Shown: positions 1 through 64,000 of the stretch, piece by piece
Layout: each line of letters opens with the position of its first letter
How positions within the stretch are numbered: the stretch's first letter is position 1
Origin: Halosolutus halophilus
GTDB taxonomy: Archaea > Halobacteriota > Halobacteria > Halobacteriales > Natrialbaceae
DNA length: 64,000 nt
NCBI RefSeq assembly: GCF_022869805.1
Contig: NZ_CP094974.1
Span: forward strand, 3,720,001-3,784,000
Direction of reading: 5' to 3'
Position numbers and translations under genes: made by a program
The notes under the pieces: generated by a model
Database searches by the model: none
The model's input: the letters and a program-made list of their open reading frames with translations, nothing else
Told to the model about the DNA's origin: nothing

Positions 1-39
1 AGTACAGGGGAAGCAGTGACCGGAGTGCGCTTCAATCTC

Positions 40-207
40 TCAGGGGATCGTTGATTTCTGTAACCTGTTGAGGTACAGCACTCCGCTCACGGCGGCAATC
101 ATGAGGCTAACCGATAGTGTCAGCAAGAACCCTGCTACCTCGACAATCAACATAACGACAGTAACGGACGCGATAAACACAGATGCAAGCGCAAGTTCTC
201 GATACAT
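40..207 (-). CDS. Small two-helix membrane protein (55 aa)
   Basis: An open frame of 55 codons starts at the ATG at 207 and ends at 40. The product begins MYRELALASV and is almost entirely hydrophobic, with two predicted transmembrane stretches (about residues 5-30 and 32-47) and a short charged tail (NRLQKSTIP). An AT-rich segment lies just upstream and could be a promoter shared with the divergent gene at 248. No family is recognised. The support is the clean hydrophobic pattern, the promoter-like context and the absence of a competing frame. Confidence 0.45.
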   Translation of the reverse strand: MYRELALASVFIASVTVVMLIVEVAGFLLTLSVSLMIAAVSGVLYLNRLQKSTIP

Positions 208-247
208 ATATTATATTTCTTAACCACTCCTGAAATATATTGCGGGT

Positions 248-1471
248 TTGACTTCGAGGACGACCACGACGCAACCCAACCCACCGAGGCAGAACAAGGT
301 TGAACCGAATCGCCGAACGTTTCTCGGGGCACTCGGAATCGGAGTTGCTGGCTTCAGCGTGGCGGGAAGCTCCCGAGCCAGCGTAGTTACCCCCACGTCA
401 CAGAACCAGGACGGGATTCCAGCAGAACTCCCGAGCGCCATCGAAATTGACGCCGAGGACAAGACCGTCACCCTCCCGCTGTTTCAGGGCCGAGGACCCG
501 ACGACGAAGACGTTCACTACGTGCTCACGGAGACTTCTGGACTCGACCACGCGCTCAGATTGGGCCTGAACTGGGCACCGAAACTCAGGAATGCACTCGA
601 GACGCCGGCAGTCCAAGAGGTGAGTATGGGGATGTCCGAGCAGTTCGAGCCACGCAATTCCCAAATTCGCTTCGCGGGAACCGTCGATTTCTCCTCCGAC
701 CGGAACGTCGCACCGGGACCGGACGGCTTCCCGCTTGACGCCGAGAACACCCAACCTGGTTCGGTGGGCGACGACGCGTACAGCCCCTTCGTGACGACGC
801 CGAGTCGGAACGTCGTCTTCAACGCGCCGCACGTCGAGAACTCCACTGGTGAGCATGACGGTCTGGTCGAGATCGACAAGGAATCGATGACCGTCACCCT
901 GGAGCTCGTCGAGGGGTTCTACGAGGAGCGTGGCGAACTCTACCTTAGCACTGATGCCTACCCTGCTGACGTGGCGGCACTCGAAGGCGCGACGCACGCC
1001 CCGACGCTCAGTGGGGCTCCTGCGGCCGGCGACCGGGATCTTGAAAGCTCCGCCCGCGAGCCGATATTCCCGATCGTGAACGGGCCGATGGGCGAAGACA
1101 ATCCGGAACGTCAGGGCCTCCGGTCCGCCGTTGCGGGTGAGGGTGGTCCGCTCAACGTCACTCGCTCCGACCAGGTCTGCCACGACCCACAAGGTCCGAC
1201 CGACTGCTCGCTGTTTTACAGCCCACTTTGGGACGTCCATCCCATCGTATGGACCGAAGCGGCGATCGAAGAAGGACGCCGTCGGCGACTGACCGACCGC
1301 GAGGAGATAATCGAGTTGGTGCTGGCGGGAGACCTTGCCAGCGCGGCCGACGGTCCAGTCAACTCGCTCCTCGGGAACGTTCGGGCGGCGAACGCGGCGG
1401 TGAACTGTCCGATCATCTCAGTGGAGGAAGAAGGATCCCAATCAAGACCCTCCGACCCATATATTGCATAA
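248..1471 (+). CDS. Tat-exported hypothetical protein
   Basis: The 407-residue product carries a twin-arginine signal: RRTFLGALG at about residues 22-30, followed by a hydrophobic stretch and an Ala-rich cleavage region. It is therefore probably exported folded through the Tat pathway. The only start upstream of the signal is TTG at 248. The mature part has no catalytic motif I recognise; it reads as a soluble acidic extracellular protein with two weakly similar beta-rich halves (phrases like EIDAEDKTVTLPL and EIDKESMTVTLEL open each half). The C-terminus has two Cys-containing motifs (VCHDPQGPTDC and VNCPI). It is monocistronic, with AT-rich DNA on both sides. Confidence 0.75.
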   Translation: MTSRTTTTQPNPPRQNKVEPNRRTFLGALGIGVAGFSVAGSSRASVVTPTSQNQDGIPAELPSAIEIDAEDKTVTLPLFQGRGPDDEDVHYVLTETSGLDHALRLGLNWAPKLRNALETPAVQEVSMGMSEQFEPRNSQIRFAGTVDFSSDRNVAPGPDGFPLDAENTQPGSVGDDAYSPFVTTPSRNVVFNAPHVENSTGEHDGLVEIDKESMTVTLELVEGFYEERGELYLSTDAYPADVAALEGATHAPTLSGAPAAGDRDLESSAREPIFPIVNGPMGEDNPERQGLRSAVAGEGGPLNVTRSDQVCHDPQGPTDCSLFYSPLWDVHPIVWTEAAIEEGRRRRLTDREEIIELVLAGDLASAADGPVNSLLGNVRAANAAVNCPIISVEEEGSQSRPSDPYIA

Positions 1472-1546
1472 ATTATATTTATTGCGAACTTCACGGTTCG
1501 CGATGAGCTTGGCTTTGCGTACGAAAAGTTAGTCAGGACGGATCTA

Positions 1547-2002
1547 TCAAAGAAACCGTTCATCGGCCTGCTTTGATTGGACTGTTGACTTCGATGCGTT
1601 GAGCCAGCCTGTGTCCGCCTCACTCGGAACATCGAAGTTAGGAACGAACGGTTTGATATCCAGCAACGGCGTCTGATCAACTACGTCGATTCCCCTAACA
1701 GTCACTTCGTGATCTGTGACGGAATCGATCTCGACAACAGAGAGTCCAATCGGATTCGGACGCCGTGGTGCCCGCGTGGCAAAGACCCCTCTTTTTTCGT
1801 CATCAAGAAACGGTTCAACCTGCAAGGAAGCAGTGTCAGGAGATGCATGAAAATGATACAGCAAGATACAGTGAGTAAACCCGTCCAGATCCTGCAAACC
1901 GTCCGCGTATGACTCGTCAACCTCGACAGTTCCCACTGCGGCATCTGCCCCAACCGGTTGGATCGGCATTCCGTCCGGCGATTCGAAAGGCGTCCGGATC
2001 AC
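1547..2002 (-). CDS. trmO: TrmO-type (TsaA-like) tRNA methyltransferase, 5' end damaged
   Basis: The product matches the TrmO/TsaA family, which N6-methylates t6A37 of tRNA using SAM. Visible hallmarks are IRTPFESPDG near the N-terminus, RAPRRPNPIGLSVVEI in the middle (the conserved RPNPIG segment) and LLDIKPFVPNFD near the end. The only in-frame start is GTG at 2002, but homologues begin before this point: the frame stays open and family-like upstream (QFKYESIGV precedes IRTP) as far as a TAG at 2093-2095, with no ATG, GTG or TTG. The lost start lies next to repeat R1a, so insertion or rearrangement probably removed it. Initiation at 2002 would remove the first beta strand, so the gene may be non-functional. 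Confidence 0.75.
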   Translation of the reverse strand: MIRTPFESPDGMPIQPVGADAAVGTVEVDESYADGLQDLDGFTHCILLYHFHASPDTASLQVEPFLDDEKRGVFATRAPRRPNPIGLSVVEIDSVTDHEVTVRGIDVVDQTPLLDIKPFVPNFDVPSEADTGWLNASKSTVQSKQADERFL

Positions 2003-2084
2003 TCCGATCGACTCGTACTTGAACTGGTCTTCAGACGCGTCTATAGTTCGGTCTTCGAGTGAGAAATCAGTGTCGTGACCGATA

Positions 2085-2153
2085 CGCGTCTTCTATTCAG
2101 CAGACCTTGATCGAACTGCCGAACTGCTGTCAAGAAGGGCGTGCTAAATAGAG
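2085..2153. repeat. Dispersed repeat R1, copy a
   Basis: This stretch of about 69 bp has imperfect inverted ends (TCTATTCAGCA at the left, TGCTAAATAGA at the right) and an interior AACTGCTGTCAAGA that recurs at 4147-4216 and 24283-24350. The layout is MITE-like. It lies directly upstream of the truncated trmO frame. Confidence 0.7.
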
Positions 2154-2245
2154 AGAACGTGTACACGAGTGATGTAGATAGACCGTTCGTCTTTCCAGCG
2201 GAGGTCACCGAATTCACGGCCGTGTTTGCGATCGACGACCGACGA

Positions 2246-2542
2246 TCAATCGACGTCATTCGGCGTGGCGATCCAGTTTTCCTGTTCAACCCACGTCTCG
2301 ACATTATCACGCCAGTCGAAATCACAGTACCCGACACCCTCATCAATTTGGATAACAGTCTGGGCCTCGATTCGGGTTACGTTCTCACTATTTAATATGC
2401 AGTGATTCGCCGCCGTCTCCGGGCGCAATGCGTAGAGCCACTTTGAGTCGTATCGCCTCACGACGACGTTATACACTTCCGCTGTTCCATCGATGAAGTG
2501 GACTGTCGTCGGTTCTTTCTCGTCGCCATCAGTATCACTCAT
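2246..2542 (-). CDS. Hypothetical acidic protein (98 aa)
   Basis: Starting at the ATG at 2542 (MSDTDGDEKEP), the product is a small soluble acidic protein. It has an alternating beta pattern (TVHFIDGTAEVYNVVVRRY) and ends in a Trp-rich acidic segment (CDFDWRDNVETWVEQENW). A longer version from GTG at 2557 is possible. I do not recognise a family. The halophile-type composition and lack of a better frame support a real gene. It lies between repeat R1a and the Lrp-type regulator and is transcribed away from the latter. Confidence 0.5.
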   Translation of the reverse strand: MSDTDGDEKEPTTVHFIDGTAEVYNVVVRRYDSKWLYALRPETAANHCILNSENVTRIEAQTVIQIDEGVGYCDFDWRDNVETWVEQENWIATPNDVD

Positions 2543-2877
2543 CTGTGTCAAACCCACCTATGTCGGAATACACAGCGGAGTGTGTTAGTAGTTAGCACTG
2601 CGGGTTACTCGCGCCTTGTATTCTCGTCGATGTCGTTCCGCCCACGTCGATGGCGCAGACTGATGCTGTGTCATCACGGCCGGAAGTGTGCGCGGTTCTC
2701 AGAGAAACTATTCAAAATTGGGATGGTTTTACGGTGCTGAATACAGAGGATGTATGCCGGAGGCTCTCCACATTTGTTCCTCCCCATTCCACGCCGAATC
2801 ACCTGCTTGCTGGAAGTATCCATCGTACACCATGGCTGGAAAAAACCTCTTTGGAGTGGGAGACCGTATCAGTACCC

Positions 2878-3348
2878 ATGGTTCACAATCTCGACGATGT
2901 CGACCGAGGTATTCTCCACCTTCTCCAAGAGAGCGCGCGAGGAGCCACAGCTACAGAGATGGCCGATATGGTTGGAACCTCGGCCAGCACAGTGCGAAAC
3001 CGTATCGAGTACCTTGAGGAGGGCGTGATTCGTGGCTATCACCCCGAGATCGACTACGAGGAGGCCGGATTCGAACTCCATCTGTTCATCGTGTGTCGAG
3101 CGCCGACTGCGAAACGAACCGAACTGGCCAAGAAGGCGTTAGATCTCCCCGGTGTGATCAACGTTCGTGAGATGACAACCGGCAGCCACAACATCCACAT
3201 TGAGTCTGTGGCCGTCGATTCCGATATGGCGGACGAGACCCTCACGGGTATCGAGGACCTCGATCTCGAAATAATCTCCAGCCAGATCATCAAAGATTAT
3301 CACGTTCAACCGTTCGACCACTTCGGAATGGATTTATTTGAGGACTGA
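2878..3348 (+). CDS. Lrp/AsnC-family transcriptional regulator
   Basis: From the ATG at 2878 the product has 156 residues. An N-terminal winged helix-turn-helix (LDDVDRGILHLLQE, then ATATEMADMVGTSASTVRNR as the recognition region) is followed by a RAM/AsnC-like effector domain with the usual beta-alpha-beta pattern (FIVCRAPTAKRTELAKKA, then VREMTTGSHNIHIESVA). An in-frame ATG at 2650 would add 76 residues with no family character, so I prefer 2878. Such proteins commonly sense amino acids or other small ligands; nothing nearby identifies the ligand. Confidence 0.85.
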   Translation: MVHNLDDVDRGILHLLQESARGATATEMADMVGTSASTVRNRIEYLEEGVIRGYHPEIDYEEAGFELHLFIVCRAPTAKRTELAKKALDLPGVINVREMTTGSHNIHIESVAVDSDMADETLTGIEDLDLEIISSQIIKDYHVQPFDHFGMDLFED

Positions 3349-3637
3349 TCACCCGGCACGTATATCCTGCCGTATCCTTTTGGATAGATCCTATCCGGGT
3401 ATCGTGCCAGATCACAGCAAGAGTTTGTCTCGTTGATAGACCGGGAGACGTACGTGTCGAAGAACAGCTACCGGGTGCGACACGGGAGTAGCGTCGGGTA
3501 AGTCGGTGAAACTGAACGATCGAGATCATCCCACGCTGTTATTTCCCGCACATCTCGGCGACAACCTGTTTAATCCGAAGCGCCTGTAACTGTGGACACA
3601 ACAGTCACTCTTCCGCGTGTGGAACGTGGTAGCACAC

Positions 3638-4057
3638 ATGATTGCGCATTCCTCAGACCAAAATGTCCGGGACGACGTGGTGGAAAACGGTGACGTATTT
3701 GATGCGTTGTCGGACGATCAGCGGCGTCAACTGCTCGTCGACTTACTGGACAGCGAACCGCTACGGGTATCAGACCTATCCGACGCGTCTCGGGAACTGA
3801 TCGAAGCCCACGAGGCACTCCTCGATCAGTTTTTATCGGGGCAGTTGGAGATACCCGGAGTAGACAGGGAACTCATCCAGAAACGCCGCGTTCACCTTCC
3901 CAAACTGGCAGAGTATGGTTTTGTCGAGTGGCATCCAGAGGACCGTCTTGTAACGAGAGGTCCTCGGTTCGACGAATTAAAACCCTCTCTCGAACTGATG
4001 GAGGACCAGCGGACGGATTGCCCTGCAACCGAACCTTTTGTCAGTTTCCGTGGATAA
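3638..4057 (+). CDS. DUF7344-like winged-helix protein
   Basis: A 139-residue protein from the ATG at 3638 (a GTG at 3617 is the alternative). It opens with the HTH-like segment VFDALSDDQRRQLLVDLLD and later has VHLPKLAEYGFVEW and VTRGPRFDEL. It is a clear paralogue of the protein at 28152-28529, sharing the FDAL...RR.LLV.LL start, the H.HLP.LA.YG..EW core and the GPRFDE segment. The layout fits the haloarchaeal ArsR/DUF7344 winged-helix family, probably DNA-binding regulators. Neighbouring genes do not indicate a target. Confidence 0.75.
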   Translation: MIAHSSDQNVRDDVVENGDVFDALSDDQRRQLLVDLLDSEPLRVSDLSDASRELIEAHEALLDQFLSGQLEIPGVDRELIQKRRVHLPKLAEYGFVEWHPEDRLVTRGPRFDELKPSLELMEDQRTDCPATEPFVSFRG

Positions 4058-4146
4058 AGAACCGTCAGTGTGCCCCTCTGCACGGCCTGCTACCTGTATC
4101 GACCAATTTATATTACGCGGTTTTCACGTGACCTCTGTACTACACA

Positions 4147-4216
4147 CGCGCCCTCTATTCAGCAGAAACTGAACGAACCACAGAACTGCTGTCAAGAGGG
4201 GGCGTGCTGCATACAG
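4147..4216. repeat. Dispersed repeat R1, copy b
   Basis: Second copy of R1. It shares CCCTCTATTCAGCAG at the left, AGAACTGCTGTCAAGA in the interior and GGCGTGCTGCATACAG at the right. The right end runs into a small palindrome (CTGCATA-CAG-TATGCAG). It lies in the intergenic space before the dehydrogenase gene. Confidence 0.7.
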
Positions 4217-4390
4217 TATGCAGTACGGGTGGTTCGATTATTTCACTCGTTTCACACTGAACCTGCCGCTCACTGGCATCGATTGTCGTCCAGAGTCGGG
4301 AGACGTCGACGAATTGACCGACTTTCCGTGAAGGGATTCGTCAATTGACGATACTTAGTTTTATTATTGTCGAGTAGGTCCCCTCACGTG

Positions 4391-5431
4391 ATGCAAGCAG
4401 TCCAATTTGAGACGCATGGAGACCGCGACGTTCTCGAATACGGCGAGTTTCCTGACCCCGAGATCGATCGTGATGAGGTACTGGTCAACGTGAAGGCCGG
4501 CGCGCTCAACCATCTGGACATCTGGACGCGCCGGGGACTGCCGGGAGTCGATCTCGACATGCCCCACGTCCCAGGGAGCGACGCCGCAGGGGTCGTCGAA
4601 GCGGTCGGCGAGGGCGTGACGCGGTTCGAACCCGGCGACCGGGTCTGTGTGATCGCGGGAAAAAGCGGCGGGAACGACGAGTTCAGCCGGAAAGGTGATC
4701 CGACGCTCGCGCCGGACTTCCACATCATCGGTGAGCACGTTCGCGGCGTCCACAGCGAGTACGCCGCGCTGCCGGCGGCGAACCTCGCACCCGTTCCCGA
4801 GGGTATCGACTGGGAGACGGCCGCGGCCGCTCCGCTGGTGTTCCAGACCGCGTGGCGCATGATCAGGGATCGTGGTGGGCTGAAATCCGGTGAATCAGTC
4901 CTCGTCCTCGGTGCGTCGGGCGGTGTCGGCCACGCTGCCGTCCAGGTCGCAGCCCACGCTGGAGCAGAGGTGTTCGCGACGGCGAGCACCGACGAGAAAC
5001 TGGCCTACGCGGAGGAAGTCGGCGCCGACCACACTATTAATTACGAGGAGGCTGACTTCGCCAGCGAAATCCGCGAGTTAACTGGTGGTCGCGGTGTCGA
5101 CATGGTGGTCGACCACGTCGGCGCTCAGACCTGGCAGTCTTCGCTCAAAAGCCTCGTGAAAGGCGGACGGGTCGTCACGTGCGGGGCGACCACGGGCGGC
5201 AACCTCGAAACCGACCTCAACCGCATCTTCTGGAACCAGCTTACGGTCATCGGTTCGACGATGGCAACGCCAGGCCAGGCCGAGGAAGCGCTCGAACTCG
5301 TCTGGGACGGTACTTTCCAGCCGCGTATCCGCGAGACGCTCCCGATGAGCGAGATCAAACGTGCCCACGAGATGCTCGAGAACCGCGAGGGCTTCGGCAA
5401 GGTCGTCGTCGTCCCTGATAGCGAACTGTAG
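4391..5431 (+). CDS. Medium-chain dehydrogenase/reductase (zinc-type or quinone-reductase-like alcohol dehydrogenase)
   Basis: From the ATG at 4391 the product (346 aa, starting MQAVQFETHG) has the MDR layout. An N-terminal GroES-like domain (ALNHLDIWTRRG, HVPGSDAAGVVEAVGEGV, then FEPGDRV) is followed by a Rossmann domain with VLVLGASGGVGHAAVQVA and the cofactor-discriminating region at about residues 190-205. The usual four-Cys structural zinc lobe is not visible; the loop instead contains GNDEFSRKGDPTLAPDFHIIG. The catalytic metal state is therefore uncertain, and a zinc-free quinone-reductase-like enzyme is possible. Substrate is unknown. It is monocistronic and followed by a strong hairpin. 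Confidence 0.88.
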   Translation: MQAVQFETHGDRDVLEYGEFPDPEIDRDEVLVNVKAGALNHLDIWTRRGLPGVDLDMPHVPGSDAAGVVEAVGEGVTRFEPGDRVCVIAGKSGGNDEFSRKGDPTLAPDFHIIGEHVRGVHSEYAALPAANLAPVPEGIDWETAAAAPLVFQTAWRMIRDRGGLKSGESVLVLGASGGVGHAAVQVAAHAGAEVFATASTDEKLAYAEEVGADHTINYEEADFASEIRELTGGRGVDMVVDHVGAQTWQSSLKSLVKGGRVVTCGATTGGNLETDLNRIFWNQLTVIGSTMATPGQAEEALELVWDGTFQPRIRETLPMSEIKRAHEMLENREGFGKVVVVPDSEL

Positions 5432-5453
5432 TCGCCGTCGCCCGAACCGATTT

Positions 5454-5479
5454 CCAGACCCGGGTGTGACCGGGTCTGG
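5454..5479 (+). terminator. Perfect hairpin after the MDR gene
   Basis: CCAGACCCGG and CCGGGTCTGG form a perfect 10-bp stem around a 6-nt loop, 22 nt after the dehydrogenase stop. It is not followed by a clear T-run, so a terminator or RNA-stabilising role is inferred from position only. Confidence 0.5.
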
Positions 5480-5639
5480 AGAGATATCGAAATAAACCTG
5501 TCTGGCCGGTCAAATACACTCGTTGTGCCCCTCTTCGATCCCCTCGTGCTCGTTCTTGACAAGCCTCTCTCCGCCCACTAATGTCGAACAACCGACGCTG
5601 AAACGTCGCTTTCTACCCCGAATGAGAGTGACTTTTCCT

Positions 5640-6210
5640 CCAAATACCCATCCGATACCTGCCCGTACTGCAACCCCCTCGAGCGTCACAGTTTCCGTTC
5701 CCTCACCAGTAACGTCGACCGTCTCCGTATCCCGATCCTCGTTAGTCCGTTCACCGATTAGTAGAACAATGTCCTAGATCGTCTCCGTTGGGCCGGTGTT
5801 CTCGACTTCCACCGTCAGTTCAAAGTCGTAAATCTCCACGTCCTGCACCGATACATCGGGCTCTACACGCTCGACGACGAGAATGGGCGCCTCGAGTACG
5901 CCCTCGATCTCCCCGACGGTTGCCTGTGTGGAGTCCTCATTGTGGATACGTCGCCGATATCGTCCTCGTCCGTGTCGCACCGCAGCGTCACGCTGTCTGA
6001 ATCGCCGCTCGCGAGGTCGACCCACTCGCCGACGACACCCTCCTGACCGTTGTCGTCGAGGACGATCTCCTGGCGGTCTCTCATCTCGCTTCTGTTTTCG
6101 ATCGCAACACTCACTTCGAACGTCTCATCCGGGCTCACGGGATCGTTCGTCTCGGTGATCGTCACCTCGAATTCGCTCCGGGCTTTCCACGATTCCGAAT
6201 CCGTGGCTGC
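5640..6210 (-). pseudogene. Decayed CARDB-type (Ig-like) exported protein fragment
   Basis: Reading leftward from about 6210, one frame gives a CARDB-like start (EFEVTITETNDPVSPDETF ... VAIENRSEMRDRQEIVL). It shifts frame near 5945 into VERVEPDVSVQDVEIYDFE, meets an in-frame TAG at 5774-5776 after ENTGPTETI, and then continues sensibly (DIVLLIGERTNEDRDTETV ... VTLEGVAV). Upstream there is a stop and no start codon. There are thus at least three lesions: missing 5' end, frameshift and nonsense codon. The pattern resembles the repeat units of the large exported protein at 39130-41547, so this is probably the remains of a surface adhesion-type gene. Confidence 0.65.
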
Positions 6211-6888
6211 CCTCTACCCGTCGAAGACCCACGCAGGTCGTGTGTAGTTTGTAGCATCGTGGCGGACGGCGAAGGCATGGAGCCACAATCCGCCGACCGT
6301 TTTCCATGCCACTCGAATTATATAATAATAGGTATGTAGGTCGTTCCATACTTTAGAATATATGTTCAGCGAGATTTTAGTTTTCCCGTTTGCCGTACCG
6401 AGATCGGAGCCCGCGTCGGCAGAACGCAGTCGGAACATGCGTCGCATCATCAACGAGAAACACGACGTCTGCGTCGTCATGGTTCTCGGTTTGATCTCGC
6501 AAGAGGATTTCCATCAGGGAGTCATTATCGTGGAAAACCGTGTGCAAAGCGGTTTATTCGATTCTGGATCGACAACGGCGTACTGCCAGTATTAGTCGAC
6601 CGTCGATCCGAACCACGGTTTCGCCGATCGCAACGTGATCCGTCTCCGTCCCGGTTGTTGGTCGGCTCTATGTCCTCACTTCCGATCTGATCAGTGAACT
6701 TACTTGACTCCAGAACTCTCTAAAGACTATTTTGTACTCGAAAGTGAGATGTTTTGTAGACGTAAATAATTTCCTTACGATAGTTCGACCTCGTCGTCAC
6801 GGTAGAACTCGCTGGTGCTGACGATGGACGATCGATATCCATCAGTCACTCCATAAATTACGTTTTCTTGAGTTTTTCTTTGGGCGAT
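6211..6888. other. Intergenic region, no gene supported
   Basis: About 680 bases of lower-GC DNA between the CARDB pseudogene and the aldolase promoter. Short open frames exist on both strands (for example 6362-6595 plus), but none has recognisable motifs or haloarchaeal coding composition. It probably contains further eroded sequence. Confidence 0.5.
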
Positions 6889-6903
6889 GATATAAAAATT
6901 ATT
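6889..6903 (+). promoter_or_regulatory. TATA-like box for the aldolase-FBPase operon
   Basis: GATATAAAAATTATT lies about 45 nt before the aldolase ATG in a strongly AT-rich stretch, consistent with an archaeal TATA element. No BRE was confirmed. Confidence 0.45.
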
Positions 6904-6946
6904 AACGTCGATAGAATAATACTGTTGCGTATCAAATCTAGAGGGG

Positions 6947-7763
6947 ATGTACCCGATAGATGACAAGCCCCTCGCGAGCGATGGCAAGATCGTCATCCTG
7001 GCGTACGATCACGGAATAGAGCACGGGCCGGCGGACTTCACCGAGATGCCGGAACGCGCGGATCCAGATCCGGTGTTCGAGGCCGCCACGCATCCAGCTG
7101 TGACCTCGCTCGCCGTCCAGAAGGGAATCGCCGAGGGGTATTACCCCTCCTACGAGGATGACGTGGACCTGCTGATGAAACTCAACGGGACCTCGAGCCT
7201 CTGGATGGGCGAACCCGACACTGCGGTCAACTGCTCCGTGGACTACGCTACCGAGGTTGGCGCTTCGTCGGTCGGATTCACGATCTACGCCGGAGCGAAC
7301 AACGAGGTCGGCATGGCAGAGGAGTTCCGCGAGGCCCAGGAGCGCGCCCGCGAGTACGACCTCCCGGTAGTGATGTGGGGGTACCCGCGCGGCCAGGGCG
7401 TCAAAAACGCCTCGAAGCCGAAGGTCATCGAGTACGCCGCACGACTGGGACTCGAACTCGGCGCAGACGTGACGAAGGTCAAGTACCCCGGCTCACAGAG
7501 CGCGATGGAGGACGTCGTCCAGATAGCCGCGGGCTCGAAAGTCGTCATGTTCGGCGGATCGAAGACCACCGATCGTGACTTCCTCGAGGAGGTGAAGGCC
7601 ACGATGAACGCTGGCGGGGATCGTCGCAGTCGGCAGGAACGTCTGGCAACACGAAGAACCCATGACGATTCTCGACGCACTGGAGGCGGTCGTCTTCGAG
7701 GACGCAACCGTCGATACCGCACTGACGAACGCGGGAATCGACGATGGACACGCCGATGAGTGA
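6947..7763 (+). pseudogene. Class I fructose-bisphosphate aldolase (DhnA family), frameshifted near the C-terminus
   Basis: The first 220 or so codons match the archaeal class I aldolase family: ILAYDHGIEHGP near the start, WGYPRGQG in the middle, and ADVTKVKYPGS holding the Schiff-base lysine strand (by family analogy), then VVMFGGSKTTDRDFLEE. At about 7618 the frame breaks: the original frame continues into Arg-rich nonsense, while the +1 frame gives the expected ending (GIVAVGRNVWQHEEPM, then ILDALEAVVFEDATVD) and stops at 7761-7763. A lost 5-bp piece (or 2 bp lost, or 1 gained) explains it. That stop overlaps the fbp start at 7756, so the original pair was translationally coupled. Either a recent mutation or a sequencing error; the phosphate-binding GRN motif is lost from the primary frame. 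Confidence 0.8.
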
Positions 7764-8610
7764 CCCCACTGTCGAGGAGGTGTTCGACGTCGTCGCCGCG
7801 ACCGCCCCCGAAATTCGCGCGACGCTCGTCGATCGCGTCGAGTTCGAGAGCGAGGAGAATCCGAGCGGTGAGGAACAGATTGCGGCCGACGTCTACGCCG
7901 ACCGGCTGCTCGAGGAGCGATTGCTCCCCATCGACGGTGTGGGCCAGTACGCCAGCGAAGAACGCGACGAACTCGTTACCGACGGCGAGGGGTACGGCGT
8001 CGCAGTCGATCCGGTCGACGGCTCGTCGAACATCGAGACCAACAACGCGGCCGGGACCATCGCCGGCGTCTACGATGCTCCGCTCCCCGCCAGCGGTGAT
8101 CGGCTCGTCGGCGCCGCGTACGTTCTCTACGGGCCACGAACGACGATGGTCACTGCCGCCGAGGGGACCGTTACCGAGTACGTCATCGAGAACGGTGAAC
8201 GGAACACTGTCCGGGAGGACGTCCGTATTCCTGACGAGCTCGGCGACCACGGCGTGTACGGGTTCGGCGGTCGCGTCCCCGAGTGGCCCGCCGACGTCGA
8301 AGCCTTCGTCCGCGAGATCGAGCAGGAACTCAAACTCCGCTACAGTGGTGCGATGATCGGCGACGTGAACCAGGTGCTCACCTACGGCGGGATCTTCGCG
8401 TACCCTCCACTCCGATCGGCACCCGAGAGTAAGCTCCGCCTGTTGTACGAGGGCAATCCCATCGGCTACATTGCGGAGGCTGCCGATGGGCGTTCCTCGG
8501 ACGGCGAACGATCGATCCTCGCCGTGCCCGCGGACGACCTGCACCAGCGCGTTCCCGTTCACATCGGAACGACCGAGTACGTCGATAGGCTCGAAGCTGC
8601 GCTGGACTGA
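7756..8610 (+). CDS. fbp: Fructose-1,6-bisphosphatase, class I
   Basis: The product (284 aa from ATG 7756, MSDPTVEEVF) carries the class I FBPase signatures: the metal-binding VDPVDGSSNIETN (family consensus DPLDGSSN), the sugar-binding KLRLLYEGNPIGYI, and a terminal DGERSIL. It removes the 1-phosphate of fructose 1,6-bisphosphate in gluconeogenesis. An ATG at 7744 is possible, but 7756 fits the overlap with the upstream aldolase end. Pairing aldolase with FBPase makes a gluconeogenic unit from triose phosphates to fructose 6-phosphate. The gene itself is intact. Confidence 0.93.
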   Translation: MSDPTVEEVFDVVAATAPEIRATLVDRVEFESEENPSGEEQIAADVYADRLLEERLLPIDGVGQYASEERDELVTDGEGYGVAVDPVDGSSNIETNNAAGTIAGVYDAPLPASGDRLVGAAYVLYGPRTTMVTAAEGTVTEYVIENGERNTVREDVRIPDELGDHGVYGFGGRVPEWPADVEAFVREIEQELKLRYSGAMIGDVNQVLTYGGIFAYPPLRSAPESKLRLLYEGNPIGYIAEAADGRSSDGERSILAVPADDLHQRVPVHIGTTEYVDRLEAALD

Positions 8611-8622
8611 CGACTGGAGGCG

Positions 8623-9879
8623 TCACCGGTCACGCGCCAGTCGGTTCAGCGCGTACACGATCCGGAGGACGTCGCTTGCAGATCCCTGGTCGAAAACGAG
8701 TTCGTCCGCCGCGAGAACGTGATTCAGGACGGACTGTGACGCGTGATCCGGGGCAGCAGCGAGGCCTGCATCGTTTTCGGCGACCCAGCGCATGACTCGC
8801 AGGTCACTCTTGGAGTCACCCATGACGATCGCGAACGGGTCGTCGATCCCGAGCACGTCGAACGCCGCTTCGACGCCGACCACCTTGCTCAGTTCGAGGC
8901 TGCCGATTTCGGCGGCGTCGCCCTCGTAGTAGCCGACGTCGATCCGATCGAACACGCTCCGTACGTCCTCGGGAGCGTCATCCGCAGCGGCAGCCGGTAT
9001 CGCTCCTTCCTGCTCGAGAACCAGACGAATTTCGGAGTCCTGCTCGGCGTAGTAGGCGCGCGCCCAATCGCGAGACGTCTCGTCCTCGACGTCATCGACG
9101 TGTTCGAGAGCGGTGACGGCGTCGCCGAGGAGATCGAGTTCGTAGACCAGCGCTTCGTCGATGATCTCCCGTGCAGCGGTCGATCCCGTCTCGAAGTTGG
9201 GTTTCATCGTGATGTTGAACTCGTTTCCCTGGAGGTGACAGCCCTTGCGCAGCCGATCTGGGGCCGCCGAGAGGATGCGCGATCGGATGTCGTCGAACAC
9301 GGCCTGGATCTCGTCGTCCAGTTCCGCGTAGAGCAACTGCTTGGTATCGCTGCCGTGTCCCGGTGTGAACACGCCCGTCCCGGTTTCGTACACGATGCTT
9401 ACGTTTCCCGAGTGGACGAGTTCGCTGCCCAATCCCTGGATGGCGAACCCTTTGACGTTTTCCAGGGTCTGACCGGTGCAGATGACGATCGGAACGCCCT
9501 CCTCGTGGAATTCGGTCAGGAGATGAAGCGTGTCACGCGGAATTTCGTTGTCGGTGCTCCCCGTCGAGCGCAGCGTCTCGTCGACGTCGAGGACGAACAC
9601 GTTCACTGCGCGGCCGTACTTGCCGTAGAGGTCGAGCGCGGTAAACGCCTGGTCCCGCGTCGCGCGGGTAGCGAGGTCCGCGAACGTCGCCCCGACGCCG
9701 GGGAAGGATTCACGGACTTCCGTCTTGCCGTCGACGAGTTCCTCGTTGACCTCCTGCCACCGATCGAGCGCGACGCGGGAATCGATCGCGGGAAAGAGAT
9801 CGACGAGGTCCTGCAGGGCGCGAAGGGTGTCGGTGTCGTGGTCCTCGTACAGTCGATAGAGTTGTTCGTATCGTTCCAT
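8623..9879 (-). CDS. HAD-superfamily hydrolase (type IIB-like phosphatase)
   Basis: From the ATG at 9879 the product has 418 residues. After a helical N-terminal extension of about 85 residues there is HAD motif I (FVLDVDETLR), motif II around VIVICTGQT, and motif III/IV near the C-terminus (IVMGDSKSDLRVM). This organisation resembles sugar-phosphate phosphatases of the sucrose/trehalose/mannosylglycerate type. It is divergent from treT across 165 bp, which suggests co-regulation and a role in compatible-solute or sugar-phosphate turnover, although TreT itself makes no phosphorylated product. The substrate is not deducible. Confidence 0.82.
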   Translation of the reverse strand: MERYEQLYRLYEDHDTDTLRALQDLVDLFPAIDSRVALDRWQEVNEELVDGKTEVRESFPGVGATFADLATRATRDQAFTALDLYGKYGRAVNVFVLDVDETLRSTGSTDNEIPRDTLHLLTEFHEEGVPIVICTGQTLENVKGFAIQGLGSELVHSGNVSIVYETGTGVFTPGHGSDTKQLLYAELDDEIQAVFDDIRSRILSAAPDRLRKGCHLQGNEFNITMKPNFETGSTAAREIIDEALVYELDLLGDAVTALEHVDDVEDETSRDWARAYYAEQDSEIRLVLEQEGAIPAAAADDAPEDVRSVFDRIDVGYYEGDAAEIGSLELSKVVGVEAAFDVLGIDDPFAIVMGDSKSDLRVMRWVAENDAGLAAAPDHASQSVLNHVLAADELVFDQGSASDVLRIVYALNRLARDR

Positions 9880-10044
9880 ACGAAACCCACGATTGGCAGT
9901 AAAATAAACGTGGGTCCAGATTCGACGATCACGATCGGTTCCGGTGAATCGGCGCACGGTTACCCGTCCGCGAATCGTCCGTCAGACGTCAGTGCGACCA
10001 TACAATAATAACGCTCGGGTGTGAATGACTAACAGTGATCGTGG
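9880..10044. promoter_or_regulatory. Divergent promoter region, HAD hydrolase / treT
   Basis: This 165-bp spacer contains AT-rich boxes facing each way: AAAATAAA near 9901 for the HAD gene and ACAATAATAA near 10002 for treT. Shared regulation is inferred from the geometry only. Confidence 0.45.
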
Positions 10045-11301
10045 ATGCAGAACGTAGTCCTTGAAGACAAGACCATCGAAGCCTACGTGTCGGATATCGA
10101 CGATCAACAGCGCCAAAAGATCCGCGAAGTAGCGGAGGAGCTCACAAACGTGCGGGTGGCCCACGTCAACTCGACGGCGAGTGGTGGTGGGGTCGCGGAG
10201 ATCGTCCAGTCGCTGGTGCCGCTCCTGAACGACGTCGGTGTCGAGACGGATTGGCTGGTCATGGACGCCACGGCCGAATTCTTCGACGTGACGAAGGCCA
10301 TTCACAACGGCCTTCAGGGCGAACAGAGCGAATTCACCGACGACATGCGCGAGACCTATCGGCCCGTTACCGTCGAGAACGCGGAGGCCCTCGGCGAGAC
10401 GTACGACGTGATCGTCTTGCACGACCCACAGACGCTCGGGATGGCACCGACGCTGGCCGAGCGGTTCCCGGAGACGGCCTTCGTCTGGCGGTGCCACATC
10501 GATCTTACGGCGGCAGCGCCGGCGTTCCTCGAATTCCTCCAGTCGTACCTCGATCCGATCGACCGAGCGGTATTCACCCTCCCGGAGTACGGTGAGTCGA
10601 TAACGGGTGTCGAAAAGGTGGTAGTCCACCCAGCGATCGACCCGTTTACCGAGAAGAACCGACCGCTCGAAGAGCTATCGGGCGAGGCCGCTGAAGCGGC
10701 CGATCCCGAGCGCTATCCGTTCGATACGGACAGACCGTTGATCGTACAGATCTCGCGATTCGACCCCTGGAAGGATCCGCTGGGTGTGGTAGACGCCTAT
10801 CGAGACGTGACGGAGACGATTCCCGACACCCAGCTCGCGCTCGTCGGGAGCAGGCCCGACGACGATCCCGAAGGGATCGTGGTGTATCGCGAGGTGGAGG
10901 AGGCGACGTCCGACGATCCTGACGTTCATCTCTTGTCGGATCTTCCCGACGCCGGGATCAACGCCCTGCAGCGGGGTGCCGACGTCGTCCTTCAGAAGTC
11001 GTTACGCGAAGGATTCGCGCTAACTGTCGCGGAGGCGCTGTGGAAGGAGACACCCGTCGTCGGATCGAACGTCGGTGGCATTCCACTCCAGATCGAGGAC
11101 GGGGCCAACGGATACCTCGTCGAACCGGATGACATCGCCGCGACTGCCGATCGCGTCACCCGACTGCTCGACGACGAGCGGAACCGCCAGTTCGGTGAAC
11201 GGGGACGCGAGACGATCCGTGAGCGATTTCTGCTTCCCCGTCTGGTTTCCGACTATCTGACGTTGATCGCAGACGTGTCTCGACCGAGTGTCGAGCCGTA
11301 A
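10045..11301 (+). CDS. treT: Trehalose glycosyltransferring synthase TreT
   Basis: A 418-residue GT-B glycosyltransferase (family GT4). The N-terminal domain has VAHVNSTASGGGVAEIVQSL, a TreT hallmark, and the C-terminal domain has IVQISRFDPWKDPLGV and the nucleotide-sugar site KSLREGFALTVAEALWKE with EX7E spacing. TreT condenses NDP-glucose with glucose to give trehalose in one step, and the reaction is reversible. Trehalose is a known compatible solute in many Natrialbales. Length is normal for the family. It stands alone on its strand, divergent from the HAD phosphatase. Confidence 0.92.
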   Translation: MQNVVLEDKTIEAYVSDIDDQQRQKIREVAEELTNVRVAHVNSTASGGGVAEIVQSLVPLLNDVGVETDWLVMDATAEFFDVTKAIHNGLQGEQSEFTDDMRETYRPVTVENAEALGETYDVIVLHDPQTLGMAPTLAERFPETAFVWRCHIDLTAAAPAFLEFLQSYLDPIDRAVFTLPEYGESITGVEKVVVHPAIDPFTEKNRPLEELSGEAAEAADPERYPFDTDRPLIVQISRFDPWKDPLGVVDAYRDVTETIPDTQLALVGSRPDDDPEGIVVYREVEEATSDDPDVHLLSDLPDAGINALQRGADVVLQKSLREGFALTVAEALWKETPVVGSNVGGIPLQIEDGANGYLVEPDDIAATADRVTRLLDDERNRQFGERGRETIRERFLLPRLVSDYLTLIADVSRPSVEP

Positions 11302-12006
11302 CTCCACCGCCTCTTCGTTTCGTTCGGTAGTTCAGGTCCGCCTCGCGGTACGAATTGCGTCTCGGAGTCCATTGCACACCGGTGTTTGTAGCCTCGACTG
11401 CCAGTGGCGTCGACAGCGGAGGGTCTCTCTTCGCCGATCGGTCACGACGACAGAACCTCACACCGGAATGGAGCGGGGTTCACGTGACTGCTCCGGTTGT
11501 CAGGTGTCTAGGACTCCCGTTCGCGGGCGTGAGCCCCGTCGTGGCACATAACGACTACTTACTGATCCGAAATATATTACAATAGTACCTATGTAAATCA
11601 CTGTCGCTCATATCACCACCACAACACTATTGCGGTCGGCTATCACAACCCATTCACGATAGTCCATAATTTACGCCGCGTCGTATGTAGTTTTCACATC
11701 ACGGAAATGATATTTGTGACGCCGAGCTCGACAGTCCGATTTCGAGGATTCTTTCCGGTGTGAATCGCTGGGACGGGTCTCCGTTCAGCCTCCTCGAGTC
11801 ACGTTCCGAGTCCACGAACGCGTCGCAGAACTCGGACCGAAACGGGTTATCCGCTCTCACCGCTCCTCTCGCAAAAAGGGCGTTGCTGGCAAATTCGTGT
11901 TCGCTGCGGACTCGCAGGAAGGATCCGGATGAGGCTATCTGCCCGAGAGCACGATCCCTTGTCGCCCAGGAGAAACTCCATGTAGGAGGGTACCATAGTC
12001 AGCGGT
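11302..12006. other. Long intergenic region with a possible gene scrap
   Basis: About 700 bases without a convincing gene. The middle (11570-11710) is AT-rich and promoter-like. On the minus strand, 11707-11984 has a likely start (ATG GAG TTT ... encoding MEFLLGDKGS) that shifts frame into an open stretch of some 80 codons (DNPFRSEFCDAFVDSE, then RFTPERILEIGLSS). This may be a dead gene, but I cannot name a family. Confidence 0.3.
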
Positions 12007-12858
12007 ATGATAGACGAGACGGTGACCGAGATCGAGGAAATGCAGACGCAAAGCGCCTCGATCGTCGCGGTGAAGGCTGCCAGAGCGCTCCGCGAGTTGA
12101 CCGAACGGGAGTACTATACTGTCGAAGAATACCTCCGGTCGCTGAGCCGGAACAGTGCGGCTCTCCATCGGGCGAGTCCGTCGCACGCAACGCTGTACAC
12201 GACACAACGGCGTATCGTCACCGAAGTTACCGAGTCGAATCCTGCTGCCGTCGACGAAGCGAAAGAGCGAACGCTGACCGCTATCCAGGCCGTCGTCACG
12301 GACGTCGAGTCGAGCAAGGACCATGCCGCGGAGCGAGCAGCGACGGTCATCGAGGACGGTGACGTGCTGTTGACCCACGAGAACTCCTCGACGGTGATGG
12401 CAACTCTCGAGTACGCTCTCGATGCGAACAAACAGTTCGAGTTGTACGTGACGGAATCTCGGCCCCGGTTCATCGGGCGGCGAACCGCCCGCCAGCTATC
12501 CGACCGCGATGGTGTAGCGGTAACGCTCATTACCGACAGTGCTGCGGGACACTTTCTCCCCACGTGTGATCGAGTCATGGTCGGCATGAACTGTGTCATC
12601 GAAGGGACCGTCTACAACCGCGTGGGGACGTACCCGATCATCGCAACCGCCGCCGATTCGGACGTGCCGGTAACGGTCGTCGGATCGTCGACGAAGTTCA
12701 TCGACACCGGCTTCGTATTCGAAAACGAACACCGATCGCCGTCCGAAGTGCTGCTCGAACCATCTGACGGATTCGACGTGGCGAATCCGGCGTACGACGC
12801 GACGCCGGTCAGGCTCCTCGATACGATCGTTACGGACGAGCAGACACACGAGTGCTGA
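12007..12858 (+). CDS. eIF2B-alpha / ribose-1,5-bisphosphate isomerase-like protein
   Basis: The 283-residue product has the eIF2B-alpha/delta-MTNA-R15P isomerase layout. A helical N-terminus (VAVKAARALRELTE) is followed by a Rossmann-like domain with VLLTHENSSTVMATLEYA, YVTESRPRFIGRRTAR (the conserved ESRP segment), VTLITDSAAGHFL, VMVGMNCVIEGTVYNRVGT and VTVVGSSTKFIDT. Members act in translation-factor exchange, methionine salvage or the archaeal AMP/nucleoside phosphate pathway (R15P isomerase). No RuBisCO or AMP phosphorylase gene is present here, so the substrate is open. The GMNCV/NRVGT motifs partly replace the commoner GAD....G...NK.GT. Confidence 0.85.
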   Translation: MIDETVTEIEEMQTQSASIVAVKAARALRELTEREYYTVEEYLRSLSRNSAALHRASPSHATLYTTQRRIVTEVTESNPAAVDEAKERTLTAIQAVVTDVESSKDHAAERAATVIEDGDVLLTHENSSTVMATLEYALDANKQFELYVTESRPRFIGRRTARQLSDRDGVAVTLITDSAAGHFLPTCDRVMVGMNCVIEGTVYNRVGTYPIIATAADSDVPVTVVGSSTKFIDTGFVFENEHRSPSEVLLEPSDGFDVANPAYDATPVRLLDTIVTDEQTHEC

Positions 12859-13292
12859 CAGATCCGGGTGAATCGTCTCTGAGGGACGGGAGCGCTCGCT
12901 CCCCACTCAACGCCACCGATACTTATTTCCTCCTCGTCGATGGATTTGTTATGTGGTACCAATACCCAATCACCTCACTGTACTTCGGTACGCGAAATCG
13001 ATTCGCCATTCTCTGGGGTGCGGAGATACGAACTCAGACGGAACGGCGCGTTGAAATCGGCGGGAATGCATCGATTGGACATCGACCCACGACGAGAAAT
13101 TCACACCAATGACCGACCGACCCGAAGCAGAACGCACCACGATTAGCGAACACAGTCGCAAAATTCCCTGCCCGACTGACTCACCGATTACGGGCAGGCT
13201 CACTGACTTCGGACTGCTAGGCGAAATACGCGCTCACGAACACGAAACTGAGACGGGTTTCGTGGGAACGGAGAACGGTACGGGAGGGTCCC
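12859..13292. other. Intergenic region before the glycerol locus
   Basis: About 430 bases. Overlapping frames at 12852-13112 and 13109 onward lack motifs and haloarchaeal composition. An AT-rich box near 12921 (ATACTTATTT) could be a promoter. Given the deletion found in the next gene, some of this may be displaced glycerol-locus regulatory DNA. Confidence 0.4.
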
Positions 13293-14228
13293 GTGACCGT
13301 CGACCGCACCTCCCAGACCGATGTCGTCGTCCTCGGCGGTGGTTCGACGGGCTGTGGCATCGCTCGCGATCTCGCGATGCGCGGGATAGAGGTCACGCTC
13401 GTCGAGAAGGGAAACCTGACCCACGGGACGACAGGCCGGATGCACGGGTTACTCCACAGCGGCGGTCGGTACGCCGTCTCGGACAAGGAGAGCGCGAAAG
13501 AGTGCGTCCAGGAAAACTACGTCCTCCAGGAGATCGCGGATCACTGTATCGAAATGACCGGCGGACTCTTCGTCAAACGGCCCGAGGATACCGACGAGTA
13601 CTTCAGAAAGAAATTGCGAGGGTGCCGGGAGTGTGATATCCCGACCAAAGTACTCACCGGGGAGCAGGCCCGCGAGATGGAGCCGTACCTCGCGACCGAT
13701 ATCGACCGCGCGATCTGGGTTCCCGACGGAGCCGACGTGATCGCTTCCTGTACCTCCTGTTCGCTGTCGCTTCGTCAGGGGTACCCGGAGCTATTCGACA
13801 TCGAGGGCACCGAGGACGTCTCCGACGATACGTTCGAGGCCCTCGAGTATCTCCGTATCCACGAGAACCTCGAGTCGGAACTCGACGACACGACGGTCGA
13901 CTTTCCGGACCTCGCCTACCACGCCCCCTGTCACGCCCGGAACCAGGGCCTTGCTCGGCAAGCCCTCGAGACGTTTCGCGAGGTGGAGGGGGTCACCATC
14001 GAAGACGTCGGCGACTCCTGTTCGGGCATCTCCGGAACCCACGGCTGGAAAGCGGAGAAGTACCACACCTCGATGGAGATCGGTGAGGAGATGTTTCACC
14101 ACATGGCCGACGCCGAAGGCGACGTCGGGATGATCGAGTGCCCGACGTGTGCGATGCAGATGGAACACGGAACGGGCTACGAGATCCGACATCCGCTCCA
14201 ACTGCTCGAGGCCGCGCTGGTGGAGTGA
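13293..14228 (+). CDS. GlpA'-'GlpC chimera: N-terminus of glycerol-3-phosphate dehydrogenase subunit A fused to C-terminus of subunit C
   Basis: Residues 1-147 (GTG start) are the FAD-binding front of Glp[21 protein letters not shown] (dinucleotide site), then [20 protein letters not shown] and CRECDIP. At [13 protein letters not shown] (about nt 13734) the protein switches in frame to the tail of Glp[18 protein letters not shown], then the CCG iron-sulfur domain [40 protein letters not shown]. Normal GlpA is about 560-590 aa and GlpC about 430-450. The remaining parts and all of GlpB are absent, so a deletion of roughly 3 kb removed 3'-glpA, glpB and 5'-glpC. The chimera lacks the GlpA catalytic region, so G3P oxidation is very unlikely. 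GlpK follows 204 nt downstream. Confidence 0.85.
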
Positions 14229-14432
14229 CCACGCTCTCGACGCCTCTCTTACCGAGAACCACTCGTCTTCGATGACCCATCACTGGAACGATCGTCCGAG
14301 TCGCCGTACGCGGACCGCCGTTACGGTGCGGTAAGTTTAAACAGATCGTGGCCATTGTTCACAAGGTACAGGAGACCGTACTCGTGGCTGTAGCGGGCAC
14401 GAGGCGAACGATCACGACCGGAGAAATCAGAC

Positions 14433-15968
14433 ATGTCATCACAGAACTCGTACGTAGGCGCGATCGATCAGGGAACGACCGGCACACGGTTCATGGTATT
14501 CGACCGGAGCGGGAGGATCATCACCAGCGCCTACGAGAAACACGAACAGATCTACCCGGAACCGGGATGGGTCGAACACGACCCAGTCGAAATCTGGGAG
14601 ACCACGAAGCAGGTTATCGAGGATGCACTCAGATCGGAAGCAATAGCCGCCGAGCAGCTCTCGGCGATCGGTGTCACCAACCAGCGCGAGACGACCGTGG
14701 TGTGGGAACGGGATACAGGTAACCCCGTTCACAACGCGATCGTCTGGCAGGATCGTCGGACGACCGACCGGATCGAAGAACTCGAGGAGGAAGGCAAGAT
14801 AGAAACGATACGCGAGAAGACCGGGCTCGAGGCGGACGCGTACTTCTCGGCGACCAAAGCCGAGTGGCTGCTCGACAACGCTGCCCCGGTCAAGATGCAG
14901 CGCTCGCGACCAGCCGAGTTCCGAGAGCGGGCGGCAGACGGGGAGCTCTGCTTCGGAACGATCGACTCCTGGGTGATATACAACCTCACCGGCAACCACA
15001 TCACGGAGGTCACGAACGCCTCGCGGACGATGCTGTACAACATCCACGACCTCGAGTGGGACGACGACCTCCTGGAGGAGTTCAGGGTTCCAGAGGAAAT
15101 GCTGCCGGAGGTACGTCCCTCCAGCGACGAGGCGTACTACGGATCGACCGATCCGGACGGCTTCCTCGGCGCCGAGATTCCGGTCGCGGGTGCCCTGGGC
15201 GACCAGCAGGCAGCGCTGTTCGGACAGACGTGCTTCGATCCTGGTGACGCGAAGAACACCTACGGGACGGGCTCGTTCTTCCTCACGAACACCGGCAACG
15301 AGGCCGTCGAGAGCGATCACGGCCTGTTGACGACGATCGGCTTCCAGCGCTCGGGCGAACCGGTCCAGTACGCGCTCGAGGGAGCGATCTTCGTGACGGG
15401 AGCGGCGATCGAGTGGCTCGAGGACATCGGCCTGATCGACGACCCCGGCGAGACCGAGCGGCTGGCTCGAAGCGTCGACTCGACGGACGGCGTGTATATG
15501 GTACCGGCGTTCACCGGACTGGGGGCCCCGTACTGGGACGGACGCGCTCGGGGCGCGATCGTGGGAATGACCCGGGGGACCCGACGGGAACACATCGTTC
15601 GAGCGACGCTCGAATCGATCGCCTTCCAGACGCTCGACGTTGCCGATGCGATGGAGGCCGACACCGGACTCGAGATCACGAGTCTGAAGGTCGACGGCGG
15701 CGCGGTGAAGAACAACTTCCTCTGTCAGCAGCAGGCCAACATACTCGACATAGAGATCGTCCGTCCCGAAGTCGACGAGACGACGGCGCTGGGCTCCGCG
15801 TACGCCGCGGGTCTCGCCGTTGGCTACTGGGACAATCTCGACGAGCTTCGAGAGAATTGGCAGGTCGATCGGGCGTTCACTCCCGAAGAAACCGACGACG
15901 TCGACGAACGCCACGAGCGGTGGCGTGAAGCGATCGACCGTGCCCGCGACTGGGCTCGCGAGGAGTGA
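14433..15968 (+). CDS. glpK: Glycerol kinase
   Basis: A 511-residue FGGY-family kinase of normal length. It has the N-terminal GAIDQGTTGTRFMVFDRSG phosphate loop, the sugar-binding ITNQRETTVVWERDTG region (here GVTNQRETTVVW), a middle NTYGTGSFFLTNTG and the C-terminal adenosine motif ITSLKVDGGAVKNNFLCQQQ. It phosphorylates glycerol (a major carbon source released by Dunaliella) to sn-glycerol 3-phosphate. The gene is intact, yet the dehydrogenase complex normally encoded upstream is reduced to the chimera at 13293-14228, so G3P would have to be used by a paralogous dehydrogenase elsewhere or for lipid backbones. Confidence 0.95.
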   Translation: MSSQNSYVGAIDQGTTGTRFMVFDRSGRIITSAYEKHEQIYPEPGWVEHDPVEIWETTKQVIEDALRSEAIAAEQLSAIGVTNQRETTVVWERDTGNPVHNAIVWQDRRTTDRIEELEEEGKIETIREKTGLEADAYFSATKAEWLLDNAAPVKMQRSRPAEFRERAADGELCFGTIDSWVIYNLTGNHITEVTNASRTMLYNIHDLEWDDDLLEEFRVPEEMLPEVRPSSDEAYYGSTDPDGFLGAEIPVAGALGDQQAALFGQTCFDPGDAKNTYGTGSFFLTNTGNEAVESDHGLLTTIGFQRSGEPVQYALEGAIFVTGAAIEWLEDIGLIDDPGETERLARSVDSTDGVYMVPAFTGLGAPYWDGRARGAIVGMTRGTRREHIVRATLESIAFQTLDVADAMEADTGLEITSLKVDGGAVKNNFLCQQQANILDIEIVRPEVDETTALGSAYAAGLAVGYWDNLDELRENWQVDRAFTPEETDDVDERHERWREAIDRARDWAREE

Positions 15969-15973
15969 TACCG

Positions 15974-16125
15974 ATGCGAGTTCATCATCGCGCTTGTGAT
16001 CGCCGGGTTCGCCGGTGGACCGTTCGGGGCTGCGATCGGCTCACTGCCGGCGTTCGTCTTCACCGGTTCATGGTCATCGCGGGTGAGAGTTCCACGTACG
16101 TCATTCCCGAGTTGGGGGGGATTAC
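15974..16125 (+). pseudogene. Remnant of a glycerol-locus membrane protein
   Basis: Just after glpK a hydrophobic sequence reads EFIIALVIAGFAGGPFGAAI, then SLPAFVFTG in one frame, and after a 1-nt shift near 16066 continues FMVIAGESSTYVIPELGG in another. The true start codon is also out of frame (ATG at 15974). This looks like the N-terminal 50 or so residues of an integral membrane protein normally encoded downstream of glpK in haloarchaeal glycerol clusters; the exact family is from memory and tentative. The rest of the gene is missing. Confidence 0.5.
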
Positions 16126-16240
16126 CAGCGTGCTCGCGTTCTGCGCCCCGAAGCTGCGTGTCTGTGCTGAAGCCGACAGCGAAGAACGAGTCCGTGACCT
16201 GCTCGAGGACGGGGGGAGCGTCGTCGAACCACTGATCTGA
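16126..16240 (+). pseudogene. C-terminal scrap of a phosphohexomutase-like protein
   Basis: The last 30 or so codons before the TGA at 16238 read APKLRVCAEADSEERVRDLL. This matches the C-terminal phosphate-binding domain of phosphoglucosamine/phosphomannomutases, where the family motif is RPSGTEPKLRVYAEA. The SGTE part is gone and the stretch is joined directly to the preceding membrane-protein remnant. It probably marks the far side of a deletion; the adjacent nucleotidyltransferase is a typical partner of such mutases. Confidence 0.5.
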
Positions 16241-16328
16241 AAGCCGAGACGTCGGCAGAATCCTCGATATTCGTCCGACGTGGCGGATCTCTGCTGGACG
16301 ATCCGAAAACAGAGGGCGTCTCAGTCCG

Positions 16329-17288
16329 TTACCGGTCGAATTGAGATTCCTCGGTAATCAACGCCCGGGCGATTCTGAGGTCCTCGATCTGAACGTCTTC
16401 GCCGACGATCGTCTCGTCGAGATCGCAGTTGTGTATCTCGGCGTTCGGATAGACCAGCGTCGTCTCGAGGCTCGCATCGGTTACTTCAGCGCCCTCCATG
16501 ACGTGAACGGTCTCGCCGACCTCGCAGTTCTCGAGGGTCGCGTCTGGGTGGACGAGCGACTCGCCGTCCAGTTCCCAGTCGACGGCTTCGAAGTACGAGG
16601 CCGGCGCGCCGATGTCGAACCACGTACTGTCGAACGTGAATGCGTAGACCGATTCGCGTGACTGGAGCCACTCGATGTACCAGCCCGGCTCGTCGGGATT
16701 GTTCTCGCCGGCGAGGTACTCCGAGAACCGAACTGAGTCGGCAGGGAACGCGTAGCAGGCGATCGAAACGAGCGTGCTCTTTGGCTCGTCGGGTTTCTCC
16801 TGAAAATCGACGAGTCGCTCGCCGTCGAGTTCGACCAGGCCGTAGGATTTGGCTTTCTCCCGCGACCCGACATCATACGCAGCGATGACGGGTGCCTCTC
16901 GCTCCTCGAAGTAGTCGAGGAACTCCGGAAGATCGAAGCCGATGAGGTTGTCGCCTGCGATGACGAACAGATCGTCGTCGATTCCCTCGCGATCGCAGAG
17001 TTGGGCAAGCGCGCCGACGACGCCGAACTTGCCCGCCTCTTCGCTGGTTTTCTCGACCGACAACTGAGCCTTCTCGTACTCTTTCTCTTCGATGTGTGAC
17101 TCGAAGTCCTCCGCAAAGGCCTCGTTGGTACTCAGATAGGTGGTCTCGATGCGATCGTCGTTCTCCAGCGCACGCAGTATCCGATCGATAACGGTCGTTT
17201 CTCCGACCGGAAGGAGCATCTTCGGGCGATGACGAGTGATCGGCCAGAGCCGGGTTGCATACCCCCCAGCCAGCACTATCGCCTCCAT
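16329..17288 (-). CDS. Sugar-1-phosphate nucleotidyltransferase (NDP-sugar synthase)
   Basis: A 319-residue protein with the nucleotidyltransferase start (EAIVLAGGYATRLWPITRHR, then PKMLLPVGETTVID), the catalytic FVIAGDNLIGF, a sugar-binding YGLVELDGERLVDFQEKP and TWFDIGAPASYFEA. The C-terminal 70 or so residues form a short left-handed beta-helix tail (LVHPDATLENCEVGETVHV). It activates a hexose 1-phosphate with an NTP for glycan or S-layer glycosylation. Members are often annotated GlmU- or RmlA-like; the exact sugar is not deducible. The stretch of mutase tail next door suggests it once sat in a sugar-nucleotide cluster. Confidence 0.88.
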   Translation of the reverse strand: MEAIVLAGGYATRLWPITRHRPKMLLPVGETTVIDRILRALENDDRIETTYLSTNEAFAEDFESHIEEKEYEKAQLSVEKTSEEAGKFGVVGALAQLCDREGIDDDLFVIAGDNLIGFDLPEFLDYFEEREAPVIAAYDVGSREKAKSYGLVELDGERLVDFQEKPDEPKSTLVSIACYAFPADSVRFSEYLAGENNPDEPGWYIEWLQSRESVYAFTFDSTWFDIGAPASYFEAVDWELDGESLVHPDATLENCEVGETVHVMEGAEVTDASLETTLVYPNAEIHNCDLDETIVGEDVQIEDLRIARALITEESQFDR

Positions 17289-17638
17289 GCGTTCGTCTCG
17301 CAGTCGACCGGCAAAAGTATGTGTGATGGTAACAATGCTAGCGATCGGTTACACTGCGTCCCCGACTCCGGTCCGACCGGAGACCCTGGTACATGTGGGA
17401 TTAGGACCCTCACGGCGGATTTCGGAGATGCTGTGGTCGGGGGCGGATCCGACGAACCGTGGCCGTACATACTCGGTTCCACTGCCGACCAACACTGCCT
17501 CGATGATCTGTACTGCAGTGGAATCCGTTCTCGACGCGACGGAATCCGATGTAACGGCCCGTCCACGACGAATTGGTGTTCGTGGAGTATCTATCTCGGG
17601 CGCAGTACATGAACGAAACGCTGTAGTGGAATTATACC
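17289..17638. other. Intergenic region before the IS6 element
   Basis: About 350 bases. Open frames here are short and lack motifs. Nothing recognisable was found; it may be remains of whatever the insertion disrupted. Confidence 0.4.
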
Positions 17639-18335
17639 GGTGCTGTTCAGATTAGAGTTTGAAGGAACGAGCCGGTGAATTTCGTGGTGTCAATGTCAGA
17701 ATCCACCGGCCTCGACGGCTCTAGCACGGAGATTCAGTTAGGCTTTGTGGAGCGTGAGGCGACACCGCACGAGCTGGTGCAGTCGCGTACCAGCACAATC
17801 CGCCCGAATTGTCACATTCGGATACTGTTTCTACCTTAGAGAAATACGGTGTCAAACGGACAGAATCGATCGTCCACGACTGGGTGCAGAAAGCCGAACT
17901 ACAGCCGACAGAAGGGAAACGACCGGATCACGTTGCGCTTGACGAACCCGTGATCCAACTCGGGGATCAGCGCTACTGGCTGTACGCTGCGATCGATCCC
18001 AAAACGAACGAATTCCCGCATATCTGGCTCTATCCAACGCGGACAATTGCGCTGACGTCGATATTTCTCGGTGAACTTCGAGAAAAACACGATATCGCTG
18101 ACGCCGTATTTCTCGTCGATTCAGCGCCGTTGCTCAAAGCCGCGCTCCACGATCTAGGACTCCGATTTCGATACGAAAGACACGGAAGTCGGAACGCTGC
18201 CGAACATGTCTTTTAAGAAATACAACACCATACCTACCAGCTTGAAGACTATTTTAGAAACGCCGAACATGAAACCGTCGAAACAAGGCTTCAGAGCTAC
18301 GCATGCTGCTGAAACCAGCTAATCTGAACAATGCC
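17639..18335 (+). mobile_element. Degenerate IS6-family insertion sequence (697 bp)
   Basis: The element is bounded by imperfect inverted ends: GGTGCTGTTCAGATTAG at the left and, read on the other strand, GGCATTGTTCAGATTAG at the right. Length and ends fit haloarchaeal IS6-type elements. The 8-bp flanks (ATTATACC left, AGTGCGTG right) do not match, so no target-site duplication survives. This suggests recombination after insertion. It carries one broken transposase gene. Confidence 0.8.
17693..18327 (+). pseudogene. IS6-family transposase, inactivated
   Basis: The N-terminus (ATG 17693, MSESTGLDGSSTEIQLGF, then VEREATPHELV) shifts frame near 17780 into the main body (AVAYQHNPPELSHSD, then YGVKRTESIVHDWVQKAEL, VALDEPVIQLGDQRYWLYAA, DPKTNEFPHIW). 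The DDE core is recognisable: D in LDEP and D in FLVDSAP. The frame then hits TAA at 18214 and TGA at 18310, although the protein continues sensibly between and after them (YFRNAEHETVETRLQSYACC). One frameshift and two nonsense codons make it non-functional. Confidence 0.8.
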
Positions 18336-18341
18336 AGTGCG

Positions 18342-18575
18342 TGCGGGGTAACGTCAAAGGCGCGCAGTCGATGGTAGGGAGCGCGTCCCGGACCTGATGG
18401 ATAGTCCGGGCCACTGTCGAGGTATCCTGCCGGCGAGCGAGTGAGCCAATCCCGACGTACCGCGTGAGCACGCCTTCCGATCGCAACTCATCGAGACGGG
18501 TGAGGTACTGGTGTGGAGACCAACCCTGGAGAACCGCGACGGCGATCCGGGTGAAGCACGGCTCGCCCAGTCGCG
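18342..18575 (-). pseudogene. Fragment resembling the TGT-like (DpdA / queuine tRNA-ribosyltransferase-like) family
   Basis: Flush against the right end of the IS, the minus strand encodes an open stretch without a start: LGEPCFTRIAVAVLQGWSP, HQYLTRLDELRSEGVL, then TRYVGIGSLARRQDTSTVAR. The combination QGW.P..YL followed by VGIGS..RRQ is the pattern I associate with tRNA-guanine-transglycosylase relatives that insert 7-deazaguanine bases (DpdA in DNA, or the haloarchaeal TGT-like group). The fragment is cut at the IS side and overlaps the membrane-gene remnant on the other. The family assignment is from memory of motifs and is moderate at best. Confidence 0.4.
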
Positions 18576-18970
18576 ACGGGAGACGAGATACGCGGCCAGT
18601 ACTGCTGTGACGATCCCGACGGGGAAGCTGCCGAATATCATCGCTGTTGCAAGACCAACCGCTTGTGTCGAGAGAATGGCCAAAACGAGCCCACCACCGA
18701 TGACGAACCCTGCAATGGCCGCTACCGTCGCCCAGAAACGGCGTAGCGTCCGCTCGGAGGCCTGGCCAGTGGCGGTGACTTCCTCCCAGTAGGTGACGCC
18801 CAGATATACAAGCGGGACCAGGGCTATCCCGACCGTGAGACCGGCAGATAGCCCCAGCATCCCGGCCGACCAGACGTACGGGCGAGTGCTTCGGTCACGC
18901 CGATCCCGACCACGAGAAAGCCGAGGACGCCAACGAACAGACGGCCTACAATCTTGATTACGTTATTCAT
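18575..18970 (-). pseudogene. Broken integral membrane protein
   Basis: From an ATG at 18970 the minus strand encodes a hydrophobic start (MNNVIKIVGRLFVGVLGFLV). It shifts frame near 18880 and continues as YVWSAGMLGLSAGLTVGIAL with at least three more membrane spans (ATVAAIAGFVIGGGLVLAIL, and FPVGIVTAVLAAYLVSRRD). It then dissolves into the TGT-like fragment. A four-helix membrane protein of unknown function has been broken by a frameshift and lost its end. Confidence 0.55.
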
Positions 18971-19100
18971 GGCTTCTCTGAGCCAACCGAGAGCACATCC
19001 ATACCAGTTGGTTCCCGATTATGGAGAATATTCGGCTGTCATCACTGTCCAGCGTATTGAACGTCGAGAGTTCTATCAATCATGAATGGTGGTTGCAGGG

Positions 19101-19176
19101 GTCGTGCTAAATACAGGGCGCGAATGTCGCACGAGATATGGCTCGATTTGCGAAGGTACTGATCGCTCAGTACAGG
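19101..19176. repeat. Dispersed repeat R2, copy a
   Basis: A 76-bp segment from GTCGTGCTAAATACAG to GATCGCTCAGTACAGG. It recurs in the same orientation at 21112-21187 with roughly 80 percent identity by eye, sharing GCGCGAATGT, ATTTGCGAAGGT and GATCGCTCAGTA. The left end (CGTGCTAAATACAG) resembles the right terminus of the R1 family. Confidence 0.7.
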
Positions 19177-19240
19177 ACAACCAACCACCACCGAGTGGAA
19201 GACCAAAAGGCACATATGTAAATATAGTGAAAATTAAATT

Positions 19241-19474
19241 ATGGATATTGCCTTGCTTTTTCTTGGAATTTACTGTCTAATCATGGGAATTGTCGGAATT
19301 ATCTGGCCATACAAAATGACGAAATTGGGTGAGGCGATAGAATCAACAAAAAATCAGCGCCCGAGGCAGGAGGTTGACCCGATGGCAAGAGGGTTTCGTA
19401 CATACGAGATTGGGGGGGTGATAGGAGCGATCTTCGGTGCCGTCATATTGCTGGTGAGGTTCATTTACCTGTAA
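19241..19474 (+). CDS. Small two-helix membrane protein (77 aa)
   Basis: Starts at the ATG at 19241. Two hydrophobic helices (about residues 3-23, ALLFLGIYCLIMGIVGIIWP, and 57-76, IGGVIGAIFGAVILLVRFIY) flank a polar loop with basic and Pro residues. AT-rich DNA upstream offers a promoter. Its codon usage is less GC-rich than the neighbours', which suggests an accessory or acquired gene. Together with the next gene it is bracketed by the two R2 copies. Function unknown. Confidence 0.65.
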   Translation: MDIALLFLGIYCLIMGIVGIIWPYKMTKLGEAIESTKNQRPRQEVDPMARGFRTYEIGGVIGAIFGAVILLVRFIYL

Positions 19475-19583
19475 CCGATTGGGAAAAGAGCGTGCTATAG
19501 AAGGTGCAAGTCTGGCAGTGTCTCGTCGATAGAGGATCTTCCTGAACCCTGCTGCGCCACACCTCGTGGTCGGCGCCTGTCTG

Positions 19584-20897
19584 TTAGCCAACTAGACAGC
19601 GACCGGCTACCTCGAACGAGCACTCGCCGAACGCGTGGAGGTTTCCGCGGTTCGACCCGAGGAAGACGAGGTCAGAGGTGACCGCCGGAGTCCCCCTGCC
19701 GGCGTCTTCGTTGCGGCCCATCTCTGCGCGACCGAGTTCCGCGCCCGTTGCAGCGTCGACGACGAACAGGTGCCCGTACATCGTATCCCGCTGGATCCAG
19801 CCCGTGGCGTAGACTGCATCACCGGAAACGACCGGCGTCGAGACGAGATCGACCTGTGGCTCGCCCTGCGGGCGCTTGCCCTCGTCGGGACCAAACCGCC
19901 ACACCCGCTCACCCGTCTCGAGACGGCGGGCCTCGAGGCCGAAAGCCGCGGCATGATAGATCAGCCCGTCAGCGACGGTCACTCCCGCATCTGACCAGCG
20001 GGGTCCGATCGATCGCTGCCAGCGAAGCGATCGGTCATCGCGGTCTAGCGCGACGAGCGTGTGCTGCTCGTCGTCCTGGTGCCAGAGCGGCACGAGCAGC
20101 AGGTCGTTGACCACGGTCGGGGTCCCGGTGATAGGCCCCTCCCAGCGCCAGCGTTCCTCGCCAGTCGCCAGATCGAGCGCGGCGAGCCCGTCGTGAGAGA
20201 ACGGAACGTAGACCACGTCGTCGGTGCCGGCCAGTTGCCACATGCTTGTCCGCTCGGGGAAGGGCACGCTCCAGCGTTCGTTCCCGGTCGCGGGATCGAT
20301 GCCGTAGACTGTTTCGTCTTGGTGGTCGTCGACGACTGTGCTGTACGTCCCCGTCACGACGACATCGTCGGTCACGACGGGCGTGACGGCATCGGGCGAT
20401 TGCTGGGCACGAGAGAGGTTCTCGAAAGTCCACTGGACCTCCTCGTCGGTGGTGAGCATCGTCACGCCGGGCTTGGTCTGGAGGACTACCCGGTCGCCGT
20501 CGACGACCGTCGAATCCGAGGGGTAGAAGTAGTGGAACTCGTCGGTCCGGGAGAGCTCGGTCGTCCACCGGGAGTCACCGGTCGCCGCGTCGAACGCCTC
20601 GATCCACGCCCCGCCGCGTTCGTCACCTCGCGACTCCTGTGAATATGCAAAGTAGAGCACGCCATCGTCGACGACTGGAGAAGGGGCAACCCCGCCGCTA
20701 CGCAATCGCTCCCGATGCCAGACTGTGTGAAGGTCCGTCGTCGGCCCCTCTGTGGTCGAGTACCCGGTGTGGGCGTTATTCAGCGTGCGTCTGGGCCAGT
20801 TGCCGTCGGCGGTCGGTTGCTCGGTCGAGATGCATCCCGCGAGTGCACCGATCCCGGCGGTACACGCTGCGAGAACCGACCGACGTGTGGAGGGCAT
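19584..20897 (-). CDS. PQQ-binding-like beta-propeller lipoprotein
   Basis: The 437-residue product starts MPSTRRSVLAACTAGIGA and has a lipobox (ALAGC at about residues 19-23), so it is anchored outside the membrane, probably via Tat (STRRSVLAA). The mature part has repeating PQQ/BamB-like blades, seen as recurring A.D..TG...W segments (AFDAATGDSRWTTEL, GIDPATGNERWSVPF, ALDLATGEERWRWEG, VVDAATGAELGRAEM). Such propellers usually serve as scaffolds or enzyme modules; no catalytic residues can be assigned. It stands alone, between the R2 repeats. Confidence 0.85.
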   Translation of the reverse strand: MPSTRRSVLAACTAGIGALAGCISTEQPTADGNWPRRTLNNAHTGYSTTEGPTTDLHTVWHRERLRSGGVAPSPVVDDGVLYFAYSQESRGDERGGAWIEAFDAATGDSRWTTELSRTDEFHYFYPSDSTVVDGDRVVLQTKPGVTMLTTDEEVQWTFENLSRAQQSPDAVTPVVTDDVVVTGTYSTVVDDHQDETVYGIDPATGNERWSVPFPERTSMWQLAGTDDVVYVPFSHDGLAALDLATGEERWRWEGPITGTPTVVNDLLLVPLWHQDDEQHTLVALDRDDRSLRWQRSIGPRWSDAGVTVADGLIYHAAAFGLEARRLETGERVWRFGPDEGKRPQGEPQVDLVSTPVVSGDAVYATGWIQRDTMYGHLFVVDAATGAELGRAEMGRNEDAGRGTPAVTSDLVFLGSNRGNLHAFGECSFEVAGRCLVG

Positions 20898-21111
20898 TGG
20901 TCCGGGAGTTATCGTGGCGTAAGGTATAGACTTCGGTCGTCCAGCACGAACGCTGCCGGAGGGAGGACGTACCCGCCCGTACGCGCTTGTCGGCGCCGAA
21001 GTACACAGATCCAGAACGGCGGGCTGGAACCGCGGACATCGAACCAGGAGCTAAAGCCATCCGCTGTATCCAGCGCGTCATTTCTGACAGAATCTGGATC
21101 GGTCGCGCTGA

Positions 21112-21187
21112 GTCGTGCTGCATACAGAGCGCGAATGTTGCAGGACATCTGGTTCAATTTGCGAAGGTGATGATCGCTCAGTATAGA
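21112..21187. repeat. Dispersed repeat R2, copy b
   Basis: Second, same-orientation copy of R2, beginning GTCGTGCTGCATACAG and ending GATCGCTCAGTATAG. It forms a direct-repeat pair with 19101-19176 around two genes. Confidence 0.7.
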
Positions 21188-21320
21188 CTCGATATTGCTT
21201 CCACCAGACACGTGACCGCACGAACACCCCGAATTTCTGCTCGATCGCCACGTTCACTGGTTCGTTCATATTCCGCTGATGATAGAGGGCGTTGTCCGGT
21301 CGTGCGTTCCACGCGAAGAC

Positions 21321-21338
21321 TACGGCTTTAGCCGTGGA
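21321..21338 (+). repeat. Hairpin resembling an IS200/IS605-type transposon end
   Basis: ACGGC-TTTA-GCCGT forms a tight hairpin within TACGGCTTTAGCCGTGGA. Haloarchaeal IS200/IS605 (TnpA/TnpB) right ends commonly carry a 'ggctttagcc' hairpin of this kind. No tnpB or tnpA lies nearby, so this would be a solo end or relic. Identification rests on motif memory. Confidence 0.4.
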
Positions 21339-21476
21339 TAGCTGATCGACGTACCTCCGAACGATCAGCCAACACCGCCATCGCACTCGAGATGATAGTT
21401 GCGGCTTCCGGCGGGGTACGCCAGCCACCGTTGAGACACAGCTACTTTCTTTGTATTTGACGGAGAATCCGACGGT

Positions 21477-22159
21477 ATGAGTCCCGACCGCGAACGCCGA
21501 AGGGTCGCTCTGGTTCGCTCGTGGAAGTCGCGACTACGTGAAGGGGTCGTCGGATCCAGCCAACCCGTCGAGGTTGCCTACACCGTGTACGATCGCCTCC
21601 GCCACATCCACGAAGCACCCCTCAAGAACCTCCGGTACTCGTTCTGGTGGATCCGGAAAACGTTCTTCACGAAACCGCGCGCGCCGACGCCGTCGTACTT
21701 AATCGACATGCGCAAACCCGACATTGTTCGGCTGTTCGGACGACACTACTTCGAGCCTGGATGGGAACTGTCCTACAACTATCACGGCGAAGTGCTCAAC
21801 CTCAGACGAATCGAGTACGTGGACGACGACGAGTACAACTGGTGGCAGGTGCATATTCGTGGCTATCTCCATGAAGAGGGGATCGAACTCACTGCACACT
21901 ACGAAACCGAGCCGGTCCAACATCCTGACGCTCACATCGACCTTCATGGACTCGATGTCGAGCAGGGCATGGCAGTTGTCGGCCAGATTCTGAACACAGA
22001 AGGGGTCGACTACCGGCAACTCGACCCCGAGGAGCGTCCCGAACTCTCAGATCGTTCCCTGAAGTCGACCAGACGATCCACGTCGATCACGAGCCGATCG
22101 GCGGACTGATACCCGAACAACCACGGCAGCCTAGTGCACCAAGCGCGCCAACCGCGTAG
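21477..22159 (+). CDS. Conserved hypothetical protein, C-terminus frameshifted
   Basis: The ATG at 21477 opens a soluble protein with many aromatic residues (LRYSFWWIRKTFFTKPRAP, then HYFEPGWELSYNYHGEVLNL, DDDEYNWWQVHIRGYLHEEG). In the primary frame it ends at 22109 after a Ser/Arg-rich tail (LKSTRRSTSITSRSAD). From about 22055 the neighbouring frame gives a more natural acidic tail (FPEVDQTIHVDHEPIGGLIP) ending at the TAG at 22157. A 1-nt change probably swapped the last 35 or so residues. I do not recognise the family. Residues 60-180 look like a compact alpha/beta domain. Confidence 0.65.
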
Positions 22160-22395
22160 ATATACCACGAGATCACCCCGAGTGGGACGTCTGCCAGGCT
22201 CTCAAAAGCACTTTCCCAGTTCCTGGTGGTTACGGCCACGAGTATCAGCGTCAACTGTACGTCCCACAGGACGATCGCGACGCCGACGCTCGATCTGTAC
22301 CACGTCTCGGATAGCCACTGTGACTCGTTTTCCTCGGTGTCGCTCGCCGCCTCGCCCCACGTTCGACCGTAGCCATACGCAATGTCCGTCAGCAA
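22087..22395 (-). CDS. Putative small membrane protein (TTG start)
   Basis: A 102-residue frame with the only available start at TTG 22395. After a polar, Trp-containing N-terminus it has two hydrophobic helices (SVGVAIVLWDVQLTLILVAV and LGVISWYIYAVGALGALG) and a short Cys/Gly tail. It converges with, and overlaps by about 70 nt, the restored end of the upstream plus-strand gene. Function unknown; its reality rests on the clean helix pattern. Confidence 0.45.
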   Translation of the reverse strand: MLTDIAYGYGRTWGEAASDTEENESQWLSETWYRSSVGVAIVLWDVQLTLILVAVTTRNWESAFESLADVPLGVISWYIYAVGALGALGCRGCSGISPPIGS

Positions 22396-22647
22396 GAAGT
22401 TTGTATCTTACCCGGCAGTGAGCGAGAGACGAACAAAAGGGTGGATGCCAGTTCGTGGATCTTCGGCAGTCAGCAAATCTCGGTTGGGGGTCTACGGCCC
22501 TTCAGTGGAGTTTCCGTTTGTCATCGTGAAAAAGTGCTAACACCCAGCACATCGTTCTTCTACACATGTGGACTCCGACACGGACCGTTCAGACATCGAG
22601 GCGAGCGTACACAGAGCAACGGCGGCCACCCGACCGACGACATTTCC

Positions 22648-23040
22648 ATGCCGTCGGCACCTGAGACGATGGCCTTCCCAGACCTCGCGGTGAATCTCAT
22701 CTACAGCGTCCTGTGTCTGGTCCCGGGCTTCATCAGCCTGCAGATCGTGACCCACACGACGACTCTCGAACCGGATCTGAGCGAGTTCGAGAAGTCGACG
22801 TGGAGCCTCCTTGGTAGCGGCGTCTCGCTTTCGGTGACGTACTTCGTGTACGTCGTTTGGAGGGGGATCGCGACGGGGACCCTCGTACTCATCCGCCCGC
22901 TCGATATCGGCTGGGTCGAACTCGTCGCCGCCTATCCGCTCCTGCTCTTCGTCGCGGTCGTGGTCGGATACGTCAGTGCGAAACTTCTCAGTCGCACGCG
23001 TGGAACGCTGACGACTGCCCACCCCGAAACGAGCCAGTGA
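22648..23040 (+). CDS. Membrane protein, DUF6338-like
   Basis: From the ATG at 22648 (MPSAPETMAFPDLAV) the product has 130 residues, with three to four membrane spans: NLIYSVLCLVPGFISLQIV, then LLGSGVSLSVTYFVYVVWRG and VAAYPLLLFVAVVVGYVSAK. Charged loops lie between helices 1 and 2 (EPDLSEFEKSTW). The layout (short N-terminus, PGF after helix 1, FE.S.W before helix 2) resembles DUF6338 membrane proteins, which are of unknown function. An ATG at 22669 is an alternative start. Confidence 0.65.
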   Translation: MPSAPETMAFPDLAVNLIYSVLCLVPGFISLQIVTHTTTLEPDLSEFEKSTWSLLGSGVSLSVTYFVYVVWRGIATGTLVLIRPLDIGWVELVAAYPLLLFVAVVVGYVSAKLLSRTRGTLTTAHPETSQ

Positions 23041-23873
23041 TGCTGATGAGCGACTGAGCGTGATGATTACGTCGGGATCGGCACTGGTGTTCCTCGGCGT
23101 CTAAAACCGCTTAGAGATGTGCTGGCCGGATTAGGAGTGTGAAATTCGAAGGTGTGGAGACCCAGATCAAGACGTTCTTCGAACGGCTTCATCCGGCGCC
23201 GGCAAGACGACGTATACGTGGTTTCGGTCTGCAACCTCGGGCCGGTGGTTTCCGGCAGTAGAGTGTCTCTGCGTCTACGTACGATCCTGAGGCTGTCTTC
23301 GGCAGTATTCGGCCATTTTGGCCCAAAAATATCAGTTCAGATTGTATGTCATAGAGTAGTAATCTACGCGGGTAGTGATGTCTGGTTAGCGGTATCTGGT
23401 TTGACACGGATGGGTGGTTGAAAGCGGTTCTGATTATCAGGTATAAAAGAATTTTCCTACGTCCGGTTTCTACTCGTATAGTGACTGTGTGGCACGTATC
23501 GGGGTTTGAGGCGGGATATGAGGATACCACAGTATCGATGACTGAGGTTAATACAGGACAGCAGTGTTGAAAATTTCTGCCGAGTATTGTGTTCTTCTGT
23601 AAAGATCAGAATCGGCCCCCGAACCTCGTTCTATCCGTTGTCTTTCTTTAATGTAGTCGGTTGTATCTTTTCGAATACATATACTGAGCCGAGTCTCTTT
23701 CGTGTATTGTATTTTTCAACCAAGAATACTAAATCGCTATTTGATCGTGTTTTCCGGCTGCATATTTGGACGCATAGGATAACCCTCCACAACCACCCAC
23801 TTTTACGACAATCGGGAATCTCAGGGGATCTGTAATCGAACCGCGGTGTCGCTACAGGCACATACGGATCTGT

Positions 23874-23917
23874 CTGCCTGTCAGTGGATATGTACCTGCC
23901 TGTCAGTGGATATGTAC
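23874..23917. repeat. 22-bp perfect tandem repeat, two copies
   Basis: Positions 23874-23895 and 23896-23917 are identical (CTGCCTGTCAGTGGATATGT followed by AC). The unit contains no obvious palindrome. It may be a simple slippage duplication or a two-site protein-binding element. Confidence 0.8.
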
Positions 23918-24282
23918 CGTCGTCATAGTGCAGTAGTTTCGTCTTCCCGATACAGGAACTCGGAGGGACGCTACAGAGTGGGGTGCCGGTTTTTGGAGTG
24001 CTCGGGCACCATCTCGCTGGGACTAAGATTGGATTCTAGCATGCAGAGGCTTCTTTCAACTACGTTCACGGTTCTTCTCGGGAGATGAATGGAACCCCGG
24101 TCGGGAATCTCCACCCAAGATACAGTTGCCAGAGTAGTCGCATTTCTAACGGGTGGTTGGTTATTTAATTTCTGTCGAGTATAGTAGAAACCATCAGATG
24201 TACAGGACTTACGATCTATCAGATGAGTTCCGAGACCGTTCTTCTTCCCGCGAGCGACGACGCACCGCCCGTTCAGCGCGTA

Positions 24283-24350
24283 CGTGCCCTCTATTCAGCA
24301 GCGACTGGTAAATCTGCCGAATCGCTGTCAGGAAGAGCGTGCGAAATACG
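24283..24350. repeat. Dispersed repeat R1, copy c
   Basis: Third copy of R1, from CGTGCCCTCTATTCAGCAG at the left through CTGCCGAATCGCTGTCAGGA to GCGTGCGAAATACG at the right. It is the most diverged copy on the right side. Confidence 0.65.
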
Positions 24351-24584
24351 GAAAGTGTTCAATAGGGGGCGTTTACTGTGGAATAAAAACCCTGTTCAAC
24401 CGATCCGTACCGATCTGGCCGCTGCTCGAGTCTTCGAGCGGGGCCCGAGATTCGGACCGGATGATCGAATGATGAAATCGGAACACGATGCAGAGACGGG
24501 ACTACCTATCAGCCGCAGCCGGACAGGTGAGCGTTCCGTGGTAACGGCAGTTGAAGAAGACGAGCGTAACCGAGCCAGATCGAC

Positions 24585-24758
24585 CTAACAGACGGACACC
24601 CAATACCTGTGACCGTTCGAGCAAGTGACGGCTCGCTGTTCGCCGAACGCCGCGACCGACCGGCTGACTTTTAGTTCGACGCCCTCGTCGGCGATCGCGA
24701 TACGCGTCCGGGCGGTACACTGCGGACAGGCCACTTCCTTCGTCGCCGTCGTTTGCAT
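24585..24758 (-). CDS. Zinc-ribbon mini-protein (57 aa)
   Basis: A short frame from the ATG at 24758 encodes a 57-residue protein. A first knuckle (VACPQCTARTRIAIADEGV) is followed by VTCSNGHRYWVSVC, giving a CPxC ... C..GH ... C arrangement typical of small haloarchaeal zinc-ribbon proteins. Such proteins are often regulators or protein-interaction factors. It lies just downstream of the rhodanese-MBL gene on the same strand (122-nt gap) and could be co-transcribed. GC-ending codons support coding. Confidence 0.7.
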   Translation of the reverse strand: MQTTATKEVACPQCTARTRIAIADEGVELKVSRSVAAFGEQRAVTCSNGHRYWVSVC

Positions 24759-24880
24759 CTGTCAACACCGTGTGTCCCTACGACACGGGACAGCATAACC
24801 CCATTCTCAGGGAAATCGCATCGATCCCCAGTTCTGACCGTCCCGTCGCGTCGCTACAGCGTGTCCAGCCGATCGAGTCC

Positions 24881-26023
24881 TCAGGCGGAACAGTTGTTCG
24901 GTCCGAGTTCGAGTTCGGTCCGCTCCTCCGGCGGTTCCGTCGTGGCCCCGCGGTTCAGGTCGATGATCGCCTCGAAGTTCGCCGGCTCCTCGCCGGCGTC
25001 TGCCAGTCGATCGACGAACGCCTCCTCGTCGAAGTCGAGCACGTCGATTCCGGTCCGGGCCTCGCCGACGGTCGTGGTGATCGGCTCGCCCGGCCGTCCG
25101 TGTTCGAATCGGCCGTCGTTCGTGACCGTGACGTGGCCCGGCAGGACGACGACGGACTCGGGTTCGGCGAGGATCGTCCGGTGAAGCGTCTCGTAGAGCA
25201 TCCGCGCCCCCTGTTCTCCCTCGTCATCGCTGAACTCGAGTTCCGTGCGGCCCGTCGAGTCGACGTGCAGCGTGTCGGCGGTCAGCAGCGCGTGCGCGTC
25301 CACGAGGGGAGCGATCATCTCGCTGGTGTGGCCGGGTGCGGGGACCGCCTTGACCTCGCGGTTGCCGACCTCGAGGACCTCGTTTCGGTCGAGGGACGTG
25401 TACTCGAACTCGACGCCGCGTTCAGCGGCCCGATCGCCCAGGTAGTAGGGGACGTCGAGTTCGTCGGCCAGTTCTCGACCACCGGAGACGTGATCGGCGT
25501 GAACGTGGGTGTCGACGACGCCGACGATCGTGAGCCCCCGTTCCGCGGCCGCAGCGGTGAACTCGTCGGTGTCGGCCGTCGGGTCGACGACGATCGCGTC
25601 ACCGGTCTCCGCACAGCCGACGAGGTAGCTCAGACAGCCCTTCGCGCGACGCTGGAGCTGGACCACAGTCAGGTCGTCGGCGACGTCGACGTCGACCCGA
25701 TCGTAGACGCCGCTCCAGCCTTTCATCCCGCCGTCGACGGCGTTGACCTCGAACTCGTCGGTCGCCGACGAGAGCTGGGTCGCGAGGTTCCCCGACGAGA
25801 GCCCCTTCGCGCAGATGGTGATCACCCGATCGGGATCACCGACCAGGTCCCGGAATTCTTCGAGGCGGCCGTCGAGTTCCTCCTCGGGACCGAAGGGAAA
25901 GTGTAGCGCATCGGTGACGTGCCACGACTCGTAGCTCTCCTCGGGTCGTGTGTCGACGAGGACGAAGTCGGCGTCCTCGTCCTGCAGTTCCGCGAGCCGA
26001 TCTGGGGAGAGGGTGGTGACCAT
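24881..26023 (-). CDS. Rhodanese-MBL fold hydrolase (persulfide dioxygenase / sulfurtransferase-like)
   Basis: The 380-residue product has two domains. Residues 1-110 form a rhodanese domain (DFVLVDTRPEESYESWHVTD, catalytic Cys loop ITICAKGLSSGNLA). Residues 125-380 form a metallo-beta-lactamase-fold domain with the dinuclear metal motif DTHVHADHVSGG, the PAPGHTSEM histidine loop, LLTADTLHVD and VVLPGHVTVT. This resembles glyoxalase II/ETHE1-type persulfide dioxygenases fused to a sulfurtransferase, with the rhodanese domain N-terminal. A role in handling sulfane sulfur or thiosulfate is likely; the exact substrate is unknown. Confidence 0.88.
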   Translation of the reverse strand: MVTTLSPDRLAELQDEDADFVLVDTRPEESYESWHVTDALHFPFGPEEELDGRLEEFRDLVGDPDRVITICAKGLSSGNLATQLSSATDEFEVNAVDGGMKGWSGVYDRVDVDVADDLTVVQLQRRAKGCLSYLVGCAETGDAIVVDPTADTDEFTAAAAERGLTIVGVVDTHVHADHVSGGRELADELDVPYYLGDRAAERGVEFEYTSLDRNEVLEVGNREVKAVPAPGHTSEMIAPLVDAHALLTADTLHVDSTGRTELEFSDDEGEQGARMLYETLHRTILAEPESVVVLPGHVTVTNDGRFEHGRPGEPITTTVGEARTGIDVLDFDEEAFVDRLADAGEEPANFEAIIDLNRGATTEPPEERTELELGPNNCSA

Positions 26024-26638
26024 GATGATGGATACGACGTCGGGCGGCTAAGTCTCCACCCCTGAGTGGGCAACCCAGAAGTGCCGATCGACGAACGGGG
26101 GAGACGGCAGCAGCCCGATGTCGTCGACGACCGGGATGGCGGACTCCCGGAATCGCCCACCCGGACGAGGCTGCCCGTCGAGCCAGCCACGCCGTGTGAA
26201 GCACGGTCGCCGATGCGGTTCCTGCCGAGCGATGGCTCCCTCGCAGAGACCCTCCCGGCTACGCGATCCGCGCCGGACGCCCGGCAGCACCGATCGCGAC
26301 GCCAAGACGGCTCGGTCGAGTCCCGTCGAGCGAACCGTCTCGAAATCGGGTCGGGCACTTCGGGATGACACTCACGACGGAGCCCGAGGCCAACTCGCGG
26401 CGACGTAGTCGTCGATCCGCCACCCGTTCCGAGACCCGCCCGGCGTCGTCGTCCCGACCGGCGGTTTCACCCCGCGACGCTCGGGCCAGCAGGGCGAGGA
26501 CGGTCCGGCGGACGGGTTCGACGATCGGTCGATCGGACGGTCGACTGATACCCGGATCGGCGGTCAGTGCCGAGCAACGGTTCGAAAATCGGGTCGATCG
26601 AGAGGATGATTTAACTGTCGACCGTTCGACGAACAGGT
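26024..26638. other. Intergenic region
   Basis: About 615 GC-rich bases between divergent genes. Several long open frames exist but all are Arg/Ser/Pro-rich shadows without motifs. An AT-rich box (GATTTAACTG near 26608) sits about 30 nt before the next gene's ATG and is the likely promoter. Confidence 0.4.
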
Positions 26639-28150
26639 ATGGACCTCTCAGATTCCGTCACCGCCGCCGTATCGGTCCTTCGACGCCGGCCAGCCGACCT
26701 GCTCCCGTTCTACCTGCTCGGGGCCGCGATTCCCGCGATCGTCCGGGTCATCCCGTTCCTCGCACTGCTCGTCGGCTACGTCCATCTCGGCTCGACCGGC
26801 CGACTCGCGACCATTCAGGACGAACTGGTGGCCCTGGATCTCGAGCCGCCGGACCCGAATGCCGACCCCGAGGCGTTCGACGCGTGGGCGGCCGATCTCG
26901 AGCCGATCGGCGAACAGCTGTTCACGCCGACGATCGGCGCCCTCGTCGCAGTGACGATCCTCGTGAGCGTCCTCGTCCTCGTCCTGCTGTACGCCATCGT
27001 CGGTGCCGCCCAGCTGTCCGCCTGCTACGGGCGGCTCCGCGACCAGCGCGGCCTGATCGCCGGTCTCGGCGGCGGACGACGGTACTGGCTCCGGTTCCTC
27101 GGCCTCTATCTGCTCGAGTTGGTCCTCTGGATCGTCGTCGTCGGGGCGACGGTCCTGCTGGGTGGCGTCGCCGGCACCGCGATCGGGCCGGCTGCCGTCC
27201 TCGCCGTGCTCCCCGCCCTGCTGATCGGATTCCTCGCGATCGCCGCCATCCGGGCGGTGTTCGCGTTCGCCCCGGTCGCCGTCGTCGTCGACGACGTCGG
27301 CGTCTTCGGCTCGGTCGTCCGAACCCTCGGGTTCATCCGCCATCACCCGATCGCAGCGGGGTTCTACTACGCCGTCTCCGTCGGCTCGCTGATCGCGTTC
27401 TCGACCGTGACCGGGGTGCTCGCGTTCGTCGACGTCGTCAGCCTCGGCGCGCTCGTCACCGCGTTGCTGGTGGTCCCCTTCCTCGACCTGCTGAAAACCG
27501 GGCTGTACACTGACGGCCGAGGGCGGCTCGAACCACCTACCGCACCCGAGCGATCGTTCCGGAGTCAGGTCGCCGACGGCGTGCGAACCGGCTGGGCCGA
27601 GATGGGGTCGTTCGTCCGATCGACGCCGCTGACGCACGCGTTCGTGATCGTCCTCGCCGTCGCCTCGTTCTGGATCGGGTGGGAGGCCACGGCGCCGTTC
27701 GCCGACGCGTTCGAGACGTCGATCAACGCTCGACTCGAGGGACACATCCCCCCGGCAGCAGCCCTGGAATTCTTCGCCAACAACTGGCTGGTCGCGATTA
27801 CGACGGCCTACGCCGGCTTCGCCCTCGCGATTCCGGCACTCGCGTCGCTCGTGTTCAACGGCGTCGTGATGGGCGTCTACGCGCGAACCGAGGTCGAGCC
27901 CACCGAACTGGCGGCGTTCGTCGCCCCACACGGGGTCTTCGAGATTCCCGCCCTCCTCATCGCCACGGCGCTCGGGCTCTCGCTCGGTGCGATCGCCGCT
28001 CGCGCCCCGCTCGGGCAGACCAGTCGCCAGGAGTTCGCCGACGCCCTCGAGCGGGCGTTCTGGGTGCTCGTCGGCGTCGGCCTCCTCCTTGCGATCGCGG
28101 GGATCGTCGAGGGGTTCGTCAGTCCGTACTACTATCAGTTCTTCCTCTAG
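26639..28150 (+). CDS. Polytopic membrane protein with a C-terminal SpoIIM (DUF95)-like domain
   Basis: The 503-residue product has two membrane halves. Residues 1-300 have about six spans with a long acidic loop (VALDLEPPDPNADPEAFD), resembling DUF7544-type haloarchaeal proteins. From about residue 330, after SFRSQVADGVRTGWAEMGSF, the C-terminal half has the SpoIIM/DUF95 pattern: FFANNWLVAITTAYAGFALA, VAPHGVFEIPALLIATALGL and a terminal VEGFVSP. SpoIIM-family proteins in archaea have no assigned function. The combination looks like a membrane-shaping or transport accessory. Confidence 0.75.
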   Translation: MDLSDSVTAAVSVLRRRPADLLPFYLLGAAIPAIVRVIPFLALLVGYVHLGSTGRLATIQDELVALDLEPPDPNADPEAFDAWAADLEPIGEQLFTPTIGALVAVTILVSVLVLVLLYAIVGAAQLSACYGRLRDQRGLIAGLGGGRRYWLRFLGLYLLELVLWIVVVGATVLLGGVAGTAIGPAAVLAVLPALLIGFLAIAAIRAVFAFAPVAVVVDDVGVFGSVVRTLGFIRHHPIAAGFYYAVSVGSLIAFSTVTGVLAFVDVVSLGALVTALLVVPFLDLLKTGLYTDGRGRLEPPTAPERSFRSQVADGVRTGWAEMGSFVRSTPLTHAFVIVLAVASFWIGWEATAPFADAFETSINARLEGHIPPAAALEFFANNWLVAITTAYAGFALAIPALASLVFNGVVMGVYARTEVEPTELAAFVAPHGVFEIPALLIATALGLSLGAIAARAPLGQTSRQEFADALERAFWVLVGVGLLLAIAGIVEGFVSPYYYQFFL

Positions 28151-28151
28151 A

Positions 28152-28529
28152 TCACCCACCGCGACGAACTTCGACGGCGATCTCCGCAGGCAGGTCGTCT
28201 CGATGCCCGTCCAGCAACTCGAGCAGGGGGCGAACCTCGTCGAATCGCGGCCCTTTCGTGACGACGTGACCGTCTCGATCCCACTCGATCAAGCCGTACG
28301 CGGCCAGTCTGGGGAGGTGCACGTGGTGAATACGAAGCAGTTCCTCGTCCGCGCCGGCGATCTTCCGGGAACTGGACAGGTGTCTGTGGAGGAGTTCCTC
28401 GTTCGCGTCGGCGATCTCCCGGGAGACGCCGGACAGTTCCGCGACGTACTGTGGGTCGTCGTACAGCAAACCGACCAACAGGCGGCGTCGGTGTCGATCC
28501 GCCAGCGCATCAAAAATGTCGTCGATCAC
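28152..28529 (-). CDS. DUF7344-like winged-helix protein (paralogue of 3638-4057)
   Basis: A 125-residue protein with a GTG start at 28529. It opens IFDALADRHRRRLLVGLLYD, then VHLPRLAAYGLIEW and VTKGPRFDEVRPLLELLDGH. It aligns along its full length with the protein at 3638-4057. The short central stretch between the two is variable. It is probably a DNA-binding regulator of the haloarchaeal ArsR/DUF7344 type. It converges on, and nearly touches, the SpoIIM-like gene. Confidence 0.78.
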   Translation of the reverse strand: MIDDIFDALADRHRRRLLVGLLYDDPQYVAELSGVSREIADANEELLHRHLSSSRKIAGADEELLRIHHVHLPRLAAYGLIEWDRDGHVVTKGPRFDEVRPLLELLDGHRDDLPAEIAVEVRRGG

Positions 28530-28755
28530 GTGTCACCACCCTGTCAGTGGTATCGTGCCGCGTTCTATTAATCCGCCCACATTTTCACGCCGGACAGTTG
28601 TTTTGAATAACCGAGTGACAGGATGGCGGACCCGATCCGATACTGCGGACGATCCGGTCCGTCACCGACCGATCGCGTCCGGCGATCGAGAAGCACGTCG
28701 GCGCGATCGACACCCGTTCTCGGGATGGCGACGCCGAACCGGTACTCGACGAGCG

Positions 28756-30132
28756 CTACTGGTAGGCCTCGAACTCCTTCCCGAACAGGACGAAGTACGC
28801 GGTGCCGACGGTCCCGATCGCGGTCCCGATCGCGAACGCGAGCGTGGGTGACCCGGCGAACACCGTCTCGCCCGTCAGCGGGTTCGCGAACCCGCCCCAG
28901 ACGAGGCCGCCGAGTGCGGCACTCGGGATGACGATCAGGTTCCGCAGGAGGTAGTAGGCCCCGGTGACGCGGCCGCCCGCCCCCATCTCGGCGGGGCCGA
29001 CGATCAGCGCCTTGTGGGCCGGCAGGCCGGCGAACCGGAGCCCGGAGAAGGCAAACAGGAGGGCGAGGACGGCGGCGCTCTCCGGCGCGCTGATGAGCAG
29101 GATCGGGAAGACCGCGTAGACGACGAAGCCGAGCGCGACGACCGGTTTGAGACCGATCCGTTCGGCGGCCAGCGCCGCGGGGAACATCACCAGCAGCGCG
29201 ACGCTCATCTCGAGGCCCAGCAGGATCCCGAAGTACGACTGGGGCGACAGCGCGATCGATCCGACGGCGGGAAGAGAGAGCGTGAGGCCGACCTCGAGAA
29301 AGCGCGTGACGACGATTACGAAGAAGACGTAGACCATCCCGTTGGCGAAGCGGACGAGCGTGTCGCCGACGAGCAGCGGGCGCAGTTCGTCGGGCATCGC
29401 CCGGAGATCGGCGAGCAGCTGTGAGACGCCCTCGAACTCCGTGCCGATGCTGTCTTCCTCGACCTCGTAGAGCACGTGCTGGACGACGGTCCCGAGGCCC
29501 CCGAAGACGACGGCGACCACGAGGATCAGCTGGAACGCGACGACGACGTCGCTGTCGGTCGAGCCGAACGGGAAGAACAGCGCGGCGGCGATCAGGGGGC
29601 CGACGAGGAAGGCCGTCCGCCGAAACGTCTCCGTGGACGCAAAGCCCGCCGCGAGCCGCGACGGGGGGACCGACTGTTTGACGATCGCGTACGTCGCACC
29701 CAGACCGAACGACTTCCAGGCCTGTGCGAGGACGAGTCCGAGGAAGATCGCGACGATCGCGATCGAGGTCGGGCCGATCGTCACGTCCGCGAACAGCGGG
29801 GCGGCGAGCCAGACGCCGAACCCGAGCGTCGAACACAGGCCGAACGCCGTGAGGGCGTACCGCGAGCCGATCCGATCGGAGATCGCGCCGCCGGGATAGG
29901 GGTAGACCGCGCTGATGACGTTCCCGAACGTGCCGAAGAGTCCGACGACGAACGCCGTGGCCCCGAGCGCGGACATGTACTCGGCCATGTACCGGCTGGT
30001 CATCTGGAAGCCGAGACTGAACGCGAACATCGCCGCCGAGAGCACCAGGACGTCCCGCTCGAGCGCGAAGAACTGACGGAACGCGTCGAACGGATCGATC
30101 TCGTCCTCGCGGGCCTCCTGCTCGAGAGTCAT
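28756..30132 (-). CDS. Major facilitator superfamily transporter
   Basis: The 458-residue product begins with an acidic cytoplasmic tail and has about 12 membrane spans. Between helices 2 and 3 is the MFS A-motif-like AVYPYPGGAISDRIGSRYAL (G..SDR.G.R). A central hydrophilic loop (VLYEVEEDSIGTEFEGVSQL) separates the two six-helix halves. A second loop (AALAAERIGLKPVVALG) forms the matching motif in the second half. Substrate is unknown; drug or sugar exporters are typical for this group. Confidence 0.87.
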   Translation of the reverse strand: MTLEQEAREDEIDPFDAFRQFFALERDVLVLSAAMFAFSLGFQMTSRYMAEYMSALGATAFVVGLFGTFGNVISAVYPYPGGAISDRIGSRYALTAFGLCSTLGFGVWLAAPLFADVTIGPTSIAIVAIFLGLVLAQAWKSFGLGATYAIVKQSVPPSRLAAGFASTETFRRTAFLVGPLIAAALFFPFGSTDSDVVVAFQLILVVAVVFGGLGTVVQHVLYEVEEDSIGTEFEGVSQLLADLRAMPDELRPLLVGDTLVRFANGMVYVFFVIVVTRFLEVGLTLSLPAVGSIALSPQSYFGILLGLEMSVALLVMFPAALAAERIGLKPVVALGFVVYAVFPILLISAPESAAVLALLFAFSGLRFAGLPAHKALIVGPAEMGAGGRVTGAYYLLRNLIVIPSAALGGLVWGGFANPLTGETVFAGSPTLAFAIGTAIGTVGTAYFVLFGKEFEAYQ

Positions 30133-30263
30133 ACGGGTACCTGACTGTCGGAGGGGCTTTGTTTTTGCTCTCGTCCGCGGACCGGACGTCGAGCGACCCT
30201 ATCCCCCTCGTGGCTGGCACAAATATCGAACCAATAAAGACCGACGGGTCCATCGTGGGGCAC

Positions 30264-31223
30264 ATGACGACGACGCTCGGAACGGCGAGCGCGGGGCCCG
30301 GCGAGATCGATACGGGCCGGCTCGAGGTCGGCGAGACCCGGGACGGCAGTCCGATCGGTCTCCCCGTCGCCGTGATCAACGGCGCGAAGTCGGGGCAGAC
30401 ACTCTACATGCAGGCCGCGAGCGATGGCGACGAACTCAACGGTATCGGCGTCATCCAGCGCGTCGTACCGCGACTCGATCCCGCCGAACTCTCGGGGACG
30501 ATCCTGATCGTCGGGATCGTCAACTACCACGCGTTCCAGGTGGCCGAACACCGGAACCCGATCGACGACACGAAGATGAACCGGGCCTATCCGGGCAACG
30601 AGAACGGAACCTCGAGCGAGCGGATCGCCGCGGCGACGTTCGACATCGCGACGGGGGCGGACCTCGTGCTCGACCTGCACCAGGGGTCGACGAGCCGGAT
30701 GATCGACGAGGTCCGGGTCCGCTGTGGCGGCCGCCATCGGCTCCACGGCGAGTGTCTCGAACTGGCGAAAGCCTTCGGTTGTGGCTACGTGCTCGACCAG
30801 AAGGGGCCGGACGGGCAACTCGCCAGGGCCGGCCCCGACGAGGGCGTCCCCACCGTCGACCCCGAACTGGGCGGCAGCGTCGGCTGGGACGAGGAGAGCA
30901 TTCGAAAGGGAGTCGACGGAGTGTTCAACGTGCTCAGACACTACGACTTCCTCGACGGCGAGCCCTCCCTCACGACCCAGACCCGTGCGAGAGGGTTCGA
31001 ACAGTACGGTGCCCCGGCCGGCGGCCTCACCTCCCTCGAACCGGAGCTGGGAAGCCGGGTCAGTGCCGGCGACGTGCTGTTCGAGGTGACGACGCCGTTC
31101 GGCGAACCGAAAGCGGAAGTGACGGCCGACAGCACCGGCATCCTCTGGCGAACGCGGCGGCTCCCACAGGTCGCGACCGGGGAGTACGTCTGCTCCGTCG
31201 CCACCGACATCGACGAATACTAA
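30264..31223 (+). CDS. Succinylglutamate desuccinylase/aspartoacylase-family (M14-like) protein
   Basis: From the ATG at 30264 (MTTTLGTASAGPGEI) the product has 319 residues. It has the AstE/AspA layout: VNYHAFQVAEHRNPIDDTK-type N.R.FPG region (MNRAYPGNENG), DLVLDLHQGSTSRM, and a C-terminal beta domain (GILWRTRRLPQVATGEYVCS). The first zinc motif, usually GxHGDExNG, reads QAASDGDELNGIG, so the first ligand His is replaced (Asp in its place) while the Glu remains. Activity may be altered. It is one base from the next gene, so co-transcribed. Confidence 0.83.
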   Translation: MTTTLGTASAGPGEIDTGRLEVGETRDGSPIGLPVAVINGAKSGQTLYMQAASDGDELNGIGVIQRVVPRLDPAELSGTILIVGIVNYHAFQVAEHRNPIDDTKMNRAYPGNENGTSSERIAAATFDIATGADLVLDLHQGSTSRMIDEVRVRCGGRHRLHGECLELAKAFGCGYVLDQKGPDGQLARAGPDEGVPTVDPELGGSVGWDEESIRKGVDGVFNVLRHYDFLDGEPSLTTQTRARGFEQYGAPAGGLTSLEPELGSRVSAGDVLFEVTTPFGEPKAEVTADSTGILWRTRRLPQVATGEYVCSVATDIDEY

Positions 31224-31224
31224 C

Positions 31225-32406
31225 ATGGCATCCGATCTCACCTGTCCCGACTGCGGTACGGTCTACGAGGCTGGTCCGAACGAACCCTGGCGCTGTGCGT
31301 GTGGCCACGCCCTCGAATTCACCGAGCATCCGCTCCCGCAAGGCGAACCGCTCCCGATCTCGCGGCTCGACACCACCGACGGGCTGTGGACCTTCTTCGA
31401 GTTCCTCCCGATCGAGCAACACGTCACCTTCTTCGAAGGGTTCACCCCGATGGTCGACGCCCCCGAGTGGGACGCGTCGTTCAAACTCGAGTACGTCTTC
31501 CCGACCGGGTCGTTCAAGGACCGCGGCGCGACGACGACGCTCTCGCGCGCCGTGGAACTCGGCGTCGAGCGGGTCATCGAGGACTCCTCCGGCAACGCCG
31601 GGGCCGCGATCGCGACCTACGCGGCCCGCGCGGGTATCGACGCGGACATCTACGTGCCGGCGGACGTCAAACAGTCGAAGCTGATGATGATCCAGCGGGC
31701 CGACGCCCGCCCCGTCCGGATCGACGGGAGCCGCGAAGACGTCACCGCGGCCTGTCTCGACGCCGTCGAGGGCGACGGCGATACAGACGACGACGGCGAC
31801 ACAGACGACAGCGGCGACACAGACGACGGCGGCGACGTCCCGTGGCAGACCGGCGAGGGCTGGTACGCCAGCCACGCCTGGAATCCCGCCTTCTACGCCG
31901 GCACGATGACCTTCGCGTTCGAGGTCGCCGCCCAGCGCGGCTGGACCGTTCCCGACGCGCTCGTCCTCCCGATCGGTCACGGCACCCTCTTCCTCGGCGC
32001 GTACAGAGGGTTCTCGTTGTTAAACGAGGCCGGAATCGTCGACGGCATGCCCCGATTGCTCGGCGCGCAGGCTACCGGCTACGCGCCCATCGTCGACGAA
32101 CTCGGCGGCGACACCACCGACGCCGAAGGCAACGGCACCACGATCGCCGACGGAATCAAGATCGCAGCGCCCGCCCGCGAGGGTGAGATTCTCGACGCGA
32201 TCGCCGCGACGGACGGCGACGCCATCGCAGTCGGCTCGGACCCGATCGAAACCGCGCTCGATCGGCTCCACCGCGGCGGGTTCTACGTCGAGCCGACCTG
32301 TGCGGCCGCGCCGGCAGCGCTGCGCCAGTACCGCGAGCAGGGGACGATCGCCGACGACGACGACGTCGTGGTCCCCCTGACCGGGACCGGATTGAAAACC
32401 CTTTGA
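31225..32406 (+). CDS. Threonine-synthase-like PLP-dependent enzyme
   Basis: The 393-residue product starts with a zinc-ribbon-like CPDCG ... CACGH pair and has the PLP lysine motif YVFPTGSFKDRGATTTLS. It continues with the phosphate-binding EDSSGNAGAAIATYAARAG and the C-terminal VEPTCAAAPAALRQY. Threonine synthases convert O-phosphohomoserine to threonine, but paralogues may act on other beta/gamma-substituted amino acids. An acidic low-complexity insert (GDTDDDGDTDDSGDTDDGGD, about residues 184-206) interrupts the fold between conserved parts. The gene follows the AstE-like gene by 1 nt, suggesting a joint amino-acid pathway. Confidence 0.85.
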   Translation: MASDLTCPDCGTVYEAGPNEPWRCACGHALEFTEHPLPQGEPLPISRLDTTDGLWTFFEFLPIEQHVTFFEGFTPMVDAPEWDASFKLEYVFPTGSFKDRGATTTLSRAVELGVERVIEDSSGNAGAAIATYAARAGIDADIYVPADVKQSKLMMIQRADARPVRIDGSREDVTAACLDAVEGDGDTDDDGDTDDSGDTDDGGDVPWQTGEGWYASHAWNPAFYAGTMTFAFEVAAQRGWTVPDALVLPIGHGTLFLGAYRGFSLLNEAGIVDGMPRLLGAQATGYAPIVDELGGDTTDAEGNGTTIADGIKIAAPAREGEILDAIAATDGDAIAVGSDPIETALDRLHRGGFYVEPTCAAAPAALRQYREQGTIADDDDVVVPLTGTGLKTL

Positions 32407-32432
32407 TAGCTGCGGTCCCGACCACTCCGTAG

Positions 32433-32978
32433 ATGGTGAGCCGTCCGCCGACGTTCTGTCCCCACTGTGGTGACTCCCTCGAGACGGTCGCGGTCGACGG
32501 TCGCGAGCGCGAGCGCTGTCTGGACTGCGATCGAGTGATCTGGCACAACCCGGTTCCATGTGCCGCGGTCGCCGTCGTCGATCGGACGGAACCCGACCCC
32601 GCAGTACTCTGCGTCGAACGCGGGGTCCCGCCGGGGGTCGGCGAGTGGACGCTTCCCGGCGGACACGTGGAGATCGACGAGGCGCCCGAGGCGGCCGCGG
32701 CCCGGGAACTGGCGGAGGAGACCGACGTCGCGGTCGATCCAGACGCCCTCGAACTCCTCGACGCGACGACGGTCCCGCCGCGGGACGGGAAACACGTCGT
32801 CACGATTCACTACGTCGTCGATCGGAACGCAACCGGCGGCGAACCGATCGCAGGCAGCGACGCCACCGCAGCCAGGTTCTGGTCGCCGACGGCGTTCGAC
32901 GCCTCGGACGAGACGTTCCGTCCGGTCCACGAGGAACGGTTTCGGACCGCCGCGGCGCTGTTCGAGTCCCACTACTGA
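32433..32978 (+). CDS. Nudix hydrolase with N-terminal zinc ribbon
   Basis: A 181-residue protein. An N-terminal CPHCG ... CLDCDRVIWHNP ribbon like that of NADH pyrophosphatases is followed by a Nudix box (GGHVEIDEAPEAAAARELAE, then ETDV). All Nudix acidic residues are present, but the usual Gly near the end of the box is Asp. Substrates are probably nucleoside diphosphate derivatives such as NADH or ADP-ribose. It lies 26 nt after the threonine-synthase-like gene on the same strand. Confidence 0.87.
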   Translation: MVSRPPTFCPHCGDSLETVAVDGRERERCLDCDRVIWHNPVPCAAVAVVDRTEPDPAVLCVERGVPPGVGEWTLPGGHVEIDEAPEAAAARELAEETDVAVDPDALELLDATTVPPRDGKHVVTIHYVVDRNATGGEPIAGSDATAARFWSPTAFDASDETFRPVHEERFRTAAALFESHY

Positions 32979-33039
32979 CGACTCGGTGGACCGACGCGAG
33001 ATCACGGGATTCATTAGCGGTCCCGATCAGATTCGGACG

Positions 33040-33714
33040 ATGAGTATACCGTCGTTCGCTATCGGAATCGCCGGCGGCACGGGCGCGGGGAAGACGACGG
33101 TCGCACGGACGGTCGCGGAGACTGTCGGCGAGGGCGTCACGCGAATTCCGCTCGACAACTACTACGAGGATCTCTCCCACCTCACGTTCGACGAACGGGA
33201 GGCGGTCAACTACGATCACCCGTCCGCGTTCGAGTGGGACCTGCTGCGGACGCAACTCAACGCGTTGCTGACGGGACAGCCGATCGAGATGCCCCAGTAC
33301 GACTTCGAGGTGCACAACCGCGCGGACGACCGCGTCACCGTCGACCCCTCGGACGTGATCGTCCTCGAGGGGATTCTCGCGCTGCACGACGAGGCGATCC
33401 GGGAGATGCTCGATCTGCGAGTGTACGTGATGACCGACGCGGACGTCCGCATCCTGCGCCGGATCGAGCGCGACGTCATCGAGCGCGACCGCGACCTCGA
33501 GGGGGTCATGGAACAGTACCTCGAGACGGTCAAACCGATGCACGAGAAGTTCGTCGCACCGACGAAGAAACACGCGGACGTGATCATCCCCGAAGGGGCC
33601 AACCGGATGGCGATCGACCTCCTGACCGAGAAAGTGCAGGCCGAACTGCCGGACGGGGCGGAACGGAACGATCCCGACCGCGAACTGCCGTTCAACGGAT
33701 CGAGGACGGATTGA
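33040..33714 (+). CDS. udk: Uridine kinase / P-loop phosphoribulokinase-like kinase
   Basis: From the ATG at 33040 the 224-residue product has the kinase P-loop (IGIAGGTGAGKTTVARTVAE) and IPLDNYYEDLSHLTFDER. It then shows NYDHPSAFEWDLLRTQL, PQYDFEVHNRADD and VIVLEGILALHD, all typical of uridine kinases. It would phosphorylate uridine/cytidine in pyrimidine salvage. Haloarchaeal homologues of this group may instead phosphorylate other sugars or nucleosides, so the substrate is moderately sure. A longer in-frame extension upstream is the shadow of the Nudix gene. Confidence 0.88.
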   Translation: MSIPSFAIGIAGGTGAGKTTVARTVAETVGEGVTRIPLDNYYEDLSHLTFDEREAVNYDHPSAFEWDLLRTQLNALLTGQPIEMPQYDFEVHNRADDRVTVDPSDVIVLEGILALHDEAIREMLDLRVYVMTDADVRILRRIERDVIERDRDLEGVMEQYLETVKPMHEKFVAPTKKHADVIIPEGANRMAIDLLTEKVQAELPDGAERNDPDRELPFNGSRTD

Positions 33715-33797
33715 CGGGCCGCCGCGATGACCGGCCGCAGTGCGGCGTCGGGACGAAACCCGACATTCCTTTACTTGCCCCCTGAATACGGGCGGGT

Positions 33798-35585
33798 ATG
33801 TTCCGTGCCCTACGCGCCGAGGTCGAGGGTGTCCTCGAGGCGGCGCTCGCCGATCGCGACTTCCCGACGGACGATCTCGGGATCGAAGAACCGCCGGACG
33901 ACGTCGAGAGCGTTCTCGCCTCGAGCGTCGCCTTTCGACTCGCCGGCGAGGCCGGTGCCCCGCCGCCGCAGGTCGCGGGAGAGATCGCCGACGCGATCGA
34001 CCTCGACGACCTGACCTACGTCTCGGACGTACGGACCCAGGGACCGTATCTCAACTTCCTGCCGAGCGACGCCTACTTCGCGGAGACCCTCGCGACCGCC
34101 ACGGGGGACGAGTACGGCACCCTCGAAGACCGCGCGGAGTCCGTCGTCGTCGAACACACCAGCGCGAACCCGACCGGGCCGGTCCACGTCGGCCGCGCAC
34201 GGAATCCGATCATCGGCGACGCGGTCGCTAACCTGCTCGCGTACGCGGGGTACGACGTCGATCGCCACTACTACGTCAACGATGCGGGCCGCCAGATCGC
34301 GACGTTCACCTGGGCCTACGAGACGTTCGACGAGTCCGACCTGGAGACAGAACCCGAGCGCGATCGCATCGAGTACGATCTCGTGCGCTACTACCGCAAG
34401 GGCAACGCCTACCTCGAGACCGCTGACGACGACGCCGTCGCCGAGGCCGAGGCCGAGATCGAGGCGATCATGCAGGGACTCGAAGACGGCGACGAGGAGA
34501 CCTACGAACGGGTCAGCGAGGTCGTCGACCAGGTTCTCTCCGGGATGAAGCAGTGTCTCGAACGGCTGCCCGCCGAGTTCGACGAGTTCGTCAAGGAGAC
34601 CCGGTTCATGTTCGACGGCTCGACGGACGAGGTGGTCGATCGACTCACGAACCTCGACGAGGCCGTCTACGAGGAGGAGGCCTGGCAACTCGACCTCGAC
34701 GAGCACGGGATCGACAAGAACCTCGTCTTCCAGCGGGCCGACGGCACCTCGTTGTACCCGACCCGCGACCTCGCCCACCACGAGTGGAAGTTCGACAACT
34801 ACGATCGCGCGGTGACCGTGCTGGGCGAGGACCACAAACTCCAGGCGAAACAGCTCCGGACGGCCCTCGAGTTGCTGGGCAACGACACCGACGGGCTTCG
34901 GCAGGTGATCTACTCCTACGTCAACCTGCCCGAGGGCAAGATGTCGACCCGCCGGGGGACCGGCGTCGACCTGGACGATCTGCTCGACGAGGCGATCGAC
35001 CGGGCCCGCCAGGAAGTCGAGGACCGACTCGACGACCGCATCCGGGACGACGACCTGGACGACGAGGACGTCGAGCGAATCGCTCATCAGGTCGGGATCG
35101 GCGCGGTCCGGTACGACATCGTCTCGAAGCAGCCGACGAAGGCGATTACCTTCGAGTGGGACCAGGCGCTGGACTTCGAGGCTCAGTCCGCACCGTACGT
35201 GCAGTACGTCCACGCGCGGTGCTGTGGCATCCTGGAGGAGGCCGGCCTCGCGGTCGCCGACGACGGCCGAATCGGGGGACTCACGACTGCTGACGTCGAC
35301 GCGGCCCTGCTCGACGCCCCCGAAGAGCGGGATCTGCTCGAGACGATCGGCCGGTTCCCGGCCGCCGTCGAGGAGGCCGCAGACGACCTCGAACCTCACC
35401 AGATCGCGACCTACACTCGCGAGTTCGCGGACCGGTTCAACGCCTTCTACCGCGAGTGTCCGGTGCTCGCCGACGACGTCGATCCCGACGTCCGGGACGC
35501 GCGACTCGCGCTGGTGGCCGCCTCGAAACACACCGTCGCGAACGCACTGTCGATCCTCGGCGTCGACGCACCGCGATCGATGTAG
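33798..35585 (+). CDS. argS: Arginyl-tRNA synthetase
   Basis: A 595-residue class I synthetase. The HIGH-type motif is in [16 protein letters not shown] (residues 122-136), the KMSKS-type motif is EGKMSTRRG (about residues 378-386), and the C-terminal domain has [19 protein letters not shown] and the anticodon-binding helical region ending VDAPRSM. It charges tRNA-Arg with arginine. Length and motif spacing are normal. It is preceded by an AT-rich promoter-like segment (TTCCTTTACTTG). Confidence 0.96.
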
Positions 35586-35703
35586 GCCGTCGGTCCGATC
35601 GATATCACCATCGGTCTACGAGACCACGAATCCCTCTCGTGGGTCAGTCACCCGCAAAAACCGCGTCGGGTGGTCGGTTCACCGCCGAGACGCGATGGCG
35701 ACG

Positions 35704-36261
35704 CTACTGGGCCGTATCGAGCACGAGATCGACGAACTCGTCCTCGGTCAGGTCGCCGTCGACGAACTTGCGGATCCACGACACGCTGATGTAGAACGAC
35801 GCCACGGTTTTGCCGTTCTCGTCGGCGACCGTCCACTCGACGGTCTCGATCTTCCGTTTGAACCGATCGAGATCGTGCGTCGGTTTCTCGACGTCGTCGG
35901 CGAGCGACTGGAGTTCCTCGTACAGCACCTCTTTGTCGGTCGTCTTCGTCGTGGCGTCGACGTAGACCGTCTCGCCGTCGCGTTTGACGCGATCGATGCT
36001 CACCTTGTCGCTACTTATCGAGAGGTCTTTGGAATCGAAGCCGGGAACGTCGTCGTACTTCCCGTCGTCACCGTCACCGTCGCCGTCGCCATTGTCTCCG
36101 TCGCTGTCGCCGTCGTCACTGGACCCGTCGTTCGTGCTATCGCTGTCCTCGAGTCCGTCCTCGGTATCGCCGGGATCGTCGTCGGTTTCGGACCCGAAGC
36201 AGCCGGCCAGCGCGGTTGTGAGGGCGGCACCACTGCCGATGAGGAGTCTTCGTCGCTCCAT
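35704..36261 (-). CDS. Exported lipoprotein, unknown function
   Basis: The 185-residue product starts MERRRLLIGSGAALTTALAGC; the RRR plus ALAGC lipobox indicates a Tat-exported lipoprotein. A very acidic linker (about residues 25-70, Asp/Gly/Ser-rich) precedes a compact C-terminal domain of about 110 residues (VPGFDSKDLSISSDKVSIDR, then TETTDKEVLYEEL-type helix and VEWTVADENGKTVASFYISV). No family is recognised. The gene stands alone. Confidence 0.75.
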   Translation of the reverse strand: MERRRLLIGSGAALTTALAGCFGSETDDDPGDTEDGLEDSDSTNDGSSDDGDSDGDNGDGDGDGDDGKYDDVPGFDSKDLSISSDKVSIDRVKRDGETVYVDATTKTTDKEVLYEELQSLADDVEKPTHDLDRFKRKIETVEWTVADENGKTVASFYISVSWIRKFVDGDLTEDEFVDLVLDTAQ

Positions 36262-36599
36262 GCGCGAGGCAATGGTCGACTCCGTGATTAGTAATCAGTT
36301 CGTACCCGTTCTCGATCGGGACGCTCACGATCGAGGTACTCTTTCGAAATGCGAAATTGGCTTCTCAGACCCGTTACGCCCAGAAAAAGCAGATATCGCG
36401 ATCGAGCCAGTGTTCACGGCAGTCAGGCGACGGTGAGTATCTCTCCCGGATGGTAGTCACCGCGTTCGACCGACGTCCCCGTCGGACGCGGTAACTCGAC
36501 GGTTCCAGATGCGACCTACCACTGGGGTAGGAAGCGATGAACCCCTGTGACCGCAGTGGCGGTCCACCGTCGAACGCGAACGTGGACGACGGCGTAGGG
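36262..36599. other. Intergenic region
   Basis: About 340 bases between the lipoprotein start and the MinD-like stop. No gene or recognisable element seen; AT-rich DNA next to 36262 is the likely lipoprotein promoter. Confidence 0.4.
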
Positions 36600-37505
36600 T
36601 CAGGGGTCGGTTTCGGCTTCCGTGATCGCACTCGAGACGTCCTCCTGTGCTGCCTCGCGGCCGTCGGACCCCTCGCCTGGGACGCGGTCTGTCAACGACG
36701 CGGCCGCCGCGCCCGCCTTTCCCCGTGAGCGGTCGGCGGACCGAATGCCGCCGTCGCTGGCCGTCTCGCGACCGTTCGGCGGTCGATCGGGGACGTCGAT
36801 ACCGGCGAGGTCGCTCGCGAGTCGGCGGTAGGCCACGGCGGCAGGTCCGTCGGGTTCGTAGACGACCAGCGGAGTCCCGGCGTAGACGCTCTCGCGGGCC
36901 ATCCGGTCCTCCGGAATCGTCCCCAGCAAGGGGAGGTCGAGCCGGGTGGCGATTTCCTCGTAGGAGATGTCGCTGCTCGGTCGGGTCCGCGTGATTACGA
37001 GGCCGGCGACCTCGCCACCGGTCCGGTCGGTCAGTTCGACCGTCTTCTTCGAGTCGTGGACGGCCGCAGGTTCCGGCGTCGAGACGAGCAAGACGGCGTC
37101 GGCCAGCCCGAGCGGGAGGACGGTCTCGTGGCTGACGCCGGCACCGACGTCGAGAAAGACGTAGTCGAAGGACGATCGAAGCTCCGAAACGACGTCGCGT
37201 AGCCCTTCGGGGGAGGTTTCGGCGTAGTCGTCGAGGTCGGTTCCACTGGGAACCGCGACGATGTTCTTCGCCAGCCGATAGGTCGCGTCGTCGATCGATG
37301 CGTCGCCAGCCAGCACGTCGTGCAGCGTCGTCGCGTCGGGGGTCAGGCTGACGAATCCGGCGAGGTTCGCCATACCCAGGTCGGCGTCGACGACCGCGAC
37401 GCGCTCGCCCGCCTGTGCGAGCGCCGTCCCGAGGTTTACCGTCGTCGTCGTCTTGCCGACGCCGCCTTTCCCGCTCGCGATAGCATATACCGTCTCCTGA
37501 GACAT
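36600..37505 (-). CDS. MinD/ParA-family P-loop ATPase
   Basis: From the ATG at 37505 (MSQETVYAIASGKGGVGKTT) the 301-residue product has the deviant Walker A GKGGVGKTT, Walker B-type VAVVDADLGMANLA and FDYVFLDVGAGVSHETVLPL, and the switch LVSTPEPAAVHDSKKT. Members position cell-division or motility machinery or other cargo on membranes. The last 60 residues are a low-complexity tail (NGRETASDGGIRSADRSRGK) without the clear amphipathic membrane helix of classical MinD. Divergent from the aRF1 gene. Confidence 0.88.
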   Translation of the reverse strand: MSQETVYAIASGKGGVGKTTTTVNLGTALAQAGERVAVVDADLGMANLAGFVSLTPDATTLHDVLAGDASIDDATYRLAKNIVAVPSGTDLDDYAETSPEGLRDVVSELRSSFDYVFLDVGAGVSHETVLPLGLADAVLLVSTPEPAAVHDSKKTVELTDRTGGEVAGLVITRTRPSSDISYEEIATRLDLPLLGTIPEDRMARESVYAGTPLVVYEPDGPAAVAYRRLASDLAGIDVPDRPPNGRETASDGGIRSADRSRGKAGAAAASLTDRVPGEGSDGREAAQEDVSSAITEAETDP

Positions 37506-37676
37506 ACTCGAGTACTGTCCGGATAGTCGCACGGCAGCACCTTAAATCGTGACCACGCCCCGGTTGCGGCGACAGCGATCGCATCCCGCGGTTGTCACGT
37601 CGATCGGTCGGCTCACGGTGACAGGGAACACGGTGTGTCAAAGGATACTTACACGCAGCACTGTTTTGTACGGCCA

Positions 37677-38936
37677 ATGAGCCAGGAGGGCGAGCAGGAG
37701 CAATCCGACCGGAAGAAATACGAGTTCCGGAAGGTCATCGAGGATCTCAAGGACTACGAAGGCTCTGGCACGCAACTCGTATCGATCTACGTTCCCGACG
37801 ATCGACAGGTGAGTGACGTCGTCCAGCACGTTACCCAGGAACACAGCGAGGCGGCCAACATCAAGTCCAAGCAGACCCGGACGAACGTCCAGGACGCACT
37901 GACGAGTATCAAGGACCGGCTCCGGTACTACGACACCTACCCGCCGGAGAACGGTATGGTGCTGTTCTCGGGCGCCGTCGACTCCGGCGGTGGCCGCACC
38001 GAGATGATCACCAAGGTCCTCGAGAGCCCGCCCCAGCCCGTCGAGTCCTTCCGCTATCACTGCGACTCGGACTTCCTGACAGAGCCGCTAGAGGAGATGC
38101 TCGCCGACAAGGGGCTGTACGGCCTGATCGTCCTCGATCGGCGCGAAGCCAACGTCGGCTGGCTGAAGGGCAAACGCATCGAACCCGTCAAGTCCGCCTC
38201 CTCGCTCGTCCCCGGCAAGCAGCGCAAAGGTGGCCAGTCCGCCCAGCGATTCGCCCGCCTGCGACTCGAGGCGATCGACAACTTCTACCAGGAGGTCGCG
38301 GGAATGGCCAACGACCTCTTCGTCCCGAAACGCCACGAACTCGACGGCATCCTCGTCGGCGGTCCCTCGCCGACCAAAGACGAGTTCCTCGACGGCGACT
38401 ACCTCCACCACGAGATCCAGGACAACGTCCTCGGGAAGTTCGACGTCGCCTACACCGACGAGTCCGGCCTGAAAGACCTCGTCGACAACGCCGAAGACGC
38501 GCTGGCCGACGCCGAGGTGGTAAAGGACAAACAGCAGATGGAGGAGTTCTTCGAGGAACTCAACGCCGGCGACCTCGCGACCTACGGGTTCGAGCAGACC
38601 CGGAAGAACCTCATGATGGGCGCGGTCGACCGCCTGCTGATCAGCGAGGACCTCCGGAAGGACGTCGTTACGTACGACTGCCCCGAGTGCGGTGCCACCG
38701 AGCGGGAAGTGATCGACCGCCGGAAGTCGACGCCGACACACACGTGTACCGAGTGCGGGACCGAGGTCGAGGCGACCGAGGAAGACCGCGAGGACGCGAT
38801 CGACCACCTCATCGAGATCGCCGAACAGCGCGGCACCGAGACCAAGTTCATCTCGACCGATTTCGAAAAGGGTGAACAGCTCTACAACGCCTTCGGCGGG
38901 TTCGCGGGCATTCTGCGGTACAGTACCGGCGTCTAG
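37677..38936 (+). CDS. prf1: Peptide chain release factor aRF1
   Basis: From the ATG at 37677 (MSQEGEQEQSDRKKYEFRKV) the product has 419 residues. It carries the stop-codon-reading NIKS motif (AANIKSKQTRTN, about residue 60), the GGQ catalytic motif (QRKGGQSAQRFARLR, about residue 185), and the domain 3 mini-domain with a four-Cys zinc knuckle (YDCPECGATERE ... HTCTECGTEVE). It releases the finished peptide at all three stop codons. Length is normal for archaeal aRF1. Confidence 0.97.
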   Translation: MSQEGEQEQSDRKKYEFRKVIEDLKDYEGSGTQLVSIYVPDDRQVSDVVQHVTQEHSEAANIKSKQTRTNVQDALTSIKDRLRYYDTYPPENGMVLFSGAVDSGGGRTEMITKVLESPPQPVESFRYHCDSDFLTEPLEEMLADKGLYGLIVLDRREANVGWLKGKRIEPVKSASSLVPGKQRKGGQSAQRFARLRLEAIDNFYQEVAGMANDLFVPKRHELDGILVGGPSPTKDEFLDGDYLHHEIQDNVLGKFDVAYTDESGLKDLVDNAEDALADAEVVKDKQQMEEFFEELNAGDLATYGFEQTRKNLMMGAVDRLLISEDLRKDVVTYDCPECGATEREVIDRRKSTPTHTCTECGTEVEATEEDREDAIDHLIEIAEQRGTETKFISTDFEKGEQLYNAFGGFAGILRYSTGV

Positions 38937-39129
38937 AGACCCTTGGAGCGGTTGGACGCCGTCCAGGGCGTTCTGAAGTCGTACCGACGTGAGCCGCGCC
39001 ACCGCGATCGGTCCGCCGTAACGGTCGGCTTACGTCCGGTACGACGACGTGGAAGACCGAGAATCGCCTGTTTCGACGCGGAACAGTCCACGGGATTTTC
39101 GAGTCGTGACTCGCGACTCTCCGGCGACT

Positions 39130-41547
39130 ATGCCCCGCGATGGGACAACCAGGCGACACGTTCTGAAGGGGGTCGCAGGTGGGAGTGCCGCGACGGCAGC
39201 CGGTATCGGAGGTGGTGCGACGGCCGCCAGTAGCCGGGGTGCTGCCCGGGGACAGGACGGCGGAATCGCGATCGCGATCCGCACGGCGAACGATCCTGTC
39301 GAGGCGGGCGAGTTTCTCCGCGTGGATGCTCGATTCGAGAACGCCGGTTCGGAGCCGGTGACCGAAACGATCCGGTTCGTCGTGGGCCACGATCCCACGA
39401 CGGTCGATTCCGGGACCGTCCAGCTCGATTCCGGCGAGAGCGAGACGATCACGCTGGGCTTCGAGACGGCGCTGGTGCGGAACAACCAGCAGTTCCCCGT
39501 CAGGGTCGAGGGCGAGACGGACACGGCGGAGCGATCGGTCCTCGTCTACGGGACCGAGGGCGGGCCGACGGGCGACATCGCGGTCCGAATCCTCGAGACG
39601 GACCATCCCGTCGATGCGGGCGAGTACCTCGAGGTACTCGTCGAACTCGCTCCCGTCGACGGGCCGGCGGCGGGCGAGGTTCGGTTCGTCGTCGGACACG
39701 ATCCCACGGAGGTCGACTCCCGCGGCGTCACCCTCGAGTCCGGCGAGACCGAATCCGTCACGCTGGGCTTCGAGACGGCGCTGGTACGGAACAATCAGCA
39801 GTTCCCCGTCAGAGCCGTCACCGACGCCGACGAGTCCGAGCGATCGGTCCTCGTCTACGGCACCGAGGACGGTCCGGACGGCGGCGACGTCGCGGTCCGG
39901 ATCCGCGGGACGAACCATCCGGTCGGCGCGGGCGAGGTTCTCGACGTGACGGCCGAACTCGAGAACGTCGGTACCGGGACGGTAACGGAGAGGATCGATT
40001 TCGTCGTCGGACACGATCCCACGACGGTCGACTCCGAGACCGTCCAGCTCGATCCCGGCGAGGCTGAGACGATCACGCTCCAGTTCGAGACGGCGCTCGT
40101 CAGGAACACGCAGGAGTTCCCGGTCCGGGTGCGGAGCGACGTCGACGAGGCGGTCCGAACGGTCCGCGTCTTCGGTACGGACGACGGCCCCGATGGTACC
40201 CTCGCGGTCCGGATCCTGGAGACGAACGATCCGGTCGACGCGGGCGAGGTCCTCGACGTGACGGCCGAACTCGAGGCCGTCGACGGCGCAGCGACGGGGG
40301 AGGTCCGGCTCGTGGTCGGCCACGATCCGACGACGGTGGATTCCGAATCCGTCTCGCTCGGTCCCGGTGAGACCGAGACGGTGACCCTGGAGTTCGAGAC
40401 GGCGCTCGTCGAGAACGACCAGGAGTTCCCGGTCCGGGTCCGGAGCGACGCCGACGAGGCCGTCCGATCGGTCCTCGTCTACGGCACCGGGGACGACCAG
40501 GACGAGTTCTCGGTCACGTTTCCCTCGTGTACGCGGGCGGTGGTGCGGGTGGGACGGCTCGAGGACGGCGAGTCCGTCGCTGCGAGCACCGGCTTCTACA
40601 ATCTCGCGGGCGACGGAGAGCCGCTGTACGGCAACACGATCATGGAGGACTGGATCGAGGCCGGGAGACACGTCGACGCGCCGTTTACGGGGACGATCGT
40701 TTTCGAGGTCGGCGACGACCCAGGCGTCTCCGGGGGCGGCGGCCGGGCGACCGTCGTGGTGCCGGATTACGGCGATCTCGGGCCGGTCATCACCGGAATC
40801 ACGGATCCGGAGGGGTACCCGACCGCGACGATCACCCATCCGAATCCACAGGCGGAGTCCTGCCTGAACGACCTCGTCGACGGGGGACGGCTCGCCGTCT
40901 CGATCGTCGGCACGAACGACCCCGTCGAGTCGGGAGAGGTCCTCGACGTGACGGCCGAACTCGAGAACGTCGGCACCGCTGCAGTTACCCGGACCGTCCG
41001 ACTGATCGTCGGCCACGATCCCACGGTGGTCGATTCCGAATCCGTCTCGCTCGGCCCCGGCGAAACCGGGACGATCACGCTCCAGTTCGAAACGGCGCTC
41101 GTCGAGCGGACCCAGGAGTTCCCGGCGCGGGTCGAGAGCGACGACGATTCGGCCGTCCGGACCGTGACCGTGATCGGGACGGCGGAGACGGACACGGACG
41201 ACGAATCGACCACCGAGGCGGATCAGGCGGCCGACGCTGACGGAGAATCGGACGACGAACCCGTCGAAGACCCCGACGGTCCGGACGAGGACACCGACGC
41301 CGACGGCCCGTCGGCGGAACCGGGTGAAGACGGCGACGACGAGGCGGCGGGCGATTCGGGCGGGGATACCGGAACTGGTGATTCGGACGGAGATGCGGAA
41401 ACGGATGATTCGGACGGGGATACGGAAACGGATGATTCGGGCGGAGATACCGGAACGGCCGATTCGGACGGAAATAACGGGGACGGCGACCCCGAGAGGA
41501 ACGCAGACGAAGGAGGTGGATCCGAAAACGAATCCACGGGCGGATAA
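39130..41547 (+). CDS. Large Tat-exported protein with five CARDB-like repeats and a DUF7282-like domain
   Basis: From the ATG at 39130 the 805-residue product has a Tat signal (TTRRHVLKGVAGGSAATAAG). Five units of about 100 residues follow. Each starts like VRILETNDPVDAGEVLDVTA and contains VVGHDPTTVDS, L.PGE.ETITL and FETALV.N.Q.FPVRV. Four are in tandem and the fifth lies after an inserted domain of about 125 residues (VTFPSCTRAVVRVGRLEDGE, then GNTIMEDWIEAGRHVDAPF). This resembles the DUF7282 exported domain. The C-terminal 120 residues are a Ser/Asp/Gly/Thr low-complexity tail with no membrane anchor. An extracellular binding or adhesion function is likely. Confidence 0.82.
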   Translation: MPRDGTTRRHVLKGVAGGSAATAAGIGGGATAASSRGAARGQDGGIAIAIRTANDPVEAGEFLRVDARFENAGSEPVTETIRFVVGHDPTTVDSGTVQLDSGESETITLGFETALVRNNQQFPVRVEGETDTAERSVLVYGTEGGPTGDIAVRILETDHPVDAGEYLEVLVELAPVDGPAAGEVRFVVGHDPTEVDSRGVTLESGETESVTLGFETALVRNNQQFPVRAVTDADESERSVLVYGTEDGPDGGDVAVRIRGTNHPVGAGEVLDVTAELENVGTGTVTERIDFVVGHDPTTVDSETVQLDPGEAETITLQFETALVRNTQEFPVRVRSDVDEAVRTVRVFGTDDGPDGTLAVRILETNDPVDAGEVLDVTAELEAVDGAATGEVRLVVGHDPTTVDSESVSLGPGETETVTLEFETALVENDQEFPVRVRSDADEAVRSVLVYGTGDDQDEFSVTFPSCTRAVVRVGRLEDGESVAASTGFYNLAGDGEPLYGNTIMEDWIEAGRHVDAPFTGTIVFEVGDDPGVSGGGGRATVVVPDYGDLGPVITGITDPEGYPTATITHPNPQAESCLNDLVDGGRLAVSIVGTNDPVESGEVLDVTAELENVGTAAVTRTVRLIVGHDPTVVDSESVSLGPGETGTITLQFETALVERTQEFPARVESDDDSAVRTVTVIGTAETDTDDESTTEADQAADADGESDDEPVEDPDGPDEDTDADGPSAEPGEDGDDEAAGDSGGDTGTGDSDGDAETDDSDGDTETDDSGGDTGTADSDGNNGDGDPERNADEGGGSENESTGG

Positions 41548-41792
41548 CAGGGCGCCGAATCGACGGGCGATGAATAGAGTGCCGAATCCGCGGGTGCCGA
41601 ACGGGCAAACGGAGACACGCGAGGGGAACGCGAAAGCGATACCGGAACCGGTGAGAATTCGCTCTCGTGCCCCGGATCTACAGGCGGGAAGCCGCGGTGA
41701 TATTATCCGCCGATCGGCCACTGGCCGTCACGAGCGCGTGCCTGGCCGCTGAACTTTTATTCGATCGGGTATAGTGTACTGAAGTAGTTTCG

Positions 41793-42578
41793 ATGCGTTC
41801 CCCGAGCCCCAGTCTGGACGTCCTCGAAACCGTCACGCGCCGGCAGGACCTCCTCTCGACGCTCGCGAACGGGGCGCGTGACAAGCGGGACCTCGTCGAT
41901 CGCCTCGAGTGTTCGCGGTCGACGATCGATCGGGCAGTCCGCGAACTCGAGTGGCTGGAGTTCATCGAGCGGAACGACGGTAGGTACCGGCTGACGGCAG
42001 CGGGTCGACTGGCACTCTCGGAGCATCGCCGCAGCGTCAGCGTCTTCCAATCGATCGGCGAGGTCGGTCCCTTGCTGCGGGAGATTCCACGGGACGCACC
42101 GATGTCGACGTCGCTACTCGACGGTGCCGACGTGTCGGAGCCGCCGCCACACGCACCGAACGAACCGCTCCAGCAACTCGCCTGCTACCTCGATCGGGCC
42201 GATCGAGTGCGTGCCAGTACGACCGCGGAACGCCTCCCGCAGCTTCGAAAGCGACTGCACGAGCGAACGATCGACGGCACCCTCGACGCGGAGTTGCTCG
42301 TGACCGACGACCTCGCGGAGTTCGTCCGGACGGAGTATCCCGAGCAACTCCACGACGTGATCGTCGACGGGGGCGTCGATTTCCACGTCGTCGACTCGCT
42401 TCCCTACGAACTCACGATCGTCGAACTCCCGACCGAGTCACGGGTCTTCCTGTTCGTGCTCCAGGAGTCGGATATCAAGGCGATCATCGAGAACGACACC
42501 CGGGAAGCGATCGAGTGGGGCAACGAGGTCTATCGGCGGTTCCGCGCGAGGGGGACGAGATTGTCGCCGCCGAGGTGA
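41793..42578 (+). CDS. Winged-helix transcriptional regulator (haloarchaeal HTH plus ligand-like domain)
   Basis: The 261-residue product has an N-terminal winged helix (LDVLETVTRRQDLLSTLANG, CSRSTIDRAVRELEWLEFIE, YRLTAAGRLAL). A C-terminal domain of about 160 residues follows (PLQQLACYLDRADRVRAS ... ELLVTDDLAEFVRTEYPEQL ... ESRVFLFVLQESDIKAIIEN). The same architecture appears in the protein at 56052-56912. Such proteins probably bind DNA through the N-terminus and sense a signal through the C-terminus. The ATG is at 41793, after an AT-rich box near 41754. Confidence 0.83.
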   Translation: MRSPSPSLDVLETVTRRQDLLSTLANGARDKRDLVDRLECSRSTIDRAVRELEWLEFIERNDGRYRLTAAGRLALSEHRRSVSVFQSIGEVGPLLREIPRDAPMSTSLLDGADVSEPPPHAPNEPLQQLACYLDRADRVRASTTAERLPQLRKRLHERTIDGTLDAELLVTDDLAEFVRTEYPEQLHDVIVDGGVDFHVVDSLPYELTIVELPTESRVFLFVLQESDIKAIIENDTREAIEWGNEVYRRFRARGTRLSPPR

Positions 42579-42679
42579 GCGATCGGATCGGTGGGACTGT
42601 GACGGGTCGTGAAGCGATCGCAACGCGGACGCTGACCACGCCGTCGCGGTCCCGTTCCCCGGGTCGGCCTGCGGACCGC

Positions 42680-42925
42680 TCAGAGCGTTCCCCGGAGATA
42701 GATCTCGTCGTCGGTGATCTCCTGGATGCTCCCTTCGTCGAGCGGATGCGCGTCGTCACCGGCGTCACCCCAGCCGAGTTTGGCCTTGATAGTGGCCGTG
42801 ATCGACGGGTCGGGATCGACGTAGCCACGCCCCTCCTCGACCGCCACGATTCGACCGACCTCGGTACCGTCGATGTTCAGGACGCGCTTCCCTTCGTCCG
42901 CTTTCGTGAGGCGCTCTCGTGTCAT
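42680..42925 (-). CDS. PRC-barrel-like protein
   Basis: From the ATG at 42925 (MTRERLTKADEGKRVLNIDG) the 81-residue product forms a small beta-barrel-like domain: GTEVGRIVAVEEGRGYVDPD, then TATIKAKLGWGD and ITDDEIYLRGTL. This pattern (V...G..VG.I..V, then a basic-aromatic strand and a final 'I..D.I.L') is that of PRC-barrel domains, which bind RNA or proteins. An upstream extension to 42997 lacks support. Confidence 0.82.
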   Translation of the reverse strand: MTRERLTKADEGKRVLNIDGTEVGRIVAVEEGRGYVDPDPSITATIKAKLGWGDAGDDAHPLDEGSIQEITDDEIYLRGTL

Positions 42926-43223
42926 GCTGTTCCCGGTCGTCCGGTCGATCGACGGGAGCCCCGCGGCCGGCGATCCGGCCCCGAGTCGGGGTGGCACCGA
43001 TCGGCGATCGGCCGATCGAGCGCCGTGACCGGTCTGACGGGAACAGGGATGTCGAGCAAATAAACGGACGAAATCGTTTCCGTCGGACAGGGTATCGTTT
43101 CCACCGTCTCGGTCAATAACGCGCGATTAGCGATTCCGCAGTCGCGACGCCACGGTATCAACGCAATCCTGTGCCAGCACAACGGAAGGGTTATGACGCT
43201 AGTCGCGTATTACTATTCGATCA

Positions 43224-43973
43224 ATGGACGGGCTCCAGTCCATCCCCGCTTCGATCGACGATCCACGGGTTACCCCGCGGTTCTATCGGCGGATCCCCGG
43301 ATCGACCGACTTCCACCTCGTCGGCGTCGTCCACGACCACCCCGCGAGCGTCGCCCGGGTCGAACACGTCCTCGATGCGGTCGACCCGGACGTCCTCGCG
43401 CTCGAGTTACCGCCCGCGGCGCTCCCGCTGTACCGCGCCTACGCCCGCGACGGGGACGGTGACGGCGACCCACCCCGCTTCGGCGGCGAGATGAGCGCCG
43501 CGATCCGTGCGGCCGACGCCGAGGTCGTCGGCATCGACGCGCCCAACTGGTCGTTTCTGCGCCGCCTCGTCACGCGACTCGTCGCCGATCGCGTCCCGGC
43601 GTCGACGGCGCGACGGGTCATCTCGAACGTCGGCGGGGCGACCCGATCGGCACTGACCTGCCGGATCGCGGCGACGTTGACCCACGCGACCTCGATGACC
43701 GTCGCCTGCGATGACCCGATCGAGTACGAGTGTACCCACACCGATCCGCCGGCGGAGCAGGCGGCCCACGAGCGATCCCACGTCGCCGGCGTTCAGGCAC
43801 TGCTCGGGAGCGTCGACACCGACGGCAGCGCGCTCGCCTACCGGGACGAGACGCGCGAACGCTGTATGGTCGATCGACTCGAGGACGTCCGGTCGATCGG
43901 CGAGATCGTCGCGGTCGTCGGCGTCGACCACCTCGAGACGATCGAAGTGGCCCTCGGTGACGCGGAATCGTAA
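43224..43973 (+). CDS. TraB/GumN-like domain protein
   Basis: The 249-residue protein has a TraB-type start, FHLVGVVHDHPASVARVEHV, followed by VDPDVLALELPPAALPLYRA and later VVGIDAPNWSFLRRLVTRLV. It ends RSIGEIVAVVGVDHLETIEVAL, the typical C-terminal 'vvGa.Hl.gi' strand of TraB proteins. The family's GT.H signature is replaced by GVVHDH. TraB/GumN proteins are proposed metalloprotease-like or signalling proteins. Unlike many haloarchaeal TraB proteins it has no membrane spans at the C-terminus, so it is a short cytosolic form. Confidence 0.78.
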   Translation: MDGLQSIPASIDDPRVTPRFYRRIPGSTDFHLVGVVHDHPASVARVEHVLDAVDPDVLALELPPAALPLYRAYARDGDGDGDPPRFGGEMSAAIRAADAEVVGIDAPNWSFLRRLVTRLVADRVPASTARRVISNVGGATRSALTCRIAATLTHATSMTVACDDPIEYECTHTDPPAEQAAHERSHVAGVQALLGSVDTDGSALAYRDETRERCMVDRLEDVRSIGEIVAVVGVDHLETIEVALGDAES

Positions 43974-44022
43974 TCGGCGAGATTGGCGAGAATCGATCGG
44001 AATCGACGAGAGCGGATCGGAA

Positions 44023-44352
44023 TCAGCGAGGCGCGTAGCGGTCCGATTCGGGCGGTTCGATCAGGATTTCTCCGTCGCTCGTGACCGTCACGTAGTGGTC
44101 GTCGACGACAAACGAGAGTCTGCCGCCGGTCCGCGGCCTACCGTCGTGGCGCGGTCGAAAGAGCGCGTCGAGCGCGTCGGGATCGACGGCGTCGTACAGC
44201 GAGAACCGGCAGTCGGTGACGTCGACGCCCGTGCAGTCGGCCAGTGCGTGAATCACGGTCGTGCTGAGGGTGGCAGTTCCCTCGGGGTCGTGGACGGCGC
44301 GATACACCGATGGAGAGCGAGACTGTGGTGCGGGGGGCGTGTATCCGGACAT
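44023..44352 (-). CDS. HalOD1 output-domain protein
   Basis: A 109-residue protein matching the HalOD1 domain found at the ends of haloarchaeal signalling proteins and as stand-alone modules. The core is PSVYRAVHDPEGTATLSTTV, then HALADCTGVDVTD, LYDAVDPDALDALF and VVDDHYVTVTSDGEILIEPP. It probably acts as a downstream partner in two-component-type signalling. Oriented opposite to the TraB-like gene and 49 nt away. Confidence 0.85.
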   Translation of the reverse strand: MSGYTPPAPQSRSPSVYRAVHDPEGTATLSTTVIHALADCTGVDVTDCRFSLYDAVDPDALDALFRPRHDGRPRTGGRLSFVVDDHYVTVTSDGEILIEPPESDRYAPR

Positions 44353-44517
44353 GCGTGGTCGTCTTCGCCAGCCAGTCGTTCCTCGAGGGGTAAAAACATA
44401 ATCGTCGATTACTTGCTAGAACGGCGACGATATGCCCGGTTCCCAGAAGGTCTTGAGAGTCACCGCTCCCATCGGTCTCGAAGCAGTCCGGGTGAACCGG
44501 TCGGAGGCGCGGATCGA

Positions 44518-44847
44518 TCACTGGCGAAGCGTCGAAACGCAGTTCCAGCAGTAGGTGAAGGTCTGGTCGGCCGCGTTCCGTGCGCCGCAATGTGGACACC
44601 GAATCGTCTCGCCTTCGAACTCGAGGGTCCCGGCCACGTCGTCCGGATCGCTGGTGTCGTCCGGCGCACGAGGATACCGATCGGCCCCGGGCGAGGAGCG
44701 CGAACTCGCGCGGTTGGGGTCGGCGAACGACGGCGTTCCGGCGTTCTCACCGTCCTCGCGGCGGGCGTACACGTAGTACAGTAACAGGTGAAGCAGGGCG
44801 AACAGCACGACGTATCCGACGAGCCAGCCCCAGAGCTCCATCAGCAT
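44518..44847 (-). CDS. Membrane-anchored zinc-ribbon protein (DUF7577-like)
   Basis: From the ATG at 44847 the 109-residue product has one N-terminal transmembrane helix (ELWGWLVGYVVLFALLHLLL), a polar linker (REDGENAGTPSFADPNRASS) and a C-terminal zinc ribbon IRCPHCGARNAADQTFTYCW ending with CVSTLRQ. An ATG at 44841 and a TTG at 44862 are alternative starts. The ribbon faces the cytoplasm if the helix is a simple N-out anchor. Function unknown; membrane-recruited protein interaction is plausible. Confidence 0.75.
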   Translation of the reverse strand: MLMELWGWLVGYVVLFALLHLLLYYVYARREDGENAGTPSFADPNRASSRSSPGADRYPRAPDDTSDPDDVAGTLEFEGETIRCPHCGARNAADQTFTYCWNCVSTLRQ

Positions 44848-44980
44848 GATATACGTTCTCAATGCACTTGGATATTCCCCGCCTCATCGACCGGTGACAG
44901 TCGATCGAGAGCGAATAACAGTCGTTCCTGACGGTCGGCGACGCTCGTTTGGAACCCGTACGGTCCAGGAGAGGTGGCCG

Positions 44981-45880
44981 TTACCGCGGAGGCTCCAGGT
45001 CGCGGCCGAACTCGTCGAACGCCTCGAAATCGTCCGGCAGGTCGTACTCGAGGTGGCGTTGCTCCTGGCGGTTGACCCCGCCCTCCTCGATCGGGGTCGC
45101 GACCGACTCCCAGCCGGGCTTGATCTTGACGCTCTTGGCGGGCATTCCGACCGCGATGTGGTGTGCGGGGATGTCGTGCTGGACGACGCCGCGCGCGCCG
45201 ACGATGGCGTTCTCGCCGACCCTGTTCCCCGCCCGGACCATCGAGTCGTACGTGAGGCGCACGTCGTCCTCGACGATCGTGTGGTAGTTGCGCACCTCGG
45301 TCTGGTCGACGACGTCGTGATCGTGACTGTAGACGTGGACGCCGTCGGAGATCGACACCCGATCACCGATCGTCAGCCTCCCGCGGTCGTCGAGGTGGAC
45401 GTCGTCGTGGACGACCGTGTTGTCGCCGATCGTGATGTTGTGGCCGTAGGTGAACGAGATATTCTTGAAGAAACGGCAGTTCTCCCCGCACTCTTCGAAC
45501 AGGTGGTCCGCGAGCATCCGCCGGAATCGCAGCGCGAACTCGACGTTGTCCGCGATCGGCAGACTGTCGAACTGCCGCCAGAGCCACTGGAGGTGTTTCG
45601 ATTGGCGGAACCGCTCTTCGTCCTTCTCGGCGTAGTACTCGCTCTCGAGGGTGGTGTTACACGGGTCGTAGCTCTGCAGTCGGACGCGTTCCGCCGGCGA
45701 GACGTCCTTGCCCGCCTGCCAGCGCTCGTAGGCCTCGCGATCGCCCGAGAGGTCGATCAACACGTGCTTGACGACTGCGCAGGTATCCTCGTCGCTCGAC
45801 AGTCGCTCGTCGACCTCGTCGATGAACTCGCGCATGCCCGCCTCCGCCTCGTCGGGGAGCGAGACGTACCGCTTTGTCAT
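44981..45880 (-). CDS. Hexapeptide-repeat acyltransferase (maltose/galactoside O-acetyltransferase-like)
   Basis: From the ATG at 45880 (MTKRYVSLPDEAEAGMREFI) the product has 299 residues. An unusually long helical N-terminus (about 140 residues) precedes a left-handed beta-helix domain with hexapeptide turns (ITIGDNTVVHDDVHLDDRGR, LTIGDRVSISDGVHVYSHDH) and the family's catalytic-His region (YSHDHDVVDQTEVRN). The C-terminal part has IVGARGVVQHDIPAHHIAVG. It transfers an acyl group, probably acetyl, to a sugar or lipid acceptor. The N-terminal extension is not usual for the short acetyltransferases. Confidence 0.85.
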   Translation of the reverse strand: MTKRYVSLPDEAEAGMREFIDEVDERLSSDEDTCAVVKHVLIDLSGDREAYERWQAGKDVSPAERVRLQSYDPCNTTLESEYYAEKDEERFRQSKHLQWLWRQFDSLPIADNVEFALRFRRMLADHLFEECGENCRFFKNISFTYGHNITIGDNTVVHDDVHLDDRGRLTIGDRVSISDGVHVYSHDHDVVDQTEVRNYHTIVEDDVRLTYDSMVRAGNRVGENAIVGARGVVQHDIPAHHIAVGMPAKSVKIKPGWESVATPIEEGGVNRQEQRHLEYDLPDDFEAFDEFGRDLEPPR

Positions 45881-46084
45881 ATGCCGTGGTATTGCTCGCG
45901 GCACTCATAGGGGTTCGGTTGTGCGACCAGTTTGCCGATCCCGTATCAGGTGGCACGAGTGTTACCGGACCTGTGATCCGATCGCCCCGGGGTCCGCTTC
46001 TCCTCGAACGGCGATCCGTAGGGCACCGTCTCGGTAAAAACTGGGACAACTACGTACGTCCGGAAGCGAATCGTGTGCGATATT

Positions 46085-46285
46085 TTAATCGATGACGACC
46101 AGTATTGTCATTCCTAGTATAACTGCTGCCCCCGAACAGAGCCCAAGCACTACCGCTTCGACCCAGACAGAAGCAACGAACGGAAGGCCCCACGTCCAAA
46201 CTATGAGCACACCCAGGGCCGCAAAAATTGGACTGCCGATATGAAGGACCCACTCGTTATTCCACGCCACCTTGTCGGTGCTCAA
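46085..46285 (-). CDS. Possible small two-helix membrane protein (66 aa)
   Basis: A frame from TTG at 46285 (start codon uncertain; no ATG is available nearby) encodes two hydrophobic helices, HIGSPIFAALGVLIVWTWGL and ASVWVEAVVLGLCSGAAVIL, then GMTILVVID. The downstream DNA is AT-rich. The pattern looks real, but the start and function are unresolved. Confidence 0.4.
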   Translation of the reverse strand: MSTDKVAWNNEWVLHIGSPIFAALGVLIVWTWGLPFVASVWVEAVVLGLCSGAAVILGMTILVVID

Positions 46286-46421
46286 TACGTTGGATTTTAT
46301 CGAATTCGTTGTGCGAAAGATCGCAGACAGATCGGAATAACAGTGGCGTCTCCGTCGAACGTCCGCCGGTCCGCGGCGACGTTCCGCACGCCATAAGTCC
46401 CCTCGCTCCAAAGGGCCGTGT

Positions 46422-47477
46422 ATGCAGTACCAGGAACTCGGCAACTCCGGCGTCGAGGTCAGCGAAGTCGGCTTCGGCGCGTGGGTCGTCGGCACCGACT
46501 GGTGGGGCGATCGGTCCGAGGACGACGCCACCGAGATGGTCCAGTACGCGGTCGACCAGGAGATCACGTACTTCGACACGGGCGACGTCTACGGCCACGG
46601 CCGGAGCGAGGAGTTGATCGGCCAGGCGCTTTCCGAGGTCCGCGACGAGGTCACGGTCGCGACCAAGGTCGGTTACGACTTCTACAACAATCCACAGGCC
46701 GGCCACGGCGAACTCCCCAAGGAGATGGACCCCGAGTACCTGCGCGAGGCCGTCGAGAAGAGCCTCGATCGGCTCGGGATGGACTCGATCGACGTCCTCC
46801 AGTTGCACAACGCCGACGTCGACGAGATCACCCCGGACGTGCTCGAACTCCTCGACGAACTCGAAGAGGAGGGCGTGATCGAGGCGACGGGACTCGCGCT
46901 CGGCCCCTCGATCGGCTGGCTCGCCGAGGGCGACCTCGCGATCGAGGAGGAGTTCGACTCCGTCCAGTTAGTGTGGAATATGCTCGAACAGGAGGTCGGC
47001 AACCACTTCCTCGAGACGATCGCGGAAACCGGCTCCTCGACGAGTCTCATCCCCCGCGTCCCGCACTCCTCGGGGATCCTCAACGAGCAGGTCACTCCCG
47101 AGACGGAACTCGGCGAGGGCGATCACCGCGGCTTCCGGCCCGACGAGTGGTACGAGACGGGTTGGGAGAAACTCGAGAAGTTGCGATTCCTGGAACGGGA
47201 CGGCGAACGGACGATGGGCCAGGCGTCGATCGCGTGGCTCCTCTCGCACGACCCCGTCGCGTCCGTGACGCCGACGTTCCGCACGAAAGCCGACGTCGAC
47301 GAGTGGGCGGCCGCGAGCGACGTTCCCAAACTCTCCGACGGAGAACTGGCCCGCGTCGACGACCTCTACGAGAACGACTTCGGGATCGATCGGGACGACG
47401 GCATGGACGCCCTGCGATCGTCGGTCGACGGCGAGGACATCCAGTCGGCCGGGCTGGACAAGCTCACGGCCGACTGA
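46422..47477 (+). CDS. Aldo/keto reductase
   Basis: The 351-residue TIM-barrel oxidoreductase starts MQYQELGNSGVEVSEVGFGA. It has YFDTGDVYGHGRSEELIGQA (catalytic D and Y), ATKVGYDFYNN (catalytic K), SLDRLGMDSIDVLQLHNADV, and the C-terminal NADPH-binding part with SIAWLLSHDPVASVTPTFRT. The catalytic tetrad's His is at LQLHN. It reduces an unknown aldehyde or ketone. Monocistronic. Confidence 0.92.
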   Translation: MQYQELGNSGVEVSEVGFGAWVVGTDWWGDRSEDDATEMVQYAVDQEITYFDTGDVYGHGRSEELIGQALSEVRDEVTVATKVGYDFYNNPQAGHGELPKEMDPEYLREAVEKSLDRLGMDSIDVLQLHNADVDEITPDVLELLDELEEEGVIEATGLALGPSIGWLAEGDLAIEEEFDSVQLVWNMLEQEVGNHFLETIAETGSSTSLIPRVPHSSGILNEQVTPETELGEGDHRGFRPDEWYETGWEKLEKLRFLERDGERTMGQASIAWLLSHDPVASVTPTFRTKADVDEWAAASDVPKLSDGELARVDDLYENDFGIDRDDGMDALRSSVDGEDIQSAGLDKLTAD

Positions 47478-47741
47478 GGTATTACGGCACCGAGGCCCCG
47501 GTTCGCTTTTCGGACACCAGCCCGTACCGAGGTACCTCTCCAACTAGAGGCGGACGCGCCGCCGAGGTGGAGGCGCCGTTTCGGATCGGTGCTGGAAACC
47601 GATCCGATTGCGTAACTAGACACTGCGTTCCGAGAGCAACTGGATCATACGAGACAGAACCCGAAGCATACGCTGACGATCTCTAGAACGATAGTATACA
47701 GGTTACTGATAACAATATACAGCGTAGATGTTGGGATTCGT

Positions 47742-48413
47742 ATGGTGGAATCCCATACACGTCGAACGATTATGCTTGCCAGTGGCGCAACCGTCGGTGC
47801 ACTGAGCGGGTGTCTCGGAGCGGCTCAAGAAGGCGGACAGGGGGAGGGACAATACTCGTGTCCGGACGGATACAGTTTACTCGCGAAGTTCGAAACCGGG
47901 GGCGGTGACGACTGTTTCACAGAAGACGAAGAGGAGAATTCGATCGGCTGCATAGAGATCGTAGATTACACCACGAAAGAAGGTGAAGCCGACGACGACT
48001 GTGACGAGATAGTCGAATTCGAATGGGTAGCGACGGGCGACTGTGTCGTCTATCAGATCCGCGTATTCGGAGGCGGAGAGGAAGCGTTCGATCCCGGCGA
48101 AGACGAAGTTTTCGAAGAGGGGCAAGTCGAAGGGACGTTCACGTTCGATACTGGCGGTGACGGCCCACAGCCGGGCATTTCCAACGTTCACTTCTGCGGT
48201 GTTTCCGGGGACGACGGCGACGGTGGCGACGGAGACGGCGGAAATGGCGACGGCGGCAACGGAGACGGCGGGAACGGCGACGGCGGCAACGGAGACGGCG
48301 GGAACGGCGACGACGGCGACGGAGACGGCGATGATGAAGACGACGGGAAAAAGAAGAAGAAGGAAAAGTACGAGGACGACGAGAAGAGGGAGAAGGACGA
48401 GAACCACGACTGA
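47742..48413 (+). CDS. Exported lipoprotein with a Gly-Asp repeat and a Lys/Glu tail
   Basis: The 223-residue product starts MVESHTRRTIMLASGATVGA with a lipobox (ALSGC). The mature domain (about residues 35-150) has several Cys residues (SCPDGYSLLAKFETGGGDDC, IGCIEI, DDDCDEIVEFEWVATGDCVV, FCGVSG), so disulfides are likely. It is followed by a nearly perfect GDGGN repeat (about residues 156-190) and a highly charged end (DDGKKKKKEKYEDDEKREKD). I do not recognise a family. The domain looks like a small secreted beta domain. AT-rich DNA before 47742 is a likely promoter. Confidence 0.78.
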   Translation: MVESHTRRTIMLASGATVGALSGCLGAAQEGGQGEGQYSCPDGYSLLAKFETGGGDDCFTEDEEENSIGCIEIVDYTTKEGEADDDCDEIVEFEWVATGDCVVYQIRVFGGGEEAFDPGEDEVFEEGQVEGTFTFDTGGDGPQPGISNVHFCGVSGDDGDGGDGDGGNGDGGNGDGGNGDGGNGDGGNGDDGDGDGDDEDDGKKKKKEKYEDDEKREKDENHD

Positions 48414-48630
48414 ACGTCCCTCGATACCAGGTCCTCGATCGCGTTCGAAACTGCAACCCGACCGTCCACGAGGGAGACGGACGCCGATTTCACCGCCCAC
48501 CGAACGGGATTCGATAGGTCGCCGACCACCGTCGATGGTACTCCGAGATGACGACGCGATTCCTGACACAGCGGGTCACAGCGACGGCACGGAACCGATC
48601 GACCTCGGGTCAAGTCCGGTATGGTGCCGA

Positions 48631-48807
48631 TCACCGCGGCATCCGGAACGCGTGCACGGTCGCGACCAGTCCCGTCACCTGGCTGAGTTGCGTGAGAAGT
48701 GCGACGATGGTCTCGGTGAGAACCGGAATCGCCAGGTACAGCACCAGGAGCAGGACCGGAACCGCGAGGACGAGGACGAGGACGAACCGGATCGAGATGA
48801 ACGGCAT
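48631..48807 (-). CDS. Small two-helix membrane protein (58 aa)
   Basis: From the ATG at 48807 (MPFISIRFVLVLVLAVPVLL) this short protein has two hydrophobic helices (ISIRFVLVLVLAVPVLLLVL and ETIVALLTQLSQVTGLVATV). A longer frame to 48873 lacks membrane character upstream. Codons are GC-rich and haloarchaeal in style. Function unknown. Confidence 0.5.
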   Translation of the reverse strand: MPFISIRFVLVLVLAVPVLLLVLYLAIPVLTETIVALLTQLSQVTGLVATVHAFRMPR

Positions 48808-49025
48808 CGGGCGACCGCCGTTGTCGATCGCGGTTCTCGGATTTCGCGGGCTGGCAGTCCTGCTCGACCGCACCGGTGAGTTCGACGCAGCACGGGGCTC
48901 CTACGAACTGGCCGCACTGCTGGTCCACGTGGACCTCGTCCTGACCCACGTCGCGATCGTCGTCGCGAACCTCCCGAAACCGGCGGTGGGCGTTGGGAAC
49001 GGCCAGCCGCGGCATCCGATCAGCG

Positions 49026-49832
49026 TCACCGGGAACGCACCGACTCGGCCTCGCCGGCCGTCACCCACTCCTCCCACGTCACCGTCCCGACGGTTCGCTC
49101 CGGACACAGTGCCGCGCCCGATCGGAACCCGCCGGCGACCGACCCGGGGATCGGGAACCGGACGATCGGCCGACGGAGCCCCTCCGCGTCGCGGTACGTT
49201 CGGGCGAGTTCGCCGACGGTTCGCACCTCGGGGCCGCCGACGGGCGGGACGCGACCCGAGGGGTCGGCCGTCGCGTGGTCGACGATCGCGTCTGCAGCCT
49301 CGCGGACGTCGATCGGCTGAAGCCGAAATTCGGTGGGGAGCGGCCACACCGGCAGACGCGAAACCGCGTCGAGCAAGTCGTGGACGAAGGGGTGGAACTG
49401 CGTCGCACGGACGATCGTCGACGGGACCGCACTGCCCTCGACGGCCCGTTCGGCGGCGAGTTTGTGCTCGTAGTAGGAGTACGGAATCTCGTCGACGCCG
49501 ACGATCGAGACGTACAGGAAGTTGTCGACGCCCGCGGCGGCGGCCGCCTCGAGCAACCGTTCGGTCCCGCGGACGTCGACCGCCTCGCTGTCGCCCCGCG
49601 GTGCGGTGGCCGCGTGGACGACGACGTCCGCGTCCTCGACGGCCGATCGGAGCCCGGTTCCGTCGACGAGATCGAGTTCGATCCACTCGGGATTCGGTGC
49701 GCCGCCTTCGGCCGGCGGCGATCGGCTCGCCGCTCGAACGTCGTGGCCTGCATCCTGCAGCCGAGGACGCAGTGTTCGGCCGAGCGTTCCGGTCGCACCG
49801 GTGAGGAGCGTCAGAGTCGGTTCGTTCGTCAT
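49026..49832 (-). CDS. Atypical SDR (NmrA/NAD(P)-binding) family protein
   Basis: From the ATG at 49832 (MTNEPTLTLLTGATGTLGRT) the 268-residue product has the Rossmann GATGTLG motif, VVVHAATAPRGDSEAVDV, NFLYVSIVGVDEIPYSYYEH and AVPSTIVRATQFHPFVHDLL. The catalytic-type Y..H/K segment is SYYEHK (YYEHK), typical of atypical SDRs. Such proteins serve as NADPH-dependent reductases, epimerases or redox sensors. Monocistronic, with the Nudix gene divergent upstream. Confidence 0.88.
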   Translation of the reverse strand: MTNEPTLTLLTGATGTLGRTLRPRLQDAGHDVRAASRSPPAEGGAPNPEWIELDLVDGTGLRSAVEDADVVVHAATAPRGDSEAVDVRGTERLLEAAAAAGVDNFLYVSIVGVDEIPYSYYEHKLAAERAVEGSAVPSTIVRATQFHPFVHDLLDAVSRLPVWPLPTEFRLQPIDVREAADAIVDHATADPSGRVPPVGGPEVRTVGELARTYRDAEGLRRPIVRFPIPGSVAGGFRSGAALCPERTVGTVTWEEWVTAGEAESVRSR

Positions 49833-50060
49833 GATCGGGTATTGGTGCCACATCACTGAAATGCTGGTGCCGAATTCGCCCGTCGAGGATCCGGACGGCG
49901 GATCGGGTATCGAGTACGAACCAGCCGTCGCCGCGGACTGACAGCTTCACGACCGGAACGGCCGTCGCTGCTCGGTGATCCGGCCCCAGTCGTTCCTTTA
50001 GGTTCCTATAGGCCTCCCCCAGATACGCTTTTAGCCAATCGCGGTGTGGCACCAGCCAGC

Positions 50061-50519
50061 ATGACTGACGTAACGTACGTCGAGAAAGCCTGCGCGTACA
50101 TCACCCGCGCTCCGGGTGAGTTGCTGGTGTTCGAGGGTCCGGACCACGACGGGTTACAGATCCCGAAAGGGACGCTCGAATCGGGCGAGTCGCCGCGGGA
50201 GGCCCTGTTCAGGGAAGTGATCGAGGAAAGCGGACTCGGGACGCTGAGCGCGACGCGTCGCCTCTCGACGGACGTCTGGACCCGCCGCCGATCGCCACCC
50301 CGGCGGTACGTCCGCCACTTATTCCACGCGACGGTTCACGAACCTCGCGATCGGTGGACCCACACCGTCGCCGACGGCGGCGCGGAGCACGGGTCCGAGT
50401 TCGACCTCTACTGGGTCGAGCCCACGACCGCCCGGGAGTTCGCACTCGATCTGGACGACTACGTCCATCTCCTTCCGGACGGCACCCGGACCGAATCCGT
50501 CACATCGGCCTCGGACTGA
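50061..50519 (+). CDS. Nudix hydrolase
   Basis: From the ATG at 50061 (MTDVTYVEKACAYITRAPGE) the 152-residue product has a full Nudix box (KGTLESGESPREALFREVIE, then ESGLG). The C-terminal half is ordinary for the family (HTVADGGAEHGSEFDLYWVE). Likely substrates are nucleotide diphosphate compounds; no distinguishing extra domain is present. An ATG at 50046 is an alternative. Confidence 0.86.
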   Translation: MTDVTYVEKACAYITRAPGELLVFEGPDHDGLQIPKGTLESGESPREALFREVIEESGLGTLSATRRLSTDVWTRRRSPPRRYVRHLFHATVHEPRDRWTHTVADGGAEHGSEFDLYWVEPTTAREFALDLDDYVHLLPDGTRTESVTSASD

Positions 50520-50529
50520 TCGACCGAGA

Positions 50530-51080
50530 TCAGGTCGCACCGACGGCGTACCGAAGTTCGACGACGGCGTTCTCGTGGGTTACCGACTCGATCAGAGCTA
50601 GCTCGCGATCGGGTCCGGACTCGCCGAAGGGGGAGCGTCCGTCGCCGAGCAACGGCGGGACGACCGACAACCGGAGTTCGTCGATCGAGTCCGATCGGAG
50701 GAACACCCGCGCGAGCCGTGCCCCGCCGACGACCCAGACGTGATCGTATCGTTCCGTGAGATCGCGTGCCAGTTCGTCCACCTCGGCAGCGACCAACTCG
50801 ACGCGCTCGGTCGCGATCGGCAGTTCCCTGTTCGTCATCACGGACGTCGGTTTCCGTCCGTACGGCCACTCGTCGAACGACAGCACCTGTTCGTGCGTAT
50901 GCGATCCAATCACCAGCAGTCGACGCACCAGCAGTCGACGTCGGCGAAGAAGGCGTCGTATCGCTCGGTGACGCGATCGCTCGATTCGAACGTATCGAGC
51001 CACGAGACACCGCCGTCCACCGTTGCGATAAACCCGTCCACGCTGGTCGCCATGTACAGCGCGATCGATCCCCGGTCCAT
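50530..51080 (-). pseudogene. RibD/dihydrofolate-reductase-like protein, frameshifted at a 15-bp duplication
   Basis: From ATG 51080 the N-terminus (IALYMATSVDGFIATVDGGV, then SWLDTFESSDRVTERYDAFF) fits the RibD C-terminal/DHFR-like family. The frame then reads into TGA within two perfect copies of a 15-bp unit (50911-50925 and 50926-50940). The matching second half is one frame over: LLVIGSHTHEQVLSFDEWPY, then HVWVVGGARLARVFLRSDSI and VVPPLLGDGRSPF to the stop at 50530. Duplicating 15 bp does not shift the frame, so a further single-base change is needed. Probably inactive unless the sequence is in error. Confidence 0.8.
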
Positions 51081-51131
51081 GCCGCCGATACGGCGCTTGA
51101 GAACGATAGCTCGATCGTACTCGTCCGCTCG

Positions 51132-52571
51132 CTACTTCGATAGCGCCCGCTCGACGGCCGTGGCAACGGACGTGGCTTTCTCGGCTAGCGCCTCGGCTAC
51201 CAGTCCGTCGGCGACCGCCGCCTCGAGTTCGTCCTCGTCGACGATGGCGACCGTCCCGTCCGGCTTTCGGATCACGTCGACGTAGAGGTCGACGTACCGG
51301 GCACAGTCGGGGAACAGTTCGACCGGCGTACAGACGTTGACGTAGGTGCCCTTTGCGGTACCCTCGGCGTCCCGGTACGTCGTCGGATACCACCACCGGC
51401 CCTCGCGGAACTTCGTCACGGCGACGTCGCCGCTCTCCTTCGGCACGCCGAGCGCGTCGTAGGTCCCGCCGCCGCGCATCGATCGCTCGACGGTCACCGA
51501 GCCGTCGGCCTCCCAGTTCGTCACCTCGCCGCGACCGAGCGAGACCAGTCTGCCATCCGGTTTACCGTGCCCGATTTCGATCCGATCGCCCGTCGTCGGG
51601 CCGAACTGGTAGGTGACGGCCTCGAAGGGAAACCCGTCGTCACCGTCGTCGTTGCCCGATCCCGCGGAGCCACAGACGGCCTCCGCGAAGTCCACCGCCG
51701 CGCTGGCGGCCCGGTCGGCCGCCTTCGTCCGGTGGTGGCCCGCCATCGTCGCCGTCACTGCCCGTCGCGCGTCGTCGAGCGCGAACCGTGACTCGCGGCC
51801 GAACCAGAGCCACGCCGTACGCTCTGGTGCAGCCAGTCGACCCGGTTCGCCGGGGTCGTCCGGTGCGTCAGCGAGCGCGGTCTCGAGCGTTTCGACGCGG
51901 TCGACGGCCCGATCGAGGGCGGTGCCCATCGCCTCGAGATCCGCGTCGGCCGCATCGGGCTGCCAGCGGAGTCCCCACCCCTCCGGCACGTCGGTCGAGA
52001 GGAGGTCGGTCATCCCAACGAGTTCGTCCGCCCGCTCGCCGCGGAGCGCCGCCGAGACGCCGTGCCGATCGCGCGAGAGGGTACAGAGGCCGCCCGCTAC
52101 CGCAACCGAGGGGACGACCCGCGGCCGATCGTCGTCCCAGGGCGGCGCTGGCTCGTGGACCTGCACGCGGTAGCGGTTCCCGGTATCGACGTAGCCGTCG
52201 ACGTCGTCGTAGTCGAGGTAGCCGCGGCGGCCGTCACCGAGGTCGACGACGGCGCCGCCGCCACCGCTCGCCTCGATCACGTCCCCGTCGAAGACCGCGC
52301 TGCGGGGGACCTCGGCGTCCCAGTGGAACGTATCGATCGCGATCGAGTCGAGTTCGTCGACGACCGCCGTGACGGCGTCGGGATCCCCCGAAACCGCGAC
52401 GCCCTGCCTGTCGCGAGTCGTTTCGATCGAGACGGCGGCCGGAATCGTCGCGAACGAGTCCGTGAATCGCTCCTCGATCGGGTCGGAGGCCTGGACGATT
52501 TCGAACCCGTTCTCGTCCAGCAGTTGCGTCACCGCCGTGGTGTAGATGCCGCGGACGCGAACGGTGATCAT
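51132..52571 (-). CDS. Archaeal RNase AU-1 / FAU-1-like RNA-binding protein (RNase E/G family)
   Basis: The 479-residue product begins ITVRVRGIYTTAVTQLLDEN and has an S1-like barrel (VVDLGDGRRGYLDYDDVDGY). A central helical domain follows (EGWGLRWQPDAADADLEAMG), then a C-terminal DUF402-like domain (RSMRGGGTYDALGVPKESGD ... YVNVCTPVELFPDCARYVDL, YVDVIRKPDGTVAIVDEDEL). This is the FAU-1 layout, which binds AU-rich RNA and has RNase E/G-type activity in other archaea (5S or 16S rRNA processing). Length is normal. It is followed by the 125-residue protein at 52615 in the opposite reading order (upstream on the same strand). Confidence 0.88.
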   Translation of the reverse strand: MITVRVRGIYTTAVTQLLDENGFEIVQASDPIEERFTDSFATIPAAVSIETTRDRQGVAVSGDPDAVTAVVDELDSIAIDTFHWDAEVPRSAVFDGDVIEASGGGGAVVDLGDGRRGYLDYDDVDGYVDTGNRYRVQVHEPAPPWDDDRPRVVPSVAVAGGLCTLSRDRHGVSAALRGERADELVGMTDLLSTDVPEGWGLRWQPDAADADLEAMGTALDRAVDRVETLETALADAPDDPGEPGRLAAPERTAWLWFGRESRFALDDARRAVTATMAGHHRTKAADRAASAAVDFAEAVCGSAGSGNDDGDDGFPFEAVTYQFGPTTGDRIEIGHGKPDGRLVSLGRGEVTNWEADGSVTVERSMRGGGTYDALGVPKESGDVAVTKFREGRWWYPTTYRDAEGTAKGTYVNVCTPVELFPDCARYVDLYVDVIRKPDGTVAIVDEDELEAAVADGLVAEALAEKATSVATAVERALSK

Positions 52572-52614
52572 GGCCGTCCCTCCGCTGGTGACCGACGGAC
52601 ACCTGACACGGCGA

Positions 52615-52992
52615 TCACCGGAGCGTCTCCCGATCGGCCGCGAACCGGACCCGATCGTGGATAGTGGGGCCGAGCGTCAGTTCGACGGAGCCGTCTTCCA
52701 GGAGGCGACCGTCCTCGACGTAGACGCCCCACGTGTCGAACCGGAGCCAGCCGCGCATCTCGTCGGCGTGCGTGGTGAGATCCAGGTACTCGACGGTGTG
52801 TTCGGGAAACTCGGCCCGCGAGTGGGCCATGTCCATATCCGAGTAGACCGTCTCCGTCTCGTCGAAAAACGCCTCGAGCGCCGCCGCGTCGTCGGCGACG
52901 GCCTCGACGATCGCCTCGGAGGCGGTGCGGAGATCGTCGGCGTCCAGTCCGACGTCCCGGAGCGCCCGTTGTGTGCGCTGATCGAAGTGCAT
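52615..52992 (-). CDS. Hypothetical acidic protein, haloarchaeal (125 aa)
   Basis: From the ATG at 52992 (MHFDQRTQRALRDVGLDADD) the 125-residue soluble protein has a helical N-terminus (DLRTASEAIVEAVADDAAAL) and a beta-rich C-terminus (MRGWLRFDTWGVYVEDGRLL ... VELTLGPTIHDRVRF). Genes of this kind are conserved in haloarchaea next to AU-1 to my memory, but I do not know the function. The same strand and 43-nt spacing to the AU-1 gene suggest an operon. The upstream in-frame extension (Arg/Pro-rich) is a shadow. Confidence 0.7.
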   Translation of the reverse strand: MHFDQRTQRALRDVGLDADDLRTASEAIVEAVADDAAALEAFFDETETVYSDMDMAHSRAEFPEHTVEYLDLTTHADEMRGWLRFDTWGVYVEDGRLLEDGSVELTLGPTIHDRVRFAADRETLR

Positions 52993-53107
52993 ACCGGCGG
53001 GTTCGCGCGGGAGGCCTTTGTGGATTCCGAGTCCGATTCGATTCGATCGCCGCCATCCGGTTCGCGTCGGATCCGACGGCCGCGAAACCGATCCCGTCGG
53101 CCGTCGA

Positions 53108-53260
53108 TCAGTCGTCGGCGGCCAGGCCCCCGGCCACCTCGGCCGCGGTCGCGGCGCCGTCCTCGGCGTCCGCAGACGCCTCGACGTCGGTCTCGGTCTC
53201 GCTCTCGTCGGCCGGTCCTGGCGGTGCGGTGTAGAGGATGCCACGGCTACCACTGTACAT
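53108..53260 (-). CDS. Possible small acidic protein (50 aa)
   Basis: A frame from ATG 53260 (MYSGSRGILYTAPPGPADES) to 53108 encodes a short, highly acidic, Ala-rich tail (ETDVEASADAEDGAATAAEV). Codon endings are almost all G or C and the composition is typical of haloarchaeal proteins, which supports coding, but no motif identifies it. Confidence 0.5.
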   Translation of the reverse strand: MYSGSRGILYTAPPGPADESETETDVEASADAEDGAATAAEVAGGLAADD

Positions 53261-53455
53261 GAGTGTCGGTCATCCCGACCGGAGTCGCATAAGTATCGCC
53301 CTTATACGGATCACGAGAGTCAATATCATACTAGGATCGTTGCGGGTACTGGCCGTGATCGATCGCCTCGAACGCAGTCCGGGATCGATCGCTCCGGGCC
53401 GGATCGGGGTCGATCACGCCGAACGCTTACCGGACAGGCACCCATAGGAGCAGAT

Positions 53456-54463
53456 ATGCAGCGCAGGCGCGACCCGGTCGAACGAGCCAGCGACGACTCG
53501 ATCGATCTCTACGACGTCTCGACGTGGGAGCCGCGATCGATCTCCGATTTACTCGCATACACGATCTACAGCGCGATCAGCTACGGCTTGCGGGCGATCG
53601 TCCTGTCCGCGGCGATCGTGATCACGCTCGCACTCCTCGCCCAGCCGGCGGTCCTCATCGACGAAGATCCGTGGCTCGGTGCCTTCTTCGTTCTCTCGAT
53701 CGTTCCCGCGGCACTACTCGCCGGCTTCATCTGGTACACCGACATCACGACCAGCGAACCGCTCGGCTTGCTGGTCGCGACGTTCGTGCTGGCCGTGCTC
53801 TTCGCGACGTTCGCCGCCGTGGTGAACTCGGTGCTGGGACCGCAACTCAGGGCCGTCCCGCTGGTCGGCACGATCCTCTTTTTCTACCTGGTCGTCGGTC
53901 CCGTCGAGGAGGGGGTGAAACTGCTCGCCGTCCGCGTGTTCGCCTACCGGAGCAACTCCTTCAGGGCGGTCGTCGACGGTGCAGTCTACGGTGCGGTCGC
54001 CGGCCTCGGCTTCGCCGCGATCGAGAACGCGATCTACATCGCGGGCACGATCGAGGCCGCACAGGTCGGGACGGTCACCGCCGCGACCGGGATCACGACC
54101 GTCCGGGCGCTCGTCGGTCCCGGGCACGTGATCTACTCCGCGATCGCGGGCTACTACCTCGGACTGGCGAAGTTCAATCCCCGGTACGCCGGCCCCCTCA
54201 TCGTCAAGGGGCTTCTCATCGCCGCGTTCGTCCACGCCACCTACAACGTCACCGTCGGCATCGTGCCCGAAGTGATCGCCAGCGTCTACCCGATCAGCTA
54301 CGGTCTCGCGTTCGTCGGCTACGTGATCGTCTACGACCTCGCGATCGGCTACTACCTCTACCGGAAGATCGCCCGCTACCGTCGTCGGTACCGCGAGGTC
54401 AGGGACGACACCGGCGACCCGCCGAAGTCGGAACTCACCGAGTTCGAGCCGTCACAGCGCTAA
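53456..54463 (+). CDS. PrsW-family intramembrane metalloprotease
   Basis: From the ATG at 53456 (MQRRRDPVERASDDSIDLYD) the 335-residue product has about eight membrane spans. The PrsW motifs are present: VVGPVEEGVKLLAVRVF (EExxK), GFAAIENAIYIAG (E), VGPGHVIYSAIAGYYLG (H) and AFVHATYNVTVG (H). They fit a membrane-embedded protease of the CPBP/PrsW type. Haloarchaeal members of this group are common but lack assigned substrates. The 438-base in-frame extension upstream is not coding-like. Confidence 0.9.
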   Translation: MQRRRDPVERASDDSIDLYDVSTWEPRSISDLLAYTIYSAISYGLRAIVLSAAIVITLALLAQPAVLIDEDPWLGAFFVLSIVPAALLAGFIWYTDITTSEPLGLLVATFVLAVLFATFAAVVNSVLGPQLRAVPLVGTILFFYLVVGPVEEGVKLLAVRVFAYRSNSFRAVVDGAVYGAVAGLGFAAIENAIYIAGTIEAAQVGTVTAATGITTVRALVGPGHVIYSAIAGYYLGLAKFNPRYAGPLIVKGLLIAAFVHATYNVTVGIVPEVIASVYPISYGLAFVGYVIVYDLAIGYYLYRKIARYRRRYREVRDDTGDPPKSELTEFEPSQR

Positions 54464-54527
54464 CGAGTACCGGATCGAGCGTGACCCGATCGCCGGATAC
54501 TTTTCACTGGACGGGAAACTCAGGCCA

Positions 54528-54878
54528 ATGGTTCCAGTTATCGGTTCGCTCGTCGCGTTTCTCGTCGCGTTACTCGTCGGTGGCACAGCGATATACATCA
54601 GCGCGAGCGTCGTCGCCGGCGTCGAAGATTATTCGCACGCGATCATAACGGCTCTCGTCGGTGCGATCGCGTGGGCGCTGACGTCCTGGATCCCGCTCGT
54701 CGGGCCGATCCTCGCGCTGGCGGCCTGGATCTGGGTCATCAACTGGCGATACCCGGGCGGATGGGTGAACGCCGCGGCCATCGGGTTCGTCGCCTGGCTC
54801 TCCGCGTTCGTGATCCTGTTCGTCCTCAACTCGGTACTGCGGCTCGGAGTCGGTGCGTTCGGGATTCCGGGCGTCTGA
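54528..54878 (+). CDS. Small polytopic membrane protein (116 aa)
   Basis: Starts MVPVIGSLVAFLVALLVGGT. Three to four membrane spans follow with short loops (AIITALVGAIAWALTSWIPL, VGPILALAAWIWVINWRYPG, IGFVAWLSAFVILFVLNSVL). No polar active site is visible. Its family is conserved in haloarchaea as an uncharacterised membrane protein, by my reading. Convergent with riboflavin synthase (3-nt gap). Confidence 0.7.
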   Translation: MVPVIGSLVAFLVALLVGGTAIYISASVVAGVEDYSHAIITALVGAIAWALTSWIPLVGPILALAAWIWVINWRYPGGWVNAAAIGFVAWLSAFVILFVLNSVLRLGVGAFGIPGV

Positions 54879-54881
54879 CCG

Positions 54882-55535
54882 TCACGCGTCGAACCGCGCC
54901 TCGAGCAGGCGCTCGACGTACTTCGCGAGCACGTCGACCTCGAGGTGGACGGGGGCGCCGACGTCCTTCTCCGAGAGCGTCGTCAGGTCGTACGTCGTCG
55001 GGATGATCGCCACGGTGACCGAACGGGTCGCGGCGGCTTCACCGCCTTCCGTTCGTCGCGTCGAAGACGCGGCACCCTCGTCGAGGTCGGCGACGGTGAG
55101 ACTGATCCCGTCGAGCGTGATCGACCCCTTCTCGACGACGTACCGATCGTACCCCGGGGGAAGTTCGAACTCGAAGAACCAGTCCTCCTCGACGGACTCG
55201 ATGTTCGAAAGCGTCGCAACAGCGTCGACGTGGCCCTGCACGACGTGCCCGTCGAACCGACCCTCCGCGGGCATAGCCCGCTCCAGATTCACCGCGTCGC
55301 CCTCGTCGAGGTCGCCGAGATACGTCCGATCGACCGTCTCGCTCGCGAGAAAGACCTCGAACCACTCGTCGTCCGCGTACCGCTCGACGGTGAGACAGAC
55401 GCCGCTGACGCTGATGCTCTGGCCGTGCTCGAGTCCCGTGGCGACCTCGTTGGCCCCGATTCGGAGGCGAAGACCGTCCTCGGTTCGATCGCGTGCGACG
55501 ACCTCGCCGGTCTCCTCGACGATTCCCGTGAACAT
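54882..55535 (-). CDS. ribE: Riboflavin synthase alpha subunit
   Basis: From the ATG at 55535 (MFTGIVEETGEVVARDRTED) the 217-residue product has the two repeated barrels of riboflavin synthase: SISVSGVCLTVERYADDEWF and, in the second half, GSITLDGISLTVADLDEG, plus NLERAMPAEGRFDGHVVQGH. It dismutates two 6,7-dimethyl-8-ribityllumazines to riboflavin. An insert (GAASSTRRTEGGEAAATRSV, about residues 162-181) interrupts the second repeat; it is polar and probably a surface loop. This bacterial-type enzyme is what haloarchaea use. Confidence 0.94.
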   Translation of the reverse strand: MFTGIVEETGEVVARDRTEDGLRLRIGANEVATGLEHGQSISVSGVCLTVERYADDEWFEVFLASETVDRTYLGDLDEGDAVNLERAMPAEGRFDGHVVQGHVDAVATLSNIESVEEDWFFEFELPPGYDRYVVEKGSITLDGISLTVADLDEGAASSTRRTEGGEAAATRSVTVAIIPTTYDLTTLSEKDVGAPVHLEVDVLAKYVERLLEARFDA

Positions 55536-55681
55536 ACTCGCAGGTGACAGCCGACGAATAAAGACGTTCCGAAGGCGGTACGCGTAACGATTCCGTGACG
55601 TAGCGTGACGTGGTGGCGGCCGGTCCGATCGACCGTCACCAGTCGCCGCGTTTTTGACTGGACTCGCCGTATCGTGCTCCA

Positions 55682-55933
55682 ATGGCAGGCATCATCGACA
55701 CGATCAAACTCGCGGGCGTTCTCGTGCTGGCGATTCCGCCGGCGCTGGCAGGACTGTCGTTGCTGGCCGACGGGGAACGGCTCGTCGGCGGCGCGCTGAT
55801 CGGTCTCGCAATCCTGCTCGTTCTCGTCGAGCAACTGCTCACGACGCCGAGCGACGTTCCAGGTCTCGTCGCCAAACGAGTCGCCGGAGCGGTGGCGAAA
55901 GAGCCGGAGTCCGACTCCGAGACGGACGAGTGA
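55682..55933 (+). CDS. Small two-helix membrane protein, DUF7533-like
   Basis: The 83-residue protein starts MAGIIDTIKLAGVLVLAIPP. It has two helices (GVLVLAIPPALAGLSLLADG and VGGALIGLAILLVLVEQLLT) and an acidic, basic-flanked tail (VAKRVAGAVAKEPESDSETD). The pattern resembles the haloarchaeal DUF7533 membrane family. Function unknown. Confidence 0.7.
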   Translation: MAGIIDTIKLAGVLVLAIPPALAGLSLLADGERLVGGALIGLAILLVLVEQLLTTPSDVPGLVAKRVAGAVAKEPESDSETDE

Positions 55934-56051
55934 GGGGCTCCAGATACCGATCGTCCGGGATCGAGGGAAATCGACGCGGGAGCGATTATGGTATTGGATT
56001 CGATAGAGTCGAACCGGTATCGACGACGGCACCGACGAGATCCCGTCCGAT

Positions 56052-56912
56052 TCACCGGTTCGAGTTCGCGAGCGTCGACGATTCCTCCGAGAACGCCGTC
56101 GCGTCGAGGCGGTCGGCCTCCCGTCGATACGTTTCGATTACGTGACGTGCCCACGATCGAACCCTCTCGTTCTCGGTCACGATGAACGCACAGGTCTCGG
56201 GCTGACGGTTCGCGAGGAAGACCGCGTCGTCCAGGACGAATAGATTACACGGAATACGGTCGTCGTAGCGGTACACGTTGGCCCCAGCCTCGAGATATTC
56301 CCGCCAGTGCTCTAACCGGTCCCGCCGTTCGCTGAGAGAGGCGTGTTCCCCGTCGGTGAGAACGTGTTCCGTGGTCAGGTTGCCCTCGACGACGGCGTCC
56401 CGCACGGCGTTCTCGAACGCTACCGAGGGTGCGATACGCACGAGACAGTGAAAGCTGTCGGCCTCGCGAATCATGCCGACGAGTTGCGTGTCGGGCGCCA
56501 GCGGACTGTTCGATTCCGGGCGACTAACCGTCGCATCCCTGAAGTGGTGCAGACCGATCGACAACTCGTCCGCCGGGAGCCAGCCGACCGCGTCGCCGAG
56601 GCTCCTGATCGCCTGCATCGCTCCGACGAGCGGCACGAACTTGCTGATGGCGAACTCCCCGGCGGGCGTCGCGACGTACGTTCCGTCGGTGGTCCGCTCG
56701 GCCCAGCCGCGCTCTTCCAGTTCGGTGAGGATCCGCTCGAGCGTCGATCGTGACGCCGCGGTCGCCGCCGCAACGTCGCGGGACGCGTGCGGTTCCGTCG
56801 CGAGCGTGGCGAGTATCTCGACCCGGTTGCTCGATCGCGCGAGGTACGCGATGTCCGCCAGTGCGTCTTCCGGTATTGCTCTGGACTCGTCGAGCATATC
56901 TAGACCGGCCAT
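56052..56912 (-). CDS. Winged-helix transcriptional regulator (HTH plus sensor-like domain)
   Basis: From the ATG at 56912 (MAGLDMLDESRAIPEDALAD) the product has about 286 residues; an ATG at 56897 is an alternative. An N-terminal winged helix (IAYLARSSNRVEILATLATE, ASRSTLERILTELEERGWAE, TYVATPAGEF) is followed by a sensor-like C-terminus of 180 residues ending NLFVLDDAVFLANRQPETCA. Same architecture as the regulator at 41793-42578. No neighbour indicates a target. Confidence 0.82.
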   Translation of the reverse strand: MAGLDMLDESRAIPEDALADIAYLARSSNRVEILATLATEPHASRDVAAATAASRSTLERILTELEERGWAERTTDGTYVATPAGEFAISKFVPLVGAMQAIRSLGDAVGWLPADELSIGLHHFRDATVSRPESNSPLAPDTQLVGMIREADSFHCLVRIAPSVAFENAVRDAVVEGNLTTEHVLTDGEHASLSERRDRLEHWREYLEAGANVYRYDDRIPCNLFVLDDAVFLANRQPETCAFIVTENERVRSWARHVIETYRREADRLDATAFSEESSTLANSNR

Positions 56913-57223
56913 GGCAATAGTTATCAAAGTGCACGTATTCCGGAACCCGGTACACCGGGGGAATCCCCTCACGGGATAATGGAATATCGCTCGCTCCCGA
57001 AACGACGAAACTGCCCGCAGCCGAGTCGAGTTCCGGACGGACGGCAAGGCGATCGGTACGAGCGACTCCGCGAACTCGAACGCGAACGAACGGGACTCGG
57101 AGAACCTGTTCCGAACGAACCAGCACATCGAGCCCGCGACCTGACGGTCCGCCTCCCGACGTTCTCCGTCGATCCGATTTCGGTAGCCGCCCAACGGAGC
57201 GGCCCCGCTATCGAGCGGGGCAG
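56913..57223. other. Intergenic region
   Basis: About 310 bases between same-strand genes. It holds a GC-rich palindrome (CCGGAACCCGGTACACCGGG region near 56940-56960) next to the regulator start that could be an operator. No gene seen. Confidence 0.35.
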
Positions 57224-57643
57224 TTACTCATCCAAGAGCCCGAGCTGGTCGAGAAAGTCGTGGTGGTCGAAGTAGGTGCGTTCCTCCTGCAGTGTGCCGT
57301 CCTCGACGACGAACGTCGCCATGGACCGGATTTCGAACGATTCGTGAGTCGGGAGAACTCCCTCGAACTCCCCGTCGTGGGTCCCCGAGAGCGTGCTCTC
57401 GGTCATGACCAGCGACTCGTCGGCGAGCAGTTCGTGGAGCGTGATCTCGAAGTCCGAAAAGCCGTCGACGACCTCCCTGGCGTACGATTCGACGTTCTCA
57501 CGGCCCCGGATCGTGTCCGCGGTCGGAGACGTAAACGTGAACGACTCCGCGACGACGTCCGACAGGTCCGAGAATGCCCGTTCGTTCCAGATGCGCTCGT
57601 ACTCTCTGACGATCGCTTCGGCGTCGGATGTGGCTTTCGCCAT
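57224..57643 (-). CDS. SnoaL-like / NTF2-fold protein (ester-cyclase type)
   Basis: From the ATG at 57643 (MAKATSDAEAIVREYERIWN) the 139-residue product has an NTF2-like start helix, VVAESFTFTSPTADTIRGRE and ENVESYAREVVDGFSDFEIT. The C-terminal strands (EIRSMATFVVEDGTLQEERT, YFDHHDFLDQLGLLDE) are typical of SnoaL-like polyketide cyclase/ester-cyclase proteins. It may be an enzyme of unknown substrate or a binding protein. Monocistronic. Confidence 0.85.
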   Translation of the reverse strand: MAKATSDAEAIVREYERIWNERAFSDLSDVVAESFTFTSPTADTIRGRENVESYAREVVDGFSDFEITLHELLADESLVMTESTLSGTHDGEFEGVLPTHESFEIRSMATFVVEDGTLQEERTYFDHHDFLDQLGLLDE

Positions 57644-57805
57644 CAGTGGCTCACCCCGTTCCACACCACGTGCTGTGATACCATACCGTTACGCCGTGAG
57701 AATCCGCTCGCGGTGTAAACGGTGACAGGACGTATCAGGCAGCTACGGTCCGGTCGAGACCGATCTGGCAGTAGAATCACGTGGCGTGGGACCGTAGCGA
57801 ACGCT

Positions 57806-58147
57806 ATGGCGGAACGAATCCCGGTTCGGATCATCGACGGCGACGAGGAAACGACCATCGAGGTCGAACGGGGCACGAACCTCCGGGACGCGCTGCTCGA
57901 CCGCGGATTTCAGGTCTACGGAACGCTGTCGCAGTACGCCAACTGCGGCGGCCGGGGGCTGTGTTCGACCTGTACCGTCGAGGTCGATCCCGCGCCGGAG
58001 CCGACCCACTGGCACGACGCCGCGGCCGTCCGGTTCGGCTACCCGCGACTCTCCTGCTGTATCGAGGTCGAGGAACCGATGACGGTCGGGCTCCTGGACA
58101 AGCACGTCTGGGGTCAGGTCCTTCCGCGGCAGCTATCTCCCGACTGA
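57806..58147 (+). CDS. 2Fe-2S ferredoxin-type protein
   Basis: From the ATG at 57806 (MAERIPVRIIDGDEETTIEV) the 113-residue product has the plant-type [2Fe-2S] cluster loop: YANCGGRGLCSTCTVEV with a fourth Cys (RLSCCIEVEEPMTV). Length and loop fit small electron carriers. It would pass electrons to a reductase or desaturase partner that is not in the window. The helix at the C-terminus (KHVWGQVLPRQLSPD) is not standard for plant ferredoxins. Confidence 0.87.
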   Translation: MAERIPVRIIDGDEETTIEVERGTNLRDALLDRGFQVYGTLSQYANCGGRGLCSTCTVEVDPAPEPTHWHDAAAVRFGYPRLSCCIEVEEPMTVGLLDKHVWGQVLPRQLSPD

Positions 58148-58160
58148 CGATCCGCCGCCG

Positions 58161-59240
58161 CTACTCGAGTAGAGCGCTCGGCTCGATCGATCGCGACGGT
58201 GGGGCGAGCCACTCGACCTCGTGCTCGCGAACGGCGAGCACGTCGGCGAGTCGAATCCGCCGATCGGGTTCGAACTCGACGGCGGCCTCGACACGAACCA
58301 CCGTGTCCGGTTCGACCTCGTCGGCCCCGTCACGGGGGCGTTCGGCGGGTTCGAGGCCGACTCCAGCGACTCGCGTCTCGATCGGGTGCTCGCCGAAGCC
58401 AAACCCTCGCACTTCGGCCTCGAGGTCCGCTTCGACCGCAGTCACGGACTCGGTATCGGCCGTGAGCATCGCCTGGACGGACCGGAACGCCTGCGTCACG
58501 GCGACGTGTGCCCGCCGCTCCGTCCCGCCCTCGCTATCGACGACGAGCGTGCGAACGAGGCCGCCGTGATAGCCCGTCGGCCCGCGCGGCGCGGTGGCGA
58601 CGACGATCGGCGCTCCCGATCGGAGCGCCGCGTCGCCGTCGGTGGCCGTGATCGTCGTGGTTCGGGCGGGAAAGCCACCCGCCGCGATGATCGCCTCGTC
58701 GACCGCGCGTCGCAACCGATCGGGCGTCACCGCGTCACCGCTTGCCACGAGTCGTCCGTCCTCGATCGTCGCGTCCGCGAGTACCGAAGCGGCGCGACGG
58801 ACGCCGGCGGCGGCGGCCGCCTGTGCGGTATCGACGTGGTCGCGCTCGGCGTCGGTCTTCGTCGCTCGCGTTCGTTCGACGACGTCGGTCGACGCGAGCG
58901 AGAATCCCGCCTGTTCGAGGTAGAGCGCCGCGTCGTGCGGGATGCGGGCAGGGGTGAGGACGGTCCCCGTGCCGACCCGATCGGTCAGCCCGGATGCGAG
59001 GTCAGCGGCGGGGTGACCCGCCGAGTCCGCGCTCGAGACCGAGAGCCAGCGCGTGCCGTCGAACGCGAGGGCGCGAATAGGAGCGCCGCGCCGATCGACG
59101 GCGGACGGAGACGAGGACGAGCGGCAGTACCGAATCGCCGGATCGCGGTCCGGACCGGCGTGGACGAACGCGACCGCCTCGCGGGAGTCGAGGGCCGTCG
59201 CCAGCGCCGCCTCGAGTGCGGTGTCGTCGCCGTCGGTCAC
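58161..59240 (-). CDS. M24-family (Xaa-Pro aminopeptidase-like) protein, catalytic residues doubtful
   Basis: The 359-residue product has the creatinase/aminopeptidase architecture. An N-terminal domain with a Rossmann-like opening (DSREAVAFVHAGPDRDPAIR) precedes a C-terminal pita-bread domain (ERTRATKTDAERDHVDTAQA, then IVVATAPRGPTGYHGGLVRT, VGLEPAERPRDGADEVEPDT). The usual metal ligands are hard to find: the G-D...GY.SD.TRT segment reads APRGPTGYHGGLVRT (no Asp), and the late E residues are present only as VRVEAAVEFEP. It may be a pseudoenzyme or have a non-hydrolytic role. Its start overlaps the helicase stop by 4 nt. Confidence 0.75.
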   Translation of the reverse strand: MTDGDDTALEAALATALDSREAVAFVHAGPDRDPAIRYCRSSSSPSAVDRRGAPIRALAFDGTRWLSVSSADSAGHPAADLASGLTDRVGTGTVLTPARIPHDAALYLEQAGFSLASTDVVERTRATKTDAERDHVDTAQAAAAAGVRRAASVLADATIEDGRLVASGDAVTPDRLRRAVDEAIIAAGGFPARTTTITATDGDAALRSGAPIVVATAPRGPTGYHGGLVRTLVVDSEGGTERRAHVAVTQAFRSVQAMLTADTESVTAVEADLEAEVRGFGFGEHPIETRVAGVGLEPAERPRDGADEVEPDTVVRVEAAVEFEPDRRIRLADVLAVREHEVEWLAPPSRSIEPSALLE

Positions 59241-61105
59241 GGCGCTTCGGCTTCGACCTCGTCGGCTTCGGCGTCGGCCGGTTGCTGGGCCTCCTCGATC
59301 AGTTCCTCGAGGGTCGTGTCGGTCAGGCGATTCTTGAGCAGGACGTCGATCGGGAGCGTCGGCGCTCCGTCGACGAGGTTCTCAAGGAGGACGAGCCGTT
59401 CGCGAGCCCGGGACATGCCGACGTAGAAGACGCGCCGTTCGTTGTCCGTGAGAACCGGGACGGGCGAGGTGGTCTTGGTGAACTCCTCGCAGCCGGGGAT
59501 GGCCTCGGGATCGTCGACGGTCGCGACCATCTGCTCGACGACCTTCTCGGTGAGGTCGGTGCCGACGAAGACGTGGTCGGCCTCGCGACCCTTCGCGGAG
59601 TGGATGGTGCCGACCCGGACCCGATCGGTCTCCATGTTCTGGTACTCGCCGATGGCGAAGTACGAGCGGATGCTCTTCTTCTGGAAGTTGGTGACCTTGC
59701 GGACCATGTCGGCCGCGGAGGCGGGACCGGGCATGAACGGAGCGTGGTCCTGGACGACGTCCGCGGGGACCGCAAGTTCCTCCAGGTCCTCGACGCCGGC
59801 TTCCTCCTGGAGTTCGTCGATCGTATCGAAGAAGTCGTCGCGTTCGTTCGTTCCGAACGCCGACTCCTGGAGCATGTCCGCGAGACGGCGGGCCTGCAGG
59901 CCGGTGACGTCCTCGCCCTCGTCGATCGCTTCGACGGCCCGGACGTACTGGGTGAGCCGATCGGTCCACATTCGCTGGTCGGTCAGCGAGGTGAACGGTA
60001 CCCCCTCGGTGATGAACTCGTCGATGAACTGGAACATCTGGTAGCGCGCCCGGAACAGCACCATGATCGTTCCGTCACCTTCCACGAGGGTGCGCCGGAC
60101 GTTTCGGACGACGTCGAGCATCGACGCGTTCGCGCGGGCCTCGACGGCCCCGCCTTCCTTGCGCGGCTTGAGGTCCTTGTCCTGACGGTGATCGATGTGA
60201 CGGATCTCCTTGTTGACCGCATTGAGCACGTTCGAGGGGAGCCGGTAGGAGTTCGGGAGAATGACGTCTTCGTCGACCTCCTCGTCGAGCAGCAGGGCGG
60301 GATCGGCACCCTGCCAGGAGTAGACGACCTGGTCGTCGTCGCCGGCGATCAGGACCTGCTCCATGTGGGGTTTCCACTCCTCGTAGACGTCGTACTGCAG
60401 CGTCGTGATGTCCTGGAATTCGTCGATCACGAGGTAATCGACGCTCGGGAGCAGCGATCGCTGTTTCACGCGCTCGAGCATGTCCGCGAAGCCGATCTTC
60501 CCCTGTTCGCCCTTGTAGGCGCGCCAGCCGCGGATCGCTTCGGGAACGTCGATCCGATCGTCGTCGCTGGGCCAGGTCGGCGTGTACTTGTTGCCCTCCT
60601 GGGCGTGGGAATCGATCTCGGGCGGGAGACGAACTTCCTCCTCGTCCCACTGGAAGGGGACGTCGTACCAGTCCGAGACGTCGCGGCTGGTCCGCTGGAG
60701 CCACTGGCTGGTGGCGATGATCTTGTTTCCGATCGTGGTCGAGCGGGCGGTGCGACGGCCGGCACCGCTGTACTCGTCTTCGAACTCGAGACCGTAGTCC
60801 TCGCAGAACTCCTCCTTGTCGGATTCGCCGATCACGTCGCTACGAGAGAGATCGAGGAGTTCGTAGGCCTTCGCGTGCATCGTACAGACGTTTCCCTGCA
60901 GTGCACGCGGGCTCTCGTCGAGTCGATCGGCCAGTCGTTCGCGAACCTCCTGTGCAGCCGCTCGCGTGTACGAGACGACGAGGATGTCCCGGAATGTAAC
61001 GCCGTCCTCCTCGAGGATCTCTTCGACGTGGTCGAGCAGGGCCGTCGTCTTCCCGCTGCCCGGACCACCGAACAGCCGGGTCACCTTCGTCTCCGTGGTA
61101 GCCAT
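59237..61105 (-). CDS. SF1 (UvrD/Rep-like) DNA helicase
   Basis: The 622-residue helicase has Walker A GGPGSGKTTALLDH (motif I), SYTRAAAQEVRERLAD, the DEFQD motif (DYLVIDEFQDITT), GDDDQVVYSWQGADP, SYRLPSNVLNAVNKE, and motifs V-VI VGTIHSAKGREADHVFVGTD and RRVFYVGMSRARERLVLLEN. This is a UvrD/Rep-type 3'-5' helicase used in repair or replication restart. The acidic tail (QQPADAEADEVEAEAP) is typical of haloarchaea. It overlaps the M24-fold gene downstream by 4 nt, so the two are translationally coupled. Confidence 0.94.
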   Translation of the reverse strand: MATTETKVTRLFGGPGSGKTTALLDHVEEILEEDGVTFRDILVVSYTRAAAQEVRERLADRLDESPRALQGNVCTMHAKAYELLDLSRSDVIGESDKEEFCEDYGLEFEDEYSGAGRRTARSTTIGNKIIATSQWLQRTSRDVSDWYDVPFQWDEEEVRLPPEIDSHAQEGNKYTPTWPSDDDRIDVPEAIRGWRAYKGEQGKIGFADMLERVKQRSLLPSVDYLVIDEFQDITTLQYDVYEEWKPHMEQVLIAGDDDQVVYSWQGADPALLLDEEVDEDVILPNSYRLPSNVLNAVNKEIRHIDHRQDKDLKPRKEGGAVEARANASMLDVVRNVRRTLVEGDGTIMVLFRARYQMFQFIDEFITEGVPFTSLTDQRMWTDRLTQYVRAVEAIDEGEDVTGLQARRLADMLQESAFGTNERDDFFDTIDELQEEAGVEDLEELAVPADVVQDHAPFMPGPASAADMVRKVTNFQKKSIRSYFAIGEYQNMETDRVRVGTIHSAKGREADHVFVGTDLTEKVVEQMVATVDDPEAIPGCEEFTKTTSPVPVLTDNERRVFYVGMSRARERLVLLENLVDGAPTLPIDVLLKNRLTDTTLEELIEEAQQPADAEADEVEAEAP

Positions 61106-61194
61106 TATGCCTGTTCAGGGTCGCAACACCCATAAGTCACGTGGATTTTCGACGAGAGAAACGCGACGCGTGTTGTTCGACTGCAGGCGGTACG

Positions 61195-61353
61195 TCAGGG
61201 GTTGCGGGGAGACCGGGCGGTTCGGACGTCGGCACCGTCACGGATCTTGTCCTGACAGTCCGGACAGACGCGAGGGTCGTCGACGCCGCGCGGCGTGAAG
61301 ACGCGGGCGTAGGCCTCGGTCACGAACGCACCACAGTTCTGGCATTCCGGCAT
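61195..61353 (-). CDS. Zinc-ribbon mini-protein (DUF7563-like, 52 aa)
   Basis: From the ATG at 61353 (MPECQNCGAFVTEAYARVFT) this 52-residue protein has two Cys pairs: CQNCG at the start and VCPDCQDKIRDGADVRT. The pattern (CxxCGxxV...Y.RVF.P.G...VC..C...) is that of a conserved haloarchaeal zinc-ribbon family, function unknown. The codon pattern is strongly haloarchaeal. It is 90 nt upstream of the helicase gene on the same strand. Confidence 0.75.
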   Translation of the reverse strand: MPECQNCGAFVTEAYARVFTPRGVDDPRVCPDCQDKIRDGADVRTARSPRNP

Positions 61354-61471
61354 TGTCCTGTACGTAACCTCTAGGGAACAAACACATTATAATTGTGTCG
61401 TCTGCGGAAGGCTGAAAATAGCCGGTAGGGACCGGCCACCCGAACGAACTGGACACAAGTCCGGGTCGAAC

Positions 61472-61492
61472 CCGGTTCCGGATCGGAACCGG
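61472..61492 (-). terminator. Hairpin after the zinc-finger gene
   Basis: CCGGTTCC and GGAACCGG form an 8-bp stem around five bases (GGATC), 52 nt beyond the stop of the gene at 61544-61729 in its direction of transcription. Terminator-like by position. Confidence 0.4.
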
Positions 61493-61543
61493 CAGTGAAC
61501 GCTTCCGGTCCGGACGAAAAACGGAGTCGATCGCGACCCGGGC

Positions 61544-61729
61544 TTATCGGGTCGGTTCCCACCCGCAGACGGTACAGACGGTCGCGGACGTATCGTGGAG
61601 TCCGCCACACTCGGGACACTGTTTCTTGTTATACTCTTGCTCCCACCCGACTTGGTCTACCGTGTGGCCGCGATCCGAGAGGAATTGATCGAGGACATCG
61701 TCACCGGCATCGCTGGGTGAGGTTGCCAT
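61544..61729 (-). CDS. Small zinc-finger protein (HVO_0416 family-like, 61 aa)
   Basis: From the ATG at 61729 (MATSPSDAGDDVLDQFLSDR) the 61-residue product has an acidic helix then a four-Cys zinc finger: NKKQCPECGGLHDTSATVCT followed by VCGWEP. Its layout, including the GWEQEYNKKQCPECGGLHD stretch, resembles the HVO_0416-type haloarchaeal zinc-finger proteins. Family assignment is from memory. Its role is unknown but small zinc-finger proteins in haloarchaea often act in regulation. Confidence 0.78.
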   Translation of the reverse strand: MATSPSDAGDDVLDQFLSDRGHTVDQVGWEQEYNKKQCPECGGLHDTSATVCTVCGWEPTR

Positions 61730-61906
61730 AGGTGTGTCAATGCACACCATACTATTAAATCGTTTGGAAGGGTGAGCATCCTGCCTAATGGTTCCGGACA
61801 GGTCACGATCCCGATCAGTCGGTCGGCGGAAACGTTCGGTCAACGAGTATCTATCCGCCGGGGAGTGACCCGCGGGTTTTTGCCCGACTCGGCCCAACGA
61901 CAGCGT

Positions 61907-62740
61907 ATGAGCGACCTGCGCCTCGACGCGACCCAGCTCGATCGGTACTCGAGACACGTGATCATGGACGAGATCGGCCCCGACGGCCAGCAACGACTGC
62001 TCGAGGGGAGCGTCCTCGTCGTCGGCGCGGGAGGACTGGGATCCCCGGCGATCCAGTACCTCGCGGCGGCCGGCGTCGGCCGTCTGGGAATCGTCGACGA
62101 CGACGTCGTCGAGCGATCGAACCTCCAGCGACAGGTCGTCCACGGCGACGCGGACGTGGACCGACCGAAGGTAGAGAGCGCAGCCGACTACGTGGCGGCG
62201 CTCAACCCGGACGTCGACGTCGAGACCCACGAGATCCGTCTCACCGCCGAGAACGTCGGCGATCTGGTCGAGGAGTACGACGTCGTGCTCGACGCCAGCG
62301 ACAACTTCGCCACCCGGTACCTGCTCAACGATCACTGCGTCCTCACCGAGACGCCGCTCTCCCACGGTGCGATTTACCGCTTCGAGGGACAGATCACGAC
62401 GTTCACGAACGATCGCGGCGAGTCGTCTCCGCCGTGTTACCGGTGCATCTTCCCCGAAGCGCCCGAACCGGGGACCGTCCCCGACTGTGCCACGACGGGC
62501 GTGCTCGGCGTCCTCCCCGGAACTGTGGGCTGCATCCAGGCCACCGAGGTGGTGAAGTACCTGCTCGGGAAAGGCGACCTCCTCGAGGGCCGACTCCTGA
62601 TGTACGATGCGATGGCCATGACCTTCGAGACGGTCCCGGTGCGGTCGAATCCGGCCTGTCCGGTCTGTGGCGACGATCCCGAGATCACGTCCGTCGAGGA
62701 CGTGTCGTACGAGGGGACCTGCGAGATTTCGGCCGACTGA
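61907..62740 (+). CDS. ubaA: SAMP-activating E1 enzyme UbaA (MoeB/ThiF family)
   Basis: From the ATG at 61907 (MSDLRLDATQLDRYSRHVIM) the 277-residue product has the adenylating-enzyme start LDRYSRHVIMDEIGPDGQQR. The nucleotide-binding VLVVGAGGLGSPAIQYLAAA, DDDVVERSNLQRQVVHG and DASDNFATRYLLNDHC follow. The catalytic Cys is in VPDCATTGVLG (C194), and the zinc CxxC pairs are CYRC and CPVC. It activates ubiquitin-like SAMP proteins for protein conjugation and for sulfur transfer in molybdopterin and tRNA thiolation. Single-copy essential-type gene. The in-frame extension before 61907 is upstream noise. Confidence 0.93.
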   Translation: MSDLRLDATQLDRYSRHVIMDEIGPDGQQRLLEGSVLVVGAGGLGSPAIQYLAAAGVGRLGIVDDDVVERSNLQRQVVHGDADVDRPKVESAADYVAALNPDVDVETHEIRLTAENVGDLVEEYDVVLDASDNFATRYLLNDHCVLTETPLSHGAIYRFEGQITTFTNDRGESSPPCYRCIFPEAPEPGTVPDCATTGVLGVLPGTVGCIQATEVVKYLLGKGDLLEGRLLMYDAMAMTFETVPVRSNPACPVCGDDPEITSVEDVSYEGTCEISAD

Positions 62741-62758
62741 CCCGAGACGACGGGACCG

Positions 62759-63544
62759 TTAGCTCCGCAGAAGTCCGCCGTCGATCGGCACTTCGGACCC
62801 GTTGACGAAACTGGCACGCGGACTCGAGAGGAAGGCGACGACCTCGCCGAGTTCCCGGGGATCCCCGATGCGATCCATCGGGATCTCGCCCGCCATGTCG
62901 GCCAGTCCCGCCTCGTAGTCGTCGTAGGTGCCGCGGTCGACGCGGGCCTCGACCAGTTCCTCGATTCGCGACGTCTCGATCGTCCCCGGCAGCACCGCGT
63001 TAGCCCGGATCTCCGGCGCGAACTCCCGTGAAATTGTCTTCACGAGACCGATCACGCCCCGGCGCACCGAGTTCGAGAGGAGCAGTCCGTCCGCGACCTC
63101 CCGCACCGTCCGCGAGGTGATACAGGTGATCGTCCCGTCCGCCGAGTCGAGCAGGTGCGGGTGGGCCTCCTCGATCGTCCAGACGACGCTCATCACCAGC
63201 AGATCGTAGGCCTGGTACCAGTCCTGTTCGTCGGTCTCGAGGAAGGTCGTGCTCGGCGGCCCGCCCGAGGACGTTACGAGGTGATCGAGCCCGCCGAAGG
63301 CGTCGACCGTCTCGCTCACGAGGTGGGAGACGTCGTCGGGGTCGGTGAGGTCGGCCTGGACGGCGAGTACGTCACCTTCCGCCGTTTCCTCGAGTTCGTC
63401 GCGCGCCGCGTCGAGTCGATCGGCGTCGCGACCGCAGATCGTCACGTTCGCACCCTCTTCGGCGATCGCCCGGGCGGACGCAAAGCCGAGGCCGCTCGAA
63501 GACGCCGTCACCAGTGCCGCGTTTCCGTCGAGTTCGAGGTCCAT
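62759..63544 (-). CDS. SDR-family oxidoreductase lacking the canonical Tyr
   Basis: From the ATG at 63544 (MDLELDGNAALVTASSSGLG) the 261-residue product is a classical-looking SDR: VTASSSGLGFASARAI cofactor site, VTICGRDADRLDAARDELEE, LVTSSGGPPSTTF, and C-terminal VAFLSSPRASFVNGSEVPID. In the catalytic region the usual Y-x3-K is replaced: after ITSRTVREVADGLLLSNSVR the Tyr position is Asn (SNSVRRG). This is characteristic of the BKR-like 'SDR-like' subgroup with an imperfect tetrad. It may still bind NAD(P); the reaction is uncertain. Confidence 0.87.
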   Translation of the reverse strand: MDLELDGNAALVTASSSGLGFASARAIAEEGANVTICGRDADRLDAARDELEETAEGDVLAVQADLTDPDDVSHLVSETVDAFGGLDHLVTSSGGPPSTTFLETDEQDWYQAYDLLVMSVVWTIEEAHPHLLDSADGTITCITSRTVREVADGLLLSNSVRRGVIGLVKTISREFAPEIRANAVLPGTIETSRIEELVEARVDRGTYDDYEAGLADMAGEIPMDRIGDPRELGEVVAFLSSPRASFVNGSEVPIDGGLLRS

Positions 63545-63819
63545 ACTGAATTCCAGGAAGGCGGGATACAAATCTCTCGGGGGATCTTGTATCGTGATAG
63601 TTTGGAACAGATTGGGCAATATTCAGTCCGTGGGATGGGTTTGAACTGAAAAGATACTTTTATGATACTTTATGAGAAACTGCCAGGGAAAGCCAAACGC
63701 CATAGCAGGTCGAGGATATCCCGCGTGGAAAATCATGGAAGACTATGACGTTGTATTCCAAGGTAGGCCCTCATATATCACAATTATTCGAAATGGAACT
63801 AAACCGATTAATTATTTAA

Positions 63820-64000
63820 ATGGCTGAATCTACTAATATAGTACAAAAGAGCTTTGAACTTCAAAAGAAAAACTCGTTCCCAAAGGACGAGCGGGATTAC
63901 GCCGTCGTCGATTTCTACCCCGACGAGGATCGAGTCGTAATTCTCGGCTGTCTCGTGAACGGCAACTCGCTCCATCAGCTCTCGCTTGAGGACCTCTCGC
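63820..64000 (+). CDS. Partial protein running off the window
   Basis: The ATG at 63820 opens a frame with no stop before the window edge (60 codons so far). It starts MAESTNIVQKSFELQKKNSF, then DERDYAVVDFYPDEDRVVIL and CLVNGNSLHQLSLEDLS. The first 20 residues are unusually AT-rich at codon level compared with the chromosome, while the later part is normal. Family not recognised from this fragment. Confidence 0.6.
   Translation, partial: MAESTNIVQKSFELQKKNSFPKDERDYAVVDFYPDEDRVVILGCLVNGNSLHQLSLEDLS

Follow-up and report, generated by a model that had tools for sequence, protein, structure and literature searches.

The open reading frame at positions 13293–14228 of the window, the 64,000-nucleotide stretch analysed here (G000:C1:3720001-3784000 of a single 5.06 Mb contig), joins the start of a glpA gene to the end of a glpC gene and is most likely a recent, dispensable pseudogene; the fusion, the size of the missing segment in relatives, the intact second copy and the decayed surroundings are observed, as is the lack of a like fusion in the genomes sampled, and the lateral origin, the recency, the lack of function and the deletion mechanism are inferences. 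The explanation that we favour, with a probability of about 0.88, is that a second glp locus was acquired, that a repeat-mediated deletion removed about 3.5 kb of it, and that the chimera is the young and harmless in-frame remnant. The features of the locus are as follows.

13293–14228, + strand: GlpA′-′GlpC chimera, a single open reading frame of 311 residues with a GTG start and no internal stops
13293–13733, + strand: glpA′, the first 147 codons of a gene for glycerol-3-phosphate dehydrogenase subunit A
13725–13734, + strand: deletion joint, the one remaining copy of the putative common word GACGGAGCC(G), placed by aligning the parent sites of relatives at the joint
13734–14228, + strand: ′glpC, the last 164 codons
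14433–15968, + strand: glpK, the second copy in the genome, a full-length glycerol kinase gene (TIGR01311, 705 bits against a cut-off of 590)
15987–16240, + strand: second broken fusion, the frameshifted start of a membrane gene followed by a phosphohexomutase tail
17640–18330, + strand: dead IS6-type insertion sequence with a broken transposase (weak DDE_Tnp_IS240 match, under the cut-off) and terminal repeats around TGTTCAGATTAG

In profile searches, residues 10–147 of the chimera matched the N-terminus of GlpA (TIGR03377, profile positions 1–138 of 530, E=8e-66) and residues 124–310 matched the C-terminus of GlpC (NF008369, profile positions 218–400 of 401, E=1e-63), bearing out the original prediction that 147 residues of GlpA and the last 164 residues of GlpC share one frame. 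Pfam returned positions 1–145 of 353 of the DAO domain and one CCG domain, with Fer4 and BFD both absent. The GlpA′ half keeps the Rossmann/FAD N-terminus (GGGSTGCG) and lacks the remainder of the DAO fold as well as the BFD [2Fe-2S] domain. The ′GlpC half keeps the second cysteine-rich (CCG) domain with the cysteine motifs CTSC, CH, CSG and CPTC, and lacks the ferredoxin-like 4Fe-4S part and the first CCG domain. Where membership of GlpA was defined as a score above the curated cut-off of 552.8 bits together with a complete DAO fold and a BFD [2Fe-2S] domain, the chimera scored 222.6 bits. Where membership of GlpC was defined as scores above 278 bits (NF008369) and 279.9 bits (TIGR03379) together with a 4Fe-4S dicluster domain and two CCG domains, it scored 215.4 and 102 bits. 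No glpB lies beside the chimera, so that the arrangement which defines the GlpABC complex, a glpB adjoining glpA and glpC, is not found at this locus. With the greater part of the FAD/substrate fold gone, with neither the [2Fe-2S] domain nor the 4Fe-4S module, with a single CCG domain left and with GlpB missing, the chimera is predicted to be inactive as a glycerol-3-phosphate dehydrogenase.

The same genome carries an intact glpA-glpB-glpC set, accompanied by glpK in divergent orientation and the membrane gene that belongs to it, at about 3118.3–3125.6 kb, 0.6 Mb from the chimera. In this native set GlpA is complete in its DAO fold and carries the BFD [2Fe-2S] domain, GlpB has an FAD_binding_2 domain, and GlpC has a Fer4 domain (Fer4_8) and two stretches of CCG. 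The genome contains two glpK genes in total and a single glpB (C1:3119709-3121040), which belongs to the intact operon; the lack of GlpB at the chimera and the intact GlpK next to it had both been correctly described. A search for a second glpABC set had also been advised, and this complete glpABC-glpK locus is the outcome. The claim that most of an operon had been deleted holds, with the correction that the deletion struck a second, probably acquired, locus. Because intact glpABC-glpK genes are present elsewhere, the organism should still be capable of glycerol-3-phosphate oxidation. Two kinase/dehydrogenase pairs have been described as rare (PMC11962113).

In intact relatives glpA, glpB and glpC are separate genes, and across 90 intact loci the two sites that correspond to the joint are 3339–3934 bases apart, with a median of 3521. 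This alignment to related glpABC-glpK loci had been put forward as a check on the deletion; the separate genes, the spacing of the sites and the position of the joint on a short common word all agree with it, with the missing segment being about 3.5 kb (3.34–3.93 kb) rather than the roughly 3 kb first estimated. At the joint site glpA encodes P-D-G/A-A-V/I-D-P (alignment of the 90 intact loci), and glpC of the Halorubrum-like and native groups encodes (E/D)-(D/G/E)-G-A-D-V/I-I/V-A in the same phase as glpA. The window reads P-D-G-A-D-V-I-A, and the crossover therefore falls inside GACGGAGCC(G). When relatives are aligned, this word corresponds to Asp-Gly-Ala codons in the same phase in both parent genes, and intact relatives usually encode Asp-Gly-Ala or something close to it at both sites. 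The GCCGA said to be repeated in the joint occurs only once in GGAGCCGACGTG; as the deletion repeat it was replaced by GACGGAGCC(G), the D-G-A codons of the relatives' glpA and glpC.

We found no intact direct parent of the second glp locus; its precise sequence, like the length of the common repeat (about 9–10 bp), is inferred from relatives. The two joint sites are identical over 11 bp in relative L140 and over 10 bp in relatives L143 and L088, and many relatives have just 2–7 bases in common there. Because the sites are identical over 10–11 bases in these three relatives, a repeat-mediated deletion at the joint is plausible. The short direct repeat in the parent genes that is looked for in a deletion-derived fusion pseudogene was thus found, with relatives standing in for the direct parent. 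The chance that at least 9 bp would be common to a random glpA/glpC breakpoint is about 1.5e-4 (P). The glpA and glpC genes of intact relatives share 25–42 words of 9 bp or more, and the D-G-A site is one among many possible deletion sites and not always the longest.

With D-G-A codons in the same phase in both parents, an in-frame joint would follow automatically. In six loci, 161 of the 205 words of at least 9 bases that are common to glpA and glpC were in phase (79%), and for 9-bp words common to general gene pairs the figure was 74%. In 15 genes of this genome, 60% of common 6-base words were in phase, and the share climbed with word length to reach 81% at 11 bases. Words of 9–11 bp common to different genes are thus in the same codon phase in 74–81% of cases, not 33%, in counts that drew on genes of the window and of relative L009; the strong codon-position bias of GC-rich genes is the likely cause. 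An in-frame joint is the default outcome of microhomology deletion in this genome and carries little information on selection. The clean frame had been taken to mean that the deletion is recent or that the protein is retained; the 311 codons are indeed free of stops, and the argument for retention falls away because common words are mostly in phase between genes here. Selection inferred from the open frame was rejected for this reason. As a general caution, drawn from 15 genes, microhomology deletions in this genome should give in-frame chimeras by default, and in so GC-rich a genome a frame that stays open through a joint of this kind says little in favour of selection.

Among the matches listed for 61 relatives, 125 family genomes and 392 order-level genomes, which are overlapping sets, none spanned the joint, and the window alone covered both halves; the listed matches end at chimera residue ∼147–162 on the GlpA side or begin at ∼120–145 on the GlpC side. 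A scan of GTDB contigs with the chimera gave 80 loci, all half matches, and none of 157 plasmid records covered 80% of it, in collections some of which may lack the host genome or very near genomes. A family of short fused genes of conserved length across genomes, which the original prediction had named as the finding that would tell against it, was searched for and not found. A conserved short GlpA-GlpC fusion family was accordingly rejected, with no second fusion in the family, order or plasmid sets; the fusion is a private deletion remnant and not a gene family.

The state of the two halves bears on whether selection has kept the chimera as a small FAD-plus-CCG protein with a new electron-transfer or regulatory role. 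The 'GlpC half deviates at three columns where 81 other sequences show no variation (E16G, Y103H and T134I, in half numbering), the most of any row; GlpK differs at 4 of 225 invariant positions and the GlpA′ half at none of 57. The GC3 of the chimera is 0.80–0.82, like that of the adjoining glpK, and its codon use looks normal. Retention would be in keeping with the 311 open codons, the 57 of 57 GlpA positions, the four cysteine motifs and the glpK-like GC3. It is at odds with an FAD fold cut at DAO 145/353 and devoid of its substrate parts, with the three altered GlpC residues, with the presence of the fusion in one genome only among those sampled, and with the expectation of in-frame joints without selection; we consider it very improbable. 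Just as small is the chance that the deletion gave rise to a new 311-residue protein under selection, in which half an FAD-binding fold is linked with an entire CCG iron-sulfur domain and which might, for instance, modulate the native GlpABC complex. The clean frame, the normal codon use, the intact invariant positions of the GlpA half and the second CCG domain, kept with its cysteines, do count against decay, which is not far advanced. The terminal branches of the two halves are long (0.29 and 0.32), as is that of GlpK (0.21), against medians of 0.078, 0.078 and 0.048. Relative to the medians, the halves and GlpK have branches lengthened to a similar degree, which suggests that most of the change is older than the deletion and that the deletion is probably recent.

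Within 4 kb of the chimera lie both the second broken fusion and the dead insertion sequence, which has several related copies in the genome. The fusion at 15987–16240 retains, at most, codons ∼8–60 of a conserved membrane gene, the one located after glpK in relatives (aligned to the intact L009 gene, in two frames). Its last part, 16145–16240, is the last 31 codons of a phosphohexomutase, and in 17 of 21 genomes it matches the 3′ end of a longer open frame; the genome's own intact copy has the motifs TASHNP and RPSGTEP. The first 24 kb of the window are gene-poor with a GC content of 53–63%, compared with mostly 64–70% beyond 26 kb. This segment looks like an acquired island, and the chimera looks like one of several signs of erosion in it. 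The decayed neighbour also fits real decay rather than an assembly error, in which the true chromosome would have an intact second glpABC and the assembler would have skipped 3.5 kb. Given a single 5.06 Mb contig and a common word of just ∼9–10 bp, such an error is highly unlikely; collapse with the other glp copy was rejected, since an identity of 64–74% is too low for it.

Positions 1–24000 also carry a trehalose synthase-like treT, a HAD-type phosphatase gene, an e2b2-like gene and a nucleotidyltransferase gene with paralogues elsewhere. The sequence that separates the chimera from the e2b2-like gene had no match among those listed in relatives. A repeat of about 70–95 bases at 19091–19185, neither a tRNA nor an Rfam family, has ∼25 copies at 77–93% identity across the genome and some in relatives. 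The PQQ-propeller protein gene at 19497–20941 has an 84% identical copy at G000:C1:858267-859711. There were no RNA families near the locus and no tRNAs in the window.

The second GlpK is 78% identical to the other copy (G000:C1:3123019-3124539). The GlpA′ half is 74% identical to the genome's own GlpA and 81% to that of Halobellus captivus, and the ′GlpC half is 64% identical to the genome's own GlpC and 82% to that of Halorubrum salinum. In the ′GlpC tree the half shares a clade (SH-aLRT 92) with Halorubrum, Haloglomus and genomes related to them; in the GlpA′ tree it falls in a 20-row clade of the same kinds of genomes with the native family copies outside (97), the trees of both halves being weak at ∼150 residues. 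The second GlpK groups with a Halobacteriales metagenome genome, apart from the native copy (99). All three trees agree in suggesting that the second locus did not arise by recent duplication of the native operon, and lateral acquisition from other haloarchaea is apparently the simplest explanation. Most relatives have glpK and glpA in divergent orientation. At the second locus glpK comes after ′glpC and shares its strand, and a few genomes, e.g. G349 and G412, have this order too; a second glpABC set is also present in a few other family genomes (G028, G068 and G086). Since the whole locus looks foreign, the deletion could have taken place in the donor and the fusion, also a dead remnant, could have arrived ready-made; no donor-like genome carrying the fusion was found and this step is superfluous for explaining the data, and we regard it as unlikely.

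Under the favoured explanation, the lineage would have gained, from another haloarchaeon, glpA-glpB-glpC-glpK together with the membrane gene that usually lies downstream. A later deletion of some 3.5 kb, running from one short direct repeat (glpA codons 145–147) to another (the matching D-G-A codons of glpC), would have taken out the remainder of glpA, glpB as a whole and the initial ∼60% of glpC. With both repeats encoding the same residues in the same phase, the joint would be in frame without selection, and the chimera would persist as something young and harmless while the native glpABC-glpK supplies the activity. Taken alone, the chimera is the ordinary remnant of a redundant, probably acquired operon, a case of ordinary gene decay. 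It does carry a risk for annotation, in that the stump may be named GlpA or GlpC and misread as a loss or a novelty of glycerol catabolism.

Compared with the anaerobic-type GlpABC glycerol-3-phosphate dehydrogenase of haloarchaea and E. coli, the locus contains clearly recognisable parts of GlpA and GlpC with glpK after them, but it has no GlpB, ∼74% of GlpA and 60% of GlpC are gone, and the scores lie far under the family cut-offs. With the in-frame fusion pseudogenes that deletions leave behind in redundant or acquired operons it shares the short word at the joint, the intact second copy elsewhere, the decayed neighbours and the dead insertion sequence, and it differs from them only in that its frame is still fully open.
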